NCBI RefSeq assembly: GCF_963664915.1
Contig: NZ_OY761810.1
Coordinates: 882,661-946,660 of the forward strand
From: an uncultured Caproiciproducens sp.
GTDB lineage: Bacteria; Bacillota; Clostridia; Oscillospirales; Acutalibacteraceae
Direction: 5' to 3'
Length of the DNA stretch: 64,000 bases
Below are positions 1 through 64,000 of this stretch, piece by piece. The notes under the pieces are model-generated. The model searched no databases. It saw only the letters and a list, made by a program, of their open reading frames with translations, and had not been told where the DNA came from. Position numbers and translations under genes: made by a program. Numbering within the stretch: position 1 is the first letter of the stretch; every line of letters begins with the position of its first letter.

Positions 1-39
1 AATCGTCTTACGGCTGAACTAATGAAAATATTTATTTTC

Positions 40-501
40 TTATAAAATTTGAGCAAACAGCAAAATCGCAGCCAGTCCCGCATATCCAATTCCACAGGAA
101 AAACCGAGCCATTTCAGTGCTTGAGGCGCGGGATTTTTTTTATATGTTGCCAAAATGTTATAAGTGATGATCATCACCATAAAAGCGATAACCCATGTCT
201 GCCTTCCCATAAACCTTAGTATACAAACATAAATTGCCGCCAGAGCCACGCCAAAAATTGCCTGAACCACCGTGATCCTTTTCTGCATTTTAATCATTGT
301 TTCTTCGTCCACAAGTCGACCCTCTGTTTTTTTCGTGACCAGATAGCCGGTGAAGTCAACGAGGAAGCCAACAAATCCCACCATGACGGCTAACATTAAT
401 TTATGAGAAAAGAGATCCATCTGGTTTATTGATTGAACCACCAGAACAAGTAGGGTTGTAAGCAGAAAATTCAGGATGATTTTTACCATTGGCTTTTTCA
501 A
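40..501 (-). CDS. Hypothetical four-helix membrane protein
   Basis: A 153-residue protein of unknown function, almost entirely hydrophobic, with about four membrane segments (near residues 7-25, 35-52, 75-96 and 103-150 as two helices) and a short charged loop rich in K, E and D after helix 2. The start is taken as TTG at 501 because a GAGGTGGAG ribosome site lies just upstream. The gene starts 26 bases after the stop of the zinc-ribbon gene, so the two are probably co-transcribed. I do not recognise the family. The inner-membrane location is inferred from hydrophobicity only. Confidence 0.7.
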   Translation of the reverse strand: MKKPMVKIILNFLLTTLLVLVVQSINQMDLFSHKLMLAVMVGFVGFLVDFTGYLVTKKTEGRLVDEETMIKMQKRITVVQAIFGVALAAIYVCILRFMGRQTWVIAFMVMIITYNILATYKKNPAPQALKWLGFSCGIGYAGLAAILLFAQIL

Positions 502-527
502 TGTTACTCCACCTCAAAAAACTAATT

Positions 528-773
528 TTAAATGGTATGCCCGCAATAGGGGCATTTCGGATAATCCATATCATACTGTTTGCCGCAATGGGGACAGGTT
601 ATCTGCATAATTCCCTGTTCATTGCTCTGCGGATTCTTATCAATTTCCAGTTTCGCCTCAAGGATATCCACCCTGTCCATCAAATCCCCGATGGCGATCA
701 GCATTAACCCCAAAAGTCCCACTGTAAAAACACTAAGCAATACCCAAAAATCAGTGCCGGGCGACGCAAGCAC
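528..773 (-). CDS. Zinc-ribbon membrane protein, probable frameshifted N-terminus
   Basis: The readable part (81 residues from a GTG) has one strong membrane helix (about residues 10-30), an acidic linker, and a C-terminal zinc ribbon with CPHC and CPYC pairs. This is typical of small membrane-anchored zinc-ribbon proteins of unknown function. The GTG start has no good ribosome site. An ATG at 838 opens another frame (MGKFFKITGIVF...) that runs into a run of seven A at 801-807. Adding one base there joins it smoothly to a second hydrophobic helix and the downstream frame. The native gene is therefore probably 528-838 with two helices, and the present sequence carries a -1 shift or an assembly error. 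Confidence 0.6.
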   Translation of the reverse strand: MLASPGTDFWVLLSVFTVGLLGLMLIAIGDLMDRVDILEAKLEIDKNPQSNEQGIMQITCPHCGKQYDMDYPKCPYCGHTI

Positions 774-963
774 AGCAATGAAAAGGCCGACGCAGGCAGC
801 AAAAAAACAATTCCCGTAATTTTAAAAAATTTCCCCATTTCACAAACCCCCGGCTGATGTTATTATTTCTTGATAAGCATATCACAAATATTCCCATCGT
901 TCAAATATATTGTGATAATACAATCATAAAGGGAGGACAGGCTGTGCCTGTCCTCCCCCCTTA

Positions 964-1263
964 TCAATTCAGTCTTGAAAAAGAATATTCCATTACTTTA
1001 TGGAGCCTGGCACGCGCTTTTTTCAAGTGCTTTGACACAGTCGGCGCTGTGATTCCAATGACTTCGGCGACCTCACGCACACTTTTATCCTCAAAATACC
1101 GCAGCCGCACGCAATCGCGCTGGCGCTCGGTCAGTTCTCCCTCCATTACACGCCTCAGCACCCTAAGCATCTTTTCATGCTCGCCCCCGTCATCATCCGC
1201 GCCGCGGCTGATATTGAGCCGGTCCCCGAACAAATCAAGGCTCAAATTGCTTTTCCTTCTCAT
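964..1263 (-). CDS. Sigma-70 region 4-like HTH regulator
   Basis: A 99-residue DNA-binding protein whose C-terminal half is a sigma-70 region 4 type helix-turn-helix (LTERQRDCVRLRYFEDKS, then VREVAEVIGITAPTVSKHL). The N-terminal third is basic and polar and has no region 2, so it is unlikely to be a full sigma factor. Similar short proteins in Clostridia often sit in phage-like or accessory gene sets. The start at 1263 is chosen because its ATG overlaps the upstream stop as ATGA (1260-1263), which points to translational coupling. A start at 1308 is possible but has no advantage. Confidence 0.7.
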   Translation of the reverse strand: MRRKSNLSLDLFGDRLNISRGADDDGGEHEKMLRVLRRVMEGELTERQRDCVRLRYFEDKSVREVAEVIGITAPTVSKHLKKARARLHKVMEYSFSRLN

Positions 1264-1463
1264 CTCTTCGCCCCGCTTTGCACCAGATACCTTCCTGTAT
1301 GCAGACAATCAAGATACATGTCATTCAGCAGGGCAATTCTGCGGTATAGTTTTGAAGCCGCTTCATTGTTTGCCAGCCGTGCCTTCCTGCGCAAAACCGC
1401 CAGACGCTCCCAGAGTTTCTCCGCCTCACATAAATACTCCGTACCCCATTCGTTATAGTCCAT
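1260..1463 (-). CDS. Small helical protein paired with the HTH regulator
   Basis: A 67-residue charged, helical protein with many K, R and E residues, a heptad-like spacing of leucines and no membrane segment. It is preceded by AAGGAG seven bases from the ATG. Its stop overlaps the start of the region-4 HTH gene, so the two form one translational unit and may act together, for example as an anchor or partner of the DNA-binding subunit. That role is inference from coupling only. The family is not recognised. Confidence 0.6.
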   Translation of the reverse strand: MDYNEWGTEYLCEAEKLWERLAVLRRKARLANNEAASKLYRRIALLNDMYLDCLHTGRYLVQSGAKR

Positions 1464-1563
1464 ATTGCTCCTTTCAATCCCCCGAAACGGACCGCAAGTA
1501 TCCGGAATTCGGTGTTGTATAATTTAATACTATCGATAAAGGAACATCTTTTCAAGACGTTTT

Positions 1564-1577
1564 AGAACAAATGTTCT
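1564..1577. promoter_or_regulatory. Possible LexA (SOS) box
   Basis: AGAACAAATGTTCT is a palindrome that fits the Gram-positive LexA consensus CGAACRNRYGTTYC at 12 of 14 positions, including both GAAC and GTTC cores. It lies about 100 bases upstream of the minus-strand HTH gene pair and about 140 bases upstream of the plus-strand lipoprotein gene. Which promoter it serves is not clear. Confidence 0.35.
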
Positions 1578-1715
1578 GTAATCGCTTTTCGCAGGGACAA
1601 ACTTGGGACAGCGAAATTTAAATTTGACATTATTTACAATTAGCAAATTATCTTGTTTAAATTCAATATTAATGATAAAATTATCATAAAAAATAACACG
1701 GAAGGGGGGCTGCAG

Positions 1716-2048
1716 ATGAAGGCAAAATCATGGATGATGATTCTGTCCGCGGTTTTGCTGCTGGCTTTGGCAGGCTGTAAAACGGTTCCCGCCAATACGA
1801 ACAGTGACGGTATTGTCGGCACCTGGAAGGACGCCTACGGATTAACGGAGTATCAGTTTGAAACGGGCGGCACAATGAAAATAGAAGCGCTTGACCTTGG
1901 CTCGTTCAAGGGAACTTATCATATAGAAGACGGTAAAATTACGATTGAGTACAGCGTAGTTGTAAAAAAAGTCAAGGATACCTACACCCTCAAACTGGAC
2001 GGGAACAAAATGTATCTGAACGATCAGGAATTTACCCGGAAAAAGTAG
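1716..2048 (+). CDS. Small lipoprotein with lipocalin-like repeat pattern
   Basis: A 110-residue exported lipoprotein. The N-terminus has a basic start, a hydrophobic core and a lipobox (LALAGC) with the lipidated Cys near residue 18. The mature part reads GIVGTWKDAYGLTEYQFETG and then alternating beta strands. That pattern resembles small clostridial lipoproteins of the DUF5640-like type that report protein fold (GTW...F...G...Y.I.dgki.i). The start at 1716 follows a strong GAAGGGGGG site and gives a clean signal peptide. A -35-like TTGACA lies at 1624-1629. Function unknown. It is followed within ten bases by a small membrane-protein ORF. Confidence 0.75.
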   Translation: MKAKSWMMILSAVLLLALAGCKTVPANTNSDGIVGTWKDAYGLTEYQFETGGTMKIEALDLGSFKGTYHIEDGKITIEYSVVVKKVKDTYTLKLDGNKMYLNDQEFTRKK

Positions 2049-2057
2049 AAAGCAGGA

Positions 2058-2204
2058 ATGAAAATGGAAGGTTTTGGCTCCCTGTTTGTGATTGCGGGAT
2101 GTTATATTGTGGTGTATACGTTTGGTAAAATAAATAAGAGAAGATATAATACCGTAAATAGATTCAGAAGTGCAATCAAGTACAGGGACTGGCATAAAAA
2201 ATAG
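2058..2204 (+). CDS. 48-residue small membrane protein
   Basis: A short reading frame begins at an ATG ten bases after the lipoprotein stop and ends at TAG within the downstream terminator stem. The first half (GFGSLFVIAGCYIVVYTF) is one transmembrane helix. The second half is strongly basic (KINKRRYNTVNRFRS), as in positive-inside small membrane proteins. A weak AGCAGGA site precedes it. Its position between a gene and a terminator and its sharp two-part composition favour a real small gene co-transcribed with the lipoprotein. Function unknown. Confidence 0.5.
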   Translation: MKMEGFGSLFVIAGCYIVVYTFGKINKRRYNTVNRFRSAIKYRDWHKK

Positions 2205-2234
2205 GGGGAAGCATTCGCTTCCCCCTATTTTTTA
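2201..2234. terminator. Bidirectional terminator between 48-aa gene and tadA
   Basis: A perfect 12-bp inverted repeat (ATAGGGGGAAGC ... GCTTCCCCCTAT, 4-base loop) is followed by a T run on the plus strand. The tadA stop codon lies inside the right arm, so the hairpin separates two convergent transcripts. Confidence 0.85.
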
Positions 2235-2680
2235 TCTCTCAGCTTCTTAAAGAACTCCGTAAGCAGCAGCGCGCATTCGTCCGCGAGCACGTCGCCGACA
2301 AGTGCAGGGCTGTGGTTGTAAGGCAGCTCAAACAGATTGACTACGGAACCGCAGGAACCGGCTTTTGCGTCCCGCGCACCGTAAACAACCCTTGGAATCC
2401 GCGCGTTGATTATTGCACCCGCACACATTGGGCAGGGCTCCAGCGTAACAAACAGTTCGCACTGCCAGAGCCGCCATCCCCCCAGCAGCCGGCACGCCTG
2501 GTCAATTGCCTCCAGCTCCGCGTGGCACAATGCGTTTTTGCCGTTCTCCCGGCGATTGCGGCCCGCCGCAATGACGGCGTTGTCTTTCACAATCACGGCA
2601 CCGACCGGCACCTCGCCGTCCTGTGCCGCTTCCTGCGCGAGCATTAGCGCTTGGCGCATAAACAATTCATCCCTGTCCAT
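2225..2680 (-). CDS. tadA: tRNA-specific adenosine deaminase
   Basis: A zinc-dependent deaminase that converts the wobble adenosine-34 to inosine in tRNA-Arg(ACG). At 151 residues it is full length. It shows the CHAELEAI zinc and proton-shuttle motif (His and Glu near residues 53-55) and PCPMCAG (near residues 83-88), the second zinc site. The start ATG overlaps the stop of the upstream CPBP protease gene as TAATG (2678-2682), so translation is coupled. Nothing unusual is seen. Confidence in the family is high. The symbol rests on motif and length. Confidence 0.93.
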   Translation of the reverse strand: MDRDELFMRQALMLAQEAAQDGEVPVGAVIVKDNAVIAAGRNRRENGKNALCHAELEAIDQACRLLGGWRLWQCELFVTLEPCPMCAGAIINARIPRVVYGARDAKAGSCGSVVNLFELPYNHSPALVGDVLADECALLLTEFFKKLRDKK

Positions 2681-3702
2681 TAGTATTGCGTAAGAATCCA
2701 GACGGAAGTTGCGGCGGAAAAAATCAGCATTGCCACGCCGCCCGGATTGAAAAACAGGGCAGAGAATTTAGACGGCATCCGAAAAAGGGGATTAATCATG
2801 TCCCCTCGGAAAAACTTTCTGTCCTTCACCATCAGATAAATCAGGGAAGCAATCCCCAATAAAAGCACTACACTGACCACCGCGTTATTGACCACATTCG
2901 CCATTTGGTCGCCGCCGTAACGCTGCGTCATTTCTATTGCGACAGAGATCGTATTGTTGAATAAATGAATCAGAATAGATGTCCATAGTGAATTTGTACG
3001 CACAACAACCAGTGCCATCACAAGGCCTGCGATAAAGGCAAACACCATCTGAACAAAATTTCCGTGGTACAGTCCGAACAGAACTGCCGAGGCCACAATG
3101 GCGAAGCTGTCTCCATATTTTCTCAGACTGTGAAGAATCATGCCGCGAAAAATCAGTTCTTCCACAAGCGGCGGAATAATCGCGATGGTAATAAAGTACA
3201 GAACGAGTACCATAGGCTCATCCGTAAGGGGATAATTCGGCATTTTCCCTGTAAAACCAAATTTTTTTTCAACTTCGACTACCGCATTGGCCGGTATATT
3301 CGCCAGCATACAGACTGCAGATCCAAAGAAGACGCATGCGGCTGTTTTTAAAAATCCGGTTTTTTGAAAGGGAAGTGCGTTGCTCAAAGAAACATGCCTT
3401 GCGGCAAAAAACACCAAAACAGGGACAGCCAAACCGACAAGGTAGCCGGAGCCACTCGCAAGGTAATAAAGCACCGGCGTAAATCCGCCAAAGCCGCTGT
3501 GTGAATAGTCCTGTGTATAGCCTACGGCTTCCAGATATATGCGGAAGACAGACATAGATTCCGTCATGAGAAACATAGCGGCAAGCAGCGTCCAGCAAAG
3601 CGCATTTGAAATTTTCCTTAAATCCCGCTTTTCATTTTGAGCCAGTACATAAGGGGAAACATTGTAATAAGGGTTGTACCGGTAGTAAGGCGAATCATTC
3701 AT
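2680..3702 (-). CDS. CPBP-family intramembrane glutamic endopeptidase
   Basis: A 340-residue polytopic membrane protein of the CPBP (CAAX-like, Abi) protease family. The signature EELIFRGMIL lies near residues 180-190 and is followed by a second conserved block with LFGLYHGN and a third helix with an HLFNNT histidine. Together these make the Glu-Glu/His/His-type active site in the membrane. About eight helices can be counted. It starts at an ATG after AAGGAGATACC and is translationally coupled to tadA downstream. The substrates are unknown. In other Firmicutes such proteins serve in peptide processing or bacteriocin self-protection, but there is no bacteriocin gene here. Confidence 0.85.
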   Translation of the reverse strand: MNDSPYYRYNPYYNVSPYVLAQNEKRDLRKISNALCWTLLAAMFLMTESMSVFRIYLEAVGYTQDYSHSGFGGFTPVLYYLASGSGYLVGLAVPVLVFFAARHVSLSNALPFQKTGFLKTAACVFFGSAVCMLANIPANAVVEVEKKFGFTGKMPNYPLTDEPMVLVLYFITIAIIPPLVEELIFRGMILHSLRKYGDSFAIVASAVLFGLYHGNFVQMVFAFIAGLVMALVVVRTNSLWTSILIHLFNNTISVAIEMTQRYGGDQMANVVNNAVVSVVLLLGIASLIYLMVKDRKFFRGDMINPLFRMPSKFSALFFNPGGVAMLIFSAATSVWILTQY

Positions 3703-3760
3703 GTGGTATCTCCTTCATTAAGTTGTATGGTCAGTCAGTTTAAAACCAAGTCACATGTAA

Positions 3761-3795
3761 TAAAAGGCGCCCTCTCCCGCTAAAGGAAAGGGCGC
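3761..3795 (-). terminator. Terminator downstream of tRNA-Arg
   Basis: Read on the minus strand, GCGCCCT and TTCC pair with GGGA and AGGGCGC around a short loop, followed by CTTTTATTA. It lies 20 bases past the tRNA 3' end, as expected for an intrinsic terminator. Confidence 0.7.
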
Positions 3796-3817
3796 AGCAA
3801 AACGGGCTGTGCCCGCG

Positions 3818-3894
3818 TGGCGTCCCCGGCGCGATTCGAACGCGCGGCCTTTCGCTTAGGAGGCGAACGCTCTATCCGGCTGAGCTACGGAGAC
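3818..3894 (-). tRNA. tRNA-Arg (anticodon CCT)
   Basis: The minus strand folds into a standard cloverleaf. The acceptor is GTCTCCG with CGGGGAC (one G-T pair), the D arm GCTC...GAGC, the anticodon stem TTCGC/GCGAA with loop CTCCTAA (anticodon CCT, reading AGG), and the T arm contains GTTCGAATC. The discriminator is G and CCA is encoded. It reads a rare arginine codon. An intrinsic terminator follows. Confidence 0.95.
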
Positions 3895-3938
3895 ATGTGC
3901 ATATAACTGTTCTATTATAAATTATTACACTCTCTTTG

Positions 3939-4409
3939 TCAATTGCTCCTTTTTTCACTGTCCGCATCACCATCCGCGGGAGCTGCCATGAAGAAGCCCA
4001 AAATCAACAGAATCAGAGAAATGAGGGAAATAAAAATAATAATGTACGGCAGATAAGTCATGGTTGCGTAATCAACCATTTTTCTTTTCGCCGCGCTGTA
4101 AAAACAGGACGACGCCGTGGTATACAGTGCGCAAAGCACCACTGAAACACCAAAATTTTTTCTTTCCTTCAGAACAATGACAAAAAATATAATCAAGGTC
4201 GGAAAAGCACAGGCCATGATCATGTAAAACAGAGCATCGTCAGAAAACCCCATGCCCGCATAACGGTTGATCATTTGAAAAACGCTCAGTGAAGTATCGT
4301 GTGTGGAAGTATTCCCGATTATTGTACCTGCGGGTAAGAAAAGTGCGCCGATTAAAAACAACTGCAGCATGATGATCATTCTTTTGACTTGTTTTTTACT
4401 CAAACCCAT
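3939..4409 (-). CDS. Hypothetical four-helix membrane protein
   Basis: A 156-residue membrane protein with four predicted helices (around residues 10-30, 60-80, 88-108 and 115-140), a periplasmic loop rich in T, S and N after helix 1, and a short acidic, basic-ended C-terminal tail. The start at 4409 is preferred over the longer frame to 4472 because AAGGAGGCAG stands directly before it. No family is recognised. It is a single gene between tRNA-Arg and the ppdK terminator. Confidence 0.65.
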   Translation of the reverse strand: MGLSKKQVKRMIIMLQLFLIGALFLPAGTIIGNTSTHDTSLSVFQMINRYAGMGFSDDALFYMIMACAFPTLIIFFVIVLKERKNFGVSVVLCALYTTASSCFYSAAKRKMVDYATMTYLPYIIIFISLISLILLILGFFMAAPADGDADSEKRSN

Positions 4410-4471
4410 CTGCCTCCTTATGTTCCGCCGGTCTTCCGGTATCGATAAATCACGCAGGACCCGTCCGTCCA

Positions 4472-4509
4472 TTTAAAAAGATTCCCCATGCTCACAGAGC
4501 ATGGGGAAT
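4472..4509 (-). terminator. ppdK terminator
   Basis: A perfect 13-bp stem (ATTCCCCATGCTC/GAGCATGGGGAAT, loop ACA or TGT) is followed on the minus strand by TTTTTAAAT. It starts 27 bases beyond the ppdK stop. Confidence 0.9.
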
Positions 4510-4535
4510 TGTTATGTCTATCAAAATGCGGCAGC

Positions 4536-7172
4536 TTATTTGGCTCTCTTTTCTTTAACAGCAGCCTGTGCAGCGGCCAAACGTGCAATCGGCACGCGGA
4601 ACGGTGAGCAGGATACATAGTTGAGGCCAATCTTGTGGCAGAATTCGACGGAAGTCGGGTCGCCGCCGTGTTCGCCGCAGATGCCGAGGTGAATGTCAGG
4701 TCTGGTCTTGCGGCCAAGCTCAACAGACATCTTAACCAGCTTGCCAACGCCGTTCTGGTCAAGGTGAGCAAACGGGTCGGACTCGTAAATCTTATTCTCA
4801 TAGTAGTAGTTGAGGAACTTGCCGGCATCGTCGCGGCTGAAGCCAAAGGTCATTTGGGTCAGGTCGTTCGTGCCGAAGCTGAAGAACTCGGCTTCTTTGG
4901 CAATTTCATCCGCGGTTAAGGCTGCGCGTGGAATTTCGATCATGGTACCAACCTGATACTTCAGTGCAATTCCCGCATCCTTAATAATTTCATCCGCTGT
5001 TTCCGTAACAATATCCTTAACAAACTTGAGCTCTTTTACTTCGCCCACAAGAGGAATCATGATGCGGGGCTCCGTGTTGAACTCAGGATGCTTTTTATTG
5101 ACTGCAATTGCCGCGTTGATGACTGCTGTGGTCTGCATTCTTGCAATTTCCGGATAGGAAACGGCAAGACGGCAGCCGCGGTGACCCATCATAGGGTTGA
5201 ACTCGTGCAGGCTTGCAATTACATTTTTAAGGTCTTCAACGGTAATGCTCAGCTCACCGGCGATCTCCTTAATATCTTCTTCTTTCGTCGGCAGGAACTC
5301 ATGGAGGGGCGGGTCAAGGAAGCGGATGATGACCGGACGGCCTTCCATCACTTCATACAGGCCTTCAAAGTCGCCCTGCTGGAAAGGAATCAGTTTGGTA
5401 AGTGCTTTTTCGCGCTCTGCGGTTGTTTTTGCAACAATCATTTCACGCATTGCCTTAATGCGCTGGCCTTCAAAGAACATGTGCTCGGTACGGCAAAGGC
5501 CGATGCCCTGCGCGCCGAAATCTCTGCCCTGCTGAGCGTCCTTCGGTGTATCCGCATTGGTGTAAACTTCCAATGTGCGGAAATCGTCGGCCCACTTCAT
5601 GAAGCGGTTGAAATCGCCTGAAATGGTAGCCGCCGTGGTCGGGATTGCCTCCGCATAAATATTGCCGGTGGAACCGTCGATGGAAATATAGTCGCCCTCT
5701 TTAATGGTTTTGCCCGCAAGGGTGAATTTCTTTGCATCGTAGTTAACAACAATTTCGCCGCAACCGGATACACAGCAGGTGCCCATGCCGCGTGCAACAA
5801 CAGCCGCGTGGGAGGTCATGCCGCCGCGAACGGTGAGAATGCCCTGTGCAACTGCCATCCCTTCAATATCCTCGGGAGAGGTTTCCAACCGAACAAGAAC
5901 GATTTTCTCGCCCTTTTCGTGCCATTCTTTTGCATCTTCGGCGGAAAAGACCACTCTGCCGCATGCAGCACCCGGAGAAGCCGCGAGGCCCTTGCCGATT
6001 GCCTTGGCGTTTTTAATTGCGGTTGCGTCAAACTGAGGATGAAGCAGGGAATCAAGCTGCTTCGGCTCAACTCTTAAAACCGCTTCTTCTTCGGTGATCA
6101 TCTTTTCGTCAACAAGGTCAACAGCTACTTTCAATGCGGCGGCTGCGGTTCTCTTGCCGTTTCTGGTCTGCAGCATGTAGAGCTTGCCGTTTTCAATGGT
6201 GAACTCCATGTCCTGCATATCGGTAAAATGCTTTTCAAGCTTCGTTGCAATTTCTGCAAACTGATTGTATACTTCGGGCATGTCCTGCTGTAAGTGGCTG
6301 ATCGGAGAAGGCGTGCGGATACCCGCAACCACATCTTCGCCCTGTGCGTTGATGAGATATTCGCCGAACAGTGCCTTTTCGCCGGTTGCGGGGTTACGGG
6401 TAAACGCAACGCCTGTGCCGGAGTTATTGCCGGAGTTGCCGAATACCATCGACTGTACGCTGACGGCAGTGCCCCAGTTGTAAGGAATTTCATTCATGCG
6501 GCGGTATACATTCGCGCGGGGGTTGTCCCAGGAACGGAATACGGCTTTGACCGCTTCCATCAGCTGGATCTTCGGGTCGGTCGGGAAATCCTCACCCTTT
6601 TGCGCTTTATAGAAAGCCTTGAATTTTTTAACAAGATCCTTCAAATCGTCCGCGTCAAGTTCGGTATCCATCTTAACGCCTTTTTCCTGTTTCTTTGCTT
6701 CAATAATTTTCTCGAACTCTGTTTTGGAAAGCTCCATAACAACGTCGGAGAACATCTGCACAAAGCGGCGGTAAGAGTCATACGCGAAACGCGGACTGTT
6801 TGTCAGCTTTGCAAGTCCCTCGACAACCGTATCGTTAAGACCGAGGTTCAAAATTGTATCCATCATGCCGGGCATAGACGCGCGGGCGCCGGAACGCACG
6901 GAAACGAGGAGCGGATTTTCCGGATCAGCAAATTTTTTGCTGCAGATCTTTTCCATTTTCTCAAGATATGCATAAATTTCAGCCTGAATGTCAGCGTTAA
7001 TTTCGCGGCCATCCTCATAATATTGTGTACATGCCTCGGTCGAAATCGTAAAGCCCTGAGGAACAGGCATACCAAGAACAGTCATCTCGGCTAAATTGGC
7101 GCCTTTACCTCCGAGAAGCTCTCTCATTTTGCCATTGCCTTCAGAGAAAAGGTAAACGTACTTGTGGCTCAT
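4536..7172 (-). CDS. ppdK: Pyruvate, phosphate dikinase
   Basis: Interconverts pyruvate, ATP and phosphate with phosphoenolpyruvate, AMP and pyrophosphate. In anaerobic Clostridia it links glycolysis to PPi energetics or gluconeogenesis. At 878 residues it is full length (usual 870-890). The N-terminal ATP-grasp starts with LGGKGANLAEM. The central swivelling domain has the catalytic His in GGMTSHAAVVARGMG (near residue 455). The C-terminal PEP/pyruvate TIM barrel contains GLCRTEHMFF, the substrate-binding GTNDLTQ and a late Cys-containing GICGEHGG. It is monocistronic, with its own terminator and a divergent upstream region of 295 bases. Read together with the fbp gene at the right end, it supports active PEP and sugar-phosphate cycling. 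Confidence 0.97.
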   Translation of the reverse strand: MSHKYVYLFSEGNGKMRELLGGKGANLAEMTVLGMPVPQGFTISTEACTQYYEDGREINADIQAEIYAYLEKMEKICSKKFADPENPLLVSVRSGARASMPGMMDTILNLGLNDTVVEGLAKLTNSPRFAYDSYRRFVQMFSDVVMELSKTEFEKIIEAKKQEKGVKMDTELDADDLKDLVKKFKAFYKAQKGEDFPTDPKIQLMEAVKAVFRSWDNPRANVYRRMNEIPYNWGTAVSVQSMVFGNSGNNSGTGVAFTRNPATGEKALFGEYLINAQGEDVVAGIRTPSPISHLQQDMPEVYNQFAEIATKLEKHFTDMQDMEFTIENGKLYMLQTRNGKRTAAAALKVAVDLVDEKMITEEEAVLRVEPKQLDSLLHPQFDATAIKNAKAIGKGLAASPGAACGRVVFSAEDAKEWHEKGEKIVLVRLETSPEDIEGMAVAQGILTVRGGMTSHAAVVARGMGTCCVSGCGEIVVNYDAKKFTLAGKTIKEGDYISIDGSTGNIYAEAIPTTAATISGDFNRFMKWADDFRTLEVYTNADTPKDAQQGRDFGAQGIGLCRTEHMFFEGQRIKAMREMIVAKTTAEREKALTKLIPFQQGDFEGLYEVMEGRPVIIRFLDPPLHEFLPTKEEDIKEIAGELSITVEDLKNVIASLHEFNPMMGHRGCRLAVSYPEIARMQTTAVINAAIAVNKKHPEFNTEPRIMIPLVGEVKELKFVKDIVTETADEIIKDAGIALKYQVGTMIEIPRAALTADEIAKEAEFFSFGTNDLTQMTFGFSRDDAGKFLNYYYENKIYESDPFAHLDQNGVGKLVKMSVELGRKTRPDIHLGICGEHGGDPTSVEFCHKIGLNYVSCSPFRVPIARLAAAQAAVKEKRAK

Positions 7173-7379
7173 TAACAGTACCTCCTACATAAAATATTAA
7201 TTTGTTTTTCTACGAACTATCATAAATTGTTATTCTTTAAACAGTCGCTTATATTGTATTATAACAAAAACAACTGGAAATTACTATATATTTTTCTATA
7301 AAACCAACTGATATTTTAAATTAAATTTTGTGAAAACAGAGTATCTTTCACAAATCATCGGTAAATATTGAATTATGTC

Positions 7380-7407
7380 TTGAAAATTCTGATTCTTATG
7401 AGATAAT
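7380..7407 (+). promoter_or_regulatory. Probable sigma-A promoter for glmU-prs
   Basis: TTGAAA (7380-7385) and GATAAT (7402-7407) are separated by 16 bases and lie about 60 bases before the glmU start. The remainder of the 295-base gap between ppdK and glmU is AT-rich, and I see no gene in it. Confidence 0.5.
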
Positions 7408-7467
7408 AGAGATAACCTAAAATGCAGTTTTATGCTCTAATGTATAGATAGTCACGGAGGAAACAAC

Positions 7468-8520
7468 ATGCCAGAAGAATGCTGTGCAGTAATACTTGCC
7501 GCCGGCGAGGGAAAGCGGATGAAGTCCAACCGTCCCAAAGTGCTTTCACCGGTGCTTTTTAAGCCGATGCTTCAATGGGTAATTGATTCCGCACACGGCG
7601 CGGGGGTTTCCAATATCTGTGTCGTAACCGGCTATATGCACGAAGAGGTCGAGCAATATCTTTCCGACTTAAACAAGGCGGAAACCTGTGCCGTGATTTC
7701 CTACGTTCTTCAGCCGGAGCGCAAGGGTACCGGTCACGCCGTTATGATGACGGAGCGTTTTCTTTGCGGCCACCGCGGAGAAAATGTTTTGATTTTAAAT
7801 GGAGACGCGCCGTTTGTCGGTTCGCAGGTAATCGGCGAAGCGTTAAAAGACCACGTTGAAAACGGCAACGCGGCCACGGTCATTTCTGCGGTTTTAGATG
7901 ATCCGGCCGGTTACGGCCGTATTGTACGCGATCCTCAGACGCATCTGATCCGCGCGATCGTGGAACAGAAGGATGCGGACTTTACAACGCTTGCCGTGTG
8001 CGAAATCAATTCGGGAGCTTACTGGTTCAGAGTGGACGATTTGCTGGATATACTGACCAAGATACAAAACAACAACGCACAGGGTGAATATTATCTGACC
8101 GACGCGGTCAAACTGCTGATTGAATGCGGGAAAAAGGCCGCGGCCCACACCACGAGTGAGCCAAACGCCGTACTGGGTGCAAACGACTGTCTTCAGCTCA
8201 ACGCACTGAACTCCATCGCACGCGACGAAATTCTCGCCCGACATATGCGCAATGGAATTGAAATTCCCTGCCGCGACGGCGTCATGATAGGCCCGGATGT
8301 TATCATCGGCAGCGATACCTGTATTTTACCCGGCACCATTTTGCGCGGAGCAACCGTTATCGGCTGCGGGTGCACGGTGGGGCCGCATTCTTTTTTATCG
8401 GACTGCCGTGTGGGCGACGGTGTGCTGCTGAATTCCGTCCAGTGCGAAAAAAGTATAATTGAGTCAAACCAGGCGGTTGCGCCTTTTTCAGTTATTAGTC
8501 AAAATATAGTGAGACAATAG
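7468..8520 (+). CDS. glmU: GlmU-like UDP-GlcNAc pyrophosphorylase, short form
   Basis: The N-terminal nucleotidyltransferase domain (residues 1-230) is clear: LAAGEGKRMKSNRPKVL with the catalytic Arg and Lys, then GTGHAVMM and NGDAPF. It makes UDP-GlcNAc from UTP and GlcNAc-1-P for peptidoglycan. Hexapeptide repeats follow (GPDVIIGSDTCILPG, GCTVGPHSFLSDCRVGDGV), but the protein stops at 350 residues. Bifunctional GlmU has about 455, and the C-terminal coils with the acetyltransferase His, Tyr and Lys residues are missing. The stop is 19 bases before prs, so the loss is not a split gene. The start follows GGAGG. It is most likely a uridylyltransferase only; acetylation would need another enzyme. 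The synteny glmU-prs supports the name. Confidence 0.85.
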   Translation: MPEECCAVILAAGEGKRMKSNRPKVLSPVLFKPMLQWVIDSAHGAGVSNICVVTGYMHEEVEQYLSDLNKAETCAVISYVLQPERKGTGHAVMMTERFLCGHRGENVLILNGDAPFVGSQVIGEALKDHVENGNAATVISAVLDDPAGYGRIVRDPQTHLIRAIVEQKDADFTTLAVCEINSGAYWFRVDDLLDILTKIQNNNAQGEYYLTDAVKLLIECGKKAAAHTTSEPNAVLGANDCLQLNALNSIARDEILARHMRNGIEIPCRDGVMIGPDVIIGSDTCILPGTILRGATVIGCGCTVGPHSFLSDCRVGDGVLLNSVQCEKSIIESNQAVAPFSVISQNIVRQ

Positions 8521-8539
8521 AATACAGGGGGATATGCAA

Positions 8540-9496
8540 ATGAATTTTCATGGCAAGGATATCAAAATTTTTGCTGCCAATGCCAATCAGCGTGTAGCAA
8601 AACAGATTTCGGAGTGTTTGGGCCTTCCAATGGGCAAGAGCGATGTGTCGACCTTCAGCGACGGTGAAATTTCTCTTTCGCTTTTTGAATCGGTACGCGG
8701 CTCGGACTGCTTTATCGTTCAGTCCACCTGCGCCCCCGTCAACAACAACCTGATGGAGCTGCTCATTATGATTGACGCGATGAAACGCGCTTCCGCGGCA
8801 CGCATCACCGCAGTCATGCCTTACTTCGGCTACGCGCGTCAGGACCGTAAGGCCAAAGCCCGCGACCCCATTTCAGCGAAGCTCTGCGCCGACCTGATTA
8901 CGACCGCCGGGGCTGACCGTGTGCTGACGATGGACCTGCACGCCCCCCAAATTCAGGGTTTCTTCAATATCCCCGTGGATCATCTTCTCGGCGCGCCGAT
9001 TCTTTCCTCTTTTTTGAAGGAGCGCATCGGTGACGACACCGACAGCTATGTGATTGTTTCCCCCGATCTGGGCTCCGTTACCCGCGCGCGCAATTTCGCG
9101 GCCCGTATCGGCTGCCCTCTCGCAATTGTGGACAAGCGCCGCCAAAAAGCGAACGTGTGCGAGGTCATGAACATCATCGGTGATGTCAAAAACAAAAAGG
9201 TTATTCTTGTCGACGATATGATCGACACTGCGGGAACACTCTGCAACGCCGCCAGCGCGATTATGGAAAAAGGCGCCAAGGAAGTCACTGCCTGTGCAAC
9301 ACACGCCGTCCTTTCCGGCCCGGCAATCGACCGCATCAAGGCAAGCTCCCTCAAGGAACTGGTACTGCTTGATACCGTCCCGCTTGCGCCGGAAAAGCTG
9401 CTTGACAACTTTACCATTCTGCCTGTGGCGCCGCTTTTTGCCGAAGCAATTGAGCGGATTTATGAGGACAAACCTGTTTCCCCCATGTTTGTCTGA
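8540..9496 (+). CDS. prs: Ribose-phosphate pyrophosphokinase
   Basis: Makes PRPP from ribose-5-phosphate and ATP for nucleotide, His and Trp synthesis. It has the catalytic flexible-loop segment YARQDRKAKARDPISAKL, the class I PRPP-binding motif VILVDDMIDTAGTL (near residues 210-225) and the Mg/ATP site region at MDLHAPQIQGFF. Length is 318 residues, as usual. I prefer the ATG at 8540 over 8534 because the GGGGG site (8527-8531) is correctly spaced only for the second. It follows glmU by 19 bases and is probably in the same transcript. Confidence 0.96.
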   Translation: MNFHGKDIKIFAANANQRVAKQISECLGLPMGKSDVSTFSDGEISLSLFESVRGSDCFIVQSTCAPVNNNLMELLIMIDAMKRASAARITAVMPYFGYARQDRKAKARDPISAKLCADLITTAGADRVLTMDLHAPQIQGFFNIPVDHLLGAPILSSFLKERIGDDTDSYVIVSPDLGSVTRARNFAARIGCPLAIVDKRRQKANVCEVMNIIGDVKNKKVILVDDMIDTAGTLCNAASAIMEKGAKEVTACATHAVLSGPAIDRIKASSLKELVLLDTVPLAPEKLLDNFTILPVAPLFAEAIERIYEDKPVSPMFV

Positions 9497-9520
9497 TAAT
9501 ATAATGAAAATGTAATGTTA

Positions 9521-9551
9521 GGCGGGGTAGAGTAGTCTATCCCGCCATATT
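9521..9551 (+). terminator. Hairpin after prs
   Basis: GGCGGGGTAGA and TCTATCCCGCC form an 11-bp stem 25 bases after the prs stop, followed by a weak ATATTCCTTT. A second GC-rich hairpin (CCCGACCGGC...GCCTCTGGCCGGG type, 9563-9592) lies just beyond. Together they probably end the glmU-prs transcript. Confidence 0.5.
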
Positions 9552-9775
9552 CCTTTATCCTCCCGACCGGCAGGTCTGCCCTCTGGCCGGGAATTCAAAA
9601 TCCCCCTGCACCCCCGGGTATCCCCAAAACACCTTCATACGGCAATCGTCCTCTGTGATTTTCATGGACGGCGAAGGATGGGGCAGGACAGCAAATCGAG
9701 CGTTGCCAAAGGCACCTCATGGATGGGAAAGGTCTCGGGGTCTTCCTTATCGGCTCTATTTATAAAGATAATGCA

Positions 9776-10055
9776 GAAACCGGCGCGGGCTAAGTTCTTG
9801 GGGGACCCACCCCCGCCGATTCCTGCCGCAAGGCACAAAAAAACGCCGTACACGGATTCTTCAATCCATATACAACGCCATCAAAGTGCCCGCGGATATT
9901 AAAATCCCCCTCTGTACAAAATTGCAAAGAGGCGGTATAATGATAACCGCAGTGCGCCGATTATTCGGTTGCTTATGGAGGTACGCTCCGTTTGCAGGGG
10001 GCGGGGTGGTGGTACACCCCGTTCCTGTGCTGCACTTTTTATTGTGCCCTACAAA
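9776..10055 (-). ncRNA. Structured non-coding RNA, copy 1
   Basis: A ~275-nt minus-strand RNA gene with no coding potential, homologous to the copy at 29923-30205. Transcription should start near 10052, downstream of TTGCGC-17-TATAAT. The 5' end (10044-10055) pairs with 9826-9836 near the 3' end. Inside are the hairpins CGGGGTG/CACCCCG (within an outer CAGG/CCTG helix), GGAG/CTCC and CCGA-ATAA-TCGG, and a 15-bp stem CGTTGTATATGGATT with AATCCGTGTACGGCG followed by seven T. A terminal CGGCG/CGCCG hairpin (9781-9818) follows. Differences from copy 2 often keep base pairing. It could be a divergent 6S-like or raiA-type RNA or an undescribed family. Covariance-model search would decide. Confidence 0.75.
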
Positions 10056-10058
10056 CAG

Positions 10059-10087
10059 ATTATAGCGCGTTTTTTCCGTCTGCGCAA
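10059..10087 (-). promoter_or_regulatory. Promoter of ncRNA copy 1
   Basis: On the minus strand TTGCGC (10082-10087) and TATAAT (10059-10064) are 17 bases apart. The same arrangement with near-identical spacer (AGACGGAAAAAACGCGC here) stands before copy 2, which supports a real sigma-A promoter. Confidence 0.8.
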
Positions 10088-10190
10088 TAGATAATGTAAA
10101 ATTACAGAAGATGATGGAAATCGGCGGAGGGAATCCGGACTGAAAGAATTACCCGCTCAGAGACTCCCTGAGCAGATCGAGGTTTCAAGG

Positions 10191-10802
10191 ATGTTTAAAA
10201 ATATATTTGCAAGAAGCGCCGAACCGGCCGGTCCGGTAGAATTTATTATTGCGGGCCTGGGCAATCCCGGCAGCAAATACGAAGGCACGCGCCACAACGC
10301 GGGCTTTATGGCCCTTGACTATATTGCGGAAAAGGCCGGTGCGCGGGTTGACCGCATCCGTTTCAAGGGCTTAACCGGCACCGCGCGAATCGGCGGAAAA
10401 AAAGTTCTTTTGCTGAAGCCGTCCACGTATATGAATTTAAGCGGGCAAAGTGTCACCGAAGCCATGAATTTCTATAAACTCCCGCCTGAAAAAGTGATTG
10501 TTCTTTTCGACGACGTGTCCCTTGAGCCGGGCTGCATGAGAATCCGTTTAAAGGGCAGCGACGGCGGCCAGAACGGCATGAAAAACATCATTTATCTCAG
10601 CGGAAGCGACCAGTTCCCGCGCATCAAAATCGGTACGGGCGCGAAGCCGAATCCTCAGTGGAATTTGGCGGACTGGGTGCTTTCCAAATTCACAGATGCA
10701 GATAAAAAGGTGCTTTATGAGGCAATTGACCACGCGAATTCCTCCATTGCGCTCATGGTGCAGGGCAATGCCGCCGAAGCGATGAACAAATATAATTCAT
10801 AA
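10191..10802 (+). CDS. pth: Peptidyl-tRNA hydrolase
   Basis: Releases tRNA from peptidyl-tRNAs that drop off ribosomes. It has GLGNPGSKYEGTRHNAGF (catalytic His near residue 35, with the preceding Asn), KPSTYMNLSGQSV, and the FDD motif plus GSDGGQNGMKNI. At 203 residues it is about 15 longer than usual because of an N-terminal extension (MFKNIFARSAEPAGPVE). The start is supported by GAGGT nine bases upstream, and an internal start without the extension has no obvious site. It stands between prs and mfd as in Bacillus, although the RNA gene now separates it from prs. Confidence 0.94.
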   Translation: MFKNIFARSAEPAGPVEFIIAGLGNPGSKYEGTRHNAGFMALDYIAEKAGARVDRIRFKGLTGTARIGGKKVLLLKPSTYMNLSGQSVTEAMNFYKLPPEKVIVLFDDVSLEPGCMRIRLKGSDGGQNGMKNIIYLSGSDQFPRIKIGTGAKPNPQWNLADWVLSKFTDADKKVLYEAIDHANSSIALMVQGNAAEAMNKYNS

Positions 10803-10884
10803 TGCACGCATATAATAAAGAATAAATGAAAATAACGGAAAATGAACACGGTTCTGTCTGTTCATTCAAATTAAGGGAGATTTC

Positions 10885-13800
10885 ATGAAATTTCTCACCA
10901 ATGCCATCAGCAGCCTCAAGGAGTTTCAGGACCTTGAAGCCGCTGTGAAAACCGCCGCGCTTCCCGTGGCAGTTACCGGACTTTCCGGTATCCATAAAGC
11001 AAATATCATCTATTCGCTCTGCGTAAAATTAAAACGCAGGGCTTTTGTTGTTGCCGGTGATGAAAACGAGGCGCAGCGCCTATGCGATGATTTAAGTGCG
11101 ATGGGCATGACCCCGCTGTTTTATCCTGTGCGCGACTTCAATTTTCGTGACACGGCGGGCAGCAGCCATGAATATGAGCACCAGCGCCTGCAGGTGCTCG
11201 AACAGACGCTCGGCGGCGGATGCGACGCGGTTGTGTGCTGTATGGACGCAGCGCTGCAATACACAATTCCGCCCCAGGAACTGCAAAACCGAACCGTTAC
11301 TCTGAAAGCGGGGCAGCCCGTTTCCATGCAGCAGGTGCTGAACGCCCTTGCCGCATGCGGATATGAGCGCGCTGTTCAGGTGGACGGAACCGGTCAGTTT
11401 TCCCAGCGCGGCGGTATTTTGGACATTTTTACGCCCGACGCGCCGAACCCGGCGAGAGTGGAATTCTGGGGCGATGAAATCGACACGATCTCGCTGTTTG
11501 ACCTCGAAACCCAGCGCCGCACGGAAACAGTGGAACAGCTTGTCGTCGCGCCCGCGGTGGAAGCTTTGATTGAGAATCCGCAGCTTCTCGCTGAAAGAAT
11601 AATGAAGCACGCGTCCACCCTGCGCGGAAAAGCCGCGCCCGCCGCAAAAACTGTTTTGACGGAACAGTCCGAAAAGCTGCAAAACGGCGTACACATCGGC
11701 TGTGCGGATAAATATATTTCCATGCTGTATAGCACTACGGCGACCCTGTTTGACTACATGGAACCCGAGACCCTGCTTTTTGTCAGCGAGCCCGTTAAAT
11801 CAAAGGAGCGGATGAGAAGTACGCTCTGGCAGTGGGGCGAGGATGTAAAGGATCTTCTGGCGGAGGGCACGCTCTGCCGCGGACTGGACACCTTCAGCGG
11901 AGACTGGCCGTACGCGCTGGATTTATTTGAGCGTCGCGGCGCCGTTTATCTGGACACCTTTGTGCGCGGCAGCTACGAAACGCCGGTGCGCACCCTCATC
12001 AACCTGACCGCGCGCCAGCTTTCCGTCTGGGGCGGCAGCACCCAGCTTTTGAGTGAAGACGTGCAGAACATGATGGCGACCAAATGGGCGTGCGTCGTGC
12101 TCGCAGGCAGCGAGCGAAGTGCGCTGACCACCGCCGCCGACCTTCAGGCGGCCGGACTTCCTGCCGGCTATGTGGAAAATCCGGAAACCATCCAGCGGGG
12201 AACCGTCGTGGTCACCACCGGCGCGCTTTCGGCCGGACTGGAATACCCGGGTGCCTTTTTCGGTTTAATCACCCATGGCCGCCTGATCTCGACCCCCTCC
12301 AAAAAGACCAAGCGCAGCAAAAACAGTCAGGAAATTTACAGCCTTGCAGAACTGACGCCCGGGGACTATGTGGTGCACGCATCGCACGGCATCGGCGTGT
12401 TTGAAGGAATTCACAAGCTTGACATGCACGGCATTGTCAAGGATTATATCAAGGTTCGATATGCGAAAAACGATACGCTGTATGTTCCCGTTACGCAATT
12501 GGACATGGTCTCCAAATATATCGGTCCGCGCGAGGACACGAACGTCAAGCTGCACCGCCTGGGCGGCGTGGAATGGCAGAAGGCCAAGGCAAGAGTTCGC
12601 GCGGCGGTCAAGGATATGGCGAAGGAGCTCATGAAGCTTTACGCCGAACGCATGCAGGCACAGGGACATGCATTCCCGCAGGACAACGAATGGCAGCATG
12701 ACTTTGAAGCGCATTTCGAGTATGACGAAACAGAGGGACAGCTGCGCTGCATCGACGAAATCAAGAGCGATATGGAGCAGGAAGCGCCAATGGACCGCCT
12801 GCTCTGCGGCGACGTAGGCTTTGGAAAAACCGAGGTCGCCCTGCGCGCCGCGTTCAAATGCATTACGGATTCCAAGCAGTGCGCTATGCTTGTTCCGACC
12901 ACCATTCTCGCCTGGCAGCATTATCAGACCATCACCAAACGCATGGAGGGCTTCCCGATTAAAATCGAACTGCTTTCGCGTTTTCGAACGCCGAAGCAGC
13001 AGGACGAGATTCTGCGCCGTTTAAAGCGCGGAGAAATCGACATGGTTGTCGGCACACACCGCCTGGTTTCAAAGGATGTAAAATTCCGCGATCTGGGCCT
13101 TGTCGTCATCGACGAAGAACAGCGTTTCGGCGTGGCACAAAAAGAAAAGCTGAAAGCGCTGTGCAAAAACGTGGATATCCTCACTCTTTCGGCAACGCCG
13201 ATTCCGCGAACGCTGAACATGGCGCTTTCCGGCATCCGCGACATGAGCCTGATTGAGGAGGCACCGCATGACCGTCATCCGGTACAAACCTATGTGCTTG
13301 AGCACGACAGCGGCCTGATTGCCGAAGCCATCCGGCGCGAACTTCGGCGCGGCGGCCAGGTTTACTACCTGCACAACGACGTGGCAAGCATCGAGCGCAC
13401 TGCGTCCCGTCTTCAGGCACAGGTTCCCGAAGCGCGCATCGGCTTTGGACACGGAAAAATGAGTGAACAGGAGCTTTCCGAGGTCTGGCGCCGTCTGATT
13501 GAACACGAAATCGACGTGCTTGTCTGTACGACCATTATTGAAACCGGTGTGGATGTTCCGAACGCCAATACGCTGATTATTGAAAACGCCGACCGGATGG
13601 GGCTTTCGCAGCTCCATCAGATCCGCGGCCGCGTGGGGCGTTCCAGCCGCCGCGCTTACGCGTACCTCACCTTTACGCCCAATAAGGTGCTGACAGAAAT
13701 CGCCCAGAAGCGGCTTTCCGCCATCCGTGAGTTCACCGAGTTCGGCTCCGGCTTTAAAATCGCCATGCGCGACCTTGAAATCCGCGGCGCCGGCAACATT

Positions 13801-14340
13801 CTGGGCGGCGAACAGCACGGCCATATGGAAGCGGTGGGCTACGACATGTATCTGCACCTGCTCGCCGAGGCGATCAGCCGCGAAAAGGGCGAAACTCCGC
13901 CGGAGTACGACCAGGAATGCCTTGTGGATATGCAGATTCAGGCGCATATTCCGGAAAGCTACATCGGGAACCTCAGCCAAAGGCTTGAAATTTACCGCCG
14001 TATCGCGGATATCCGCACCCGCGACGATGCGCTCGACGTGACCGACGAGCTGATTGACCGCTTTGGCGAGCCGCCGGAAAGCGTAAACGGTCTGATTGAG
14101 GTCGCGCTTCTGCGCAATCTGGCTTCTCAGCTCGGGATCTATGAAATCAAACAGCAGAACGACGTTCTGCTCCTTTATAAGACAAAAATCGACATGAAAC
14201 AGGTTGGTTCGCTGATTTCGTCCATGCGTTCCCGCGTGATGCTGAATGCCGGAGCAAAGCCGTACATCAGCGTAAAGATCATGCCGGGCGCCACTCCGCT
14301 GGACACGCTGACCGAAATTCTGGGCGCGATTCAAGAATAA
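10885..14340 (+). CDS. mfd: Transcription-repair coupling factor
   Basis: An ATP-driven translocase that removes stalled RNA polymerase and recruits UvrA. At 1151 residues it is full length. Domains in order are a UvrB-like N-terminus (to about 350), the RNA-polymerase interacting domain (YVVHASHGIGVFEGIHKL, near 500), the translocase lobes with Walker A GDVGFGKTE and DEEQ (VIDEEQRFG), SATPIPRTL, the RecG-like TRG motif and QIRGRVGRS, then the regulatory C-terminal domain. The start has GGGAG nine bases upstream. It follows pth in the conserved order and precedes a foldase-like lipoprotein. Confidence 0.97.
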   Translation: MKFLTNAISSLKEFQDLEAAVKTAALPVAVTGLSGIHKANIIYSLCVKLKRRAFVVAGDENEAQRLCDDLSAMGMTPLFYPVRDFNFRDTAGSSHEYEHQRLQVLEQTLGGGCDAVVCCMDAALQYTIPPQELQNRTVTLKAGQPVSMQQVLNALAACGYERAVQVDGTGQFSQRGGILDIFTPDAPNPARVEFWGDEIDTISLFDLETQRRTETVEQLVVAPAVEALIENPQLLAERIMKHASTLRGKAAPAAKTVLTEQSEKLQNGVHIGCADKYISMLYSTTATLFDYMEPETLLFVSEPVKSKERMRSTLWQWGEDVKDLLAEGTLCRGLDTFSGDWPYALDLFERRGAVYLDTFVRGSYETPVRTLINLTARQLSVWGGSTQLLSEDVQNMMATKWACVVLAGSERSALTTAADLQAAGLPAGYVENPETIQRGTVVVTTGALSAGLEYPGAFFGLITHGRLISTPSKKTKRSKNSQEIYSLAELTPGDYVVHASHGIGVFEGIHKLDMHGIVKDYIKVRYAKNDTLYVPVTQLDMVSKYIGPREDTNVKLHRLGGVEWQKAKARVRAAVKDMAKELMKLYAERMQAQGHAFPQDNEWQHDFEAHFEYDETEGQLRCIDEIKSDMEQEAPMDRLLCGDVGFGKTEVALRAAFKCITDSKQCAMLVPTTILAWQHYQTITKRMEGFPIKIELLSRFRTPKQQDEILRRLKRGEIDMVVGTHRLVSKDVKFRDLGLVVIDEEQRFGVAQKEKLKALCKNVDILTLSATPIPRTLNMALSGIRDMSLIEEAPHDRHPVQTYVLEHDSGLIAEAIRRELRRGGQVYYLHNDVASIERTASRLQAQVPEARIGFGHGKMSEQELSEVWRRLIEHEIDVLVCTTIIETGVDVPNANTLIIENADRMGLSQLHQIRGRVGRSSRRAYAYLTFTPNKVLTEIAQKRLSAIREFTEFGSGFKIAMRDLEIRGAGNILGGEQHGHMEAVGYDMYLHLLAEAISREKGETPPEYDQECLVDMQIQAHIPESYIGNLSQRLEIYRRIADIRTRDDALDVTDELIDRFGEPPESVNGLIEVALLRNLASQLGIYEIKQQNDVLLLYKTKIDMKQVGSLISSMRSRVMLNAGAKPYISVKIMPGATPLDTLTEILGAIQE

Positions 14341-14514
14341 CAGCAAACCGCGCAAAAGCGCACCCTTTAACCACCAATTTTTCACACAACATTCACAAAA
14401 ACGCAGGGCTTAACACTGGACAAGCCTACAGGATAAGAGTATACTGTTATAGTTATATTGAGATATGTACGGCATCTAAAATATATTTTGCGCACAAAGC
14501 GCATGGAGGTAGTT

Positions 14515-15621
14515 ATGTTAAAATTGTCGAAAAAGATTGTCGCCGCCGTGCTGGCATTTGCCATGCTGGCTGGCGTGACCGCGTGTAAAAGCGATAATAG
14601 CTGGGCTATGAAAAACGACAGCCTTACCACGCCGATCGGGGTATATGTCTATTATCTGTATTCCGCTTACCAGACTGCACAGGGCACTGTTACGGATACA
14701 ACCAAGCCGGTTCTCGAGCAGAAAGTTGACGGGAAAGATGCTGTAACTTATATTAAGGATAAAGCGCTTACCGACACAAAAATGCTTTTCCTTATAAATG
14801 ATAAGATGAAGGAACTGAGCATCACCCTCACCGCAGACGAGACTAAAGCCATCAGCTCCGAGACAGATACACAATGGGCGCAGGCCAGCACGACACTTGA
14901 AAAATTCGGCGTTTCAAAAGCGTCGTTCAATTTGGCGTATTCAGACTATTACACCAAATATCAGAAAGTATTCACCGCTCTTTACGGCAAAGGCGGCAAA
15001 AAAGAAGTCTCCGACGCCGATTTGAAAACGTATTTCGAAAAGAATTACACCGACTTCTCCTATTTCCTCAAGCCGCTTTACAACACGGACACCACCGGCA
15101 ACACAGTCCCGCTGACAGACGCTGAAACTGCCGCCGCGAAAAAAGAATTAGACGGCTATGCGGCAGACGTCAAGGCGGGTAAAAAAACCATGCAGCAGGC
15201 GGCCGACGCTTATAAGACGTCTTCCAAACAAACCACCGAGCAGCTGCAGTCCGCCACCGAAATTCTTAACGCCAGTTCAGGCTATCCGGCTGACTTTATC
15301 ACCCTGCTGAGTTCCATGAAAGCAGGTGAGGTCAAGGCGGCTGAGGTTTCAGGCGTCTATCTTGTGATTATGAAAAACGACGTTTCAAAAAAGACTGCAA
15401 CTCAGCTTGCAACAGAGAGCACCCGCAGTTCCGTTCTTGCCCAGATGAAGGGTACGGAATATTCGGATGATATGGATAAGGCTGCCGCTGCCTACACCAA
15501 TGTTATTCTCAACCAGAAGGCTCTTGACTCTTACAAACCCTCCATGTTTGTAACGGCAACCTCTTCTGCGGCCGCCACAGCCTCTACGGCTTCGGCAGCA
15601 GCAAGCACAGCTTCAAAATAA
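14515..15621 (+). CDS. SurA/PrsA-like foldase lipoprotein (tentative)
   Basis: A 368-residue exported lipoprotein. The signal peptide ends in the lipobox LAGVTAC (Cys near residue 24). A long alpha-helical region rich in K, D, T and Y follows, with segments such as VSDADLKTYFEKNYTDFSYF that resemble the SurA/trigger-factor-like N domain of PrsA-type foldases. No clear parvulin isomerase core is visible, so enzyme activity is doubtful. The C-terminus is a low-complexity A/S/T tail. The start is at 14515 because GGAGGT is six bases upstream and gives a clean signal peptide. Placement after mfd is common for such proteins in Clostridia. Confidence 0.65.
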   Translation: MLKLSKKIVAAVLAFAMLAGVTACKSDNSWAMKNDSLTTPIGVYVYYLYSAYQTAQGTVTDTTKPVLEQKVDGKDAVTYIKDKALTDTKMLFLINDKMKELSITLTADETKAISSETDTQWAQASTTLEKFGVSKASFNLAYSDYYTKYQKVFTALYGKGGKKEVSDADLKTYFEKNYTDFSYFLKPLYNTDTTGNTVPLTDAETAAAKKELDGYAADVKAGKKTMQQAADAYKTSSKQTTEQLQSATEILNASSGYPADFITLLSSMKAGEVKAAEVSGVYLVIMKNDVSKKTATQLATESTRSSVLAQMKGTEYSDDMDKAAAAYTNVILNQKALDSYKPSMFVTATSSAAATASTASAAASTASK

Positions 15622-15660
15622 CTGCTGAAAGAACTTTCAGCAACCATAATATAACATGGC

Positions 15661-15702
15661 AAAGGGCGTCAAACAGAAATTTCTGTTTGACGCCCTTTTT
15701 GT
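15661..15702. terminator. Bidirectional terminator
   Basis: A perfect 19-bp inverted repeat, AAAGGGCGTCAAACAGAAA with its complement, followed by T runs on both sides. It separates the lipoprotein gene from the convergent xre gene. Confidence 0.9.
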
Positions 15703-15717
15703 ATCTGAAAAACAGGT

Positions 15718-15948
15718 TTACTCTTTCTTTTTGGGATAAGGCTTCTCCACATCCGTAAGACCGACGAGATAATCAAGGCTGGTTCCATAGTATTTCGCCA
15801 GCTGAACAAGTACCGGTATGGGAATATTCAGCTTGCCCAGTTCATAATCGGAATAGGTCGTCTGCCCGATCAAAAGCAACTCTGCCATATCTTTTTGCTT
15901 TAAATCCCTGTCTTCCCTCAGATTTCTGATTCTTTCATATATCATCAT
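15718..15948 (-). CDS. XRE-family HTH repressor
   Basis: A 76-residue Cro/CI-type DNA-binding protein: RIRNLREDRDLKQKDMAELL followed by the recognition-helix region LIGQTTYSDYELGKL and the typical VLVQLAKYYGTSLDYLVGLT end. It is a single-domain regulator. Inverted repeats with core TTACCGGA...TCCGGTAA lie in its upstream region and overlap the start of a divergent small gene, so it probably represses itself and that gene. A GGGTGAT site precedes the ATG. Confidence 0.88.
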   Translation of the reverse strand: MMIYERIRNLREDRDLKQKDMAELLLIGQTTYSDYELGKLNIPIPVLVQLAKYYGTSLDYLVGLTDVEKPYPKKKE

Positions 15949-15974
15949 TATAAATCACCCAAGATAATTATGCC

Positions 15975-16026
15975 TTACCGGATAATCCGTTATTGATTTT
16001 TACCGGAATATCCGGTAAAATATAAT
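15975..16026. promoter_or_regulatory. Paired operators and -10 of divergent gene
   Basis: A perfect inverted repeat TTTTACCGGA-ATA-TCCGGTAAAA (15998-16020) and a second, imperfect copy TTACCGGATAATCCGTTA (15975-15992) lie 23 bases apart, about two helix turns. The first abuts TATAAT (16021-16026), the likely -10 element of the plus-strand small gene, so binding would block its transcription. Assignment to the adjacent XRE protein is inference. Confidence 0.6.
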
Positions 16027-16040
16027 TGGAGTGATGAATA

Positions 16041-16201
16041 ATGAATAATTACAAAGAAATGTATTACAAACTTTTCAAATAAGTGATATTATCAACGAGT
16101 TAGAAACAATCCAGCGGGAAACAGAAGAAATGTATGTTTTGCAGGAAAAAGACAAAAAAATCATTCTAATAAATCTTAATAATAAAAACAAAGGCTTATA
16201 A
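16041..16201 (+). pseudogene. Frameshifted small coiled-coil gene
   Basis: From the ATG at 16041 the frame reads MNNYKEMYYKLFK and stops. Adding one T to the CTTTTC at 16071-16076 restores a continuous frame: MNNYKEMYYKLFQISD, then IINELETIQRETEEMYVLQ and a Lys/Asn-rich end at 16201. The repaired ~53-residue product has the Y-rich start and Glu-rich amphipathic helix of a small protein often found beside XRE regulators in Clostridia. Either the gene is broken or one base is missing in the sequence. It is under the operator described above. Confidence 0.6.
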
Positions 16202-16218
16202 TATCCCCATTCTAATTG

Positions 16219-17400
16219 TCAATACAGCACGACGGTGCCGCCCTGAACGGCGCAGCTGCATTCATAGCTTTTTTGCACGCCCGTCTGCGCGTCAAAGACC
16301 GAGTTGAATTCAAAGGAATCTTTGTCGTCCGCAAGGATATAACGGGCAAGGACGAACCTGTCGTCCACACATGCGAAAAAGTCCCCCAGCTCCTTGCTGT
16401 ACTGCGTGTGAATCTCGGAGTTCAAAACGCCGTCCACTCTGTAATCATCGTCGTCTTCCGTAATCCGGTAGACCCGCGCGCCGTTCACGTCAATACTGAA
16501 CATGGCCGGTTTGTCGCCTTCTTTTAAATTCAGCTCCGCCGCAATCGATTTTTTACCGGTAAGCTTGTCATAAGCGCAAAGCCGCTGGTCGTCGGTTGGA
16601 AAATACTTGATCCGAAAATACAAGTTGCTGCCGTCCATCCCGGCAAAGCGCACCAGCCCGCACGTACCTGCGCTCAGTATCAGCTCCAGCGGGATTCGTT
16701 CTTCTCCGGCCTTGACGGAAACAATAAGATCAAAAAGCGGGCAGATCCAGACATTGTCGTTGATATTATCGCCCAGCCAGCGTCTGTTTTTATAGCAGTT
16801 TTCCTTTTCCGGCTCGTCGCCGTGCGGCTGAAGCACCAAAAGCTGTTTCTGTCCGTCCATATCGTATGGGATCAGGCCGCCGCTGTCCGCCGTGCAGATG
16901 CGCGGGTCACGGACATAATAATACGCTTCATCGTCAACGTCATATAGATACGCTGCTTTTTCAAAACCGGTCAGCTTTTTATAATCACTGAACAGCTTCC
17001 GATGCTTTTCGTTTTCAACGGTATAAATCATTACATGGCTTTCATCCAGCGCGGTACAATCCGCAAATCCGCCGATAAAGTTCACCGTCGCCATGTTTTT
17101 CTCCGCACCGGTGCGCTTGTCGATCCGCAAAATCCACGCTTCGCTTTCCCCGCTTTCCATCACGATGATAATGTCCTCCGGAAAACTGAAAAAATGCTGT
17201 ACAAAAGCCGGATTACTCAGAAAATAATTCGAGATGATCCGTTCACGGCGTGTAACGCGGTTATATTCTAAAATAAAGAGGTTATTGTGCCCTTCCTCTT
17301 TTTTTTCTTCTGCATAGTAAATAAAATGATCGCTAATTTCAATTAACACATCATTGCAGCTTGCAAAGACATTGCGCAGATCCACAACTTTCAATCCCAA
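16219..17400 (-). CDS. Hypothetical cytosolic protein, beta-propeller-like
   Basis: A 393-residue soluble protein without signal peptide or membrane helix. It contains repeated short blocks of hydrophobic beta strands separated by acidic turns (for example HFIYYAEEKKE, EAYYYVRDPRI, SNLYFRIKYFPTDDQRLCAYD, GARVYRITEDDDDYRV). They suggest a blade-type repeat, perhaps six or seven. It is rich in D, Y and F. No catalytic motif or named family is recognised. It is transcribed alone; its start follows GGGGGGATT. Confidence 0.65.
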   Translation of the reverse strand: MGLKVVDLRNVFASCNDVLIEISDHFIYYAEEKKEEGHNNLFILEYNRVTRRERIISNYFLSNPAFVQHFFSFPEDIIIVMESGESEAWILRIDKRTGAEKNMATVNFIGGFADCTALDESHVMIYTVENEKHRKLFSDYKKLTGFEKAAYLYDVDDEAYYYVRDPRICTADSGGLIPYDMDGQKQLLVLQPHGDEPEKENCYKNRRWLGDNINDNVWICPLFDLIVSVKAGEERIPLELILSAGTCGLVRFAGMDGSNLYFRIKYFPTDDQRLCAYDKLTGKKSIAAELNLKEGDKPAMFSIDVNGARVYRITEDDDDYRVDGVLNSEIHTQYSKELGDFFACVDDRFVLARYILADDKDSFEFNSVFDAQTGVQKSYECSCAVQGGTVVLY

Positions 17401-17601
17401 TCCCCCCTGTTTCCTCTTATTATAGCATAAAGAGCCAGTCCGTTCATCCCTGTTTTTGACTTTTTAAACGCTTTCATTTTTTGGGATTGATGGTATAATT
17501 AAACTATTATAGCAATTCCTAAATAAACGGGAGTTTTATGCGGACTTTTCCTCTTTATTTGTTGTATTGCTGCAATATAAATTGTGCGGTTGGAGAATGC
17601 T

Positions 17602-17850
17602 ATGCATCAGATAAAATATGGCAGCGTTCTGGAAGTGGATATTCATGGGATGACCGCCGGCGAGGCCAAACGCGGTCTGGAACAGATTTTAAGCCGCGCG
17701 GACAAGGACATTACGGAACTACGGGTGATCCACGGCTACAACAGCGGCCAGGTACTGCGCGACATGGTGCGGCGTCAGCTCAAGCACCCGCGCATATCCG
17801 CAAAACTAATCAGTCTGAATCCTGGTGAAACAAGAATTCTTTTAAAATAA
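17602..17850 (+). CDS. Smr-domain protein
   Basis: An 82-residue stand-alone Smr domain, as in the C-terminus of MutS2. It has the DIHGMTAGEAKRGLEQIL motif near residue 11 and the second motif VIHGYNSGQVLRDMVRRQL. Such domains bind or nick nucleic acids. Here the usual HGxGxG is changed to HGYNSG, so nuclease activity is uncertain. The start at 17602 follows GGAG; a GTG at 17584 is less likely. It is monocistronic and followed by a possible terminator. Confidence 0.85.
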   Translation: MHQIKYGSVLEVDIHGMTAGEAKRGLEQILSRADKDITELRVIHGYNSGQVLRDMVRRQLKHPRISAKLISLNPGETRILLK

Positions 17851-17852
17851 AA

Positions 17853-17924
17853 AGGACTGCTTCAAAAATGCGGATGACCCACAAGACCGTTGGCCGCCGT
17901 GTATTTTGAAACAGTCCTCTTCTT
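17853..17924 (+). terminator. Possible terminator after Smr gene
   Basis: GGACTG-TTCAAAA pairs with TTTTGAA-CAGTCC across a 40-base apical region, followed by CTTCTTATTT. The long loop makes it weaker than the other terminators. Confidence 0.45.
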
Positions 17925-18005
17925 ATTTCCCGGGTAATATTTCCTGTCCGCTTCGGAAATATTTATACACTTCGTATATAACACGTTATTTATACATAAT
18001 TCGAC

Positions 18006-18947
18006 TTATTTTTTGAATTCTTCAATTTGATAGCGCGGCCTTGCTTTTACCTCACTGTAAACCTTGCCGATGTAGCCGCCCACCACGCCAAGGCACAGCA
18101 GCTGAATTCCGCCGAGCAGCCAGATGGAACACACAATTGCCGTCCAACCTTCGACCGCAAGGCCCATAAAATAAGAAATCAGTGCGTAAATCAGACCGAT
18201 AACACTCAGAAACGACAGAACTACTCCTAAGGTTGAGATCATCTTCAGCGGCTTTACGCTGAAGGAGGTAATGCCGTCAAGCGCAAACGAAAGCATTTTT
18301 TTCAGCGGATATTTCGATTCGCCCGCAAAGCGCTCGTTCCTGTCATAATACACATAATCGCTGCGGTAGCCGATCAACGGCACAATCCCGCGCAAAAACA
18401 GGTTGACTTCCTTGTATTCGCCAAGCGCTTCCAGCGCACGGCGGCTCATCAGGCGGTAATCCGCGTGGTTGTACACCACGTCAACGCCAAGCACCTTCAT
18501 AAATTTATAAAATCCCTGCGCTGTGGTGCGTTTAAAAAACGTATCGGTTTCGCGCTTATTGCGCACCCCGTAAACCACATCGCAGCCGTCGATAAACTTG
18601 TCGGCGAACTGGTCGAGCACTTCAATGTCGTCCTGCAAATCCGCATCCAGGCTGATCGCGCAGTCACAGTATTCCTTCGCGGTCATCAGCCCCGCCAATA
18701 GCGCGTTTTGGTGTCCGCGGTTGTGCGCCAGCTTAATGCCGCTGACCAGCTCGTTTTCCTCGCTGTATCTGCTGATCAGCTCCCACGTGCGGTCGCGGCT
18801 GCCGTCATCCACAAGGAGCATCCGGCTTTTCTTGTCTGCCCGCCCGGCTTCCATCATGGAATTCAACTTCACTGTCAGCCGTTTGACCGTTTCAGGCAAC
18901 ACTTCTTCTTCGTTATAACAGGGAATTACCAAGTATACTGTCGGCAT
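18006..18947 (-). CDS. CsbB/GtrB-like family 2 polyprenyl-phosphate glycosyltransferase
   Basis: A 313-residue GT2 enzyme. The GT-A domain begins YLVIPCYNEEEVLPETV, with the metal-binding SLDADLQDD (near residue 90) and the later YNHADYRLMSRRAL. Two C-terminal membrane helices (about 225-250 and 260-290) anchor it. Such enzymes load a sugar onto undecaprenyl phosphate. The start at 18947 has GGAGGT seven bases upstream; a longer frame to 18971 does not. It lies directly downstream of a YfhO gene. In Bacillus the csbB-yfhO pair adds GlcNAc to lipoteichoic acid, which suggests a cell-surface glycosylation role here. Confidence 0.88.
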   Translation of the reverse strand: MPTVYLVIPCYNEEEVLPETVKRLTVKLNSMMEAGRADKKSRMLLVDDGSRDRTWELISRYSEENELVSGIKLAHNRGHQNALLAGLMTAKEYCDCAISLDADLQDDIEVLDQFADKFIDGCDVVYGVRNKRETDTFFKRTTAQGFYKFMKVLGVDVVYNHADYRLMSRRALEALGEYKEVNLFLRGIVPLIGYRSDYVYYDRNERFAGESKYPLKKMLSFALDGITSFSVKPLKMISTLGVVLSFLSVIGLIYALISYFMGLAVEGWTAIVCSIWLLGGIQLLCLGVVGGYIGKVYSEVKARPRYQIEEFKK

Positions 18948-18967
18948 AATTACCTCCGATGATATTA

Positions 18968-21442
18968 TCATTCTTTCGTTTCGGTCGTGCAGGGCACTGT
19001 GGGATCAATTGGTGTCTGACCGTTCTGCCCGCCGCCTTCCGGATTATCTTCGTATTTGATCCGGTACGTTTTCCTTTTGCGCGGATTCTTTTTGTCGTAC
19101 GCTCTTGTCACAAGGTAAAAAATCAAAAACAGTCCCGCGCCGCCAAGGGAAACCATAACTCCGAGCTTCAGGCCCGGCGTAGTATAGTTGAAGCGGATGA
19201 CCGACTCGCCCGCCGGCACCTTCACCGCCATGAACCCGACGTTCACCTTGACGATTTCGGCAGCCTTGCCGTTGACCTGCGCACTCCAGCCGCCCTCCCA
19301 CGGAACACTGAAAAACACAAGGCGTTCCTTGTCGGCCGTGATTTTTGCCGCAAAACCGCCGTTGTCGCGGTCAAATGAGGAGCACGACTCCGACTTGCGT
19401 TTCAGGCAGTCCTCAAAATAAGCGCTCTGTGTGAATTCGCTGGATTGAAAGTCGTCATCGTGGCTGAGAATCCCGGAATATTTTTTAACGTCGTCGGCTT
19501 CCAGCACCAGAGTTTTCAGCAGCAGCAGGTGACGGCTCTCCTTATCGACCTGTTCGTATTCCGCGCGGGTAATATAGGAATCATAGCTGAACCCCATGGG
19601 TATATAATACTCATTCTGATAAATATTAAACCCGTTCTGTGCGGCATAAAAAGTCCAGCCGGGCATTGCGGGGTTGTCCGCACCCTCGTCGCCGGTAAAA
19701 TTCTTGCCGCTCGCCGCCGAATCAAACAGCCAGCGGCAGCTTGTCAGCCCGCGCAGGCCGTAATATTTTACATCCGGGCGGGAACCCACGTCGCGCTGTA
19801 CGCCGATGGACGGGTAAAAGTCCATAATAGAACCCGGTACAATGCTGTGAAACGCCTGAATGGTCGGAATCTGCCAGTACATGGCCTGGTTATCCATGCC
19901 GTCGTAAACATCAATGCGGCAGTTTTTAGTGTCGGGCAGCTTAATATCCGCACCGCCATTTAAGGAATAAGGGATCAGTTCCTTGTGGGCGTCGTCACTC
20001 TGGGTCTTGCCAAGCGCGATAAAATACAGAGAATATAACACAGAGATAATCGCCACCCCGCCCATGCAGCGGCGAATGAACAGCTTTTTGTCTCGGCGGT
20101 ACCATTTGAAAATAATGGTCAGCAAAGTCAGGCTCAAAAGCGCAATCGCAACATAGGTCCAGAAGCGGGTCGGATAGTCCTCTAACCCATAACTCGTTAC
20201 CTTGTTTCCGTCGCTCTGCGTCGTATGCACCATCAGCCCGATGGGAAGCGCGATCCCGAGCGTGATGCCGGTGGTCCACTTGATGGCGCTTTTCCAGTCG
20301 ATGCACTCCTGCTCCAGCGAAATGACCGTCGCAAGGCTCATCATCAGCGTCAGCATATAGAACCAGCGCGCATAATAAGAAGCGTTAAAGAGTTGAAACG
20401 CGGAATTCAGAATCGGAACAAACGCCATCAGGAATAAAATTCCAAGCAGTTTTTTCAGCCAGTGCTTTTGGCGCATACGCATAAAGCCGATGACGCCGGT
20501 CATACTGAACAGCGGCAGCCAAGCGCCGAGCGAAGCCCATTTCGCTTCGGATTTGGGGGTGAAGTTCGGTCGCGCCGGAATATCCGGCGGGAAGAAGAAG
20601 CATTCCAGAATATGCACATATCGCTGGTTCCAGTCATAGAGCAGCGCATTCCAGCCCTCCGGCGGATTGTCAACGCGCGGGTTCTGTATCACCGCCAGAA
20701 CCGTGGGAACAAGAAGAATACCGGCACACAGAACGCCGATGACCGCCTCGCAGAAAAGGAGCAGAAAATCGCGCAGTGAAATTTTCCAGTTTCCGCTCAG
20801 CAGGCGAGTAAACCCATATATCAGCGTAAAAACAACTTGTCCCGCAAAGAAATAATAATTCACAAAGCAGCAGACGAACACGGTCAGCGCAAAAATGCCC
20901 CTGCGCCTTTTGTACATGTATTCGTCCAGCGCCCAAAGCATGAGCGGAAAAAAGACAATTGCTTCATGAAAATGATTGAAGAATATATTGTATACCGAAA
21001 ATCCTGAAAACGCGTACAGCATCCCGCCGATCACCGCGTAATCCGGATTTTTAACGTATCTTTTCAAGTAAAGAAATCCTGTCAGCGAGGCGCAGCCGAA
21101 TTTCAGAATCAGCAGCGGGCCCATCAAATGCGGCACCACCCAGCTCGGAAAAGGAATGGTCAGCCAAAAAAAAGGGCTGCCCAGCAGATAAAAAGAATAG
21201 GAGCCGATAAAGTTGGCCCCAAGGTCGGTTGTCCAGCTCCAGCCTATGTTTCCGCTGCGCACCGCGTCGTGGCACATTTGGTAAAACGGCACCTGCTGCA
21301 CATTGAAGTCACCATAGAACAAAAAATAACCGTTATCAAAGATAATAAACGGTATGAAAAAGAGAAATGATATTGCCATGCCGTAAAATAAGGCTTTCAA
21401 ATAATAATTTTGTTTCCCTCCGCGAGTCAGCATGTTCGTCAA
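18968..21442 (-). CDS. yfhO: YfhO-family membrane protein (GT-C-like)
   Basis: An 824-residue polytopic membrane protein with about 13 helices, an N-terminal luminal motif FYGDFNVQQVPFYQM resembling GT-C transferases, a large extracytoplasmic domain (about residues 480-740) and a basic C-terminal tail. YfhO proteins work with CsbB-like enzymes to transfer lipid-linked sugars to surface polymers. The gene overlaps the region just before the CsbB-like gene (stop 18968, next start 18947), so the two are one operon. The start is TTG at 21442 or, equally possible, ATG at 21433. Confidence 0.88.
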   Translation of the reverse strand: MTNMLTRGGKQNYYLKALFYGMAISFLFFIPFIIFDNGYFLFYGDFNVQQVPFYQMCHDAVRSGNIGWSWTTDLGANFIGSYSFYLLGSPFFWLTIPFPSWVVPHLMGPLLILKFGCASLTGFLYLKRYVKNPDYAVIGGMLYAFSGFSVYNIFFNHFHEAIVFFPLMLWALDEYMYKRRRGIFALTVFVCCFVNYYFFAGQVVFTLIYGFTRLLSGNWKISLRDFLLLFCEAVIGVLCAGILLVPTVLAVIQNPRVDNPPEGWNALLYDWNQRYVHILECFFFPPDIPARPNFTPKSEAKWASLGAWLPLFSMTGVIGFMRMRQKHWLKKLLGILFLMAFVPILNSAFQLFNASYYARWFYMLTLMMSLATVISLEQECIDWKSAIKWTTGITLGIALPIGLMVHTTQSDGNKVTSYGLEDYPTRFWTYVAIALLSLTLLTIIFKWYRRDKKLFIRRCMGGVAIISVLYSLYFIALGKTQSDDAHKELIPYSLNGGADIKLPDTKNCRIDVYDGMDNQAMYWQIPTIQAFHSIVPGSIMDFYPSIGVQRDVGSRPDVKYYGLRGLTSCRWLFDSAASGKNFTGDEGADNPAMPGWTFYAAQNGFNIYQNEYYIPMGFSYDSYITRAEYEQVDKESRHLLLLKTLVLEADDVKKYSGILSHDDDFQSSEFTQSAYFEDCLKRKSESCSSFDRDNGGFAAKITADKERLVFFSVPWEGGWSAQVNGKAAEIVKVNVGFMAVKVPAGESVIRFNYTTPGLKLGVMVSLGGAGLFLIFYLVTRAYDKKNPRKRKTYRIKYEDNPEGGGQNGQTPIDPTVPCTTETKE

Positions 21443-21604
21443 ACCGTCGCCCCCATATCCTATTTAGCATATTATATCACACGGTTTTGTCTGATCAAAG
21501 CGAATTTAAAAATTACAGCACTGTTTCTTGCAATATTTACCATTTATTATTATATTAGTAACAAAATGATTTGTCATTTGCAAGAAATAAAGGGGGAAAA
21601 TAGG

Positions 21605-22186
21605 ATGTTCCATTTTTATGCAATGCTGTCGCGCATGAAATATATCAACCGTTGGGGATTGATGCGAAACACGCGCAGCGAGACCCTGAGCGAGCACAGC
21701 TTTGATACCGCCGTCATTGCCCACGCGCTGGCCGTGCTGCGCAACACCCGTTTCGGCGGAAAGGTCAGCCCCGAGCGCGCCGCTCTTCTCGCGCTGTACC
21801 ACGATGCAACCGAAATCATTACCGGCGACCTGCCCACGCCGGTCAAATATTACAACCCTAAAATCCGCTCCGCGTACCGCGAAGTCGAAACCGTGGCGCA
21901 GAACAAACTTTTAAGCCTTTTGCCCGCCGATTTAAAACCGAGCTATGAATCCGTTTTCACCGCCGGCGCCGAAGGCGACAGCGAACTGCTGCCCTTAGTG
22001 AAGGCTGCGGACAAGCTTTCCGCCGTAATCAAGTGCATGGAAGAACAAGGAATGGGCAATTCCGAGTTTTCAAAGGCCGAAGCCGCCCTGCGTCAGGCAG
22101 TCGTAGCCATGCACTTGCCGGAGGCCGACTGTTTTGTGAAGGAATTCCTTCCGTCCTACGCTCTGACCCTTGATGAACAGGACTGA
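21605..22186 (+). CDS. yfbR: 5'-deoxynucleotidase YfbR (HD family)
   Basis: A 193-residue HD-domain phosphohydrolase, similar in length to E. coli YfbR (199), which dephosphorylates deoxynucleoside monophosphates. Metal ligands are visible: EHSFDTAVIAHAL (His), ALYHDATEIITGD (HD) and the late KAADKLSAVIKC (Asp). The signature NRWGLMRNTRSETLSEHS also fits. The start at 21605 follows GGGGGAAAATAGG; a longer frame from 21410 has no ribosome site and poor composition. It stands alone between divergent yfhO and the LCP gene. Confidence 0.92.
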   Translation: MFHFYAMLSRMKYINRWGLMRNTRSETLSEHSFDTAVIAHALAVLRNTRFGGKVSPERAALLALYHDATEIITGDLPTPVKYYNPKIRSAYREVETVAQNKLLSLLPADLKPSYESVFTAGAEGDSELLPLVKAADKLSAVIKCMEEQGMGNSEFSKAEAALRQAVVAMHLPEADCFVKEFLPSYALTLDEQD

Positions 22187-22298
22187 ACTTCCATATTCTG
22201 TTCACAAAATAATTCTATATTAGATTCATTTGATTCGTTTCAAAGGGTATAATAATACGGTTATTATTACAAAAAATTGTCGATTGAGGACTGATGTT

Positions 22299-23357
22299 GT
22301 GAGTAAAACAAAGAAAAGCCAAAATAAAGGTAAACTTAAAAAAGGATTAATCCGAAATTTTGCAATATTATTTTTGAGCGTTATTCTTCTTGTTTCCGGT
22401 GTCGGCTGTGTTTATGCCGACCAGATGCTGGGAAGAATCAACTTTGTTCCGCTGGATGATTCCGCCTCCAAGGTTGCGACCGCTCCGATTTTTCAGGAAG
22501 GCACCGCCAGCGGCGAAACCAGCGCCGAAGCGGGCGTTCTGGGCGGGCTGTACCATGACGACGCCATCACCAACATTCTCGTGATGGGCGTGGATGATTA
22601 CCAGCCGAACGACCCCGGCCGCAGCGACAGTATGATGCTCGTTTCGGTTGACTCCCGCCACAAAAAACTGAAGCTGACCTCTTTTATGCGCGACATGTAC
22701 GTTGCCATTCCGGGTCACGGCAGCCAGCGCCTGAATGTCGCTTATTCAACGGGCGGGCCGCAGCTGTCCGTTTCCACCATTGAAGCAAATTTCGGCACCG
22801 ACATCGACCGGTTTGTATTGATCGATTACGCGTCGTTTTCTAAAATCGTGGACAAACTGGGCGGCGTGAACATGACGATTACGTCGGCGGAGGCAAAACT
22901 GGTCAATCAATACTCCGGCGATAAAAGACGCAACCTGACCGCCGGCACCTTTTTGCTCAGCGGCAAACAGGCCCTGTACTATTCGCGCATCCGCGCCATC
23001 GGCGACGACTTTGAGCGCACCGAGCGTCAGCGCAAGGTTTTTTCAAGTATCATCGCAAAATTCAAGACGGCAAATATCGGCACCATCAATCAGGCGCTGT
23101 ATGATATTCTTCCCCTTGTGACGACCAATATGACAAAAAATGAAGTGCTGAATATGGCCGCGAACGCACTCACCTATCTGAATTACCCCGTCAGCCAGAA
23201 CCGTATCCCGGCAAACAACGAATATATGTCCGAAAGGGTTACCATCGCCGGAACCATTGCGGATGTGCTTGTTCCCGATTTGGATAAAGCAACTAAAAAT
23301 ATAGCAGATTTTATTTTTGAAGGCAATCTGCCAAGCAAAACGTATCAGGGGAAATAA
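22299..23357 (+). CDS. LytR-CpsA-Psr family protein
   Basis: A 352-residue membrane-anchored LCP enzyme, which attaches undecaprenyl-linked glycopolymers to peptidoglycan. A basic N-terminus and one helix (about residues 20-45) precede the extracellular LCP domain with ILVMGVDDYQPNDPGRSDSM, conserved Asp/Arg residues (SFMRDMYVAIPG) and the Arg-rich RIRAIGDDFERTERQRKV motif. The GTG at 22299 is chosen because GAGGA is correctly spaced and the upstream residues are not hydrophobic or conserved. The csbB/yfhO pair nearby also concerns cell-wall polymers. Confidence 0.9.
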   Translation: MSKTKKSQNKGKLKKGLIRNFAILFLSVILLVSGVGCVYADQMLGRINFVPLDDSASKVATAPIFQEGTASGETSAEAGVLGGLYHDDAITNILVMGVDDYQPNDPGRSDSMMLVSVDSRHKKLKLTSFMRDMYVAIPGHGSQRLNVAYSTGGPQLSVSTIEANFGTDIDRFVLIDYASFSKIVDKLGGVNMTITSAEAKLVNQYSGDKRRNLTAGTFLLSGKQALYYSRIRAIGDDFERTERQRKVFSSIIAKFKTANIGTINQALYDILPLVTTNMTKNEVLNMAANALTYLNYPVSQNRIPANNEYMSERVTIAGTIADVLVPDLDKATKNIADFIFEGNLPSKTYQGK

Positions 23358-23376
23358 TCACAGGCCAACCGCCTGA

Positions 23377-23404
23377 CCGCACGGCTGCTGCCGTGCGGTT
23401 TTTT
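23377..23404 (+). terminator. LCP gene terminator
   Basis: CCGCACGGC-TGCT-GCCGTGCGG followed by six T, 20 bases past the stop. Confidence 0.92.
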
Positions 23405-23423
23405 GTTAAAGGAGAAATCGGAA

Positions 23424-24707
23424 ATGTCCACTCCGCTTTACACCGCGTTACTAAATCACAAAGAATTAAACCGCGCCTCGTTTCACACGCCGGGTCATAA
23501 AAACAGTCCCCTCGCCCTGCCGCAGGATCTGCTTTCACTGGACTTCACCGAACTGCCGGACACCGACAGCCTGTTTGAAGCGGCCGGCCCGATTTTAGAA
23601 GCGGAACGCCTCGCGGCAAAGCTGTTCCATGCGGAGCGCACCTGCATTTCGGCGGGCGGATGCACCCTGTGTATCCAGGCCATGCTCCGGCTTGCCGCGC
23701 CGAACGGCGGAAAAATCGTCTGCTCCCGCGTACTGCACCGCAGCGCGGTCAACGCTATGGCTCTGCTCGACCTTCAGCCGGTGTGGACCATGCCGGATCA
23801 GATTATTTCGGCGGTTGAAAAAAATCCGGACGCAAAGGCGGTTTATGTAACCAGCCCGAACTATTATGGGGAACTGCTGGATATTCCCGCAATTGCGCAG
23901 GCTTGCAAAAAAGCGGATGTTCCGCTCCTTGTGGACAACGCCCACGGCACGCATCTGATGTTTACCGAACCAAAGCTGCACCCGCTCGCCCTTGGCGCGA
24001 GCATGACCGCCTGTTCCGCGCACAAAACGCTGAACGTACTGACCGGCGGCGCGTGGCTCAACATTGCGGACATCCGCTTTGCGGCGGGCGCGAAAGACGC
24101 CATGGCGCTTTTCGGCTCCACCAGCCCCAACTACGCGGTAATGGCCTCGCTCGATCTGGCACGCGCTTGGCTGGAAGCGCATAAGAATGAGTATATTGCC
24201 CTTCAGCAGCGTGTCCGGCAGATAAAAGATACCGCTCTTGAACACGGCATTGCCATTCCGGAAGGTCTGACGGACCCGACGCGCATCACCCTAAACATCG
24301 CCTCCATCGGCCTGAGCGGCACCGCTGCCGCCGAAATCTTCCGGGGCGCGGGCGTGGAACCGGAATACGCCGACGGTGCGCATGTGGTTTTGATCGCGAC
24401 CCCGTTCAACACGGAAAGTGATTTTGCGCGTTTGGAGGACGCTATCGAGCTGCTTCCGACAAGGGCACCGCTGCCCGTTCACGCGGAAATTCCTCCGCTT
24501 CCACCCGTGAAAGCCAGTCTGCGTGCTGCTGTTTTCGCCGCTTCGGAAACGGTCCCGCTCGAAAGCGCGCTGGGAAGAATCGCCGCGGAAGCTGCCTGTC
24601 CCTGCCCGCCGGGCGTTCCGGTTGTAATGCCCGGCGAGGAGATTACAAAAGAGGTACTCCAGTTTTTACAGGGGTATGGCTTTTTTTCAATAAAAGTGCT
24701 AAAATAA
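23424..24707 (+). CDS. Orn/Lys/Arg decarboxylase-like PLP protein (YaaO type)
   Basis: A 427-residue fold-type I PLP enzyme. It has SFHTPGHKNSPL, an aspartate of the cofactor pocket in LLVDNAHGTH (near residue 175), and the PLP lysine in TACSAHKTLNVLTGGAW. It lacks the long C-terminal region of biosynthetic arginine decarboxylases and matches the shorter YaaO-like group, whose substrate is not settled. The start at 23424 follows AAAGGAG. In Bacillus yaaO begins the tmk-yaaQ-holB cluster. Here it again precedes darA and holB, but thymidylate kinase is absent. Confidence 0.85.
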   Translation: MSTPLYTALLNHKELNRASFHTPGHKNSPLALPQDLLSLDFTELPDTDSLFEAAGPILEAERLAAKLFHAERTCISAGGCTLCIQAMLRLAAPNGGKIVCSRVLHRSAVNAMALLDLQPVWTMPDQIISAVEKNPDAKAVYVTSPNYYGELLDIPAIAQACKKADVPLLVDNAHGTHLMFTEPKLHPLALGASMTACSAHKTLNVLTGGAWLNIADIRFAAGAKDAMALFGSTSPNYAVMASLDLARAWLEAHKNEYIALQQRVRQIKDTALEHGIAIPEGLTDPTRITLNIASIGLSGTAAAEIFRGAGVEPEYADGAHVVLIATPFNTESDFARLEDAIELLPTRAPLPVHAEIPPLPPVKASLRAAVFAASETVPLESALGRIAAEAACPCPPGVPVVMPGEEITKEVLQFLQGYGFFSIKVLK

Positions 24708-24782
24708 AATAGAATAATAATTTCGCAGATAGATTGAATTTTTTGTTCTTTCCGTTAAATGATAAAAGTGGAGGGATTCATT

Positions 24783-25106
24783 ATGAAACTGGTACTTGCG
24801 ATTGTAAGCAACGACGACAGCGGCATGGTTTCCGCCGCGCTGACCAAAGACGGCTTTTCCGTTACAAAGCTTGCAACGACCGGCGGTTTTTTAATGGCGG
24901 GCAATACCACCTTCATCGTCGGCACAGAAGATGACAAGATCGATCAGGTCATCTCCACCATCGCAAAGCAGAGCAGCCGCCGCACCCAGCTTGTTCCAAG
25001 CACAACAACCATGGACGTCGGCATGTATTCCTCGTTCCCCGTTGAGGTCACCGTGGGCGGCTCAACCATCTTTGTTTTGAATGTGGATCGATTCGAGAAG
25101 GTATGA
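24783..25106 (+). CDS. darA: Cyclic-di-AMP receptor DarA (YaaQ/PstA)
   Basis: A 107-residue PII-like protein that binds cyclic di-AMP. It shows MKLVLAIVSNDDSGMVSAAL, the phosphate-binding loop region TTGGFLMAGNTTFIVG and the C-terminal VEVTVGGSTIFVLNV. It is full length for the family. The start at 24783 follows GGAGGG; the longer frame adds non-conserved residues. Its stop overlaps the holB start (ATGA at 25103-25106), so the two are coupled. Confidence 0.93.
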   Translation: MKLVLAIVSNDDSGMVSAALTKDGFSVTKLATTGGFLMAGNTTFIVGTEDDKIDQVISTIAKQSSRRTQLVPSTTTMDVGMYSSFPVEVTVGGSTIFVLNVDRFEKV

Positions 25107-25972
25107 GCAGCCTTCGTTTAATCGGATTTTCCGGCAATGAGGAAATTAAAAAACAGCTGGAACTCTCGTTTGACGAGGGCCGGCTTGCACATGCTATTAT
25201 TTTAGAAGGTTCTTCCGAAAGGAACGAACTTGCGGCGACTCTGGCCAAAGCGGCCGTATGCAGCGACCCGGGCGTTCGCCCATGCGGAAAATGTTCCGGC
25301 TGTGTTAAGGCGCAGGCCGGTTCCCACCCCGACATCTTCACGCTTGACGGCGACGCGAATCCGCGCGCCTTTCCCATTGACACGATTCGCCAAATCCGTT
25401 CGGATGCGTATATCAGGCCGAATGAAGCGGCAACCAAAGTGTATTTATTATACGGCGTACAGAATATGAGCGAAGCTTCGCAGAACGCGCTTTTAAAAGT
25501 GTTTGAAGAGCCGCCCGAAAACGTGCTGTTCCTGTTAACGGCAACGAGCGCGTCCGCGCTTTTATCGACCGTTCGCTCGCGCGCACAGATTTTTTCATTG
25601 GAAGGCGCCCGCGCGGCGGCTGGCGACCCCTTGTATATCGAAAAATTCGCGGCGGCGATTACCGCCGTAAACGAAACGGATCTTCTGTTTTTAGCGGCAG
25701 ATCTCATCAAAGATAAAGAGAAACTGCGCGCCGTTCTGCCCCAGCTTCTGCTGGTTCTGCGCGACGCGGTGGTTTTGCGCTCGGGCGGAACCGCTTGCCT
25801 TTCCGGTCAGAAGGAAACGGCGGCGGCGCTCGGTGCGGGGCTGACCCGCGGCAAGCTTTTGTCGCTGCTGGCCGAAGTTGAAAAGACGCAGCGCGCGCTT
25901 GACCAAAACGCGAACGCGGCGCTGCTTGTAACGGCTTTGTGCGCAAATTTGCGCGCTGCCGCAGGAAGATAA
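25103..25972 (+). CDS. holB: DNA polymerase III delta' subunit
   Basis: A clamp-loader subunit. The N-terminus has a degenerate P-loop (LEGSSERNELAATLAKAAV) that cannot bind ATP normally, as expected of delta'. It is followed by a four-Cys zinc module CSDPGVRPCGKCSGC. SEASQNALLKVFEEPPENV is the SRC-adjacent clamp-loader motif. At 289 residues it is somewhat shorter than the Bacillus protein (329). Translationally coupled to darA and followed by ricT. Confidence 0.92.
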   Translation: MSSLRLIGFSGNEEIKKQLELSFDEGRLAHAIILEGSSERNELAATLAKAAVCSDPGVRPCGKCSGCVKAQAGSHPDIFTLDGDANPRAFPIDTIRQIRSDAYIRPNEAATKVYLLYGVQNMSEASQNALLKVFEEPPENVLFLLTATSASALLSTVRSRAQIFSLEGARAAAGDPLYIEKFAAAITAVNETDLLFLAADLIKDKEKLRAVLPQLLLVLRDAVVLRSGGTACLSGQKETAAALGAGLTRGKLLSLLAEVEKTQRALDQNANAALLVTALCANLRAAAGR

Positions 25973-26002
25973 TTTTGATTCATAACTATATTGGAGGTTC
26001 AC

Positions 26003-26872
26003 ATGGCCGAGGTTATTGGCGTTCGATTTAAAAATGTAGGAAAAGTATATTATTTTGACCCGGACGGGAACATTCTGAAACAAGGCAATATGGTAATTGT
26101 CGAAACCGCCCGCGGAATTGAATGCGGTGAAGTAGCAATGGAGAACCGTCAGGTCAGTGACGACGGCATTGTTCAGCCGCTGAAAAAGCTGATTCGCGTT
26201 GCCACAAGCGATGATTTGAAAAAAGTAGAGGAAAACACCGTAAAGGAAAAATCTGCTTTTAATGTCTGTTTGAAAAAAATCACCGCGCACAAGCTTGAAA
26301 TGAAGCTTGTGGATGTGGAATACACATTTGACAATACAAAAATACTGTTTTACTTCACCGCCGACGGGCGTGTGGATTTTCGTGAGCTGGTCAAGGATCT
26401 GGCGTCGGTTTTCCGCACCAGAATTGAGCTGAGGCAAATCGGTGTGCGCGACGAAGCCAAAATGCTCGGCGGCCTAGGAATCTGCGGCCGGCCGTTCTGC
26501 TGTTCCACTTTTCTGGGCGGCTTTCAGCCGGTGTCCATTAAAATGGCCAAGGAACAAGGTCTTTCGCTTAATCCGGTCAAAATTTCCGGTACCTGCGGCC
26601 GTCTGATGTGCTGCCTGAAATATGAGCAGGAGGCTTATCTCGATCTGATTCGCTCTACCCCAAGCGTTAATTCTATTGTCATGACGCCGTCCGGTAAGGG
26701 CACGGTTACGGATTTGAATATGCTGACCGGTGTTTTGCAGGTGCGCCTTGAATCCGCACCGGACGCGGCTCCCCAGACCTTTCAGACCGCGCAGGTAAAG
26801 CTGATTAAGGGCGGTCAGGTGAATATTGACCGCAGCGAGCTGGAAGAACTGAAAAAACTGGAAAAAGATTAA
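26003..26872 (+). CDS. ricT: RicT (YaaT), PSP1-domain protein
   Basis: A 289-residue protein of the Ric complex (RicA-RicF-RicT in Bacillus) that binds [4Fe-4S] clusters and stimulates RNase Y-dependent mRNA maturation. The PSP1 domain spans about residues 60-150. The Cys-rich segments CGRPFCCSTFL and CGRLMCCLKYE carry the cluster ligands. The start at 26003 has GGAGGTTCAC just upstream. The next gene is a ferredoxin, which may be functionally linked through iron-sulfur chemistry (inference). Confidence 0.93.
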   Translation: MAEVIGVRFKNVGKVYYFDPDGNILKQGNMVIVETARGIECGEVAMENRQVSDDGIVQPLKKLIRVATSDDLKKVEENTVKEKSAFNVCLKKITAHKLEMKLVDVEYTFDNTKILFYFTADGRVDFRELVKDLASVFRTRIELRQIGVRDEAKMLGGLGICGRPFCCSTFLGGFQPVSIKMAKEQGLSLNPVKISGTCGRLMCCLKYEQEAYLDLIRSTPSVNSIVMTPSGKGTVTDLNMLTGVLQVRLESAPDAAPQTFQTAQVKLIKGGQVNIDRSELEELKKLEKD

Positions 26873-26954
26873 ATTTATTTTTTCCCTGATTACGGTTGCA
26901 TTTTTTGTTATTTATGATAGAATTATGTTGTAATTTTATATGGAGGTGTTTCCA

Positions 26955-27125
26955 ATGGCATACACAATTAGTGATGACTGCATTTCCTGCGGCGCATGTG
27001 CAGCAGGTTGTCCTGTTAACGCAATTTCCGAAGGTGACGGCAAATACGTCATCGACGCTGATCTTTGCACAGAATGTGGTGCTTGCGCGGATGTTTGTCC
27101 GGTAGGCGCTCCTGCACAGGAATAA
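26955..27125 (+). CDS. 2[4Fe-4S] ferredoxin
   Basis: A 56-residue clostridial-type ferredoxin with two complete cluster motifs, [12 protein letters not shown] and [12 protein letters not shown], symmetric about the middle. It carries low-potential electrons for pyruvate:ferredoxin oxidoreductase, hydrogenase or Rnf. The start follows GGAGGTG. It sits between ricT and trmN6, where Bacillus has no ferredoxin, and has its own promoter-sized gap and a terminator. Confidence 0.95.
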
Positions 27126-27136
27126 TTTACATGTAG

Positions 27137-27177
27137 ACGAAAGGCGGAGCGTTTTTTGCGCGCCGTCTTTTTTCTTT
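27137..27177 (+). terminator. Ferredoxin terminator
   Basis: GACG..GGCG..GCG and GCG.CGCC.GTC form an interrupted stem followed by CTTTTTTCTTTT, 11 bases past the stop. Confidence 0.7.
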
Positions 27178-27251
27178 TGCAATAAATACATAAAGAGTGC
27201 CAAAACTTTTTTCAAGATTTATTATATATTAAAATAGACTGAGGAACCCAT

Positions 27252-28007
27252 ATGTTGTTAGAAGACGAACACCTTGAGCCGCTCGCGCGCGAAATTTCCG
27301 TCATTGTCTCGCAGACACACCGCTTTAATACCGACACCATCCTGCTTGCCGCGTTCTCCGTGCCGCGCACGGGTGAAACCTGCGCGGATTTCGGCACGGG
27401 CTGCGGTGCCATTCCGCTGATTTGGAGCGCGAAAGCGAAACCGAAAAAAATTTACGGAATTGAGATACAGGAAGACGCCTGTGAAATGGCCCGCCGCTCG
27501 GTGGAGCTGAATCATCTGGCCGATGCGGTTGAAATTGTCCGCTGTGACATAACCGGTATTAAAAGAAGAGCCGCACTGCCTGCGAACCGGTTCGATTTAA
27601 TTGCCTGCAACCCTCCCTATAAAACAGAGGGCGCGGGATTGAAAAATCCGCAAGAATCCCTCCGCATCGCGCGGCACGAGGTTGCGTGCAGCTTTGCGGA
27701 AATCGCGCGGAACGCGGCGTACCTTCTGCGGTTTGGCGGCCGCTTTTGCTGCTGTCTCCGCCCGGAACGCCTTTGCGGCGTCATGCTTGACCTGCGGGAA
27801 GCGGGGCTGGAACCGAAGCGCCTGCGGCTGGTGCAGCAGCGCGCAGACAAAGCGCCGTCCCTGTTCCTGCTTCAGGCCAATCGGGGCGGCAAACCCGGCA
27901 TGGTAATCGACCCCGTGCTTCTCATTGAGGACGGCGGCGGTTATTCCGAAGAAATGACGAAAATTTACGGCGAGTACGCGCAGAACAAAGGAGCGGAAAT
28001 AAAATGA
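27252..28007 (+). CDS. trmN6: tRNA1(Val) A37 N6-methyltransferase-like (YabB)
   Basis: A 251-residue class I SAM methyltransferase. The SAM motif is ADFGTGCGAIPLIW (near residue 40), the acidic ribose loop IYGIEIQEDACEMA, and the catalytic N6-adenine motif is LIACNPPYKTEG (near residue 115). In E. coli the homologue methylates A37 of tRNA-Val1; in Bacillus the orthologue YabB stands next to yabC (rsmI), as here. Its end overlaps the rsmI start by four bases. Confidence 0.88.
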   Translation: MLLEDEHLEPLAREISVIVSQTHRFNTDTILLAAFSVPRTGETCADFGTGCGAIPLIWSAKAKPKKIYGIEIQEDACEMARRSVELNHLADAVEIVRCDITGIKRRAALPANRFDLIACNPPYKTEGAGLKNPQESLRIARHEVACSFAEIARNAAYLLRFGGRFCCCLRPERLCGVMLDLREAGLEPKRLRLVQQRADKAPSLFLLQANRGGKPGMVIDPVLLIEDGGGYSEEMTKIYGEYAQNKGAEIK

Positions 28008-28837
28008 GCGGAAAATTAATGGTGGTGGGCACCCCGATAGGCAATCTTTCCGATTTTTCCCCGCGTGCAATCGAAACGCTGCGCGAAGCCGACTTTATCG
28101 CCGCGGAGGATACGCGGGTTACCGTAAAACTTTTAAACCGTTTTGAGATTAAAAAACCGATGATCAGTTACTTTGAGCACAATAAGCGCGAGCGCGGGCA
28201 GATAATCTGCGAGCGGATTGAAGCGGGCGAAACCTGCGCGCTTGTGTCCGACGCGGGCATGCCCGCCATTTCCGACCCGGGCGAGCTGCTTGTCGCCCAG
28301 TGCGCCGAGCGCGGAATTCAGGTTCTCGTCGTGCCCGGCCCAAGCGCCGTGGTATCCGCTCTGGCGGTCTCGGGACTTCCGACCGGCCGCTTTACATTCG
28401 AGGGCTTCCTGAGCGTCAGCAAAAAGAGCCGCCGCGAGCATCTTGACGAAGTGAAAAATGAATGCCGCACCATGATTTTTTATGAAGCGCCCCACAAGCT
28501 TTCCTCCACATTGACCGACATGCTCGCGGCATGGGGCGACCGCCGCATTGCGCTTGTGCGCGAACTGACCAAAATACACGAGGAGGTCATCCGCACGACC
28601 CTGTCCGAAGCCGCCGCGCACTATACCGACGGCAGCGCGAAAGGGGAATTTGTTTTGGTAATAGAGGGCGCGCCCAAACCGGAGCAAACACAGTTTACGC
28701 TGGAAGACGGCGTTGCCATAGCAAAGGATTTAATGGAAAACGGACTTTCAGCCTCCGATTCCGCTAAACAGGCCGCCGCTGAAACCGGCATTAAAAAAGG
28801 TGAAATCTACAGGGCAATTTTGCAAAAGGCTGAATGA
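28004..28837 (+). CDS. rsmI: 16S rRNA C1402 2'-O-methyltransferase
   Basis: A tetrapyrrole-methylase fold enzyme that methylates the ribose of C1402 in 16S rRNA. It has VVGTPIGNLSDFSPRAIETL, AEDTR, LVSDAGMPAISDPG, and VPGPSAVVSALAVSGLP, all in the usual order, followed by the FEGFL segment. At 277 residues it is full length. It is coupled to trmN6 by ATGA, and the following CAT-like gene starts 23 bases later. Confidence 0.95.
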   Translation: MSGKLMVVGTPIGNLSDFSPRAIETLREADFIAAEDTRVTVKLLNRFEIKKPMISYFEHNKRERGQIICERIEAGETCALVSDAGMPAISDPGELLVAQCAERGIQVLVVPGPSAVVSALAVSGLPTGRFTFEGFLSVSKKSRREHLDEVKNECRTMIFYEAPHKLSSTLTDMLAAWGDRRIALVRELTKIHEEVIRTTLSEAAAHYTDGSAKGEFVLVIEGAPKPEQTQFTLEDGVAIAKDLMENGLSASDSAKQAAAETGIKKGEIYRAILQKAE

Positions 28838-28860
28838 TAAACGAAACGGAGAAGGAAAGT

Positions 28861-29484
28861 ATGGAGTACATTCACTTAGACACCTGGGCTAGAAAAGAGC
28901 ATTATCAATATTTCCACAGTATGGACTATCCAATGTTCAATATCAGTATGAATCTGGACGTGACAAATTTTCTTCGCTTTGTAAGGGAACACCGGCTTTC
29001 CTTCTACTACTCGATGGGATTCGCCGCTACGCAGGCCGCAAATGAGATCCCCGAATTCCGCTGCCGCATACGCGGAGAGCAGGTTGTTCTGCATGACAGG
29101 GTACACCCCTCTTTTACCGACCTTGACAAAGAAAGTGATCTTTTCAAGTGCGTGGGGGTGGACCTTACGGAAGATATTTTCTCCTTTTCTGAAAAGGCGG
29201 CGCAAAAGTCCGCCGCGCAGAAGACGTTTATGGACCCGGAACAGGAGATACGCGACGATCTGATCTATTTCACCTGTATTCCGTGGATTTCGTTCACACA
29301 GGTTACGCACCCGATCACGCTAGGCAGGGATGATTCCATTCCCCGCATTGCATCGGGAAAATATTTTGCATCCGGAGAAAAAACGCTTCTCCCTTTTTCC
29401 ATTCAGGTAAATCACGCGCTGATGGACGGCTTTCACGCGGGAAAATTCGTTGACCGCCTGCAAAAAGGTCTGGACAGCCTGTAA
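28861..29484 (+). CDS. Chloramphenicol acetyltransferase-like protein
   Basis: A 207-residue member of the type A CAT family. It has the typical N-terminal WARKEHYQYFHSM and the active-site motif NHALMDGFHAGKF near residue 185, with the catalytic His and structural DG. The family transfers acetyl groups from acetyl-CoA. Many chromosomal members in Clostridia have unknown natural substrates, so drug resistance cannot be assumed. The start at 28861 follows GGAGAAGG. It ends an operon with trmN6 and rsmI, and base composition does not differ from its neighbours, which argues against recent transfer. Confidence 0.85.
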   Translation: MEYIHLDTWARKEHYQYFHSMDYPMFNISMNLDVTNFLRFVREHRLSFYYSMGFAATQAANEIPEFRCRIRGEQVVLHDRVHPSFTDLDKESDLFKCVGVDLTEDIFSFSEKAAQKSAAQKTFMDPEQEIRDDLIYFTCIPWISFTQVTHPITLGRDDSIPRIASGKYFASGEKTLLPFSIQVNHALMDGFHAGKFVDRLQKGLDSL

Positions 29485-29498
29485 CCACGCCTGCTCCT

Positions 29499-29580
29499 GC
29501 CCCTTCCCGTGCTCCTGCTCTCAAGTAACTCAATCAATTGGTGATGCGAAAGAGGAGCGAAACGGGAAGGGGTTTTGTAT
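29499..29580 (+). terminator. Terminator after CAT-like gene
   Basis: CCCCTTCCCGT...GCTCCT pairs with AGGAGC...ACGGGAAGGGG, followed by TTTTG. It is a long stem with a 30-base apical part. Confidence 0.75.
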
Positions 29581-29606
29581 TGTAACAAATAATAGGAGGA
29601 GAGATC

Positions 29607-29798
29607 GTGAAAAAGAAGATACGCAAGTGGTATTTGGCTATGATGGGCGGCTGTGCAATGGTTGGTTCAATCCTTGGACTAACCCTAATCTACCTCATCA
29701 AAGGACAGTTTAATTTCAGTGTCCTACTTGGGGCATTGGCAGGAACAGTAATTTTAGTTCTGATCAATGTAGCGATTGTTCACCTAAAAAAAATTTAA
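29607..29798 (+). CDS. Small two-helix membrane protein
   Basis: A 63-residue protein with a basic start (KKKIRKWY), a first helix (about residues 10-31), a short loop with KGQFNF and a second helix (about 36-58). The GTG start at 29607 follows AGGAGG with correct spacing. Unknown function and family. It lies directly upstream of the second structured RNA gene on the same strand. Confidence 0.6.
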   Translation: MKKKIRKWYLAMMGGCAMVGSILGLTLIYLIKGQFNFSVLLGALAGTVILVLINVAIVHLKKI

Positions 29799-29889
29799 AG
29801 CCTTAAAGCCTTTAAAAAGAAAAAAGGCCGGGATAAAAACCCCGGCGCGAATATAATTTTCATCATTCACCATAATTTTACAATTTCTA

Positions 29890-29918
29890 TTGCACTGATG
29901 GAAGAAACGCGCTATAAT
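29890..29918 (+). promoter_or_regulatory. Promoter of ncRNA copy 2
   Basis: TTGCAC (29890-29895) and TATAAT (29913-29918) separated by exactly 17 bases. The element and most of the spacer are conserved in copy 1. Confidence 0.8.
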
Positions 29919-29922
29919 TTGA

Positions 29923-30205
29923 CCGTAAGGCACAATAAAAAAGTGCAATGCAGGAACAGGGTGGTGGAACACCCTGCCCCCTGCATACGGAGCCACAACT
30001 CCATAGGCAACTGAATAATCAGCGCATTGCGATTATTATTATACCGCCTCTTACCGTTTTTGTACAGGGGGTATTCTCTTTAATCCGCAGTACTTTTGAT
30101 GACGTTGTATATGGATGAACCATCCGTATACGGCGTTTTTTGTGTCTTACGGCAAAATGGCGGCGGGGCCGAGTCCCCCTTAAACTCCGCCCCGCCGTTT
30201 TCTGT
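29923..30205 (+). ncRNA. Structured non-coding RNA, copy 2
   Basis: Plus-strand copy of the RNA at 9776-10055. P1 pairs CCGTAAGGCAC (29923-29933) with GTGTCTTACGG (30142-30152), 11 pairs with one G-U. Inside lie TGCAGG/CCTGCA enclosing CAGGGTG/CACCCTG, GGAG/CTCC, CTGA-ATAA-TCAG, and a 14-bp stem CGTTGTATATGGAT with ATCCGTATACGGCG followed by six T. A GC-rich hairpin (30161-30197) with TTTTC ends the gene. Compared with copy 1, G-C/A-U and C-G/U-A swaps occur at paired positions, and loops such as ATAA are constant. No reading frame is shared by both copies. Function unknown. Confidence 0.78.
30159..30202 (+). terminator. Terminator of ncRNA copy 2
   Basis: CGGCGGGGC.GAGT pairs with ACTC.GCCCCGCCG, then TTTTC. 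A related GC-rich hairpin stands at the same place in copy 1 (9781-9818). Confidence 0.75.
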
Positions 30206-30363
30206 TAAATATAAAAAAGCCATTGACTCTATTATGAATCAATGGTATAATAATCTTCGACACGTAGATACATACAAATTGCATATTACTACAAATAAAC
30301 TATAACACATTTTTTCGTATTTGTCAATCATTTTTTATAATTTTTTTTAAAGGGGGCTTTTCA

Positions 30364-30879
30364 TTGGATAATAGTTTGGCAGCCGTCTTTTCTCTCGACT
30401 TATTTTCCGACCCGACCGCAGCCGCACAAATTCTGAGTTTAAATGAAAAAACGGAGCAATTCGGACTTGCGCTTTCCGCCGCCGACGTGTCTGCGCTGAT
30501 TCAGACGCGCGCCGAAGCGCTCAGCGCGAACGGGCGGATAGAAATCGGCAGCGCGGCGATCGGCAGACTTATCGAAGCCTTCTGCGACTCCGGTTACATC
30601 AACCAGCGTGATTATCCCGCCATTATGCACAGCCTGATCGAGATATTCTACTATTATAAGAATGAGACGCTCGACCTGATTTCCGACGATGAGCTGATTG
30701 AGTTTATGAAAGATTCCTTTGAAAACCGCTGCGGCGGCTCGCTGGAACTTCTATTCGGACGCGACCTGCAAAAGCTCGCGGAAAACCTGCGCTTTGGCAG
30801 AAAAGACTATAAAAACATGAATCCCGAGTTGGACGAACCGGATGAAGACGAAGACGAGGAGGACCCGGATGAACAGTAA
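30364..30879 (+). CDS. Hypothetical protein, DUF6323-like
   Basis: A 171-residue soluble helical protein (FSLDLFSDPTAAAQILSLNE; later SGYINQRDYPAIMHSLIEIF) ending in a strongly acidic tail rich in D and E. It resembles the clostridial DUF6323 family, always found with a DUF6179-type partner as here; this is from memory of the family and not tested. It starts at TTG 30364 after AAAGGGGGC. The end overlaps the start of the next gene by eleven bases, so translation is coupled. Function unknown. Confidence 0.65.
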   Translation: MDNSLAAVFSLDLFSDPTAAAQILSLNEKTEQFGLALSAADVSALIQTRAEALSANGRIEIGSAAIGRLIEAFCDSGYINQRDYPAIMHSLIEIFYYYKNETLDLISDDELIEFMKDSFENRCGGSLELLFGRDLQKLAENLRFGRKDYKNMNPELDEPDEDEDEEDPDEQ

Positions 30880-31543
30880 TACTTCGATTGGTGCCTTTCT
30901 AAATCCGGATGAAATTCAGGACATACAGGTTCGCTTAATGAAAATGCTCAGCGAAGAGGTTTTAAGATATACGCATGACCAAAGCAATTCGGTGCCCGTT
31001 GAAACGGCGCAGTCCCTGTTTGAGTCCATGCTGTACTGCATCACCGCTTACTTAAGTACCCTGCCCGACCCGAACGCCGCACTGAAAACCCGCGATTTAC
31101 AGGAGGTTTTTGTCAACGGCCTGAATCTCATCAAGCAGTACGTCGAAGAGTCAAGGGCGCTGCTGAAAAAAGCAAAACTAACCCGTGTTCAAACAGATTT
31201 AATCGCTTACAATCATACGATTGATTCCGAAATCGCTCAATTACTGCAGGGGTACGATCCCCGTTTTAAAGCGCAGTACACCACCGCGCTCAGCACCGTG
31301 GCAAATATCAGCTATCCGCTTTCAAAGGACGATCTAAGCATAACGGGAATCCTCTACATCCGCAATTATCTGATGGAGCTGATCGAGGAAAACGAATTCT
31401 GTGCCAAGTACAGCAAAAATCACATACGCGCCCTTCTGTTTACCCACGGTGCCAAGCACCATCTTCATTACCGCGATATGATGGTCAATATCAAGGATTT
31501 GATTCTGGAAGAGGAAAAGGCAGCTAAAGAATTTTCTATTTAA
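30869..31543 (+). CDS. Hypothetical protein, DUF6179-like
   Basis: A 224-residue helical soluble protein with no signal peptide or membrane segment (IQVRLMKMLSEEVLRYTHDQ, GILYIRNYLMELIEENEFC). It is the usual partner of the preceding DUF6323-like protein. The start at 30869 follows GGAGGACCCGG within the acidic tail of the first gene; an earlier in-frame ATG at 30842 has no ribosome site. The pair probably forms a complex. Its role is not known. Confidence 0.65.
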   Translation: MNSNTSIGAFLNPDEIQDIQVRLMKMLSEEVLRYTHDQSNSVPVETAQSLFESMLYCITAYLSTLPDPNAALKTRDLQEVFVNGLNLIKQYVEESRALLKKAKLTRVQTDLIAYNHTIDSEIAQLLQGYDPRFKAQYTTALSTVANISYPLSKDDLSITGILYIRNYLMELIEENEFCAKYSKNHIRALLFTHGAKHHLHYRDMMVNIKDLILEEEKAAKEFSI

Positions 31544-31555
31544 TTTTCGGCATAG

Positions 31556-31600
31556 GAAAGGCCGCGGATATCGTTATGGTATCCGCGGCCTTTTATTTTA
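31556..31600. terminator. Bidirectional terminator
   Basis: AAGGCCGCGGATA and TATCCGCGGCCTT form a strong stem with T-rich ends on both strands between the convergent DUF6179-like and rubrerythrin genes. Confidence 0.9.
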
Positions 31601-31611
31601 TATGGTGAATT

Positions 31612-32151
31612 TTAGTAGTTAACGGCTCTGCGCTCAAAGTAAGACTGCGGATGCTGGCAGGCAGGGCATTTTTCCGGCGCTGTTTTGCCGGCGTGGATAT
31701 AACCGCAGTTGCGGCAGACCCAGACGGTCTCTTCCCCTGCTTTGAAAACAATGTCTTCTTTCAGGTTCTGAATCAGCTTGCGGTAACGCTCCTCGTGGGT
31801 TTTTTCCACAGTGGCAATCAGGCGCATGGTTTCAGCGATTTCGGTAAAGCCTTCCTGTTCGGCCACCTCGGCAAATCCCTTGTACATCTCGGTCCACTCA
31901 TAACGCTCGCCGCTTGCCGCGTCCTCCAGATTTTCTGTCGTTGGGCCGACAATCCCGCCATGTAAATATTTAAACCACAGTTTTGCGTGTTCTTTCTCAT
32001 TGTTGGCGGTCTCTTCAAAGATAGCCGCAATTTGCTCGTAGCCGTCTTTTTTTGCCTTGGAGGCGTAAAATGTATATTTGTTTCTTGCCTGGGACTCACC
32101 CGCAAATGCAGCCATTAAATTCGCTTCGGTTTTACTTCCTTTTAATTCCAT
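31612..32151 (-). CDS. rbr: Rubrerythrin
   Basis: A 179-residue peroxide-reducing enzyme of anaerobes. The N-terminal ferritin-like diiron domain has [20 protein letters not shown] and [15 protein letters not shown]; a second half has [13 protein letters not shown]. The C-terminal rubredoxin-like site is [11 protein letters not shown] with CPACQHPQ. Transcribed alone, with AAGGAGGAAATTT before the ATG. It protects against H2O2 and fits a strict anaerobe. Confidence 0.96.
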
Positions 32152-32265
32152 GATAAATTTCCTCCTTTATTTTGCTATTTTCATCTACAATATTTTGTCT
32201 ATGAATAAGGTCATTATACATCGGTCGAAAGAGCGTTTCAAGTCGCTTAGTATAATACAAGAAAA

Positions 32266-32496
32266 TTAATCTTCCATTTCACTGTTGGAATCGCTTTTTT
32301 TGAATTCAAGTAAATCCCCCGGCTGACAATCCAAAATATCGCAAATGGCATTCAAGGTGGAAAATCGAATCGCGCTGACCTTTCCTGTTTTGAGCTTTGA
32401 CAGATTCACATTGGCTATCCCAACTTTTTCAGCTAAATCATTCAGCGAAATTTTTCTGTCAGCCATTACCCTGTCAAGTCTTAAAATAATCGCCAT
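32266..32496 (-). CDS. YozG-type XRE regulator
   Basis: A 76-residue HTH protein (RLDRVMADRKISLNDLAEKVGIANVNLSKLKTGK), of the YozG-like group that carries the end motif LNAICDILDCQPGDLLEF. Such regulators are typically encoded next to a DUF2975 membrane protein, as here; the two genes are 16 bases apart. Probably autoregulatory. The C-terminal tail is acidic. Confidence 0.88.
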   Translation of the reverse strand: MAIILRLDRVMADRKISLNDLAEKVGIANVNLSKLKTGKVSAIRFSTLNAICDILDCQPGDLLEFKKSDSNSEMED

Positions 32497-32512
32497 AAAC
32501 TATATCTACCCC

Positions 32513-33022
32513 CTATAATGTTTCATCCGACTGTTTCTGTAATTCGACTCCATGCTCAAAAACGAGTGACAAGCAAAAGACAATCAAACCCAAAACAATC
32601 ACCATTCCGCCCATTGAAGTAACCGACATCACTTTTTCTCCGTTTGCTGTTAACGGGCGCAAGGCATTCGCAATGCTGCCAAAAATCATTTGCACCGGTT
32701 CGATTACAATGAGCAAAACTGATATCATTTTCAATCTCTTTACATTTTCTTTGGTAAAGGGCGTGGAGTTCGACTTGAGCGACTGTAGCAGACCGGAAAT
32801 GGCACAAAGAGCAGCAAAAACAATTGCGGCAGTCCCTGAGTTCATGAGCGCCGTGCTGAGATAATCTCCTCGCTTATCAATGCGGGGCATAAAGCTTCCG
32901 CTCGGAAGAATCCACATGACAATCGACATAACAACCGATAGTATTAGAATTGCCTGCACAATTCTCACAATCAAGAGAACTATCATACTGACTTTCTGGG
33001 TTTTGGCACTATTTTGATTCAT
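32513..33022 (-). CDS. DUF2975-like membrane protein
   Basis: A 169-residue protein with four membrane helices (about residues 12-37, 58-80, 97-119 and 135-158) and the family feature TPFTKENVKRLK between helices 2 and 3. It pairs with the downstream YozG-type regulator. The pair is common in Firmicutes, and its function is unknown. The start has AGGAGG eight bases upstream. Confidence 0.85.
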   Translation of the reverse strand: MNQNSAKTQKVSMIVLLIVRIVQAILILSVVMSIVMWILPSGSFMPRIDKRGDYLSTALMNSGTAAIVFAALCAISGLLQSLKSNSTPFTKENVKRLKMISVLLIVIEPVQMIFGSIANALRPLTANGEKVMSVTSMGGMVIVLGLIVFCLSLVFEHGVELQKQSDETL

Positions 33023-33117
33023 GACATAAACCTCCTTCGTACTTTGACCATACTATAGCATTGAAATTTATGTTTGTCAACTATTATTTAACGTTTATCA
33101 TTATAATTTTTATAATC

Positions 33118-33180
33118 ATCATAATATTTTAGGTTAATTGTAGAGAGAGGATCATAATATTTGGTTAATTGTAGAGAGAG
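33118..33180 (+). repeat. Tandem duplication at the left end of the IS
   Basis: Two copies (33118-33149 and 33151-33180) of a ~31-bp unit, ATCATAATATTT(TA)GGTTAATTGTAGAGAGAG, stand head to tail. The second contains the outer part of the IS30 terminal repeat. The first may be a relic of an earlier IS end. Confidence 0.7.
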
Positions 33181-33300
33181 AATCCCGTTTGCAAAACAAG
33201 AATCCCAATTTGAAAATGAAAGCTGACAATTTGTAATTGAAAAGCCCGATTTGTAAATGAGAATCCCCTTTTGAAAACGAGATTCCCGGATTTCTACACA
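33180..33300 (+). repeat. Six subterminal 20-bp iterons in the IS
   Basis: Directly inside the left repeat are six degenerate units starting at 33180, 33200, 33220, 33241, 33261 and 33281, consensus GAATCCCnATTTGnAAATGA. The spacing is 20-21 bp (two helical turns). Units 1, 2 and 5 keep GAATCCC exactly. The right end does not show an equal array. They may be transposase-binding sites. Confidence 0.7.
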
Positions 33301-33461
33301 GTTCCCCTCAAAAAGGCGTATACTGGTTTCAGCTGTTCCGAAAAAAGCGTACAGCAAATAAAGGCACAAATCCCGCTCAGCTTTTTTGCAACTGGAGATT
33401 CCCGCCCTGCAGTGTGGTCTTTTAGGGAGTATGTCGGCGGCTATGCGTGTGTTGCTTCGGA

Positions 33462-34763
33462 TCAGCGCTTGAGGAGACGCGGCTTCAAAATAATGTTCTC
33501 CGGGGCAACTGGTGAACATCCTAACTTTTGAGCAGTATCCTCCCCATAGTAGAAGCTGAACGCCTCGTAGGGACTGCGGCCGTTCAGCTTCTTTCTTGTG
33601 TAGGAATTAATGTGGTTCATCATCAAAAAGATATCCTTTTGTGTCAAATCATCAAAGGATGTACCCTTAGGCAAAATGCGTCGAATCAATTCATGATTCA
33701 CCTCAATTGAGCCTTTCTGGTAAGGGCTGCTGGGGTCACAATAGAAAATGTGAGTGCGCAAAATGTCCTTTTGCTCCGGGCCATATTCGATTGCTTTCGG
33801 ATTAGAAAACTCGCTGCCATTGTCCGTGAGGATGACAGGAAAAAGCTTTTGGAAACATTCCCGCCCAAGAATTCCGAAAAGAGCGTCCAAAAGATGCGTA
33901 ACGGATTGTGAGGTATTGGCATCGCGCAAAAAGGCCAACATCAAGCTGGTGTCCACAAAATAAATCGTGAGCAAAACTTTACCGCCTTTATTTCCAATCA
34001 CAGAGTCCATTTGGACTACTGGAGTATCAGGGCGTTTTTCCATGAAATCTTTAAAGTCTTCGTAACTGCGGCTAAGACGACAACCGCGATCGACCTTAAA
34101 TTCCGGTTTCTTGTAACGCGGACGATACTTTACTTTTCGGGGCAAGTCAATATTTCTCACGTCAAACAGCGTGGCATCGATGTAATTGTAAAGCGTTTTC
34201 TCACTGCAAATCATTTCATCTGCATGAGCATAATAGATCTGATGCAGAGATTGACCATTCCGAATCAACGGCGTAATCAAAGCGTTCAGACGGGCAAGTT
34301 CGACCTCGTTTGAAAGAATTCCGCTCCGGGACTCCGATACAGCTGCTGAAAAGCGAGTGTGGGCATCCGCTGCGTCGTACCAGTGCTTTTTCAGAGTACA
34401 CTTTCCAAGCGAAGAACAGCCGTTGCACACATACGGCGGCTTTTGAATCACGGTGCAAACGTCCTCTTCAAACTCAGCACAGAGAGTGTTGCAGTTGCTG
34501 CACAGACTGCATTTGTAAGCAGACTGGTGGGTACAAGACTGTTTCCCGCAAATCATCTTTAATTTGCAAATGCTGCGTTTCTTGCAGGCATTATACGGAT
34601 AGGCGGAATAACCGCTTTTCTTTTCATAAGAATACTTCTTAATTTCCTTAGCAACTGTCGTACGGTCTTTTCCAATCTCTTTACTAATCTTTCCAAAAGA
34701 CTTATGCTCTGTAAGTCCCTTTTCAATGACAAGGCGGTCTTGATAGCTCATGAACTTCGACAT
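33462..34763 (-). CDS. IS30-family transposase
   Basis: A 433-residue transposase. The N-terminal HTH has YQDRLVIEKGLTEHKSFGKI and RTTVAKEIKKYS. A Cys-rich middle (CKLKMICGKQSCTHQS, CSLCSNC) suggests a zinc-binding segment. The DDE core has VVQMDSVIGNKGGK (first Asp), VILTDNGSEF (second Asp) and KGSIEVNHELIRRILP (Glu), and TRKKLNGRSPYEAF near the end is the usual IS30 finish. No frameshift or stop is seen, so the element may be active. AAGGAG precedes the ATG. Confidence 0.95.
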   Translation of the reverse strand: MSKFMSYQDRLVIEKGLTEHKSFGKISKEIGKDRTTVAKEIKKYSYEKKSGYSAYPYNACKKRSICKLKMICGKQSCTHQSAYKCSLCSNCNTLCAEFEEDVCTVIQKPPYVCNGCSSLGKCTLKKHWYDAADAHTRFSAAVSESRSGILSNEVELARLNALITPLIRNGQSLHQIYYAHADEMICSEKTLYNYIDATLFDVRNIDLPRKVKYRPRYKKPEFKVDRGCRLSRSYEDFKDFMEKRPDTPVVQMDSVIGNKGGKVLLTIYFVDTSLMLAFLRDANTSQSVTHLLDALFGILGRECFQKLFPVILTDNGSEFSNPKAIEYGPEQKDILRTHIFYCDPSSPYQKGSIEVNHELIRRILPKGTSFDDLTQKDIFLMMNHINSYTRKKLNGRSPYEAFSFYYGEDTAQKLGCSPVAPENIILKPRLLKR

Positions 34764-35064
34764 GGCAGGGCTCCTTCCTGCCGCCGACAGAATTTAGCAT
34801 ATCAGACAATGTCAGCTGCGGAAAGTCCCCAAACGCGCAAACGGCCCCGGAAAGGCTTTTTCGCTACGCTTCAAAAGTCTTTCCGGGGCTGCAACTCCAG
34901 ACGAAACTCCTTGCAACCGGAAAATCCATACTTTTTCACTCGGGAGTTTCATTACAACTGTATTCTGCTCTGGCGGGAAGGTATGGATTCTCGCTTTACA
35001 ATTCAGGGATCATAATATTTTAATGAATTGAGAGTGAGGTTGAGTGAGATTTTAAAAGAACACT

Positions 35065-35107
35065 CAAAAGAGCCGCAGGATAAGATTAATATCCTGTGGC
35101 TCTTTTG
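35065..35107. terminator. Terminator between IS and ychF
   Basis: CAAAAGAGCC-CAGGAT pairs with ATCCTG-GGCTCTTTTG. The stem ends in T4 on either strand. On the minus strand it would end the ychF transcript after the duplicated tail. Confidence 0.85.
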
Positions 35108-35130
35108 AAATCTTAGATAACATCAAGATT

Positions 35131-35295
35131 GGTCGGCATACGCCTACGGCGAGTCCCTAAGCAGGCTATACATTAAACCGGAACAGCACTATGTCCCCAT
35201 CTTGGACCATGCGGTCGGCAATCGCCTACGGCGATGCCCACAGTCAGCTATACATTGAACCGGAACAATACGATGTCTCCGTCTTTCATGACGTA
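35131..35295 (-). repeat. Tandem 82-bp duplication of the ychF 3' end
   Basis: Segment 35131-35212 repeats 35213-35295 with about 75-80% identity. On the minus strand both encode the last residues of YchF ([11 protein letters not shown] then stop), followed by a shared GCCGTAGGCG stretch. The outer copy reads [14 protein letters not shown] with different codons and has no start region. It is a pseudogene tail, either a diverged duplicate or the remnant of a second ychF-like gene. It lies 110 bases from the IS right end. Confidence 0.75.
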
Positions 35296-36342
35296 CTCTT
35301 TTCCCTCGCTGCGAACTAATCCTTTTTCCTTTGCGGCGGCCATGGTGCCGCACGCCATCAGGTCGTCAAACGCGACCACTTCCGCGCGAATAAAGCCGCG
35401 TTCAAAATCTGTGTGGATTTTTCCGGCCGCCTGCGGCGCTTTGGTTCCTTTGGTAATGGTCCATGCGCGAACCTCCGGCTGACCGGCAGTTAAGTAGGAA
35501 ATTAAGCCAAGAAGGCTGTAGCAGGCGTTAATCAGACGGTCAAGGCCGGATTCATTCAGCCCCATGTCCGCCAAAAACAGCTCTTTTTCGTCCTTGTCCA
35601 TATTGCTGATTTCCGCTTCAATTTCCGCGCAAATCGGCAGAACGCCGGCGTGTTCGCTGTCGGCAATCTCTTTTACAATCTTAAAATACGCATTGTTTTC
35701 AATTCCGCCCTTAAAGTCATCTTCGCTCACGTTGGCGGCATAAATAACCGGCTTGTTGGTCAGAAGGGAAACCGAATTTAAAAGCTCCGCTTCTTCCTCG
35801 GTGCATTCCACGCTGCGGGCGGACTGTCCGGCGTTGAGCGCCTCTTTTACACGCAGGAAGAAATCATATTCGATCTGATATTTTTTATCGGCCTTAATCA
35901 TTTTCTGCGTCTTGTCAATACGGCGGTCCAGCACTTCCATATCGGAAAGGATCAGTTCCACATTGATGGTTTCAATATCCCTTTTCGGGTCGATGCTCCC
36001 CTCCACATGGATGATGTCGTCGTTCACGAAACAGCGCACAACATGCACGATGGCGTCCGACTCACGGATATTCGCGAGGAATTTATTTCCAAGTCCCTCG
36101 CCCTTGCTCGCGCCGCGCACAAGCCCCGCGATATCCATAAATTCAACGGAGGCGGGGGTGTACTTTTCCGGGTGATACATTTCGGCTAATTTATCCAGCC
36201 GTTTGTCCGGCACTGCCACCACGCCCACGTTCGGTTCAATGGTACAGAACGGATAGTTGGCGGACTGCGCGCCCGCGTTTGTTATTGCGTTGAAAAGGGT
36301 GCTTTTGCCAACATTGGGCAAGCCTACGATACCAAGCTTCAT
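35248..36342 (-). CDS. ychF: Redox-regulated ATPase YchF
   Basis: A 364-residue Obg-related P-loop protein that hydrolyses ATP rather than GTP and binds ribosomes. It has [20 protein letters not shown] (G1), [20 protein letters not shown] (G3), and the ATP-specific NxxE motif ANVSED in place of NKxD. A helical domain and the TGS domain ([20 protein letters not shown]...) follow. Full length. Its 3' end is tandemly duplicated downstream. Confidence 0.96.
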
Positions 36343-36428
36343 ATTATATTTCCCTCTTTAATTTATAATTCATGAGATTATTATAAAGGTTTCCATCCCC
36401 CGTTGCAAGGGATTTCACGCCTGTCCGC

Positions 36429-38591
36429 TTATTTTGACGCTTCTTCGCTTTTCATGGTGAGGGCAATCCGTTTTTTCGCCGTATCGACCGACAAAACGCG
36501 CACCTTTACCACGTCGCCCACTTTCAAGACCTCGCCCGGATGCTTGATGAATTTATCGCAGATCTGCGAAATGTGCACAAGGCCGTCCTGATGCACGCCG
36601 ATGTCCACAAACGCGCCGAAGTCAATCACATTGCGCACCGTGCCGTCCAGCTCCATCCCCGCTTTCAGGTCTTCCATACTCAGCACGTCGGTGCGCAGCA
36701 TGGGGGCGGGCAGCTCGTCACGCGGGTCGCGGCCCGGGCGCAGCAGCTCGGTCATGATGTCATTGAGCGTCGGTATTCCGATTCCAAGTGTCTGGGCGGC
36801 GGTTTCCTCCCCGATTTTCTCCACCCGGTCTTTCAAATCGCCGATCTCGTTCTTTTTCAGGCTTTTCATATCGTAGTCGCACAGAGCAAGCAGTTCTTTT
36901 GCCGCGTCGTAGGACTCCGGATGGACGGCGGTATTGTCCAGAATATTTTTGCTCTCGCTCACGCGAAGAAAACCGGCGCACTGCTCAAAAGCCTTCGGCC
37001 CCAGCTTCGGCACCTTTTTCAGCTCGCTGCGTGAATGGAACGCGCCGTTTTCTTCGCGGTATGTTACGATATTTTTGGACACCGCCGGTGAAATGCCGGC
37101 AATTTTCTCAAGCAGGGAGGGCGACGCCGTATTCAAGTCCACGCCGACGGTGTTCACGCAGTCCTCGACCACACCGCCGAGCGCCTCGTCGAGCCGCTTT
37201 TTCGGCATATCGTGCTGATACTGCCCCACCCCGATTGCCTTGGGGTCGATTTTGACCAGTTCTGCAAGCGGGTCCTGCAGGCGGCGCGCAATGGAAACCG
37301 CACTGCGCAGGGTTACGTCAAATTCCGGGAACTCCTGCGCGGCAAGCTTACTCGCGGAATAAACCGAAGCGCCCGCCTCGCTGACAATCATGTACGCCAC
37401 GCCGTTGTGCAGCTTCCCAATGACATCGGCGGCAAACATTTCGGTCTCTTTCGAAGCAGTCCCGTTTCCGATAGCGATGACTTCCACTTTATATTTTAAA
37501 ATCAAATCCGTAATGAATTTTTTCGCTTCCTCAACTTTTGTCTGGGAATGCGTCGGATAAATCACGCCCGTGTCGAGTACGCGCCCCGTCTGGTCGACCA
37601 CCGCGACCTTGCAGCCTGTGCGGTACCCGGGGTCCAGTCCCATGGCGACGCGGTTTTTCACCGGCGGCTGCATCAAAAGCTGCCGCAGGTTGACAGAAAA
37701 CACCTTGATTGCCGATTCCGCAGCCGCCTCTGTCAGGGTGCTGCGCAGTTCGCGCTCGATTGCGGGGAAAATCAGCCGGTCATAAGCGTCCTCTCCTGCC
37801 TGCCGCACGGCTTCGGTACACGGGCTGTTTTCCTTCACGCTTGCGGAGTAAAGAATGTTCAGCCCTTTCAGCCGGTCAAGTTCCAAGTTTACCTTTAAAA
37901 ATTCCTCGCGTTCGCCGCGGTCAATGGCGAGCACACGGTGCCCGGCAATTTTTGCCGCCGGCTGCCGAAAATCATAATACTGGGCGTAAACGGAATCCTC
38001 GTCCGGCTTCGCGGCCTTGGATACAATTTCGCCGTGCGCCATGGCGACCACGCGCAGGCGCTTGCGGATGCCCGCGTCGTCGGAAATACGCTCGGCTATG
38101 ATATCGAGCGCGCCCGCAAGAGCGTCCTCCGGCGTTTCCACGCCCAGCTCCGCATTGACATACTGCTCCGCCATGTCAATCGGATACGCAGAGTCCTTTT
38201 TCTGTTCGAAAATCGCGTCGGCAAGCGGCTGAAGCCCTTTTGCCTTTGCCACGGACGCGCGCGTTTTGCGCTTTGGACGGAACGGGCGGTAAATATCGTC
38301 TATTTCAGAGAGTGAAACCGCGGCTGAAAGCAATGCGGCAATTTCCTCCGTCATGCATTCGGCGGCGGTAATCAGGTCGGTGACCTCTTCACGGCGCTTT
38401 TCAAGCGCGCGCAGGTATTCGAGCCGCTCTGAAATTTCGCGCAGCATCTGGTCGTCGAGCGAGCCGTGCGCCTCCTTGCGGTAGCGCGCGATAAACGGGA
38501 TGGTGTTCCCCTCGTCGATCAGTTCAATGACCTTCTGTACCTGCCACTGCTGTAAATGAAACTGGTTTGCGATTGTTGACACAAAATCCAT
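36429..38591 (-). CDS. tex: Tex-family S1 RNA-binding protein
   Basis: A 720-residue Tex/YdcI homologue, a nucleic-acid-binding protein implicated in transcription and toxin gene expression. In order it has the N-terminal helical Tex domain, the YqgF-like RNase fold (VAMGLDPGYRTGCKVAVVDQ near 325), helix-hairpin-helix motifs (LNTASPSLLEKIAGIS; KKVPKLGPKAFEQCAGFLR) and a C-terminal S1 domain (LDGTVRNVIDFGAFVDIGV... DGLVHISQI). The start at 38591 follows GGAGGATATT; a longer frame adds 30 residues unlike the family. Confidence 0.95.
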   Translation of the reverse strand: MDFVSTIANQFHLQQWQVQKVIELIDEGNTIPFIARYRKEAHGSLDDQMLREISERLEYLRALEKRREEVTDLITAAECMTEEIAALLSAAVSLSEIDDIYRPFRPKRKTRASVAKAKGLQPLADAIFEQKKDSAYPIDMAEQYVNAELGVETPEDALAGALDIIAERISDDAGIRKRLRVVAMAHGEIVSKAAKPDEDSVYAQYYDFRQPAAKIAGHRVLAIDRGEREEFLKVNLELDRLKGLNILYSASVKENSPCTEAVRQAGEDAYDRLIFPAIERELRSTLTEAAAESAIKVFSVNLRQLLMQPPVKNRVAMGLDPGYRTGCKVAVVDQTGRVLDTGVIYPTHSQTKVEEAKKFITDLILKYKVEVIAIGNGTASKETEMFAADVIGKLHNGVAYMIVSEAGASVYSASKLAAQEFPEFDVTLRSAVSIARRLQDPLAELVKIDPKAIGVGQYQHDMPKKRLDEALGGVVEDCVNTVGVDLNTASPSLLEKIAGISPAVSKNIVTYREENGAFHSRSELKKVPKLGPKAFEQCAGFLRVSESKNILDNTAVHPESYDAAKELLALCDYDMKSLKKNEIGDLKDRVEKIGEETAAQTLGIGIPTLNDIMTELLRPGRDPRDELPAPMLRTDVLSMEDLKAGMELDGTVRNVIDFGAFVDIGVHQDGLVHISQICDKFIKHPGEVLKVGDVVKVRVLSVDTAKKRIALTMKSEEASK

Positions 38592-38607
38592 AATATCCTC
38601 CGAAAAT

Positions 38608-39393
38608 TTATACTTTAAACAAATGTACGACGGCTGAAACGGCGGCACATACGCCGTAAATGACCGGCTGGTGAAGCACATAAATAATCAGCGCATACCG
38701 CCCGAGCCAGGAGAAAAACGGCACGCGGGAACGATACGTAAATGCGGGAAATCTGCCCTGCGCGGCCAGTTTCCCCAGAAAAGTTCCCGCCGCGAAAACA
38801 AAGACCCACGGGAAAAGCGGGAAATAGTCCGCGCTGCGGAACGTGTCGTTGAAAATGCCGAGCGGCGCCAGCCAATTGGTGCTGTACAATGCGTCGGGCA
38901 GCCTGATTCCGAACTGCGGGGAAAAGCCGAGATAACCGCGGGAAATCCCCAGGGTGCACACAAACAGCAGCACACAGACCGCGACCGCTGCCCATGAAAA
39001 ACGGAACCGGTCGGAAACCGGCTTTATCAGACCGTAAAGGATCATGCACACCGACAGAAAATGCAGAATTCCGAACACAATCAGCTCGTCCGGCACAAAG
39101 AAGTACGTCGCCAGTGTGACGGCAAGTGAAATTCCGAGCAGCTTTAACCCGCGCGCAAGATTGGAATGCGACAAATTCGAGGAAACACCTGAAATCAGCA
39201 TGAACAGCCCGGCGTAAAACGGTTCGGCGGGCATAAAGAAATGCAGCAGGATCATGCCCGCTTTCAGGTTGTAAAGATAAGCGAGCGTGTAAAATCCATG
39301 GTAAAACACCATGCAGAACACCGCGAACCCGCGAAGCTCGTCCATGAAATAAATTCTTTTGCGCCCCATGGTCTGGTTGTTTTGATTCGGCAT
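38608..39393 (-). CDS. DUF1624-like / heparan-alpha-glucosaminide N-acetyltransferase-type membrane protein
   Basis: A 261-residue membrane protein with about seven helices. The N-terminal motif RIYFMDELRGFAVFCMVFYHG (cut here between residues, D, R, G and H conserved) resembles the HGSNAT/DUF1624 acyltransferase family, in which a His near helix 1 takes part in transmembrane acetyl transfer. YALIIYVLHQPVIY near the end is also typical. The start at 39393 follows GGAAGG; the longer frame to 39462 has no site. Only 16 bases separate it from tex, so they are probably co-transcribed. The substrate is unknown. Confidence 0.75.
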   Translation of the reverse strand: MPNQNNQTMGRKRIYFMDELRGFAVFCMVFYHGFYTLAYLYNLKAGMILLHFFMPAEPFYAGLFMLISGVSSNLSHSNLARGLKLLGISLAVTLATYFFVPDELIVFGILHFLSVCMILYGLIKPVSDRFRFSWAAVAVCVLLFVCTLGISRGYLGFSPQFGIRLPDALYSTNWLAPLGIFNDTFRSADYFPLFPWVFVFAAGTFLGKLAAQGRFPAFTYRSRVPFFSWLGRYALIIYVLHQPVIYGVCAAVSAVVHLFKV

Positions 39394-39609
39394 CGATTCA
39401 CCTTCCGGTTTTATAATTTTCACTTTGAAAATTGGCATTTCGCATAGTAAATAGAAGCGCAACCGTTTGAAGTTCTGTATTTATAAATTTCTTAAATCAT
39501 GTTATAATATAAACAATATTATTTTACATGGCTGCCTGCCATGCAAAAGCACAACATGTATGAAATCCGCTCTAACTTTTATTATATCATGGTACAGGAG
39601 GTAATTTCA

Positions 39610-39993
39610 ATGAAAGAGACAAAATTGACCCAGGAATACACCGTAACTGAGGAAATGCTCGCGGTGAATTTCGGCAGCGGCAGCGTTCGCGTTCTTGCCA
39701 CCCCGATGGTCGCCGCTTTTTTTGAGGGCACCGCTGCTGCGCTGGCTGAAGTCGGCCTTGAAGACATTTATACCACCGTCGGTTCCGTTATTACGGTTGA
39801 GCATCTGAACCCCACCGCACTCGGCTGCAAAGTAACCGTCACCGCAGAACTGACCGAAACGGCCGGCAGGGTCTACCGCTTTAAACTGGAGGCGTACGAC
39901 AACGCCGGTTTGATTGCTACCGGAACCCATGAGCGGGTCAGCGTAAAAAAAGAAAGCTTCGCCGCGAAAGCCGAAGCAAGAAAAAAAATGTAA
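39610..39993 (+). CDS. Hotdog-fold thioesterase, FlK-like
   Basis: A 127-residue protein with the hotdog thioesterase pattern of the FlK group (VTEEMLAVNFGSG, TPMVAAFFEGTAAAL, VGSVITVEHLNPTALGCKVT, GLIATGTHERVSV). The Thr/Glu/His triad of FlK appears as T...E...H in TPMVAAFFEG and EHLNPT. Many chromosomal relatives act on unknown acyl-CoAs and not on fluoroacetyl-CoA. The start follows GGAGGTAATTTCA. The HAD gene starts seven bases after its stop. Confidence 0.85.
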   Translation: MKETKLTQEYTVTEEMLAVNFGSGSVRVLATPMVAAFFEGTAAALAEVGLEDIYTTVGSVITVEHLNPTALGCKVTVTAELTETAGRVYRFKLEAYDNAGLIATGTHERVSVKKESFAAKAEARKKM

Positions 39994-39999
39994 AGCAGG

Positions 40000-40659
40000 A
40001 TGAAAATGAAACCAATTTACGATTTGATTATTTTTGATTTGGACGGCACACTTACCAATTCCGAACCCGGAATTACCAGTTCTGTAAAATATGCGCTCGA
40101 AAAAATGGGGCAGCCGGTTCCGGAACTCTCTATTCTGCGCAAATTTATCGGTCCCCCGCAGTGGGAAAGCTTTGTAAAATATTGTGGCCTTTCGGATGAA
40201 CAGACCACGCAGGCGGTTGAGAATTACCGCGAAATATATAACGTAACCGGGGCGTTTGAAAACAAGCCGTACCCCGGCATCATTGAATTGCTTCAAACAT
40301 TGCGGGACGCAGGCGCAACACTCGCTGTGGCAACCACAAAGCCCGCCAAAATCACCGCCCGCGTACTCGACCATTTTGACCTGACAAAATATTTCGCGCA
40401 TGTTTCAGGCCCGGATGATTCGGAACGCAACGGGGACAAAAGTGTGCTGATTAACTCCTGTTTAAATGCCTGTCATGTGGAATCCGCCCGCGCCGTCATG
40501 ATCGGCGACACGCTTTACGATACCGTGGGCGCGCGGAATGCGGGCACCGACTTTATTGGGGTATTATACGGCTTTGGCACACAGGAGGAAATGACAGCGG
40601 AAGGCGGAAAGGTTTTCGCCCGTGACCTTTCGGAGCTGAAATCGATGCTCTTAAAATAA
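40000..40659 (+). CDS. HAD hydrolase, phosphoglycolate phosphatase-like
   Basis: A 219-residue HAD-superfamily phosphatase with motif I IFDLDGTLTNSEPGI, a helical cap (FIGPPQWESF), motif II VATTKPAKITARVLDHF (Thr-Lys) and motif III/IV MIGDTLYDTVGARNAGTDFI. The closest known types are phosphoglycolate/PGMB and phosphonoacetaldehyde-like phosphatases, so the substrate is uncertain. The start may be 40000 or 40006 (two in-frame ATGs after GCAGG). Probably co-transcribed with the thioesterase. Confidence 0.88.
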   Translation: MKMKPIYDLIIFDLDGTLTNSEPGITSSVKYALEKMGQPVPELSILRKFIGPPQWESFVKYCGLSDEQTTQAVENYREIYNVTGAFENKPYPGIIELLQTLRDAGATLAVATTKPAKITARVLDHFDLTKYFAHVSGPDDSERNGDKSVLINSCLNACHVESARAVMIGDTLYDTVGARNAGTDFIGVLYGFGTQEEMTAEGGKVFARDLSELKSMLLK

Positions 40660-40737
40660 CAGCGCAGAAACTGCCGCTGACTCCTACCAAAACATGAAAG
40701 GGGCGGCGGCGTTATAAACCATAAAAGCAAAACAGAA

Positions 40738-40782
40738 AACAAGGCCCGGAAAAAGCACTTTTTGCTGATTCCGGGCCTTGTT
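40738..40782. terminator. Bidirectional terminator
   Basis: AACAAGGCCCGGAA and TTCCGGGCCTTGTT form a 14-bp stem between the plus-strand HAD gene and the convergent ABC transporter operon. Confidence 0.88.
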
Positions 40783-40789
40783 ATCATAT

Positions 40790-41530
40790 TCAGTTTTTTA
40801 AGAGCGCCAGTATCTGCCGTTTATAGCTGATAAATTCCTGCGAAACAAGAAATTCCTCCCGCCGCGGCTTCGGGCTGTCAATAGAAATTTCCGCCGTAAT
40901 TTTCCCCGGACTGCCGTTTAATATATAAATGCGGTCGGAAAGGACAATAGCCTCGTCAATGTCATGCGTAATAAACAGCGTGGAAAGATTGATGTTCTGC
41001 ATCACATCCAGAAACCACTGGTGAATGGAAGCCTTGGTAATGGCGTCCAGCGCGCTGAACGGTTCGTCCAGCAGTGCCACCTCGTGCGAAAAAAGATAGG
41101 TGCGCAGCAGAGCCGCGCGCTGCCGCATTCCGCCGGAAAGCTCGTGCGGATACAGCTTCTGCGTACCCGAAATCCCGAATTCTTCAAAGTATTGCTCCGC
41201 CTCTTCGCGCGCCCGTGCTTTCCGCTCCCCGCGGATCAGCAGGGGCAGGCATACATTGTCCAGAATCGTGCGGTAGGGCATCAGAAGATCCTTTTGCTGC
41301 ATATAGCTGATTTTTCCAGCCGTCCCCGTAATGTCCTCGCCATTCAGCAGTACGGTCCCGCCGTCCGGTTTCATAATCCCGGAAATAATGTTGAACAGAG
41401 TGGTTTTTCCCACGCCGCTTACCCCGAGAAAACAGACAAGTTCGCCCGCGCGGAGCGTGACGGTAATATCCTCAATCACGCTTTTTCCGCCGAACCCCTT
41501 GCTGATATTCCGCGTCACTAATTTTTCCAT
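40790..41530 (-). CDS. thiZ: Thiamine/HMP ABC transporter, ATP-binding protein
   Basis: A 246-residue ABC ATPase with Walker A GVSGVGKTTLF, signature LSGGMRQRAAL, Walker B VALLDEPFSALD and the H-loop in LFITHDIDEA. It resembles SsuB/TauB/ThiZ ATPases. It is the last gene of an operon controlled by a TPP riboswitch, which makes uptake of a thiamine precursor (HMP, formylaminopyrimidine or thiamine) the likely job. The symbol follows that context. Confidence 0.85.
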   Translation of the reverse strand: MEKLVTRNISKGFGGKSVIEDITVTLRAGELVCFLGVSGVGKTTLFNIISGIMKPDGGTVLLNGEDITGTAGKISYMQQKDLLMPYRTILDNVCLPLLIRGERKARAREEAEQYFEEFGISGTQKLYPHELSGGMRQRAALLRTYLFSHEVALLDEPFSALDAITKASIHQWFLDVMQNINLSTLFITHDIDEAIVLSDRIYILNGSPGKITAEISIDSPKPRREEFLVSQEFISYKRQILALLKN

Positions 41531-41558
41531 CTAAATCTCCGTTTCCCCCGGTTCTGTA

Positions 41559-42602
41559 TCACTGCGGCAAATAATCGTTGCTGAATCCTGTGCTCGCCGG
41601 AATTTTCGCGTCGATCAGTTTCTGGTCATAAAGCCACTGGTAGAAAGCGTCCCAGCGCTTCGGGTTAATGTATCCCCACCGGGACACTTCTGCCTTGTAC
41701 TTGTCGGCAAGCCATAGCTGACCCTGCAGCGCGATGTCCTTATCCATAGCCGGGTCTGCCCTGCAAAGGATTTTCGCGGCGTCCTCCGGGTGGGCAATGG
41801 CGTATTCATAGCCTTTTTTTACGGCAGACAGGAATTTTTTCGCAGTTTCAGGCTTATTCTTTAAGAAGTCGTTGTTTGCAATCATAACCGGCGTGTAATA
41901 ATCGAATACCGGATCAATATCCTTAAACTCGAAATAATTGGTTTCCAGCCCCTTCACCTTGGCGGCAATTCCTTCCTGCGCATAAAAAATCCAGACGGCG
42001 TCAATATTGGTTTTTAGGGCGGCGACCACATCCTCCACCGTAGAAGGAACCATTTTCAGCTTGGAAAAATCTCCGCCGTCCTTTGTCATTACATGCTTCA
42101 TAATCGCTTTTTCCACCGGCAGATCCCACGTGGCGTAGGTCTTGCCCTCCAGCTTTTCGGGGCTTGTTATTCCTTTGCTTTTCAGCGTGATAATGCCCGA
42201 GGTGTTGTGCTGAATCACAGCCGCCACCGCGGTAACCGGCACGGCCGTGGCCGAATTAAACGCCGGGGCGAGCGAATCCTGAAAGTCAACGCCGAAATCG
42301 GCCTTGCCGGAACCCACCAATGCGGTCGCACCGTCCTCCGGTGGCTGAATAATATTTACCGTAAGTCCTTCGTCCGCAAAATAGCCCTGATCCTGTGCCA
42401 CATAAATACCCGTATGGTTGGTGTTGGGCGTCCAGTCCAGTACAAAATTGACGGTTTCCTTTTCCGCCGGAGCGGACTGTGCGGCGGAGCTTGCCTCCGC
42501 TTTGGAAGGGGCCGCGGAACTTGCCGCTGACGGGGCCGCCGAACAGCCCGCGGCGGAAACGGCTATGGCTGCGGCTAAAACGGCCGCAAATATCTTTTTC
42601 AT
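41559..42602 (-). CDS. thiY: Thiamine precursor-binding lipoprotein (THI5/NMT1-like)
   Basis: A 347-residue substrate-binding lipoprotein. The lipobox is AVSAAGC (Cys near residue 17), followed by a flexible A/S-rich linker and a periplasmic-binding fold of the NMT1/THI5 type with VLDWTPNTNHTGIYVAQ (near residue 55). GYFADEGLTVNI and GSGKADFGVDFQD are further family blocks. The start at 42602 follows GAGGAG. Under a TPP riboswitch, hence ThiY-like (pyrimidine precursor uptake). Confidence 0.9.
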   Translation of the reverse strand: MKKIFAAVLAAAIAVSAAGCSAAPSAASSAAPSKAEASSAAQSAPAEKETVNFVLDWTPNTNHTGIYVAQDQGYFADEGLTVNIIQPPEDGATALVGSGKADFGVDFQDSLAPAFNSATAVPVTAVAAVIQHNTSGIITLKSKGITSPEKLEGKTYATWDLPVEKAIMKHVMTKDGGDFSKLKMVPSTVEDVVAALKTNIDAVWIFYAQEGIAAKVKGLETNYFEFKDIDPVFDYYTPVMIANNDFLKNKPETAKKFLSAVKKGYEYAIAHPEDAAKILCRADPAMDKDIALQGQLWLADKYKAEVSRWGYINPKRWDAFYQWLYDQKLIDAKIPASTGFSNDYLPQ

Positions 42603-42632
42603 ATTTTTACTCTCCTCTGAAGAACGATTCAA

Positions 42633-43412
42633 TTATGACTTTGTGCGCTGATACGGCATACTCAGTTTCTCAACAAGCGACACCAGCCGCATAAGCACCA
42701 GGCTTAAAAGGGATACCAGAAAAATCACCGCAAACATTTTGTCAAAAGCATAGGACTTTTTTACCCGCGTCATATAAACGCCGAGTCCGTTGTAGCCCCC
42801 CAGCCATTCGGCGATGACTGCGCCCACAATGGAGTAGGAAACGGAAATGCGCAGTCCCGCGAAAAAGCGCCCGAGTGACGACGGCAGCTTTAAATAGCGA
42901 AAAATCTGAAGCCGCGACGCGCCCATGGCCCGCATCAGATTCAGCGTGTCGTGGTCGGCGGAACGGTACCCGTCCAGCAAGCCGACCACAATGGGGAAAA
43001 AGCACACCACCACCACCAGCGTAATTTTGGGCGACATTCCGTACCCCATCCACAGCACCAGCAGCGGCGCAATCGCCACCGCCGGAACCGTCTGACTGAT
43101 GACGAGCAGCGGATAAACGGATTTGTATAAAAAAGCAAACCGGTCCATTAGGTAGGCGATGACAAACGCCAGCAAAACGGCAATGCCTAAGCCGATAAAT
43201 GCCTCGCCCAGCGTGGTGCCCATATGCCCCATCAGCTGACCGAAGTCCTTCACGAAAGCAATGCATACATCCAGCGGGGACGGCAGCATGAATTTGGGAA
43301 TCCAGCCCGCCATGGAAACGCCCTGCCACACCACGAGCAGCAGCACAAGCAGCGCCGCTGCCGCGGAATTATTTTTGATACTATTTCTGATACTTTGAAA
43401 TCTTCTGGTCAA
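42633..43412 (-). CDS. thiX: Thiamine/HMP ABC transporter permease
   Basis: A 259-residue permease with about six helices and the cytoplasmic EAA loop (NLMRAMGASRLQIFRYLKLP). It matches the SsuC/ThiX group. It starts at TTG 43412, which lies inside the end of the thiamine-binding gene (32-base overlap), so the two are tightly coupled. No ATG is available nearby. It belongs to the same riboswitch-controlled transcript. Confidence 0.85.
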   Translation of the reverse strand: MTRRFQSIRNSIKNNSAAAALLVLLLVVWQGVSMAGWIPKFMLPSPLDVCIAFVKDFGQLMGHMGTTLGEAFIGLGIAVLLAFVIAYLMDRFAFLYKSVYPLLVISQTVPAVAIAPLLVLWMGYGMSPKITLVVVVCFFPIVVGLLDGYRSADHDTLNLMRAMGASRLQIFRYLKLPSSLGRFFAGLRISVSYSIVGAVIAEWLGGYNGLGVYMTRVKKSYAFDKMFAVIFLVSLLSLVLMRLVSLVEKLSMPYQRTKS

Positions 43413-43680
43413 TTGTCATCACACCGCTTTCCGGTCTGTAGGCGATTTTTACATAGGTGCTCACGCCGGGGGCTCCCGCTTTCACCGCGATGAGCTGGCA
43501 GCCTTTCACAATTTCCATCAGCATGTCGTAATCCCCTTCCACCGTTGTTTCAAACGGAGCCACTACGGTATGAAGGCCAAAGCTTTTAATATAGGCGATT
43601 ACCTCGTCAACGACACGAATTACTTCTTCGTCGCTGTTTACCGACGGAAGAACCTGAATTGCCACACTAGTATCAAACAT
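43381..43680 (-). CDS. Thiamine-binding domain protein (MTH1187/YkoF-like)
   Basis: A 99-residue protein of the MTH1187/YkoF-like thiamine-binding family: MFDTSVAIQVLPSVNSDEEV with alternating beta and helix, then THTVVAPFETTVEGDYDML-type and AVKAGAPGVSTYVKIAYRP. The fold is a ferredoxin-like alpha/beta dimer. It is the first gene of the transporter operon, directly behind a TPP riboswitch, which fits capture or sensing of thiamine. ATG at 43683 or 43680; AGTAGG precedes both. Confidence 0.82.
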   Translation of the reverse strand: MFDTSVAIQVLPSVNSDEEVIRVVDEVIAYIKSFGLHTVVAPFETTVEGDYDMLMEIVKGCQLIAVKAGAPGVSTYVKIAYRPESGVMTIDQKISKYQK

Positions 43681-43753
43681 CATGATACCTACTTTCTCTA
43701 TTATTGATTTGTAAACCATTCATATCCGTCCAAAAGCAATGCTATCTGAAAAT

Positions 43754-43785
43754 AAAAAACGCCCCCGCCAATAGGCAGAAGGCAT
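43754..43785 (-). terminator. Riboswitch expression platform terminator
   Basis: On the minus strand GCCTTC-TGCC pairs with GGC-GGGGGC, then GTTTTTTATTTT. It lies between the TPP aptamer and the first gene, so TPP binding should cause premature termination. Confidence 0.75.
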
Positions 43786-43809
43786 TGATTGTGATCGGTC
43801 AAAAGACCG

Positions 43810-43900
43810 ATTTTCTCCCTCCGCCGGCATTATCCGGATCAGGTCTAGGGTTAAGCATAAAAGCTACTCTCAGCCGAATTTCATCAGCACCCCTGCACGA
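43810..43900 (-). promoter_or_regulatory. TPP riboswitch
   Basis: Read on the minus strand the sequence has all THI-box landmarks: GGGGTGC at the 5' side, GGCTGAGAGTAG, then ACCTGATCCGGATAATGCCGGCG and a closing GGAGGGA that pairs with the 5' part. It controls the thiamine-binding/thiX/thiY/thiZ operon through the terminator at 43754-43785. Confidence 0.95.
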
Positions 43901-43981
43901 ATATTGAATTGGCTATTATTATACATACTTGCTTTCATATTGTCAAATACTTTGTGACAAACATATTTTGTCTGCCACGGA

Positions 43982-44302
43982 TTACACCACCAGCCAAATG
44001 ACGGATACGAGAATTAATATTCCAATCACCAGCGCCGCTGTTCTGCCGATTTTTGCTCCAAAATCCTCTTTGTTACGATATCCCAGCGCAAACGCTGCAA
44101 TAAAAAACAGCAGAGAATAATATACTGTAAAATGAGCGCCCATATTACCGCTGCCAGACCATGCTTTCAGCCCAACGGCGTTCAGTACGGTATCGCCGAT
44201 GCAAAAGCCGCCAAGCGAGAATGAGAACGACCATGCCAATCCTATCAGAACAATCGGAAAGGAAGCCGTACCCCACCCCAGCTTTTTCTTGTATGCCGCC
44301 AT
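43982..44302 (-). CDS. Hypothetical three-helix membrane protein
   Basis: A 106-residue membrane protein with helices at about 12-32, 55-75 and 85-105, with a basic start (AAYKKKLGWG) and a short GSGNMGAHFT loop. A good AGGAAT-type site stands close to its ATG. Family not recognised. It lies between the riboswitch operon and the divergent VTT-domain gene. Confidence 0.6.
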   Translation of the reverse strand: MAAYKKKLGWGTASFPIVLIGLAWSFSFSLGGFCIGDTVLNAVGLKAWSGSGNMGAHFTVYYSLLFFIAAFALGYRNKEDFGAKIGRTAALVIGILILVSVIWLVV

Positions 44303-44427
44303 TGCAATTCCTCCAATCCGTTTTTATTATCATAGCACTATTATGATGAATTGCAATATAAATCCATGTTACTCTTGTGAACTTATGGTATAATGATTCA
44401 AGAGACCGTGAAACGAGGCTATGCCGT

Positions 44428-45222
44428 GTGACGATTCTTCGAACAGGGTCCAAAAGAGGGAAATCCGGCTCTCCGCCGGAAATCACCGCCGCTGATTTGC
44501 CGGAAATTGCAAAACCAGCCGTTCGCGACCGGCTTTTGGGCGGGGCTGTGCTTCTTGCGGTCATGACGCTTTTTATCTGGTTTACCGTGATTCTGTGCAG
44601 GCCGCTGGCGGCCCTGACATCGAACCCCGGTCAATTTGAAAGCTTCATCCGCAGCAAGGGTGCAATGGGCCGCGCCGCATTTCTGGGCATCCAGATTTTA
44701 CAGGGCTTTCTCCCCATTCCGCTGGAGCTTACCACCATTGCGGGCGGCTATGCTTTCGGGCAGGTGCAGGGCAGCCTGCTTACCTTGTGCTCCGTGGTTG
44801 TTTCGACTACCATGATCTTTTATTTTACCAAAATGTTTGGTCACAGGCTCATCAACCTGTTCTTTACTCCCGCACAGAAAAAACATGTCCGGTATCTTCG
44901 CAATGCCAAAGCGCGCAGTACGCTCTATTGGATTATCTTTCTAATTCCCGGAACCCCAAAGCGCCTGTTCGTTTTTTCCGCCGGCCTTGTGCCGCAGGAT
45001 TTCGGAAGATTTTTGCTGATTTCAACGCTCGCCCGCGCTCCGTCCCTGCTCGCCTGTTCATTCGGCGGCTGGGCGCTTTTCAGCGGAAATTATTCCCAGG
45101 CACTCACCCTTTTTGCGGCAATCGGGATTTTGAGCATCGCGGGCTTTCTGCTGTACAGAACCATCACAAATAAAAAACAAAAACGGGGAAAACAAACGGG
45201 GCCGAAGGAGAAAAAACGGTAG
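44428..45222 (+). CDS. TVP38/TMEM64 (VTT-domain) membrane protein
   Basis: A DedA-related membrane protein with six or so helices. The core VTT region has the motifs GIQILQGFLPIPLELTTIAG and GYAFGQVQGS, then IFLIPGTPKRLFVFSAGL with the conserved PGTPK, and a C-terminal helix and basic tail. Members act in membrane lipid or phosphate-lipid carrier homeostasis; the exact role here is unknown. I choose GTG at 44428 (GAGG upstream) rather than the longer frame from 44377. Length is then 264 residues. Confidence 0.82.
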   Translation: MTILRTGSKRGKSGSPPEITAADLPEIAKPAVRDRLLGGAVLLAVMTLFIWFTVILCRPLAALTSNPGQFESFIRSKGAMGRAAFLGIQILQGFLPIPLELTTIAGGYAFGQVQGSLLTLCSVVVSTTMIFYFTKMFGHRLINLFFTPAQKKHVRYLRNAKARSTLYWIIFLIPGTPKRLFVFSAGLVPQDFGRFLLISTLARAPSLLACSFGGWALFSGNYSQALTLFAAIGILSIAGFLLYRTITNKKQKRGKQTGPKEKKR

Positions 45223-45317
45223 TTCATCAATTTAAATCGCTGAAATACCTTGACTGATAAGGCCAAAAAACATATAATATTAGGAATACCAATTAACAAA
45301 TGATCGAGGTGACTGTT

Positions 45318-46943
45318 TTGATAAGCGGAGCAGAAATCATGGCGGAATGCCTGAAAAACGAAACTGTACAAATCGCGTTCGGCTATCCCGGAGCGGCAAT
45401 CTGCCCTTTTCTGGATTACCTGTACCGCTCGTCGATCAGAGATGTGCTGGTACGTGAAGAACAAAACGCGGCCCATGAGGCCAGCGGCTACGCCCGCGCA
45501 AGCGGCAAGCCCGGCGTCTGCATTGCGACAAGCGGCCCGGGAGCCACCAATCTAATTACAGGAATCGCTACGGCATATATGGATTCCATTCCGCTGATCG
45601 TCATCACAGGGCAGGTTAATTCCGAACTGCTCGGCCGCGATGTCTTTCAGGAAGCGGACATTACCGGTGCCTGTGAACCGTTCACAAAGCACTCTTATTT
45701 GGTAAAGGACGCCGCGGATCTTCCGCGGATTTTTAAAGAAGCGTTTCATATTGCCTCCACAGGGCGGCCCGGGCCTGTTTTAATCGACGTTCCGGTCGAC
45801 ATTCAGACAAGCACCGTTCCGGAGTTTGTTTATCCGCAAAAGGCAAACATCATCGGTTACAAACCGCGCACAATGGGACATGCCATGCAGATCAGAAAGG
45901 CACTTTCCGCAATGGCGCAGGCAAAACGCCCGATTATTGTCTGCGGCGGCGGCATAGTGCTTGCCGGCGCAAGAGATGAGCTGGTCACTTTTGCGCAGAA
46001 CAGCGGAATCCCCGTTGTCTCGACCATGATGGGCATCGGCGTGGTTCCCATGGACAGTCCGCTGTATCTCGGCATGATCGGCATGCACGGCCACCGCAAC
46101 GCGAACCGCGCCATGCACGAATCCGATTTAATCATCCTCTGCGGTGCAAGGGTGGGCGACCGAGCGGTTTCCGCGCCGGAACAGATGGCGGAACAGGCGA
46201 CCATCATTCATATCGATATCGATCCCGCAGAAATCGGCAAAAATATGACCGCCCATATTCCGATTGTCGGCGATATCCGGCTTGTTCTCCGTGATTTCAT
46301 CAACCAGAGCGTTGTTTCCGTTCCTCAGGAATGGATTGACACCGTTCTTCGGTATAAAGCGGCGTACGTTCCGGGCGGCGAACCCGACGACGACACCGGT
46401 TTTGTGGAACCGCGCTCCTTTATGCGCGTGCTTTCCTCCATGATGGAGGAAAACGCGATTTTGACTGCGGACGTGGGGCAGAACCAGATTTGGGCCGCAC
46501 GGAATTTCAATGTAAAAGAGGGGCGTTTTCTCACCTCGGGCGGTCTTGGCACCATGGGCTACGCGCTCCCCGCCGCAATCGGCGCCAAGCTGGCCAAACC
46601 CAACCGCCAGGTGCTGTGCATCTGCGGTGACGGCTCTTTTCAAATGGCCATGTGCGAACTCGGCACCCTGCTGCAGAATGATGTGAACATTAAGATCATT
46701 GTCATGCAGAACGACCGGCTGGGCATGGTAAAGGAAATACAGGATAAACAATACGGCAGCCGTTACGCTATGACAACGCTGGGCGCCAACCCCGACTTTG
46801 TAAAGATTGCCGAAGCTTACGGCATTGAATCCGCACTGGCTGATTCCAATTCCGAAGCCGAGCGCCTCGCCGGGGAAATGCTCGCATCCGACAAAGCTTT
46901 CATCCTGGTGTGCCGGGTCAGTCCCGACGCGCCCACGATATAA
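45318..46943 (+). CDS. ilvB: Acetolactate synthase, large subunit
   Basis: Condenses two pyruvates (or pyruvate and 2-oxobutyrate) in the first step of Val/Leu/Ile synthesis with TPP, FAD and Mg. It shows GYPGAAICPFLDYL, VREEQNAAHEASGYARAS with the catalytic Glu, SGPGATNLITGIATAYMDS and the TPP motif GDGSFQMAMCELGTL...MQN. At 541 residues it is slightly shorter than usual (560-590). The TTG at 45318 fits GAGGT at 45306-45310; an ATG at 45300 has no site. First gene of ilvB-ilvN-ilvC. No T-box or leader peptide is visible in front. Confidence 0.95.
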   Translation: MISGAEIMAECLKNETVQIAFGYPGAAICPFLDYLYRSSIRDVLVREEQNAAHEASGYARASGKPGVCIATSGPGATNLITGIATAYMDSIPLIVITGQVNSELLGRDVFQEADITGACEPFTKHSYLVKDAADLPRIFKEAFHIASTGRPGPVLIDVPVDIQTSTVPEFVYPQKANIIGYKPRTMGHAMQIRKALSAMAQAKRPIIVCGGGIVLAGARDELVTFAQNSGIPVVSTMMGIGVVPMDSPLYLGMIGMHGHRNANRAMHESDLIILCGARVGDRAVSAPEQMAEQATIIHIDIDPAEIGKNMTAHIPIVGDIRLVLRDFINQSVVSVPQEWIDTVLRYKAAYVPGGEPDDDTGFVEPRSFMRVLSSMMEENAILTADVGQNQIWAARNFNVKEGRFLTSGGLGTMGYALPAAIGAKLAKPNRQVLCICGDGSFQMAMCELGTLLQNDVNIKIIVMQNDRLGMVKEIQDKQYGSRYAMTTLGANPDFVKIAEAYGIESALADSNSEAERLAGEMLASDKAFILVCRVSPDAPTI

Positions 46944-46955
46944 GGGGGCGGCGAA

Positions 46956-47456
46956 ATGAAATACACTCTTTCCATTTTAGTCGAAAATCAGCCGGGCGTC
47001 CTGTCAAAGGTATCCGGTCTGTTTTCCCGCCGCGGCTTCAACATTGACAGTCTGGCCGTCGGTATTACCGAAGATCCCGCTATTTCCCGCATCACCATTG
47101 TGGTGAACGGTGATGAATATATTGTAGAACAGGTTGAAAAACAGCTTAACAAACTGATTCCCGTCATCAAAGTGAAAGTGCTTCAGCCCGACATGTTCAT
47201 CAGTTTTGAACTTTCGCTGATTAAAGTAAGCTGCAACACCAAGCAGCGCGCTGAAATTATGAAAATCGTAGAACTGATGCACGCGCAGATTGTCGATGTG
47301 GCAACCACCTCGCTGACCATTCAGTTTACAGGCAATGACGAGCACACCCAAACGCTCATCAGCCTGTTAAAGCCTTACGGCATTAAGGAAATTGTCCGGG
47401 CCGGCACCCTTGCAATTGAAAAGGGCGCAACAACCGCACGCAAGCAAAGCACCTGA
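46956..47456 (+). CDS. ilvN: Acetolactate synthase, regulatory subunit
   Basis: A 166-residue small subunit that activates IlvB and gives valine feedback. The N-terminal ACT domain has VENQPGVLSKVSGLFSRRGF and NIDSLAVGITEDPAISRIT; the C-terminal part is the second ACT-like domain. It starts 12 bases after ilvB behind GGGGGCGGCG. Length fits the family. Confidence 0.95.
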   Translation: MKYTLSILVENQPGVLSKVSGLFSRRGFNIDSLAVGITEDPAISRITIVVNGDEYIVEQVEKQLNKLIPVIKVKVLQPDMFISFELSLIKVSCNTKQRAEIMKIVELMHAQIVDVATTSLTIQFTGNDEHTQTLISLLKPYGIKEIVRAGTLAIEKGATTARKQST

Positions 47457-47521
47457 CACAAGCCAACCAACCCTTAAGCAACAAATTGCCGCTTAAGTGT
47501 TTCGTTAATATTTTGCCGTAA

Positions 47522-48541
<1,020 letters not shown>

Positions 48542-48735
48542 TTTGCAAACAAACAACATATAATCAAACAGCAACTAAATTCCCGCCGCATTTTTCACGG
48601 AGGAGCATTGTTCTTTGATATGCTTTTTTTACATACCCTGCGGGCTGAACTGCCATGTGAAAAAGCGCATCCTCCACATTGTTTTTTCAGATAGAGGCGG
48701 CGGAATATTTTTATTGATTGAAGGGGGATATTGCT

Positions 48736-49515
48736 ATGTGGGACAGAGGAATATTAAAGTCCAATGCAAAAATCGCGCTGGGGGGACGTTACTGGACCGC
48801 GTTTGGTGTGGCGCTCCTTGCGCTGGTAATCTCCGGAGCATATTCGTGGATGGCAGACAAATTCACAGTCGGTTTTACTCTATTCGGTTTAAATGTAAAT
48901 GTCATGAGAATGGATATGCCTCTGAATATACCGGGACTAATAGAGCGGATGGGATTAGTGAACCCCTTTTCCTACATTGGATTTCTATATTTTATTTTTA
49001 TCGCCCTGCCCGTTACTGTCGGCGTATCCCGCTTTTTTGTTCAGAATCATTTCGGCGTAACCGATTTCAGTACGATGTTCAGCGGATTTAACCGCAGTTA
49101 TCTTACCAGTGTGGGTGCCATGCTGGTGACGTATATTTTCACCGTTCTCTGGGGGCTGCTCCTGATTATTCCCGGCATCATCAAATCGCTGGAATATTCG
49201 ATGGTACAGTATATCCTTGCCGACAACCCTTCTATTCCGGGCAGCCGTGCAAGGGAACTCAGCCGAATTATGACAAACGGCGAAAAAGGCGCGATTTTCG
49301 TGCTGTGGCTTTCCTTTATCGGATGGTACCTGCTCGGCGCAATCTGTTTCGGCGTGGGCATCCTGTTTGTAAATCCATACTTTGAGGCCACCCTTGCGGA
49401 ACTGTATATTTTTCTGCGCGACCGCGCGATTCAGACAAACCAGATCAACCCGGCCGAGCTGGGGCTGGTTCCTCCCGTACCGTATTACAATCCGTCCAAT
49501 CCCCCAATTTTATAA
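48736..49515 (+). CDS. DUF975-like membrane protein
   Basis: A 259-residue membrane protein with about six helices. The N-terminal motif RGILKSNAKIALGGRYWTAF, the middle GLVNPFSYIG/ALPVTVGVSRFFVQN and the segment SRARELSRIMTNGEKGAIFV match the DUF975 family of Firmicutes. The function is unknown. The start at 48736 follows GGGGG. A terminator lies 16 bases downstream. Not obviously part of the ilv operon (194-base gap, no gene seen in it). Confidence 0.82.
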   Translation: MWDRGILKSNAKIALGGRYWTAFGVALLALVISGAYSWMADKFTVGFTLFGLNVNVMRMDMPLNIPGLIERMGLVNPFSYIGFLYFIFIALPVTVGVSRFFVQNHFGVTDFSTMFSGFNRSYLTSVGAMLVTYIFTVLWGLLLIIPGIIKSLEYSMVQYILADNPSIPGSRARELSRIMTNGEKGAIFVLWLSFIGWYLLGAICFGVGILFVNPYFEATLAELYIFLRDRAIQTNQINPAELGLVPPVPYYNPSNPPIL

Positions 49516-49530
49516 GTAACCTAAAACGTG

Positions 49531-49566
49531 AGGCCGCCATGCTGAGCATGGCGGCCTTTGCTTTAT
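49531..49566. terminator. Terminator after DUF975 gene
   Basis: AGGCCGCCATGCT and AGCATGGCGGCCT form a 13-bp stem, followed by TTGCTTT on the plus strand. Confidence 0.85.
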
Positions 49567-49577
49567 TGTAATATTGA

Positions 49578-51686
49578 CTAATACTTTTGAGCCGCCAGCG
49601 TTCCTTTGAACTGTTTCCGCTCTTCGGCGGCCTGATTTTTTTTAATCAGGGCAACAGGCCGTGCTGCACCGTTCACCGCATTGGCGGCACCCTTCAGCCG
49701 GAATCTGCCGGTAAGTTTGCGAAGCTGCTGGGACTGCGCGGAAAGATCCTGACTGACCGCTGCGTTTTCTTCCGATGTTGCTGAATTTGTCTGAACAACC
49801 TGCGCGATTTGCTCAATGCCCGAGGTCACCTGCGCTACGGCGGAAGCTTCTTCGCCGGTCGCCTTGGAAATTGCGGAAATCAAATTTGCAGACTGGTTCG
49901 CCCTGGTTCTGATTTCCTGAAAAGACGTTGAAGTTGAATTTGCAATACTCATCCCGTTATTCACCAGCAAAATTGTATTCTCAATCAGTTTGGCTGTCTG
50001 TCTTGAGGCCTCCGCGCTTTTCCCGGCCAGATTCCGAACCTCGTCCGCTACAACAGAGAATCCTTTGCCCGCTGACCCGGCCCGCGCGGCTTCCACCGCG
50101 GCATTCAATGCCAATATATTTGTTTGAAACGCGATATCTTCTATTGTCTTAATAATTTTTCGAATTTCCGCAGAAGCCGAATTGATATCGTTCATCGCCG
50201 TGAGCATCTCTTCCACATCGTGGTTTCCCTTTTCCACCGCAACGAACGACTCCTGCGCGATGGAACTGGCAACTGCCGCATTCTGCGCTGTTTTCTGTAT
50301 TTGATTTGAAATTTCCGAAATCGTCGCCGAAAGCTGCTCCGTAGCGCCCGCCTGTTCCGCCGCGCCCTGTGAAAGCGCCGTGGCGCCGCTTGAAATCTGC
50401 TCTGAACGAGAGGACACGGATTCCGCGGCACGGTCAATGTCGGTAAACACCGCATTCAGCGAATCAATAATCTGGTCAAGCGCAGTCTTAATCTCAGTGA
50501 AATCCCCAAAGTATTCCATCTGGGTTTTTACCGTTAAATCCCCCTGTGAAACGGCGCTCAGTACACCGGAAATTTCCCCGATATACCGTTGCAGGCCGAC
50601 CAGCGTATTTTCCAGTGCGCCGGCTACCTGACCGACTTCATCCTTCGTTTTGACAGTAAGTTTTACGACGTCCTTGTTACGGATTCCTATTTCGCCGCGC
50701 TCCATGCTGTTGGCCAGACTCACCACCTGGCCCAGCGGTTTCTTGACTCTCTTTTTGACAATCCGCCGCAAACAGACGGTGGATATCAGCATAACCAAAA
50801 GCGCCGCGCCGACGGAAACGGCTACGGTCTGCATGGACCGCTGTTCCGTTGCCGCAATGCTTTTTCCTGTGAACATTGCGCCCACCGCTTTTCCGTCATC
50901 TCCCAGAATTGGGACGTAATTCACCATCATAGACGTACCCAGTACATCCGTTTTCCCTGTATAATTCTGCTTTCCGGTCAAAACCTTCTGCGCAATTGCA
51001 GCGTCCATTTTAGTGCCGGTCTGGCGTTTTTTGTCCTTCATCAGAGTGGTGTTAACCCCCTCGTCTCCGTTAAACACCGTAAAATCACAACCCGTGTACT
51101 GCTTGAGCTGGTCAATCACGTTGTGGTCCTCCAGCGACTGTACGGTGGAAATCATACCGATTAGATTGCCGTTCCGTTTAACTGGCGTGCCGCAGCAGAT
51201 GCTGAGCGTTTTCCCGCTGATCGCCTCGTTTACAATCACATTTTTCCCTTCCATGGCTTTTTTCACATGGTTGAGCTTGGAAAATTCGGGAAGATCGAAA
51301 TCCGTGGTTGTTGAATACAGGATGTTTCCCCTCACATCCGTCAGAAAGGCATAGCTGATATTATAGGCCTTGATTTGATTTTTCATGGTTTCCACAATGC
51401 TGTACTGATTGCCGCCGGCCACCGCATCCAAAAAATCAGTGTTCTGCGCCAGTTCTTTTCCCGCACTTCCCAGATTAACCTGATAGTCGGACAGGATGCT
51501 TTTTAACCCTTGCATGGCGGTTTGGTTTTGTTCCTCATAAGTATCTTCAAAAATCCGGTTTGTAAAAACGGAATTAATAGATACAACAACCGCCAGCGCA
51601 ATCGCCAGTGTACCAATAAAAAACACAGATAAAAGAGACGCCAGACTTTTCTGCCGAATCTTCCAGTCCCTTTTCAAAAAACTCAC
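49578..51686 (-). CDS. Methyl-accepting chemotaxis protein with Cache domain
   Basis: A 702-residue chemoreceptor. Membrane helix 1 (about residues 15-40), an extracellular Cache-type sensor (about 45-285) with [20 protein letters not shown], helix 2 (about 288-310), a HAMP region (about 310-400) and a methyl-accepting/signalling domain whose tip reads [20 protein letters not shown]. The C-terminal tail is short and basic and has no CheR-binding pentapeptide. No chemotaxis genes are nearby, so the ligand is unknown. It lies 82 bases downstream of the GGDEF gene on the same strand. Confidence 0.95.
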
Positions 51687-51768
51687 TTCCTCACAAGATT
51701 TAGAAACAAAGCCGGATATGTATCTTCCCTAACCCAATGATCGGCAGCCAGTATTCCAAAGCGCGCTC

Positions 51769-53829
51769 TTATAAAGCGGTTTTTAAGCTGCTCCCGTCAT
51801 ACAGGCTGTACCTGTCTTTCCCGCCTTTTTTCGCGCAGTACAGCGCCTGGTCCGCATGACGGTAAAGCTCCTCAAAGGTTGTGCCGCCGTTCGGGTAAAC
51901 CGCCCCGCCGACACTTGCGGATATTTTATACATCTCGTCCTCGCCCGTGTAGGCATTATGAAAAATTCCGCAGATATCGTTCATCTTATCTTTTAGCAGT
52001 TCCGGCGAATCAATGTTTTTAATGAATATAATAAATTCATCCCCGCCCGTCCTACCTAAAATATCCGACATGCGGAACAGCCGTTTGATGTCAGACGAAA
52101 CTTTTTTCAAAACCGCATCGCCGAAAATATGCCCCAGCGTATCGTTAATATCCTTGAAATTATCAATGTCAACAATAATCATGCCATGGAGATTGTCCTT
52201 TGCGGAATTTTTTAAATAGTCTTCAATCATGGATTCGGTGGTCACTTTATTGTAAAGCTGTGTCAGCAAATCCATTTTAGATTTGCTCTCCAGCTTCTGT
52301 ATCATCTTCTTCTGATGGTCCGTGTCTACAATCAGCCCGATTGCGCGGTACGGTTTTTGGTTTTCATCGTTCAAGACCTTCATATTGACCGTACACCAGA
52401 TGTATTTTCCGCGGACGTTTTTCATACGCACATCAATCGGCCCAAGCTGACCGCCGTCTTTAATTTTCCTGAAAAACTGCGACATCATTTCCTGGTCAGC
52501 GGGGTGTACCTGCTCAAAATTGGGAATATCGGAACCCGGAATCTGAACCACGGTAGAAAATCCAAATTTATTCGTCCAGTATACCGTATGATAAATATGA
52601 TTTCGGGGGATATCCCACTCAAAGACGACCTGATTGGTTTCCTCCATAATCAGCGCATACCGCGCTTCGCTGACCTTCAGCACATCGGTGTCCTCCTTTA
52701 TTTTTTCTATCAGATGGTTGAAGGAGGATGCCATTTCGGCAAATTCCCCTTTGTAGCAATCGGGCAGACGGGTCTGGTAATCTCCTTTTTCCACCCTGAC
52801 AAATTCCTCCGACATATCCCTGAGCGGGTTCAAAAAGCGATTGGCCGCAATATAAGCGCTCGCGATAAGCGCCGCCGCAATAACCAAAAGCGCCGCAAAG
52901 TAAATTCTTGATATGCTTTGAAACGGGCCCATCAACTCATCCTTCTCCACCGAGCTGATAATCATCCAGTCTTTTCCCGCGATTCGTGAATAGTAGCCAA
53001 ACTTTTCTTTTCCGTCCGCCGAAAAGCTGATGTTGCCGCTTGGGTTTTTGTCGAGATCTATATCTCGGAGCTTTTGATTATTGAAATCTCCATTTAATTC
53101 CAGCTGATCCGCATTCGTCAGCTCTTTACCCGCGCCCGAAATATTCCCGCTTACAACTCCGCCCGCGCCGTCAAGGATAACGGTTTTTCCAGTTTGCATA
53201 AAAGCCTGGCGGCTGATGGTGTCAAAATAAATCATATCTATGGAAGACTGGATAAACCCCTGATAGATCCCTTCTATATAAATTGGCACTGCGATGACAA
53301 AATAATTCTGGTCATCAATAAATTCAGGATTATGCATGATATCGGAAACATACATTCCGTATGCCGGAACCGTACGCATGTCCACCTTGATAAATGATGC
53401 CTGTCCCATCAGACGGTTGTCGTCGGATGCAATGATTGTGCCCCTCCTGTTGATCAGGCTGGAGCGCCTTATAAAATTGCCTTTTGAATCTCCCTGCCCG
53501 TTGATGGTCTGCTTGTCTGTCATCGTTTTAAATGTATTAATGGTAGTGGTACGGTACTGCTCCAGGTCTTTCTGCGGAACTTCCGTATTGGATGAAGTCA
53601 AAAGTTCTTTTACCCCCGGCAAATCCGATGCCACTTCCAGCGCCATCTTTCGCTGGCTGAAAAACTGGTCGAGGTTGTTGGCGGTCTGCGTCGCAGTGGT
53701 TTTTACATTGTCCTGAAGAAGCTCCGACATGTTTTGCTGGAAGAATACGACGCTGAACACCATGACCATGATCATCGGCAATATGGAAAAGGCAGCCAGT
53801 AAAATTGCGAGATATTTTCTGATTTTCAC
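51769..53829 (-). CDS. Diguanylate cyclase with Cache, HAMP and PAS domains
   Basis: A 686-residue membrane sensor that makes cyclic di-GMP. Helix 1 (about 7-30), an extracellular Cache sensor (about 35-300), helix 2 (about 310-335), HAMP (to about 385), PAS (about 395-515, with PAC-like KGYIWC region) and GGDEF (about 525-680). The active site is intact (GRTGGDEFIIFI), and an inhibitory I-site RMSD sits five residues before GGDEF. NFKDINDTLGHIFGD is the usual GGDEF substrate motif. It precedes the chemoreceptor gene on the same strand. Confidence 0.95.
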   Translation of the reverse strand: MKIRKYLAILLAAFSILPMIMVMVFSVVFFQQNMSELLQDNVKTTATQTANNLDQFFSQRKMALEVASDLPGVKELLTSSNTEVPQKDLEQYRTTTINTFKTMTDKQTINGQGDSKGNFIRRSSLINRRGTIIASDDNRLMGQASFIKVDMRTVPAYGMYVSDIMHNPEFIDDQNYFVIAVPIYIEGIYQGFIQSSIDMIYFDTISRQAFMQTGKTVILDGAGGVVSGNISGAGKELTNADQLELNGDFNNQKLRDIDLDKNPSGNISFSADGKEKFGYYSRIAGKDWMIISSVEKDELMGPFQSISRIYFAALLVIAAALIASAYIAANRFLNPLRDMSEEFVRVEKGDYQTRLPDCYKGEFAEMASSFNHLIEKIKEDTDVLKVSEARYALIMEETNQVVFEWDIPRNHIYHTVYWTNKFGFSTVVQIPGSDIPNFEQVHPADQEMMSQFFRKIKDGGQLGPIDVRMKNVRGKYIWCTVNMKVLNDENQKPYRAIGLIVDTDHQKKMIQKLESKSKMDLLTQLYNKVTTESMIEDYLKNSAKDNLHGMIIVDIDNFKDINDTLGHIFGDAVLKKVSSDIKRLFRMSDILGRTGGDEFIIFIKNIDSPELLKDKMNDICGIFHNAYTGEDEMYKISASVGGAVYPNGGTTFEELYRHADQALYCAKKGGKDRYSLYDGSSLKTAL

Positions 53830-54173
53830 TGGGCTGCCTTCTTTCTTTAAAACACTTAACTGTAAAATTATGTAAATATTGTTTATAATTATATCAGATA
53901 AAATTATTTATTCAATAGATTAATTTGTCAGATACAAATAATCATATAAATGTTTTGATTTTATTTTTGTGTAAATTTAACAATATTTTTGTGACTGCCA
54001 CAAAAACAACAAACGCCCGTAAAAAACGGGCGCAGAACGCAATATGGAATTAAGAGCCGCCGTTTTTTGGAAAAACGGCGGCTCTTAATATAAAGGAGGG
54101 TTTGAATACTGACCTTAATCCAGGTGTAGCCAGCTGAATCAGGTTTTCTCAATCTTAGAACAGCCTCCGGTAA
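53830..54173. other. Intergenic region with strong hairpins
   Basis: A 344-base AT-rich gap. CGCCCGT-ACGGGCG (54014-54032) with a following T-rich stretch on the minus strand is a likely terminator for the gene cluster upstream. A perfect 18-bp stem (54050-54088; arms TTAAGAGCCGCCGTTTTT) stands next to it without a T run. The part 54089-54173 shows no gene; the part 53830-54000 holds the promoter region of the GGDEF gene, with no clear -35/-10. Confidence 0.55.
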
Positions 54174-54419
54174 TTATCTGTTTATTTGCAGAAGAGAAAC
54201 AGCCAAAACAAGCAGCCCAAAACAGATCAGGGCGAGCCCCACATGGAGCTGGCTGTTCTTTTCCTGTTTCTCCGATGGAAAACGAACCAAAGTTGCGCCG
54301 ACAATGAGGATCAGCGACGCCGCAATGAAAATTTTCGAAGCAATGGATTGCGGAGATAAAAAGGTTTGGTTATAAACATATAGAATAAATCCAAGAAAGA
54401 GTATAACAATGCGGAGCAT
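54174..54419 (-). CDS. Small three-helix membrane protein
   Basis: An 81-residue membrane protein (helices about 3-18, 27-44 and 57-77) with a polar loop SEKQEKNSQLH. The ATG at 54419 has no good site. A CTG at 54443 lies in the same frame, correctly spaced behind AGGGGG, and would add LEKPVNRT. Last gene of the ECF cluster, directly after the R1 module, so probably transcribed from the promoter in it. Function unknown. Confidence 0.55.
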   Translation of the reverse strand: MLRIVILFLGFILYVYNQTFLSPQSIASKIFIAASLILIVGATLVRFPSEKQEKNSQLHVGLALICFGLLVLAVSLLQINR

Positions 54420-54462
54420 CGTTCTATTGACCGGTTTTTCCAGATTAATACCCCCTCTTTCT

Positions 54463-54602
54463 ATTTATTTTTCTTCTACTATATAAACGACGCAGCCCCC
54501 TGTTTTGTTACACTTTTTTCCAAACTTTTTTAAATTTTTTTTTCTGCTCTACGCTTTCGGCAATCCGAATCAGTTCGTTCTTTGAAATCGCGGAAATGAC
54601 TA
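54463..54602 (-). repeat. R1: anti-sigma-tail plus ECF-promoter module
   Basis: One of three ~140-bp copies. On the minus strand it starts with a fossil of the anti-sigma 3' end (frame ISAISKNELIRIAESVEQKK), then an A-rich stretch and TGTAAC (54507-54512), 14 bases, CGTC (54489-54492) and TATATAGTAG. This resembles ECF promoters (-35 TGTAAC, -10 CGTC). It ends just before the 81-residue gene. R1 and R2 also share an upstream hairpin (54613-54646). Confidence 0.75.
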
Positions 54603-54653
54603 GCATCAAGCATAGGGCCGCGAATACCCTGCGGTACCCGTGGCCCTCATTGC

Positions 54654-54947
54654 CTAAAATTTGCTTTTTCGATACACAAAATTCAGGAAACAGATAAATG
54701 CAACCAGCAGTAAGACCAGTATACAATTTCTCCGGAAGTCTTTTCTTTCCTTCCACGCATGCTTGCCCTGCTCTTTGCATCCCCGCATAATATCCACCAC
54801 CATGGGATGAATAATCAGCAGCATTCCTACTGTAGAAAGAATATAACTCAGCCACTCATACGTTTTATCTATAGAATGGATGGAGATAATTACCACTGCA
54901 CCTGCCGCAGAAATTGCACTGGAAAGAACCTTTGAATACTTTCGCAA
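54654..54947 (-). CDS. 97-residue membrane protein, paralogue of 57660-57953
   Basis: Two N-terminal helices (about 8-25 and 33-52), a basic amphipathic stretch (RGCKEQGKHAWKERKDFRRN) and a third helix (about 72-90). The same plan and length, with motifs S.AAVGA, ..ISYLL, C.E....AWKE....R.N, recur in the gene at 57660-57953. A 60-bp fragment at 57508-57567 is more similar still. Family unknown. Probably arose by duplication of the block with its neighbours. Confidence 0.6.
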   Translation of the reverse strand: MRKYSKVLSSAISAAGAVVIISIHSIDKTYEWLSYILSTVGMLLIIHPMVVDIMRGCKEQGKHAWKERKDFRRNCILVLLLVAFICFLNFVYRKSKF

Positions 54948-55158
54948 GAAGAAAGTCTCCCTTCATTAACATTCACAAAAAAACGTCTGTTCATAGGCTT
55001 TCGTATAAATACGCTCCTACCTATAGCCGCCATTACCTTTCTTTGTCACACCACATAGCCCCACAAATTATAGTTTCGCCATCACCCAGATATGTGCCTA
55101 ACCTAGGAGCAAGCACACCAGCTTATTACGCAATTATAATTCATACCATTCTGTAAAA

Positions 55159-55464
55159 TTATCTTTTAACGTTCATTAAAATCAATGCCCCCGTTGTTAT
55201 CAATGTACGATAGAAAAAATTTTCCCGCAGAAACAGCAACACGGTTAAAGCCGTAAAAATAAGCAGAATCCATAATGCACAGCGCCATCCTACTGTAAAT
55301 TTTTTTCTTGTTATAATAGAACGGTATTGTTCCAAAAAATCCGGGAAAGCGCACAGCAGCAGAAATGCCATGAAAAAATACCCTTTATATTCGGGCAGGA
55401 TCGTCAGCATAAAAAAAACTGCCGGCAAAACCCGAAAAAGGAGCCAATCCTTCTTAGTGCCCAC
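55159..55464 (-). CDS. 101-residue hypothetical membrane protein
   Basis: Four predicted helices (about 8-20, 25-42, 60-78 and 82-97) with a basic loop EQYRSIITRKKFTVG. It begins with GTG 18 bases after an AAAAGGGGT site, so initiation is uncertain. Nothing recognised. It follows the broken secreted-protein gene in the cluster. The 211 bases between it and the next gene contain no clear feature. Confidence 0.5.
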   Translation of the reverse strand: MGTKKDWLLFRVLPAVFFMLTILPEYKGYFFMAFLLLCAFPDFLEQYRSIITRKKFTVGWRCALWILLIFTALTVLLFLRENFFYRTLITTGALILMNVKR

Positions 55465-55547
55465 AGCGATACCCCTTTTGTTTTATTCAAATTAATTTGA
55501 AGGACAGTCGACCAGAACTTCCTCCGGCCGACTGTCCAGACTTATGT

Positions 55548-56063
55548 CTATTGGTTAACTACCATTGGGTAAGTACCTTTGTATGATTCTTCTGTAATAC
55601 CAAGATCATGTGTATTCCCTTTACCATCAATCAAATAGGTGTGAACCACATAATGAGATTCAAAATAAGCAAAAGTACCGTCTCAATATTTTACTTCCCG
55701 ATATGTTTTTTTAATTGTTCCATAGGTAACAGCAGGATCTCCATAATGTGCATATGCGCCTGCCACTACCCCAATAGAGCCTGCTATTTTTTTTGCGGCT
55801 TCATAAGGCACAAATATAGCAATACCGCTAGCAACAAAGCTTACAATTTGTGAAAAATCTTTAACGTCGACATTCCATACCTCGTTACCATTTCCAAACC
55901 AAGGCCCGTATACATAACCGCTGGCCATCGCCCGGCTGCTTACTGTCTGCACTTGCGGTTCCGGCGCAGCATGTTTCTCCGCCGCAAACCCCGGTACGGA
56001 AATAGCAATCGTCATTGCAAGAACAAGAACCAAGCTGATTATTTTTTTTATATTATGTTTCAT
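55548..56063 (-). pseudogene. Secreted protein A', interrupted by in-frame stop
   Basis: Paralogue of the gene at 57994-58521. The shared N-terminus is MKHNIKKIISLVLVLAM, a signal peptide, then EKHAAPEPQVQTVSSRAMASG and YGPWFG. A TGA at 55683-55685 ends the frame after YREVKY, but the frame continues with DGTFAYFESHYVVHTYLIDG and further sequence that aligns with the intact paralogue (YREVFISGEFAYYQSEL...) up to TAG at 55548. The ATG at 56063 has GGAG ten bases upstream, as in the paralogue. The present product (55683-56063, 126 residues) would be truncated and lacks about 45 residues. Confidence 0.65.
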
Positions 56064-56160
56064 TATTTTTACACTCCTTTTTTTCAAATCAATGTTTTTT
56101 TGTTTGCAAAATCATTGTGCCTGAAAAAAGAGATTTTTGCACCCTCAGAGGAGTCCATCG

Positions 56161-56206
56161 GAACCACTTCTTTCCCTAAATATTTATTTCAATGCGCATT
56201 TGAAAT
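56161..56206 (-). repeat. L repeat upstream of gene A'
   Basis: A 46-bp sequence, identical or nearly so to 58608-58653, lying 100 bases before each secreted-protein gene. It starts with ATTTCAAATGCGCATTGAAA, an inverted repeat TTTCAAATGCGCATTGAAA, and continues AAATATTTAGGGAAAGAAGTGG. Possibly an operator or mRNA leader element. Confidence 0.65.
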
Positions 56207-56224
56207 CTTTTTAGGGATAGGGCC

Positions 56225-56650
56225 TTATCCGCAATAGGCCGTGTCGGAAACACTGATGCTTTCGACGGTGCCGTTGCGGTAGACCTTTGCCTTTATTTCC
56301 AGTTCATAGTTGTACCCGCTGGCGGCATAGTACGATTGGTCGAAAGAAAACGAATCGCCGGAAGAGCTTAGCCCCGTCCATGCCTTGACGGTTGTTTTTG
56401 TAGACCCGGCCACCCGTTTTAGGTAAACGGTAGCGGTGATTTTGGTTGTGCCGCTTTTTCCCTCCACGATCGCAGAACAATCCGCCCGGGTACCGGAAAA
56501 GTCCAGGTAGGCCGACGCGCTGTCGGTATTCGTATACATAATGTGAATACCGGACCCAGTGGAATTTGGATTTACCGTGGCAAATGCGGGGACATTCACT
56601 GAAATCACCAGAACAAGGGCAGTGACAAGGGCCATCAGTTTTGTTTTCAT
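56225..56650 (-). CDS. Secreted beta-rich protein B
   Basis: A 141-residue protein with a clear signal peptide (MKTKLMALVTALVLVISVNV, cleavage near PAFA). The mature part of about 115 residues is rich in S, T, Y and G, with alternating strands (TKITATVYLKRVAGSTKTTV; GYNYELEIKAKVYRNGTVES). This suggests a small beta sandwich. Two Cys (ADCSAI and the final CG) may form a disulfide. The start at 56650 follows AAGGAAGG. It stands directly behind the R2 promoter module and is probably the main target of this promoter. Function unknown. Confidence 0.7.
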   Translation of the reverse strand: MKTKLMALVTALVLVISVNVPAFATVNPNSTGSGIHIMYTNTDSASAYLDFSGTRADCSAIVEGKSGTTKITATVYLKRVAGSTKTTVKAWTGLSSSGDSFSFDQSYYAASGYNYELEIKAKVYRNGTVESISVSDTAYCG

Positions 56651-56671
56651 AAAGATTACCTTCCTTTTCAA

Positions 56672-56815
56672 TTTAATTTCCTTCTACTGTATAAACGACG
56701 AAGCCCCTTGTTTTGTTACACTTTTTTCCAAACTTTTTTTGATTTTTTTATTGCTCTAAGCTTTCGGCTATCCGAATCAGTTCGTCCTTTGAAATCGCGG
56801 AGATGATTAGCATTA
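56672..56815 (-). repeat. R2: anti-sigma-tail plus ECF-promoter module
   Basis: Second copy. The anti-sigma fossil reads ISAISKDELIRIAESLEQ and stop; the promoter elements are TGTAAC (56715-56720), 14 bases, CGTC (56697-56700), TATACAGTAG. It is followed within 25 bases by the ribosome site of gene B. A perfect 13-bp hairpin GGCCACGAATATC/GATATTCGTGGCC (56837-56866) lies just upstream. Confidence 0.75.
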
Positions 56816-56901
56816 AGTTGGCTTTATAAAGCATAGGGCCACGAATATCACACGATATTCGTGGCCGCCTGTCCATTCTGCATTCTGTGCGCTTCATCTT
56901 T

Positions 56902-57405
56902 TTATTCCAAATTGACAGGAACCTCATAATCCCTTCCTGCCAATTGGACAATCGCGGTTTTGTAGAGATTTCTCCCGGGATCATAATAATCGTACATCGT
57001 AAAAGGCAGATGTGGATTCTCTTTTTGGTCAGGCGTCATGTTCATAAGTAAAATATCACTGACAGTTTCTCCGTTCGTGCGAACCAGTTTAATATTGCAG
57101 CGCGGCACGTTTTCCCAGCGTCCTTCCAGAAGCACCTCCCCCGCAATAAATCCTTTTACATTTTTAACCTCATCCTTTGAATCATAAATCCAGATATCCG
57201 GAGATTTCTTCTCCAAAAAAACACTATAGTCCCGGTAACGGGTGAACTGCACGCGAACACTACCGTTTTTGCCGCTGTACCGTGCGGTTTCCGGTTCCCG
57301 ACGACTCCCAAATAAAGAGAATCCGGCCAGCAAGAGTGCAAAGCAACAAAGCACTACAGTTCCCAGTATTACTCCACGCTTTGTGAAATGCTTTATAAAT
57401 TTCAT
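56902..57405 (-). CDS. Hypothetical membrane-anchored protein
   Basis: A 167-residue protein: basic N-terminus, one membrane helix (about residues 12-32) and a soluble extracytoplasmic part of about 130 residues with charged beta segments (GKNGSVRVQFTRYRDYSVFL; MYDYYDPGRNLYKTAIVQLA). No lipobox. The ATG at 57405 is chosen over GTG 57411 because of the GGGGGGCGGGTGGGC ahead. No family recognised. It follows the fragment of the 97-residue gene and precedes R2. Confidence 0.6.
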   Translation of the reverse strand: MKFIKHFTKRGVILGTVVLCCFALLLAGFSLFGSRREPETARYSGKNGSVRVQFTRYRDYSVFLEKKSPDIWIYDSKDEVKNVKGFIAGEVLLEGRWENVPRCNIKLVRTNGETVSDILLMNMTPDQKENPHLPFTMYDYYDPGRNLYKTAIVQLAGRDYEVPVNLE

Positions 57406-57507
57406 GCCCACCCGCCCCCCTACTTCCCGTATTAAACGTCTTCCGTATTTTTTTATAAAGTGTTTTTTTAGTAGAAATCATAATAACAGCGGAATTTTTG
57501 AGCGATA

Positions 57508-57567
57508 CTCTTTGCATCCCCGCATAATATCCCACCATTGGATGAATAATCAGCAGCATTCCTACTG
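57508..57567 (-). pseudogene. Fragment of the 97-residue membrane gene
   Basis: About 60 bases match 54771-54832, the middle of the gene at 54654-54947, at over 90% identity. Only a few bases differ (one short deletion). The rest of that gene is missing. It is a relic of duplication or of recombination between blocks. Confidence 0.7.
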
Positions 57568-57570
57568 TGG

Positions 57571-57605
57571 TGCGGACACTTGCGGTTTAACCACAGGTGT
57601 CCGCA
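57571..57605. other. GC-rich hairpin
   Basis: TGCGGACAC (57571-57579) and GTGTCCGCA (57597-57605) enclose a further pairing region (GCGGTT/AACCAC). It abuts the gene fragment. It may be a terminator without T run or a mobile-element end. Confidence 0.45.
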
Positions 57606-57659
57606 TATTCAGTGGTAGGGTCTTGCAGTGAACAGCCCCCTTCCGATGCTTGTTTTAAT

Positions 57660-57953
57660 TCACCCAAATTTGATCCGGACTGCAACAAAAGTTATTAGCG
57701 AATAAATTGCAAACATCATAAATAGAAAAAGAGCATTTTTTCGCACTTGGTCACTTTCTTTCCATGCAAACCGCCGCTCTCTGCATTCCTGCACGATAGC
57801 CGCTATCGTGGAATTATGGATCATTGCGGTAACAACAATATTAAGCAGATAGGAGATTCCCGGATTTACGCGATTGAAATAAAGGTTAAAAATAAACAGG
57901 AGAGCGCCTACGGCGGCAACAATACTTGCAAAAATTTTCGTATAACTTTTCAT
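57660..57953 (-). CDS. 97-residue membrane protein
   Basis: Paralogue of 54654-54947 with the same three-helix plan (about 8-25, 34-52, 72-92) and basic stretch (ECRERRFAWKESDQVRKN). It starts 40 bases after the intact secreted protein A gene. The conserved order of secreted protein then membrane protein recalls effector/immunity or substrate/transport pairs, but this is only a suggestion. Confidence 0.6.
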   Translation of the reverse strand: MKSYTKIFASIVAAVGALLFIFNLYFNRVNPGISYLLNIVVTAMIHNSTIAAIVQECRERRFAWKESDQVRKNALFLFMMFAIYSLITFVAVRIKFG

Positions 57954-57993
57954 GCTGTGTCCTCTCTTTATCAGTATAGAGAATTATATACTG

Positions 57994-58521
57994 TTACGCG
58001 GCTTGCTTATCATTAATACTCATTAGGCTCGTACCTTCATATATCTGAGTAGTTTTTCCAAGATAGCTATTCTTCCCATCCTTATGCATATAAGCCTTCG
58101 TGGTCAATTCTGACTGATAATATGCAAATTCACCACTGATAAAAACCTCCCGATAACGTTTACTGACACTCCCGTATACATAATCATCAGGCAAAGTAAA
58201 TGCTATCCCGGTTACAGTTCCACCGAGACCAGCAACTGTCGATGCAGCTAAAGTTTGACCTAATAGCGGTGAAAGAGCTGTCAGCAAGACACCTTCGACA
58301 AAGAGACCTACTTGGTAAGCTCCTTTGGTTGTGTATGTTTCCGTATTTGAGCCAAACCAAGGCCCGTAAGTTTTCCCGCTGGCCATCGCCCTGCTGCTTA
58401 CCGTCTGCACTTGCGGTTCCGGCGCAGCATGTTTTTCCACCGCAAACCCCGGTACAGAAATAGCGAGCGACATTGCAAGAACAAGAACCAAGCTGATTAT
58501 TTTTTTCATATTATGTTTCAT
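57994..58521 (-). CDS. Secreted protein A
   Basis: A 175-residue exported protein. The signal peptide is MKHNMKKIISLVLVLAM with cleavage near PGFA; the pro-like segment EKHAAPEPQVQTVSSRAMAS precedes YGPWFG. A hydrophobic stretch with A, G, L and V (about residues 75-115, QVGLFVEGVLLTALSPLLG and AASTVAGLGGTVTGIAFTL) could insert in membranes. The C-terminus is polar (YREVFISGEFAYYQSELTT). The hydrophobic, glycine-rich middle is reminiscent of bacteriocin-like or pore-forming peptides, without any proven relation. Its paralogue at 55548-56063 is broken. It lies behind the L repeat and R3 promoter. Confidence 0.7.
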   Translation of the reverse strand: MKHNMKKIISLVLVLAMSLAISVPGFAVEKHAAPEPQVQTVSSRAMASGKTYGPWFGSNTETYTTKGAYQVGLFVEGVLLTALSPLLGQTLAASTVAGLGGTVTGIAFTLPDDYVYGSVSKRYREVFISGEFAYYQSELTTKAYMHKDGKNSYLGKTTQIYEGTSLMSINDKQAA

Positions 58522-58607
58522 CATTTTTATACTCCTTCATTTTGTCAACTGTTTATATTTGGTCGGAAATGAATGGAGGAATTTTTCACCCCGTTATCTG
58601 TCCACCG

Positions 58608-58653
58608 GAACCACTTCTTTCCCTAAATATTTATTTCAATGCGCATTTGAAAT
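58608..58653 (-). repeat. L repeat upstream of gene A
   Basis: Second copy of the 46-bp leader repeat (see 56161-56206). It lies between the R3 promoter module and gene A, so it would be within the 5' untranslated region. Confidence 0.65.
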
Positions 58654-58657
58654 CAAT

Positions 58658-58797
58658 TATTTTTCCTTCTACTATATAAACGACGGAGCCCCCTGTTTTG
58701 TTACACTTTTTTCCAAACTTTTTTAAATTTATTTTTTCTGCTCTGCGCTTTCGGCAATCCGAATCAGTTCGTCCTTTGAAATCGCGGAGATGGGTGT
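58658..58797 (-). repeat. R3: anti-sigma-tail plus ECF-promoter module
   Basis: Third copy. Fossil ISAISKDELIRIAES.EQKK matches the 3' end of the intact anti-sigma gene most closely. TGTAAC (58700-58705), 14 bases, CGTC (58682-58685), TATATAGTAGAAGG. The module leads into the L repeat and gene A. Confidence 0.75.
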
Positions 58798-58849
58798 TAT
58801 CAATTGTCTTTAAAAGGATTATAACTTTTTATTGATATGATAAGTCAAT

Positions 58850-59047
58850 TCACAAATTATTTTTTTCAATAGGTTTATGATTAAAGAAAATAATTACCAA
58901 AGAGATAACGCAACTTCCAATAATTCCCCTTATAAAAAAAGCGGTAGAAAAAAGAGCAGGGTCTGATGCAAAAACAAGTACGAGAAAAAAAACAAACCAA
59001 TTCAAAAAGAATTTTTTTTGGTTAATTAATTTTAATATTTTTTTCAT
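58850..59047 (-). CDS. Small two-helix membrane protein
   Basis: A 65-residue protein: a Lys-rich start (KKILKLINQKKFF), helix one (about 14-30), a short linker, helix two (about 36-55) and a polar end (HKPIEKNN). GAAGGTG stands seven bases before the ATG. It lies 48 bases downstream of the anti-sigma gene and could be part of the sigma operon. Unknown function. Confidence 0.55.
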   Translation of the reverse strand: MKKILKLINQKKFFLNWFVFFLVLVFASDPALFSTAFFIRGIIGSCVISLVIIFFNHKPIEKNNL

Positions 59048-59095
59048 AGAATCACCTTCAATAAATTAATATCTATCTGCCAAGTAGTAGGATAG

Positions 59096-59836
59096 CTAGT
59101 TTTTTTTCTGCTCTGCACTTTCGGCAATCCGAATCAGTTCATCCTTTGAAATCACGGAGCTGATCACGAAACTGGTTTTTTTGCTCTGCCACAGGACATA
59201 GGATCTGTCCTCCGCTCTTTTCGCCTCAAACAGAACCGCTTTTTCTCCTTTAATGGTAATTTCATGGTAAGTGGTATGCTCTGAATCGATCGACATTTTC
59301 CCCGCCTTGTCCAAAGGCGTCTGTGTAAAGGTCACGGTAGCGCCCTTCCCATTTTCATAAGTGATCATGTGGACGGGTCCTACATCCTTTTCCTCCGCCA
59401 CTAAGAACCCCTCCGGTAGGTACTGCGGTTCCCAAACTTCCGGCCGTTCCTCGGCAGGGGATTCCTGCCCGGAAACGGCGCTTACAGTATCCTCAAAATG
59501 GATATCCACATGATCCGCTTTCCATTCCAAAACAGAGTTGAAGATGAAATTTCTGGAAGCTTCCACACTTAGCAGACTGCCAATGGACACCGGGATGATA
59601 ATCGCAACGATCACCGCGGCCCGCTTTGCAAACTGCAAAAGCTTTTGCCGCCTGCGCTGATGATCGCTTTCCTTTATCAGCTTTAGAAATTTTTTTCTTA
59701 ATTCCGTTGAGGGCGCGTACTCCTTTTTCAGTTCCTCCGCCGCCGGCATCGCGTCCAATTCGAGCTGAAGATCTTCCTCGGCAGCCACTTTCAAAAGTTC
59801 ATTAAAAAGTTGATTATTTAGTTCCGACTTTTTCAT
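59096..59836 (-). CDS. Anti-sigma factor, DUF4367-like
   Basis: A 246-residue membrane protein with a cytoplasmic N-terminal region (about 1-90, sigma-binding, EDLQLELDAM...), one membrane helix (about 92-108, RAAVIVAIIIPVSIGSLL) and an extracytoplasmic domain of the DUF4367 type (PEYLPEGF-like WEPQYLPEGFLVAEEKDV; GKMSIDSEHTTYHEITIKG). The stop overlaps nothing, but the start lies inside the sigma gene (overlap 59814-59836). It is expected to hold the ECF sigma factor inactive until an envelope signal. Its 3' end is repeated three times downstream. Confidence 0.85.
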   Translation of the reverse strand: MKKSELNNQLFNELLKVAAEEDLQLELDAMPAAEELKKEYAPSTELRKKFLKLIKESDHQRRRQKLLQFAKRAAVIVAIIIPVSIGSLLSVEASRNFIFNSVLEWKADHVDIHFEDTVSAVSGQESPAEERPEVWEPQYLPEGFLVAEEKDVGPVHMITYENGKGATVTFTQTPLDKAGKMSIDSEHTTYHEITIKGEKAVLFEAKRAEDRSYVLWQSKKTSFVISSVISKDELIRIAESAEQKKN

Positions 59837-60383
59837 TTTCGTCCCCCTTCCCCCTCATTTCTTCCAGCAATGCCATTCTTGCCCGGTGAAACCGAACGCG
59901 GACATTTCCCTGAGAAATTGCCAGCATTTGCGCGATTTCTTCATCCTTATACTCATAAACCAGCTTCAACCTTAATACATCCCTGTAACGATCGTTCAGG
60001 CAGGAAAGGCAATCCATAACAAAATGGTAGCTTTCTGCGGAAACAATAGATTCCAGCGGGGTGTCCTCCGTATCCCCGGCTACCTCTTCATTCTCTTCCA
60101 GCGGGAGAGTCTGCCTGCGCTTTTCATTTTTCAGTATGTCATAACAAACATGCCTCACTATGATAACGACTAACCCCTTGGTTTTGTTACAGTTTTCAAA
60201 GCAAAATTTTTGTAAATTATCAATTATTTTTAAAAATGCCAGAGAAACGGCGTCTTCCGCCCGGCTTCTGTCCTTTAAAATGCCCTGTGCTATGTATAAC
60301 ATGGTGCTGCCGTAATTGTTGTAAAGGTCCTCTACAAAGTTCCGATCCGCTTCGTTTTGAATTTCCTGTATAATAATCAGCAC
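59814..60383 (-). CDS. ECF-type RNA polymerase sigma factor
   Basis: A 189-residue sigma-70-family factor. Region 2 has VEDLYNNYGSTMLYIAQGIL and DRSRAEDAVSLAFLKIIDNL; region 2.4 includes CNKTKGLVVIIVRHVCYDIL. Region 4 is CLNDRYRDVLRLKLVYEYKD and EEIAQMLAISQGNVRVRFHRAR. It lacks region 3. GTG 60383 is the start, about 10 bases behind AAAGGGAATG. It overlaps the anti-sigma gene, so they are one operon. The probable targets are the three ECF promoters in the modules R1-R3. Confidence 0.92.
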   Translation of the reverse strand: MLIIIQEIQNEADRNFVEDLYNNYGSTMLYIAQGILKDRSRAEDAVSLAFLKIIDNLQKFCFENCNKTKGLVVIIVRHVCYDILKNEKRRQTLPLEENEEVAGDTEDTPLESIVSAESYHFVMDCLSCLNDRYRDVLRLKLVYEYKDEEIAQMLAISQGNVRVRFHRARMALLEEMRGKGDENEKVGTK

Positions 60384-60424
60384 TTTTCATTCCCTTTCTT
60401 GTTCACAAGAATTAAATTACTGTC

Positions 60425-60453
60425 ATTATAACAATTTAGTCGCAAATTCACAA
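60425..60453 (-). promoter_or_regulatory. Sigma-A promoter of the ECF operon
   Basis: On the minus strand TTGTGA (60448-60453) and TATAAT (60425-60430) are 17 bases apart, 42 bases before the sigma gene. So the operon seems to have a housekeeping promoter; no ECF-type promoter is visible in front of it. Confidence 0.65.
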
Positions 60454-60763
60454 ATGAAAAATGAATTTGCGATAGCAATTTGCACAAATATTTTCTTAAT
60501 TGGCCAAGAAAGAAGCCCGAAAAAGCGTTGTAAAACGTTTTTTCGGGCTGATTCTTTGTGCATTTCTATTTTCCGGAGCTGTTTTGCAACAGCCCCTTCC
60601 ATTATGGAAAGAACATCTTTCCCGCTCAGTATCTTTTCAAGCTCCTTCTGCCCTCTGCTATTTTCCGCTAAAAGAAGCAATGGCAACAACGAAGGCAATT
60701 CTATTTTTGTCCAGTCATTCGGGCAATTACGGTGCCGCGCAACCGGCGGTTTTCGGACAAAGC
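60454..60763. other. Gap with hairpin and a possible gene remnant
   Basis: A ~310-base stretch with no credible gene. AGCCCGAAAAA...TTTTTTCGGGCT (60514-60549) forms a stem with AT-rich flanks and may be a terminator. On the minus strand an open frame reads NDWTKIELPSLLPLLLLAEN and continues for about 30 residues without a start or ribosome site. It might be a relic of a small protein gene. Confidence 0.4.
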
Positions 60764-60803
60764 AAAAAAGCAGCCATGAGTACACGCCGTACCCATGGCT
60801 GCT
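60764..60803 (-). terminator. Terminator of the permease gene
   Basis: On the minus strand AGCAGCCATG-GTAC pairs with GTAC-CATGGCTGCT, then TTTTTGCTTT. It is 37 bases past the permease stop. Confidence 0.9.
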
Positions 60804-60839
60804 GTGTAGTATCGTCATTTTTTGTAGATCCTGTAGGTT

Positions 60840-62237
60840 TTACTCTGCCGTTTCCGGCTTCCCTTTTCCAATATTTAAAATCAGATTCAGCACGATGCCG
60901 AAAATCGCCGCCGTGGCAATCGCCGGGAATTTCGCGCCGAACATCGGAATCATGCCGTCGGAAAACGCGAAGCTTCCGCCGACGCCGATGGTGAGAATGG
61001 TTGCGATAATTGCAAGGTTGCGGGAATCGAACATATCAACCTTTTTGCTGATCATAATCGTTACGCCCTGTGACGCAATGACGCCGAACAGATAAATGGA
61101 AATGCCGCCGATCACCGCGCTGGGAATGGAGTAAACTGCAGCCGTAAGCGGGGTAAAGCAAGAAATAATCATGGTGATAATGGCCGCCGCAATCAGCATG
61201 GGCGTGGAAAAGTTTTTAGTAATCGCCATTGTGCTCAGATTTTCACCGTAATTGGTTCCGGCGGGTCCGCCGATGACACCGGAAATCATGTCGCCAAGAC
61301 CGTCGCCGATCAGGTTAAGACCCAGCTTGTCCGCAATGGGGAATTTTCTGTCCACTTTCTTTTTCTTTGCCAGATTGTTGACATAAATGTCAAGCTGGTA
61401 TAGATGAGCGGTGGATTCCGGAATGGTTGCAATGGCAATCGGCATGATTGCCGCGACTGCCGCCCAGCTTGCTATTGGGAAAGTAAAATGCGGAAGCGCA
61501 AAACCAATCGCCGGAATGGAAAACAGGGTGCTGGTTTCGGGAATTTTATTGAAATCACAAAAAGCGACATTGTTGATGCCGCCGAGTATCAGCGCCAGAA
61601 CATATCCGGTCAAAAGTCCAAGCAAAATCGGAATCTGACCCCAAGTGCCTTTCAGATAAACAGAGAAAAGGATGGTCGCAAGCAGAGTCACAATACAAAT
61701 CGTCCACGACAGGTTCAGCGCAAGCGCTTTTGTAGCATCAGTGACGCCGTTCGGAAGGTTTGTGGGATTGCTCAGAGCCGTACCCGCAAGGGAAAGTCCG
61801 ATAACCATTGCAATGCTGCCTGTTATGGTTGGAGGAAGCACTTTTTCAATTGCTTCCTGTCCAAACTGTTTGATGATAATGCCCGCTGCAATCGAAACCA
61901 GTCCGGAAAGGACAATGCCGAACTGTGCGGCGGCAATTTTTTCGTCGGCAACCGGGCCGGCAAACGCCTTTGCACCTGTAATGGAGCAGATCGCTGTGAT
62001 GTATGAAAAACTTGATCCGTAAAAAAGCGGGATTTTTCTTCCTGTAATCAGGATAAATCCGATGGTGGCAAGTCCGCTTGCAAAAATCGTGGTGGAAACA
62101 TGGAACCCGGTGAGCAGTGCAACCAGCACTGTTGCCGGAAACATCACGATAATCTGTTGGAATGCGAACAGCAGCAGCTTGAGAACTGGCGGTTTTTCAT
62201 CAGGCAAATAGCCCGCTGTGGGTTGTTTGGTTGACAA
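60840..62237 (-). CDS. uraA: NCS2-family uracil/xanthine permease
   Basis: A 465-residue permease with about 14 helices. It has FPATVLVALLTGFHVSTTIF, IPLFYGSSFSYITAI (substrate region), the conserved acidic residue in IATIPESTAHLYQLD and GDGLGDMISGVIGGPAGTNYGE, the NCS2 signature. These points fit the uracil branch (UraA/PyrP) best, but xanthine or other nucleobases are possible. Single gene with its own promoter and terminator. No purine riboswitch or PyrR site is seen in front. Confidence 0.88.
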   Translation of the reverse strand: MSTKQPTAGYLPDEKPPVLKLLLFAFQQIIVMFPATVLVALLTGFHVSTTIFASGLATIGFILITGRKIPLFYGSSFSYITAICSITGAKAFAGPVADEKIAAAQFGIVLSGLVSIAAGIIIKQFGQEAIEKVLPPTITGSIAMVIGLSLAGTALSNPTNLPNGVTDATKALALNLSWTICIVTLLATILFSVYLKGTWGQIPILLGLLTGYVLALILGGINNVAFCDFNKIPETSTLFSIPAIGFALPHFTFPIASWAAVAAIMPIAIATIPESTAHLYQLDIYVNNLAKKKKVDRKFPIADKLGLNLIGDGLGDMISGVIGGPAGTNYGENLSTMAITKNFSTPMLIAAAIITMIISCFTPLTAAVYSIPSAVIGGISIYLFGVIASQGVTIMISKKVDMFDSRNLAIIATILTIGVGGSFAFSDGMIPMFGAKFPAIATAAIFGIVLNLILNIGKGKPETAE

Positions 62238-62281
62238 AGACGATCCCTCCGTTTATTCTATTAATTTTTGGCTTTCCGTTC

Positions 62282-62310
62282 ATTATACCGTATAATAATG
62301 TATGATACAA
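62282..62310 (-). promoter_or_regulatory. Sigma-A promoter of the permease gene
   Basis: Minus strand TTGTAT (62305-62310), 17 bases, TATAAT (62282-62287), about 45 bases before the start codon. Confidence 0.6.
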
Positions 62311-62484
62311 CATAAATTTTATATTTATTCATTGTTATTTTACACGTTTATGATTGATTTTTTATTAAAACTATACTATTGTATAAAGGAAAGCGTCAAA
62401 TTCAACAAGAATTTTATCCCACAATTGTTATAATGACAAGTGATTTTATACTGTCCCGCAGAATAACATGAGGAGGCAAATTTC

Positions 62485-64000
62485 ATGATTGACGAGCGAT
62501 ACTTAAAGCTTCTGGCCAAGGATTACCCGAATGCACAGGCCGCCGCATCCGAAATTATCAACCTCAGAGCGATTCTAAGTCTGCCAAAGGGCACAGAATA
62601 TTTTTTCAGTGATCTTCACGGGGAACACGAAGCTTTTCTATATCAGTTAAAAAGCGCTTCCGGCGTCGTTCGGAAAAAGGTCGACGAGCTGTTTGAGCAG
62701 TCCATGTCCGAAGGTGAGCGTGCCGCGCTGGCAAAATTAATTTACTACCCGGAAACTGAATTTTCTGCCGCAAAACACAGTGAGCCCGCAATGGGCGACT
62801 GGTGCCGAATCACCATCTACCGCCTGGTGGAAGTCTGCAAAGAGGCCGCCTCCAAATATACCCGTTCCAAGGTTCGCAAAAAACTGCCTGCAAATTTTGC
62901 TTATATCATCGATGAGCTGCTCCACGCGGACGGCGCCAGCAACAAGCCCCATTATCACAGCGAAATCATCCGCTCTATCGTGGCGACAAACATGAGCGAG
63001 GAATTCATTACAGCGCTGTGCAATTTGATTCAGCAGCTTCTGATTGACAAACTACATATTATCGGCGATATTTTTGACCGCGGCCCGCGCGCCGACGCGA
63101 TTATGGACGCGCTGATCAACTGTCACGACGTGGACATTCAATGGGGAAATCACGATATTTCGTGGATGGGCGCGGCCGCCGGGAACTGGGCGTGTATCGC
63201 CAACGTCATCCGGCTGGGTATCAGTTACAACAACTTCGATCTGCTGGAAGACGGTTACGGCATCAACCTGCGCGCGCTGTCTGTTTTTGCCGAGCAGACC
63301 TACCGTGACGACCCCTGCGAAGTGTTTATCCCCCATATTCTGGATGAAAACCAATATGACCCCGTCGATATTCCGCTCGCGGCAAAAATGCACAAGGCCA
63401 TGGCAATCATTCAATTTAAAGTGGAGGCCCAGCTTATTCAAAAGCATCCCGAGTACCATATGAACGATAGAATCCTTCTGGACAAAATTAATTTTGAAAA
63501 AGGAACGGTCACGCTCGACAAAAAAGAATATCCTCTGCGCGACACACTTTTCCCCACCGTTGATCCCAAATATCCGCTGGAACTTACCCGTGCTGAAACT
63601 GAACTGATGAAAACCATCACTTCTTCATTCTGCCACAGCGAACGGCTGGAAAATCACATTCGCTTTCTGTATTCCCATGGCAGCATGTATCTGAACATCA
63701 ATTCCAATCTTCTGTACCACGGCTGCATTCCGCTGAAAGAAGACGGCAGCCTTGATACCATCCATCTTTACGGTCAGGATCACTCCGGCCGTGAGTATCT
63801 GGAATTTCTTGACGGCGTGGTGCGCAACGCCTATTTCGCGCCCTCCGGCTCCGCCGAGCGCGAAAACGCGCGCGACCTGATGTGGTATCTCTGGTGCGGT
63901 GCGAAGTCCCCCCTCTTTGGCAAAACAAAGCTCTCCGCCTTTGAGCGCTATTATATCGAAGACCCCGAGGCGCATCACGAGGATATGAATCCGTACTACA
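62485..64000 (+). CDS. fbp: Class III fructose-1,6-bisphosphatase (3' end outside window)
   Basis: The first 505 codons of a protein that continues beyond the window; the Firmicutes class III enzyme is about 650-670 residues long. It hydrolyses fructose-1,6-bisphosphate in gluconeogenesis. The metallophosphatase-fold metal motifs are SDLHGEHEAF (near residue 42), IIGDIFDRGPRADAIMD (near 190) and IQWGNHDISWMG (near 215). A strong AGGAGG site precedes ATG 62485. With ppdK, it supports gluconeogenic capability. Confidence 0.95.
   Translation, partial: MIDERYLKLLAKDYPNAQAAASEIINLRAILSLPKGTEYFFSDLHGEHEAFLYQLKSASGVVRKKVDELFEQSMSEGERAALAKLIYYPETEFSAAKHSEPAMGDWCRITIYRLVEVCKEAASKYTRSKVRKKLPANFAYIIDELLHADGASNKPHYHSEIIRSIVATNMSEEFITALCNLIQQLLIDKLHIIGDIFDRGPRADAIMDALINCHDVDIQWGNHDISWMGAAAGNWACIANVIRLGISYNNFDLLEDGYGINLRALSVFAEQTYRDDPCEVFIPHILDENQYDPVDIPLAAKMHKAMAIIQFKVEAQLIQKHPEYHMNDRILLDKINFEKGTVTLDKKEYPLRDTLFPTVDPKYPLELTRAETELMKTITSSFCHSERLENHIRFLYSHGSMYLNINSNLLYHGCIPLKEDGSLDTIHLYGQDHSGREYLEFLDGVVRNAYFAPSGSAERENARDLMWYLWCGAKSPLFGKTKLSAFERYYIEDPEAHHEDMNPYY

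Follow-up and report, generated by a model that had tools for sequence, protein, structure and literature searches.

The 64,000-nucleotide stretch of DNA analysed here (the window), from an uncultured Caproiciproducens sp., carries two intergenic copies of one element in opposite orientation. Copy 1 (9781..10087, sense RNA on the minus strand) lies between prs (8534-9496) and pth-mfd (10191 onward), with prs and pth assigned by Pfam, and copy 2 (29890..30204, sense RNA on the plus strand) lies between a CAT-like gene (28834-29484) and the DUF6323/DUF6179 genes (30364 onward). End-to-end alignment of the two gave 78% identity over positions 1-315 of the 316-base query (E 8.9e-63), in agreement with the initial annotation, which had reported two inverted copies aligning over about 300 bases. 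Its description of the element as multicopy holds, but its count of exactly two does not, as the genome (one contig of 3,125,711 bases) carries a third copy outside the window at C1:967288-967521 on the plus strand. No ORF of at least 80 aa, the frame size considered, overlaps either region, which fits the statement that the copies have no common reading frame, and in the tests made neither copy proved to be a known coding gene or IS, the result that had been named as fatal to an RNA reading. The pth-mfd neighbour of copy 1 is common to Caproiciproducens faecalis and its prs neighbour to bacterium MS4, and bacterium MS4 has the same flanking genes on either side of copy 2; because of these matching neighbours, we take both copies to be inherited in place. 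Protein clusters of the nearest ORFs gave no conserved protein neighbour for the copies of the genus. Two further features of the window were observed in passing. A strong promoter-like sequence (TTGACT-17-TATAAT, 11/12, preceded by TG) at 30223-30251, in the interval separating copy 2 from the DUF6323 gene, suggests that the latter is transcribed from a promoter of its own, and a TPP riboswitch match of 57 bits lies at 43799-43904 on the minus strand.

Read from 5' to 3', the sense layout consists of the 5' strand of a closing helix (P1), a helix P2 around the hairpins P3, P4 and P5, a core, a hairpin P7 with a T tract, the 3' strand of P1, and a final hairpin P8. The common TTGCRC-17-TATAAT promoter of the initial annotation was located at both copies, as TTGCGC-17-TATAAT in copy 1 (10059..10087, minus strand, with TTGCGC from 10087 and TATAAT at 10064-10059) and as TTGCAC-17-TATAAT in copy 2 (29890..29918, plus strand, with TTGCAC at 29890 and TATAAT at 29913-29918). 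P1 is a covarying closing helix whose 5' strand begins at the predicted sense start in copy 1 (10042..10052, minus strand) and occupies 29925..29935 (plus strand) in copy 2; its 3' strand lies at 9828..9838 (minus strand) in copy 1 and at 30140..30150 (plus strand) in copy 2, where it takes in the end of the P7 T tract and the bases after it. The 5' domain of copy 2, in which P2 surrounds P3, P4 and P5, spans 29944..30031 (plus strand) and is defined by the covariation of P2-P5. The terminator-like P7 hairpin with its T tract was placed at 9836..9879 (minus strand) in copy 1 and at 30101..30142 (plus strand) in copy 2. The terminal GC-rich hairpin reported earlier is present as P8, but lies outside the closing helix. 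In copy 1 (9781..9818, minus strand) it was recognised from the sequence and does not score as a terminator, and in copy 2 (30159..30204, plus strand; -26.8 kcal/mol) it is followed by a short T tract and is the probable end of the full-length RNA. Since P8 scored as a terminator in only 13/30 near elements and 4/25 distant elements (these groups are described below), a P8 terminator is not general.

The folding energies, -106 kcal/mol for copy 1 (z -7.98) and -98.8 kcal/mol for copy 2 (z -8.84), are far better than those of shuffled sequences, none of which reaches so low a value. The sequence differences that had been read as compensatory, namely CGGGGTG/CACCCCG against CAGGGTG/CACCCTG, CCGA-TCGG against CTGA-TCAG, and a closing helix kept by wobbles, are real. 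Across 25 copies from the genus, 96.6% of the paired cells hold a pair, versus 93.2% in shuffles and at most 49.4% in slid structures, and the percentage of paired cells, the cells changed on both sides and the covariation score all exceed 500 of 500 shuffles; the count of further pair types does not, being lower than in shuffles. In a wider alignment of 56 rows (A5), 92.5% of the cells are paired, changes on both sides occur at 42 of 49 pairs, and the covariation score is 0.330 versus 0.128 for shuffles, in an alignment that was itself fitted to the model and whose 56 rows include 7 that match the antisense strand of loci already present. The suggestion of selection on RNA structure was thereby borne out, as was the expectation that covariation would appear with more homologues. 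P6, a helix that would pair the core with the 3' part and was included in the first covariance model, was dropped in favour of P2, with 76.0% of its cells paired versus 95.3% for P2.

The search of more genomes with covariance models that had been proposed earlier was run and recovered members in the family, order, class and phylum samples. By blastn, 9 of 60 genomes matched, the own genome included, with 7 of 10 other genomes of the genus among them, a 24-base match in another genus not being counted as a member; nine matches came from a single genome (G007), including two partial ones at contig ends. Model R1, built from the 25 genus copies, matches copy 1 at 9821-10058 on the minus strand (223.2 bits) and copy 2 at 29919-30157 on the plus strand (226.7 bits), and retrieved matches in 21/398 family genomes and 15/394 order genomes; the later model R2 did so in 17/391 class genomes and, at E up to 1e-5, in 3/299 phylum genomes, with the own genome counted each time and with the true order and class counts lower because many weak matches are not members. 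Matches weaker than about 1e-6 were trusted only after reading. Nine weak or core-only matches (L070, L072, L073, L139, L140, L142, L143, L145 and L147) were read as ordinary opposite-strand promoters and rejected, and L052, L071, L074 and L174 were likewise not counted as members. Clear members outside the order were found in G812 (E 2.2e-19), G1123 (two elements) and G1342 (E 3.1e-11, outside the class), all of which show the layout on reading, and relatives thus occur in several families of the order, in another order and in another class. A DNA pattern retrieved 57 stretches in named genomes, including Caproiciproducens galactitolivorans, C. faecalis, Caproicibacter fermentans (G244), Faecalispora jeddahensis (G337), Clostridium sporosphaeroides (G201), Angelakisella and uncultured Oscillospiraceae. 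The exact DNA pattern gave no element in viral contigs, and blastn gave no match to plasmids or phages.

Leaving aside one weak G000 match and the matches to the antisense strand of loci already counted, the near copies per genome number 3 in G000, 5 in G002, one of them degenerate, 2 in G277, one of them weak, and 18 in G309 (a genome from the genus of C. fermentans, here called Caproicibacter). Several of the G309 copies near dnaA (L156-L173) sit within long stretches of mosaic, repeated DNA in which no long gene is obvious, and L173 has a tandem repeat of an 82-base unit in 4.8 copies. Four degenerate or truncated elements (L030 at G002:C1:450258-450453, L022, L182 and L183) keep some of the core, P7 and hairpins, are missing other helices, and are possible remnants of lost copies. 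One element (L010, G008:C21) has two N just before the 3' strand of P4, which looks like an assembly join of two repeat copies. In G444, three elements (L067, L077 and L080) keep P3-P5 and the antisense promoter described below with a GC-rich stretch upstream, and no leader start was found for L077 and L080.

The Rfam search that the initial annotation had called for was run on both copies and gave no credible family: against Rfam 15, neither copy matches any family at the gathering score, and the matches at relaxed thresholds are not credible. The two named candidates did not stand. Neither copy matches 6S RNA (RF00013) at E up to 10, and the true 6S RNA of this genome is found at C1:526197-526387, so the doubt that had been voiced about the fit of the layout to 6S RNA was sound. 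Neither copy matches the raiA motif at E up to 10 in the same scans, the raiA model being one we take to be included in Rfam 15. We found no recognisable report of the element in the accessible portions of the open-access full text (including PMC11109978, PMC8632094 and PMC8040213). The element is a real, widespread RNA element that is absent from Rfam 15.

The relatives occur in two genomic contexts. Among distant elements, 18/25 have a ribosome binding site and a co-oriented start within 150 nt downstream, versus 52/500 random positions at the same loci, and among the elements of Caproiciproducens, Caproicibacter and Faecalispora (the near group) a downstream start was found in 1/60, in a count that takes all elements with enough flank, enters L075 twice among the distant ones, and uses a near/distant split defined after the pattern was seen. 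The single near positive (L014) is a GTG frame and is probably spurious. A first comparison of the 25 distant elements with 50 picked near ones, which set aside part of the near group and everything between the groups, had given 0/50 for the near ones, and 16 elements between the two groups gave 0/16. Over all 98 elements, the signal is weak (19, versus 91/980 random positions). The distant elements that lack a start are L130, L127, L098, L119, L062, L063 and L155, with a weaker site visible by eye in L062 and L063. Eight fresh loci gave a downstream start in four, while two run off the contig and two are degenerate and without a start; a ninth fresh stretch (L184) repeats a known locus, and 4 of the 25 distant elements are fresh loci. 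Leucine-rich repeat proteins (BspA-type and others) and copper-amine-oxidase-N and PDZ proteins are among the downstream products, as are an SH3 lipoprotein, an HTH protein and a GGDEF response regulator. By a crude rule, a signal peptide was flagged in 12/18 of the downstream products, with L181 an apparent false positive and the start used for L138 lying upstream of the likely one. No replication initiator was found among the ten products of distant elements that were compared to Pfam, nine showing other domains and one showing none.

The best-conserved stretch of the element is the core, which reads ATTATA-17-TGTACA in the sense direction and is therefore TGTACA-17-TATAAT on the opposite strand. 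In the window this candidate antisense promoter lies at 9913..9941 (plus strand) in copy 1 and at 30038..30066 (minus strand) in copy 2, with 10/12 consensus bases in each, 4/6 of them in the TGTACA -35. Of 95 distinct elements, 89 have a spacer of 17 at their best site; the -10 is TATAAT in 80 and TATACT in 11, and the -35 is TGTACA in 66 and becomes TTGTTT, TTGTAA, TTGACG, TTGTCA, TTGCTA or others in distant members, with the distance kept. No more than 4 mismatches of 12 occur in any of the 95; as 43.6% of mononucleotide shuffles also reach this level (in an earlier count of 98 that entered three loci twice), the argument for an antisense promoter rests on the spacing and the -10. The promoter spacing stays constant in the core while the sequence of the spacer drifts. 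Additionally, the weak model matches in other genomes look by eye like ordinary opposite-strand promoters, which agrees with an antisense promoter in the core. The RNA predicted to start from this site is about 93 nt long in copy 1 (9948..10040, plus strand; -52.3 kcal/mol, z -6.80) and about 95 nt long in copy 2 (29937..30031, minus strand; -49.5 kcal/mol, z -6.37), and in both copies it is predicted to form a closed four-way junction with a U tract at its end.

Where one strand has a G.U pair, the complementary strand has an A.C mismatch, and we used this asymmetry to ask on which strand each helix is kept. In 49 sense rows, P1 and P7 together hold 140 G.U versus 18 A.C, and P2-P5 hold 23 G.U versus 44 A.C, or 40 versus 47 when the outermost P2 pair (17 G.U, 3 A.C), which was set apart, is included. 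The four positions outward of P4 show 73 A.C versus 1 G.U in the sense orientation, which marks a helix kept on the antisense strand only. The folding energies follow the same division. The P2-P5 domain is stabler as antisense RNA in 48/49 rows (-47.6 versus -32.8 kcal/mol as sense RNA), P3 in 45/49, and P4 with five flanking bases on each side in 44/49, the exceptions to the last (L062, L063, L075, L051 and L068) all being distant elements. P7 is stabler as sense RNA in 47/48, and P1 shows a weak sense bias (25 versus 15 of 46). Because the rows are related by descent, we offer no p-values as independent evidence for this strand test. The simplest reading is that the locus encodes two overlapping RNAs, each selected for its structure.

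The sense strand also has an alternative pairing. The 5' arm of P7 is complementary to the 3' strand of P4 and the linker that follows it (UCCAUACACAAC), which lie within the part covered by the antisense RNA. We call this stretch the linker, or candidate antiterminator strand, and place it at 9968..9980 (minus strand) in copy 1 and at 29999..30011 (plus strand) in copy 2 (row L001), where it pairs with the 5' arm of P7; the pairing was tested on relatives including copy 2. In 48 elements, linkers pair better with their own P7 partners than with swapped ones (-13.23 versus -11.91, sd 0.26), and the difference is also seen in the 21 distant elements (-13.41 versus -10.94, sd 0.40), with 0/20,000 permutations as low in either set; L067 and L050 had been excluded beforehand, and L075 was dropped as no hairpin was found in it. 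Examples of such partners are CCAUGCAC with GUGCAUGG in L064, CCUACAC with GUGUAGG in L066, and CAGCAC with GUGCUG in L051. In predicted nascent RNA ending at the 5' arm of P7, the linker-P7 pairing has a probability above 0.5 in 41/48 elements and is not favoured in 7/48, and in the full-length RNA it is above 0.5 in 10/48. Part of the conservation of the linker has another cause, because the linker is also part of the extended P4 helix of the antisense RNA.

We therefore propose, with a probability of about 0.62, that each copy is a dual-strand RNA device for chromosomal antisense-controlled transcription attenuation of the pT181 kind. The proposal draws on two promoter-like sites, strand-specific structure, a coevolving alternative pairing and two genomic contexts, all of them read at the level of sequence. 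The sense RNA would start at P1 and continue through P2-P5 and the core to P7 with its U tract, the P1 3' strand and P8, while the backward-facing core promoter would give a compact antisense RNA of about 95 nt over the 5' domain, ending at its own terminator (P3 with its U tract). During sense synthesis, the linker (the P4 3' strand with AUACACAAC) would capture the 5' arm of P7, and because the linker holds this arm, P7 would be unable to form and the polymerase would read on, yielding a full-length RNA closed by P1. Antisense RNA bound to the 5' domain would block the linker, so that P7 forms and transcription stops early. The antisense RNA of any copy could act on the other copies, and as it could do so, output may be held against copy number. 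That both strands are transcribed, that antisense RNA induces termination and that dosage is controlled are inferences from the features above, as is any role of the free RNA. In many distant lineages, read-through would control a downstream gene, often for a secreted protein, and in the window's lineage the device would be free-standing, with a non-coding RNA as its read-through product. Our most likely guess is that the full-length RNA of the free form is a self-limited non-coding RNA whose level is kept constant by the common antisense RNA, and a trans-acting role in this genus, which the initial annotation had put forward, is possible. Beyond the limits given above, two points speak against an attenuator: if P7 is an efficient stop, most of the RNA would lack P1, since the P1 3' strand follows P7, and the window's lineage has no evident downstream gene to control (a start in 1/60).

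The roles of the two strands could also be reversed, with the antisense RNA being the working trans-acting small RNA, the sense RNA its sponge or decay partner, and the attenuator setting the amount of sponge. The better structure of the 5' domain on the antisense strand (48/49 rows), the closed four-way junction and the 18 free copies in G309 all fit this idea, but the sense-side P1 and P7 are conserved and covary, and the sense RNA leads into genes in many distant lineages, and we consider such a reversal doubtful, if worth keeping in mind. A single free-standing non-coding sense RNA, as the initial annotation had it, in which the promoter-like sequence of the core would be an RNA motif and no promoter, accounts for the sense promoter, the P1 closure and P8 in the window copies and for the strong folding of the sense RNA. 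We regard it as improbable, as the core holds its promoter spacing despite the drift of the spacer and P2-P5 retain their structure on the antisense strand by way of G.U pairs, where the sense RNA has A.C mismatches. The view of the element as a structured multicopy RNA thus survives, and what it missed were the opposite-strand promoter with its antisense RNA, the antiterminator/terminator alternative, and the leader position of many distant relatives.

The position of the elements on the chromosome raises two further ideas. With dnaA located at C1:1037970 in G000, at 307 in G002 and at 304 in G309, 3/3 copies of G000 lie 70-145 kb from dnaA, and copies within 110 kb of it number 4/5 in G002 and 12/18 in G309 (on a contig of 3,308,050 bases); one copy of G277 lies 29 kb away. 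In the three copy-richest genomes with a located dnaA, the elements are thus mostly near this gene. The nine G309 copies (of 18) that are 79-96% identical and lie in long repeated DNA are, for these reasons, not independent of one another. The sole copy of G625 lies about 0.82 Mb from dnaA, and of the two copies of G1123 one is near (141 kb) and one far. Building on the attenuator reading, we tentatively suggest, as something rather unlikely, a gene-free RNA circuit of origin-crowded dual-strand elements with a common antisense pool that evolved from leader switches of surface-protein genes; if true, the level of full-length sense RNA in such a circuit would report or buffer the copy number of the origin, and hence growth rate. 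The same proximity (12/18, 4/5 and 3/3 copies, and the one in G277 at 29 kb) could mean that the element is an origin-proximal DNA or RNA site for chromosome replication or segregation, which we hold to be very improbable given the duplicated G309 copies, the distant copies of G625 and G1123, the ties of leader copies to genes, and gene dosage, which accounts equally for the position. That the element is repeated or mobile DNA of the MITE or REP kind with incidental RNA structure is scarcely credible: it is multicopy and sits within long repeated DNA in G309, but copy 1 (in C. faecalis and MS4) and copy 2 (in MS4) hold orthologous positions, viral contigs (exact pattern), plasmids and phages (blastn) gave no match, and the pairing covaries.

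If the attenuator reading is true, the element would represent a new class of RNA regulator that makes testable predictions: a chromosomal family in Clostridia-type bacteria that occurs both as a leader, often of surface-protein genes, and as a gene-free multicopy RNA, origin-near in some genomes. The count of G.U pairs against A.C mismatches on each strand also provides a simple comparative test for which strand of a structured locus folds, and we would like to caution that RNA screens of one strand may misdescribe dual-strand loci.

Comparison with known systems places the element closest to antisense-controlled plasmid leaders in its logic, and apart from several others. Insertion sequences and MITEs are poor parallels for an element with orthologous positions within the genus and no phage, plasmid or viral match, and as regards a type I toxin-antitoxin system, in which the sense RNA encodes a small toxic peptide, the observation is that neither region contains an ORF of at least 80 aa, the frame size considered. 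Similar to the raiA-motif RNA (ModT), as presented in the available part of PMC11706538, the element is a structured, conserved RNA of Bacillota. Unlike the raiA-motif RNA, neither copy matches Rfam at E up to 10. 6S RNA is free-standing, 200-300 nt long and closed by a helix, all of which resemble the element; however, the element has no match to the 6S model (RF00013), and the genome has its 6S gene elsewhere. With RNAI and RNAII of ColE1 it has in common a short multi-hairpin antisense RNA (here predicted) over the 5' end of a longer RNA, but it comes without a replicon, and P1 and P7 are not known as features of RNAII. Antisense-controlled attenuation is best known from plasmid copy-number control, and in pT181-type plasmids the controlled downstream gene is the replication initiator. 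In contrast, the element is chromosomal, has several copies with no replication gene seen downstream, and is closed from 5' to 3' by a helix (P1) that lies beyond the terminator; in the window's lineage it also lacks an evident downstream target gene (a start in 1/60 near versus 18/25 distant elements). In the pT181 attenuator, as described in the available part of PMC4878617, the 5' part of the terminator stem is captured by an antiterminator, which the antisense RNA in turn sequesters. Like pT181, the element has, at the sequence level, an opposite-strand promoter for a predicted antisense RNA with full complementarity to the 5' part of the sense RNA and, judging from coevolution and predicted nascent folds, an antiterminator strand that would compete for the 5' arm of an intrinsic terminator, and in its leader form it stands upstream of a gene.
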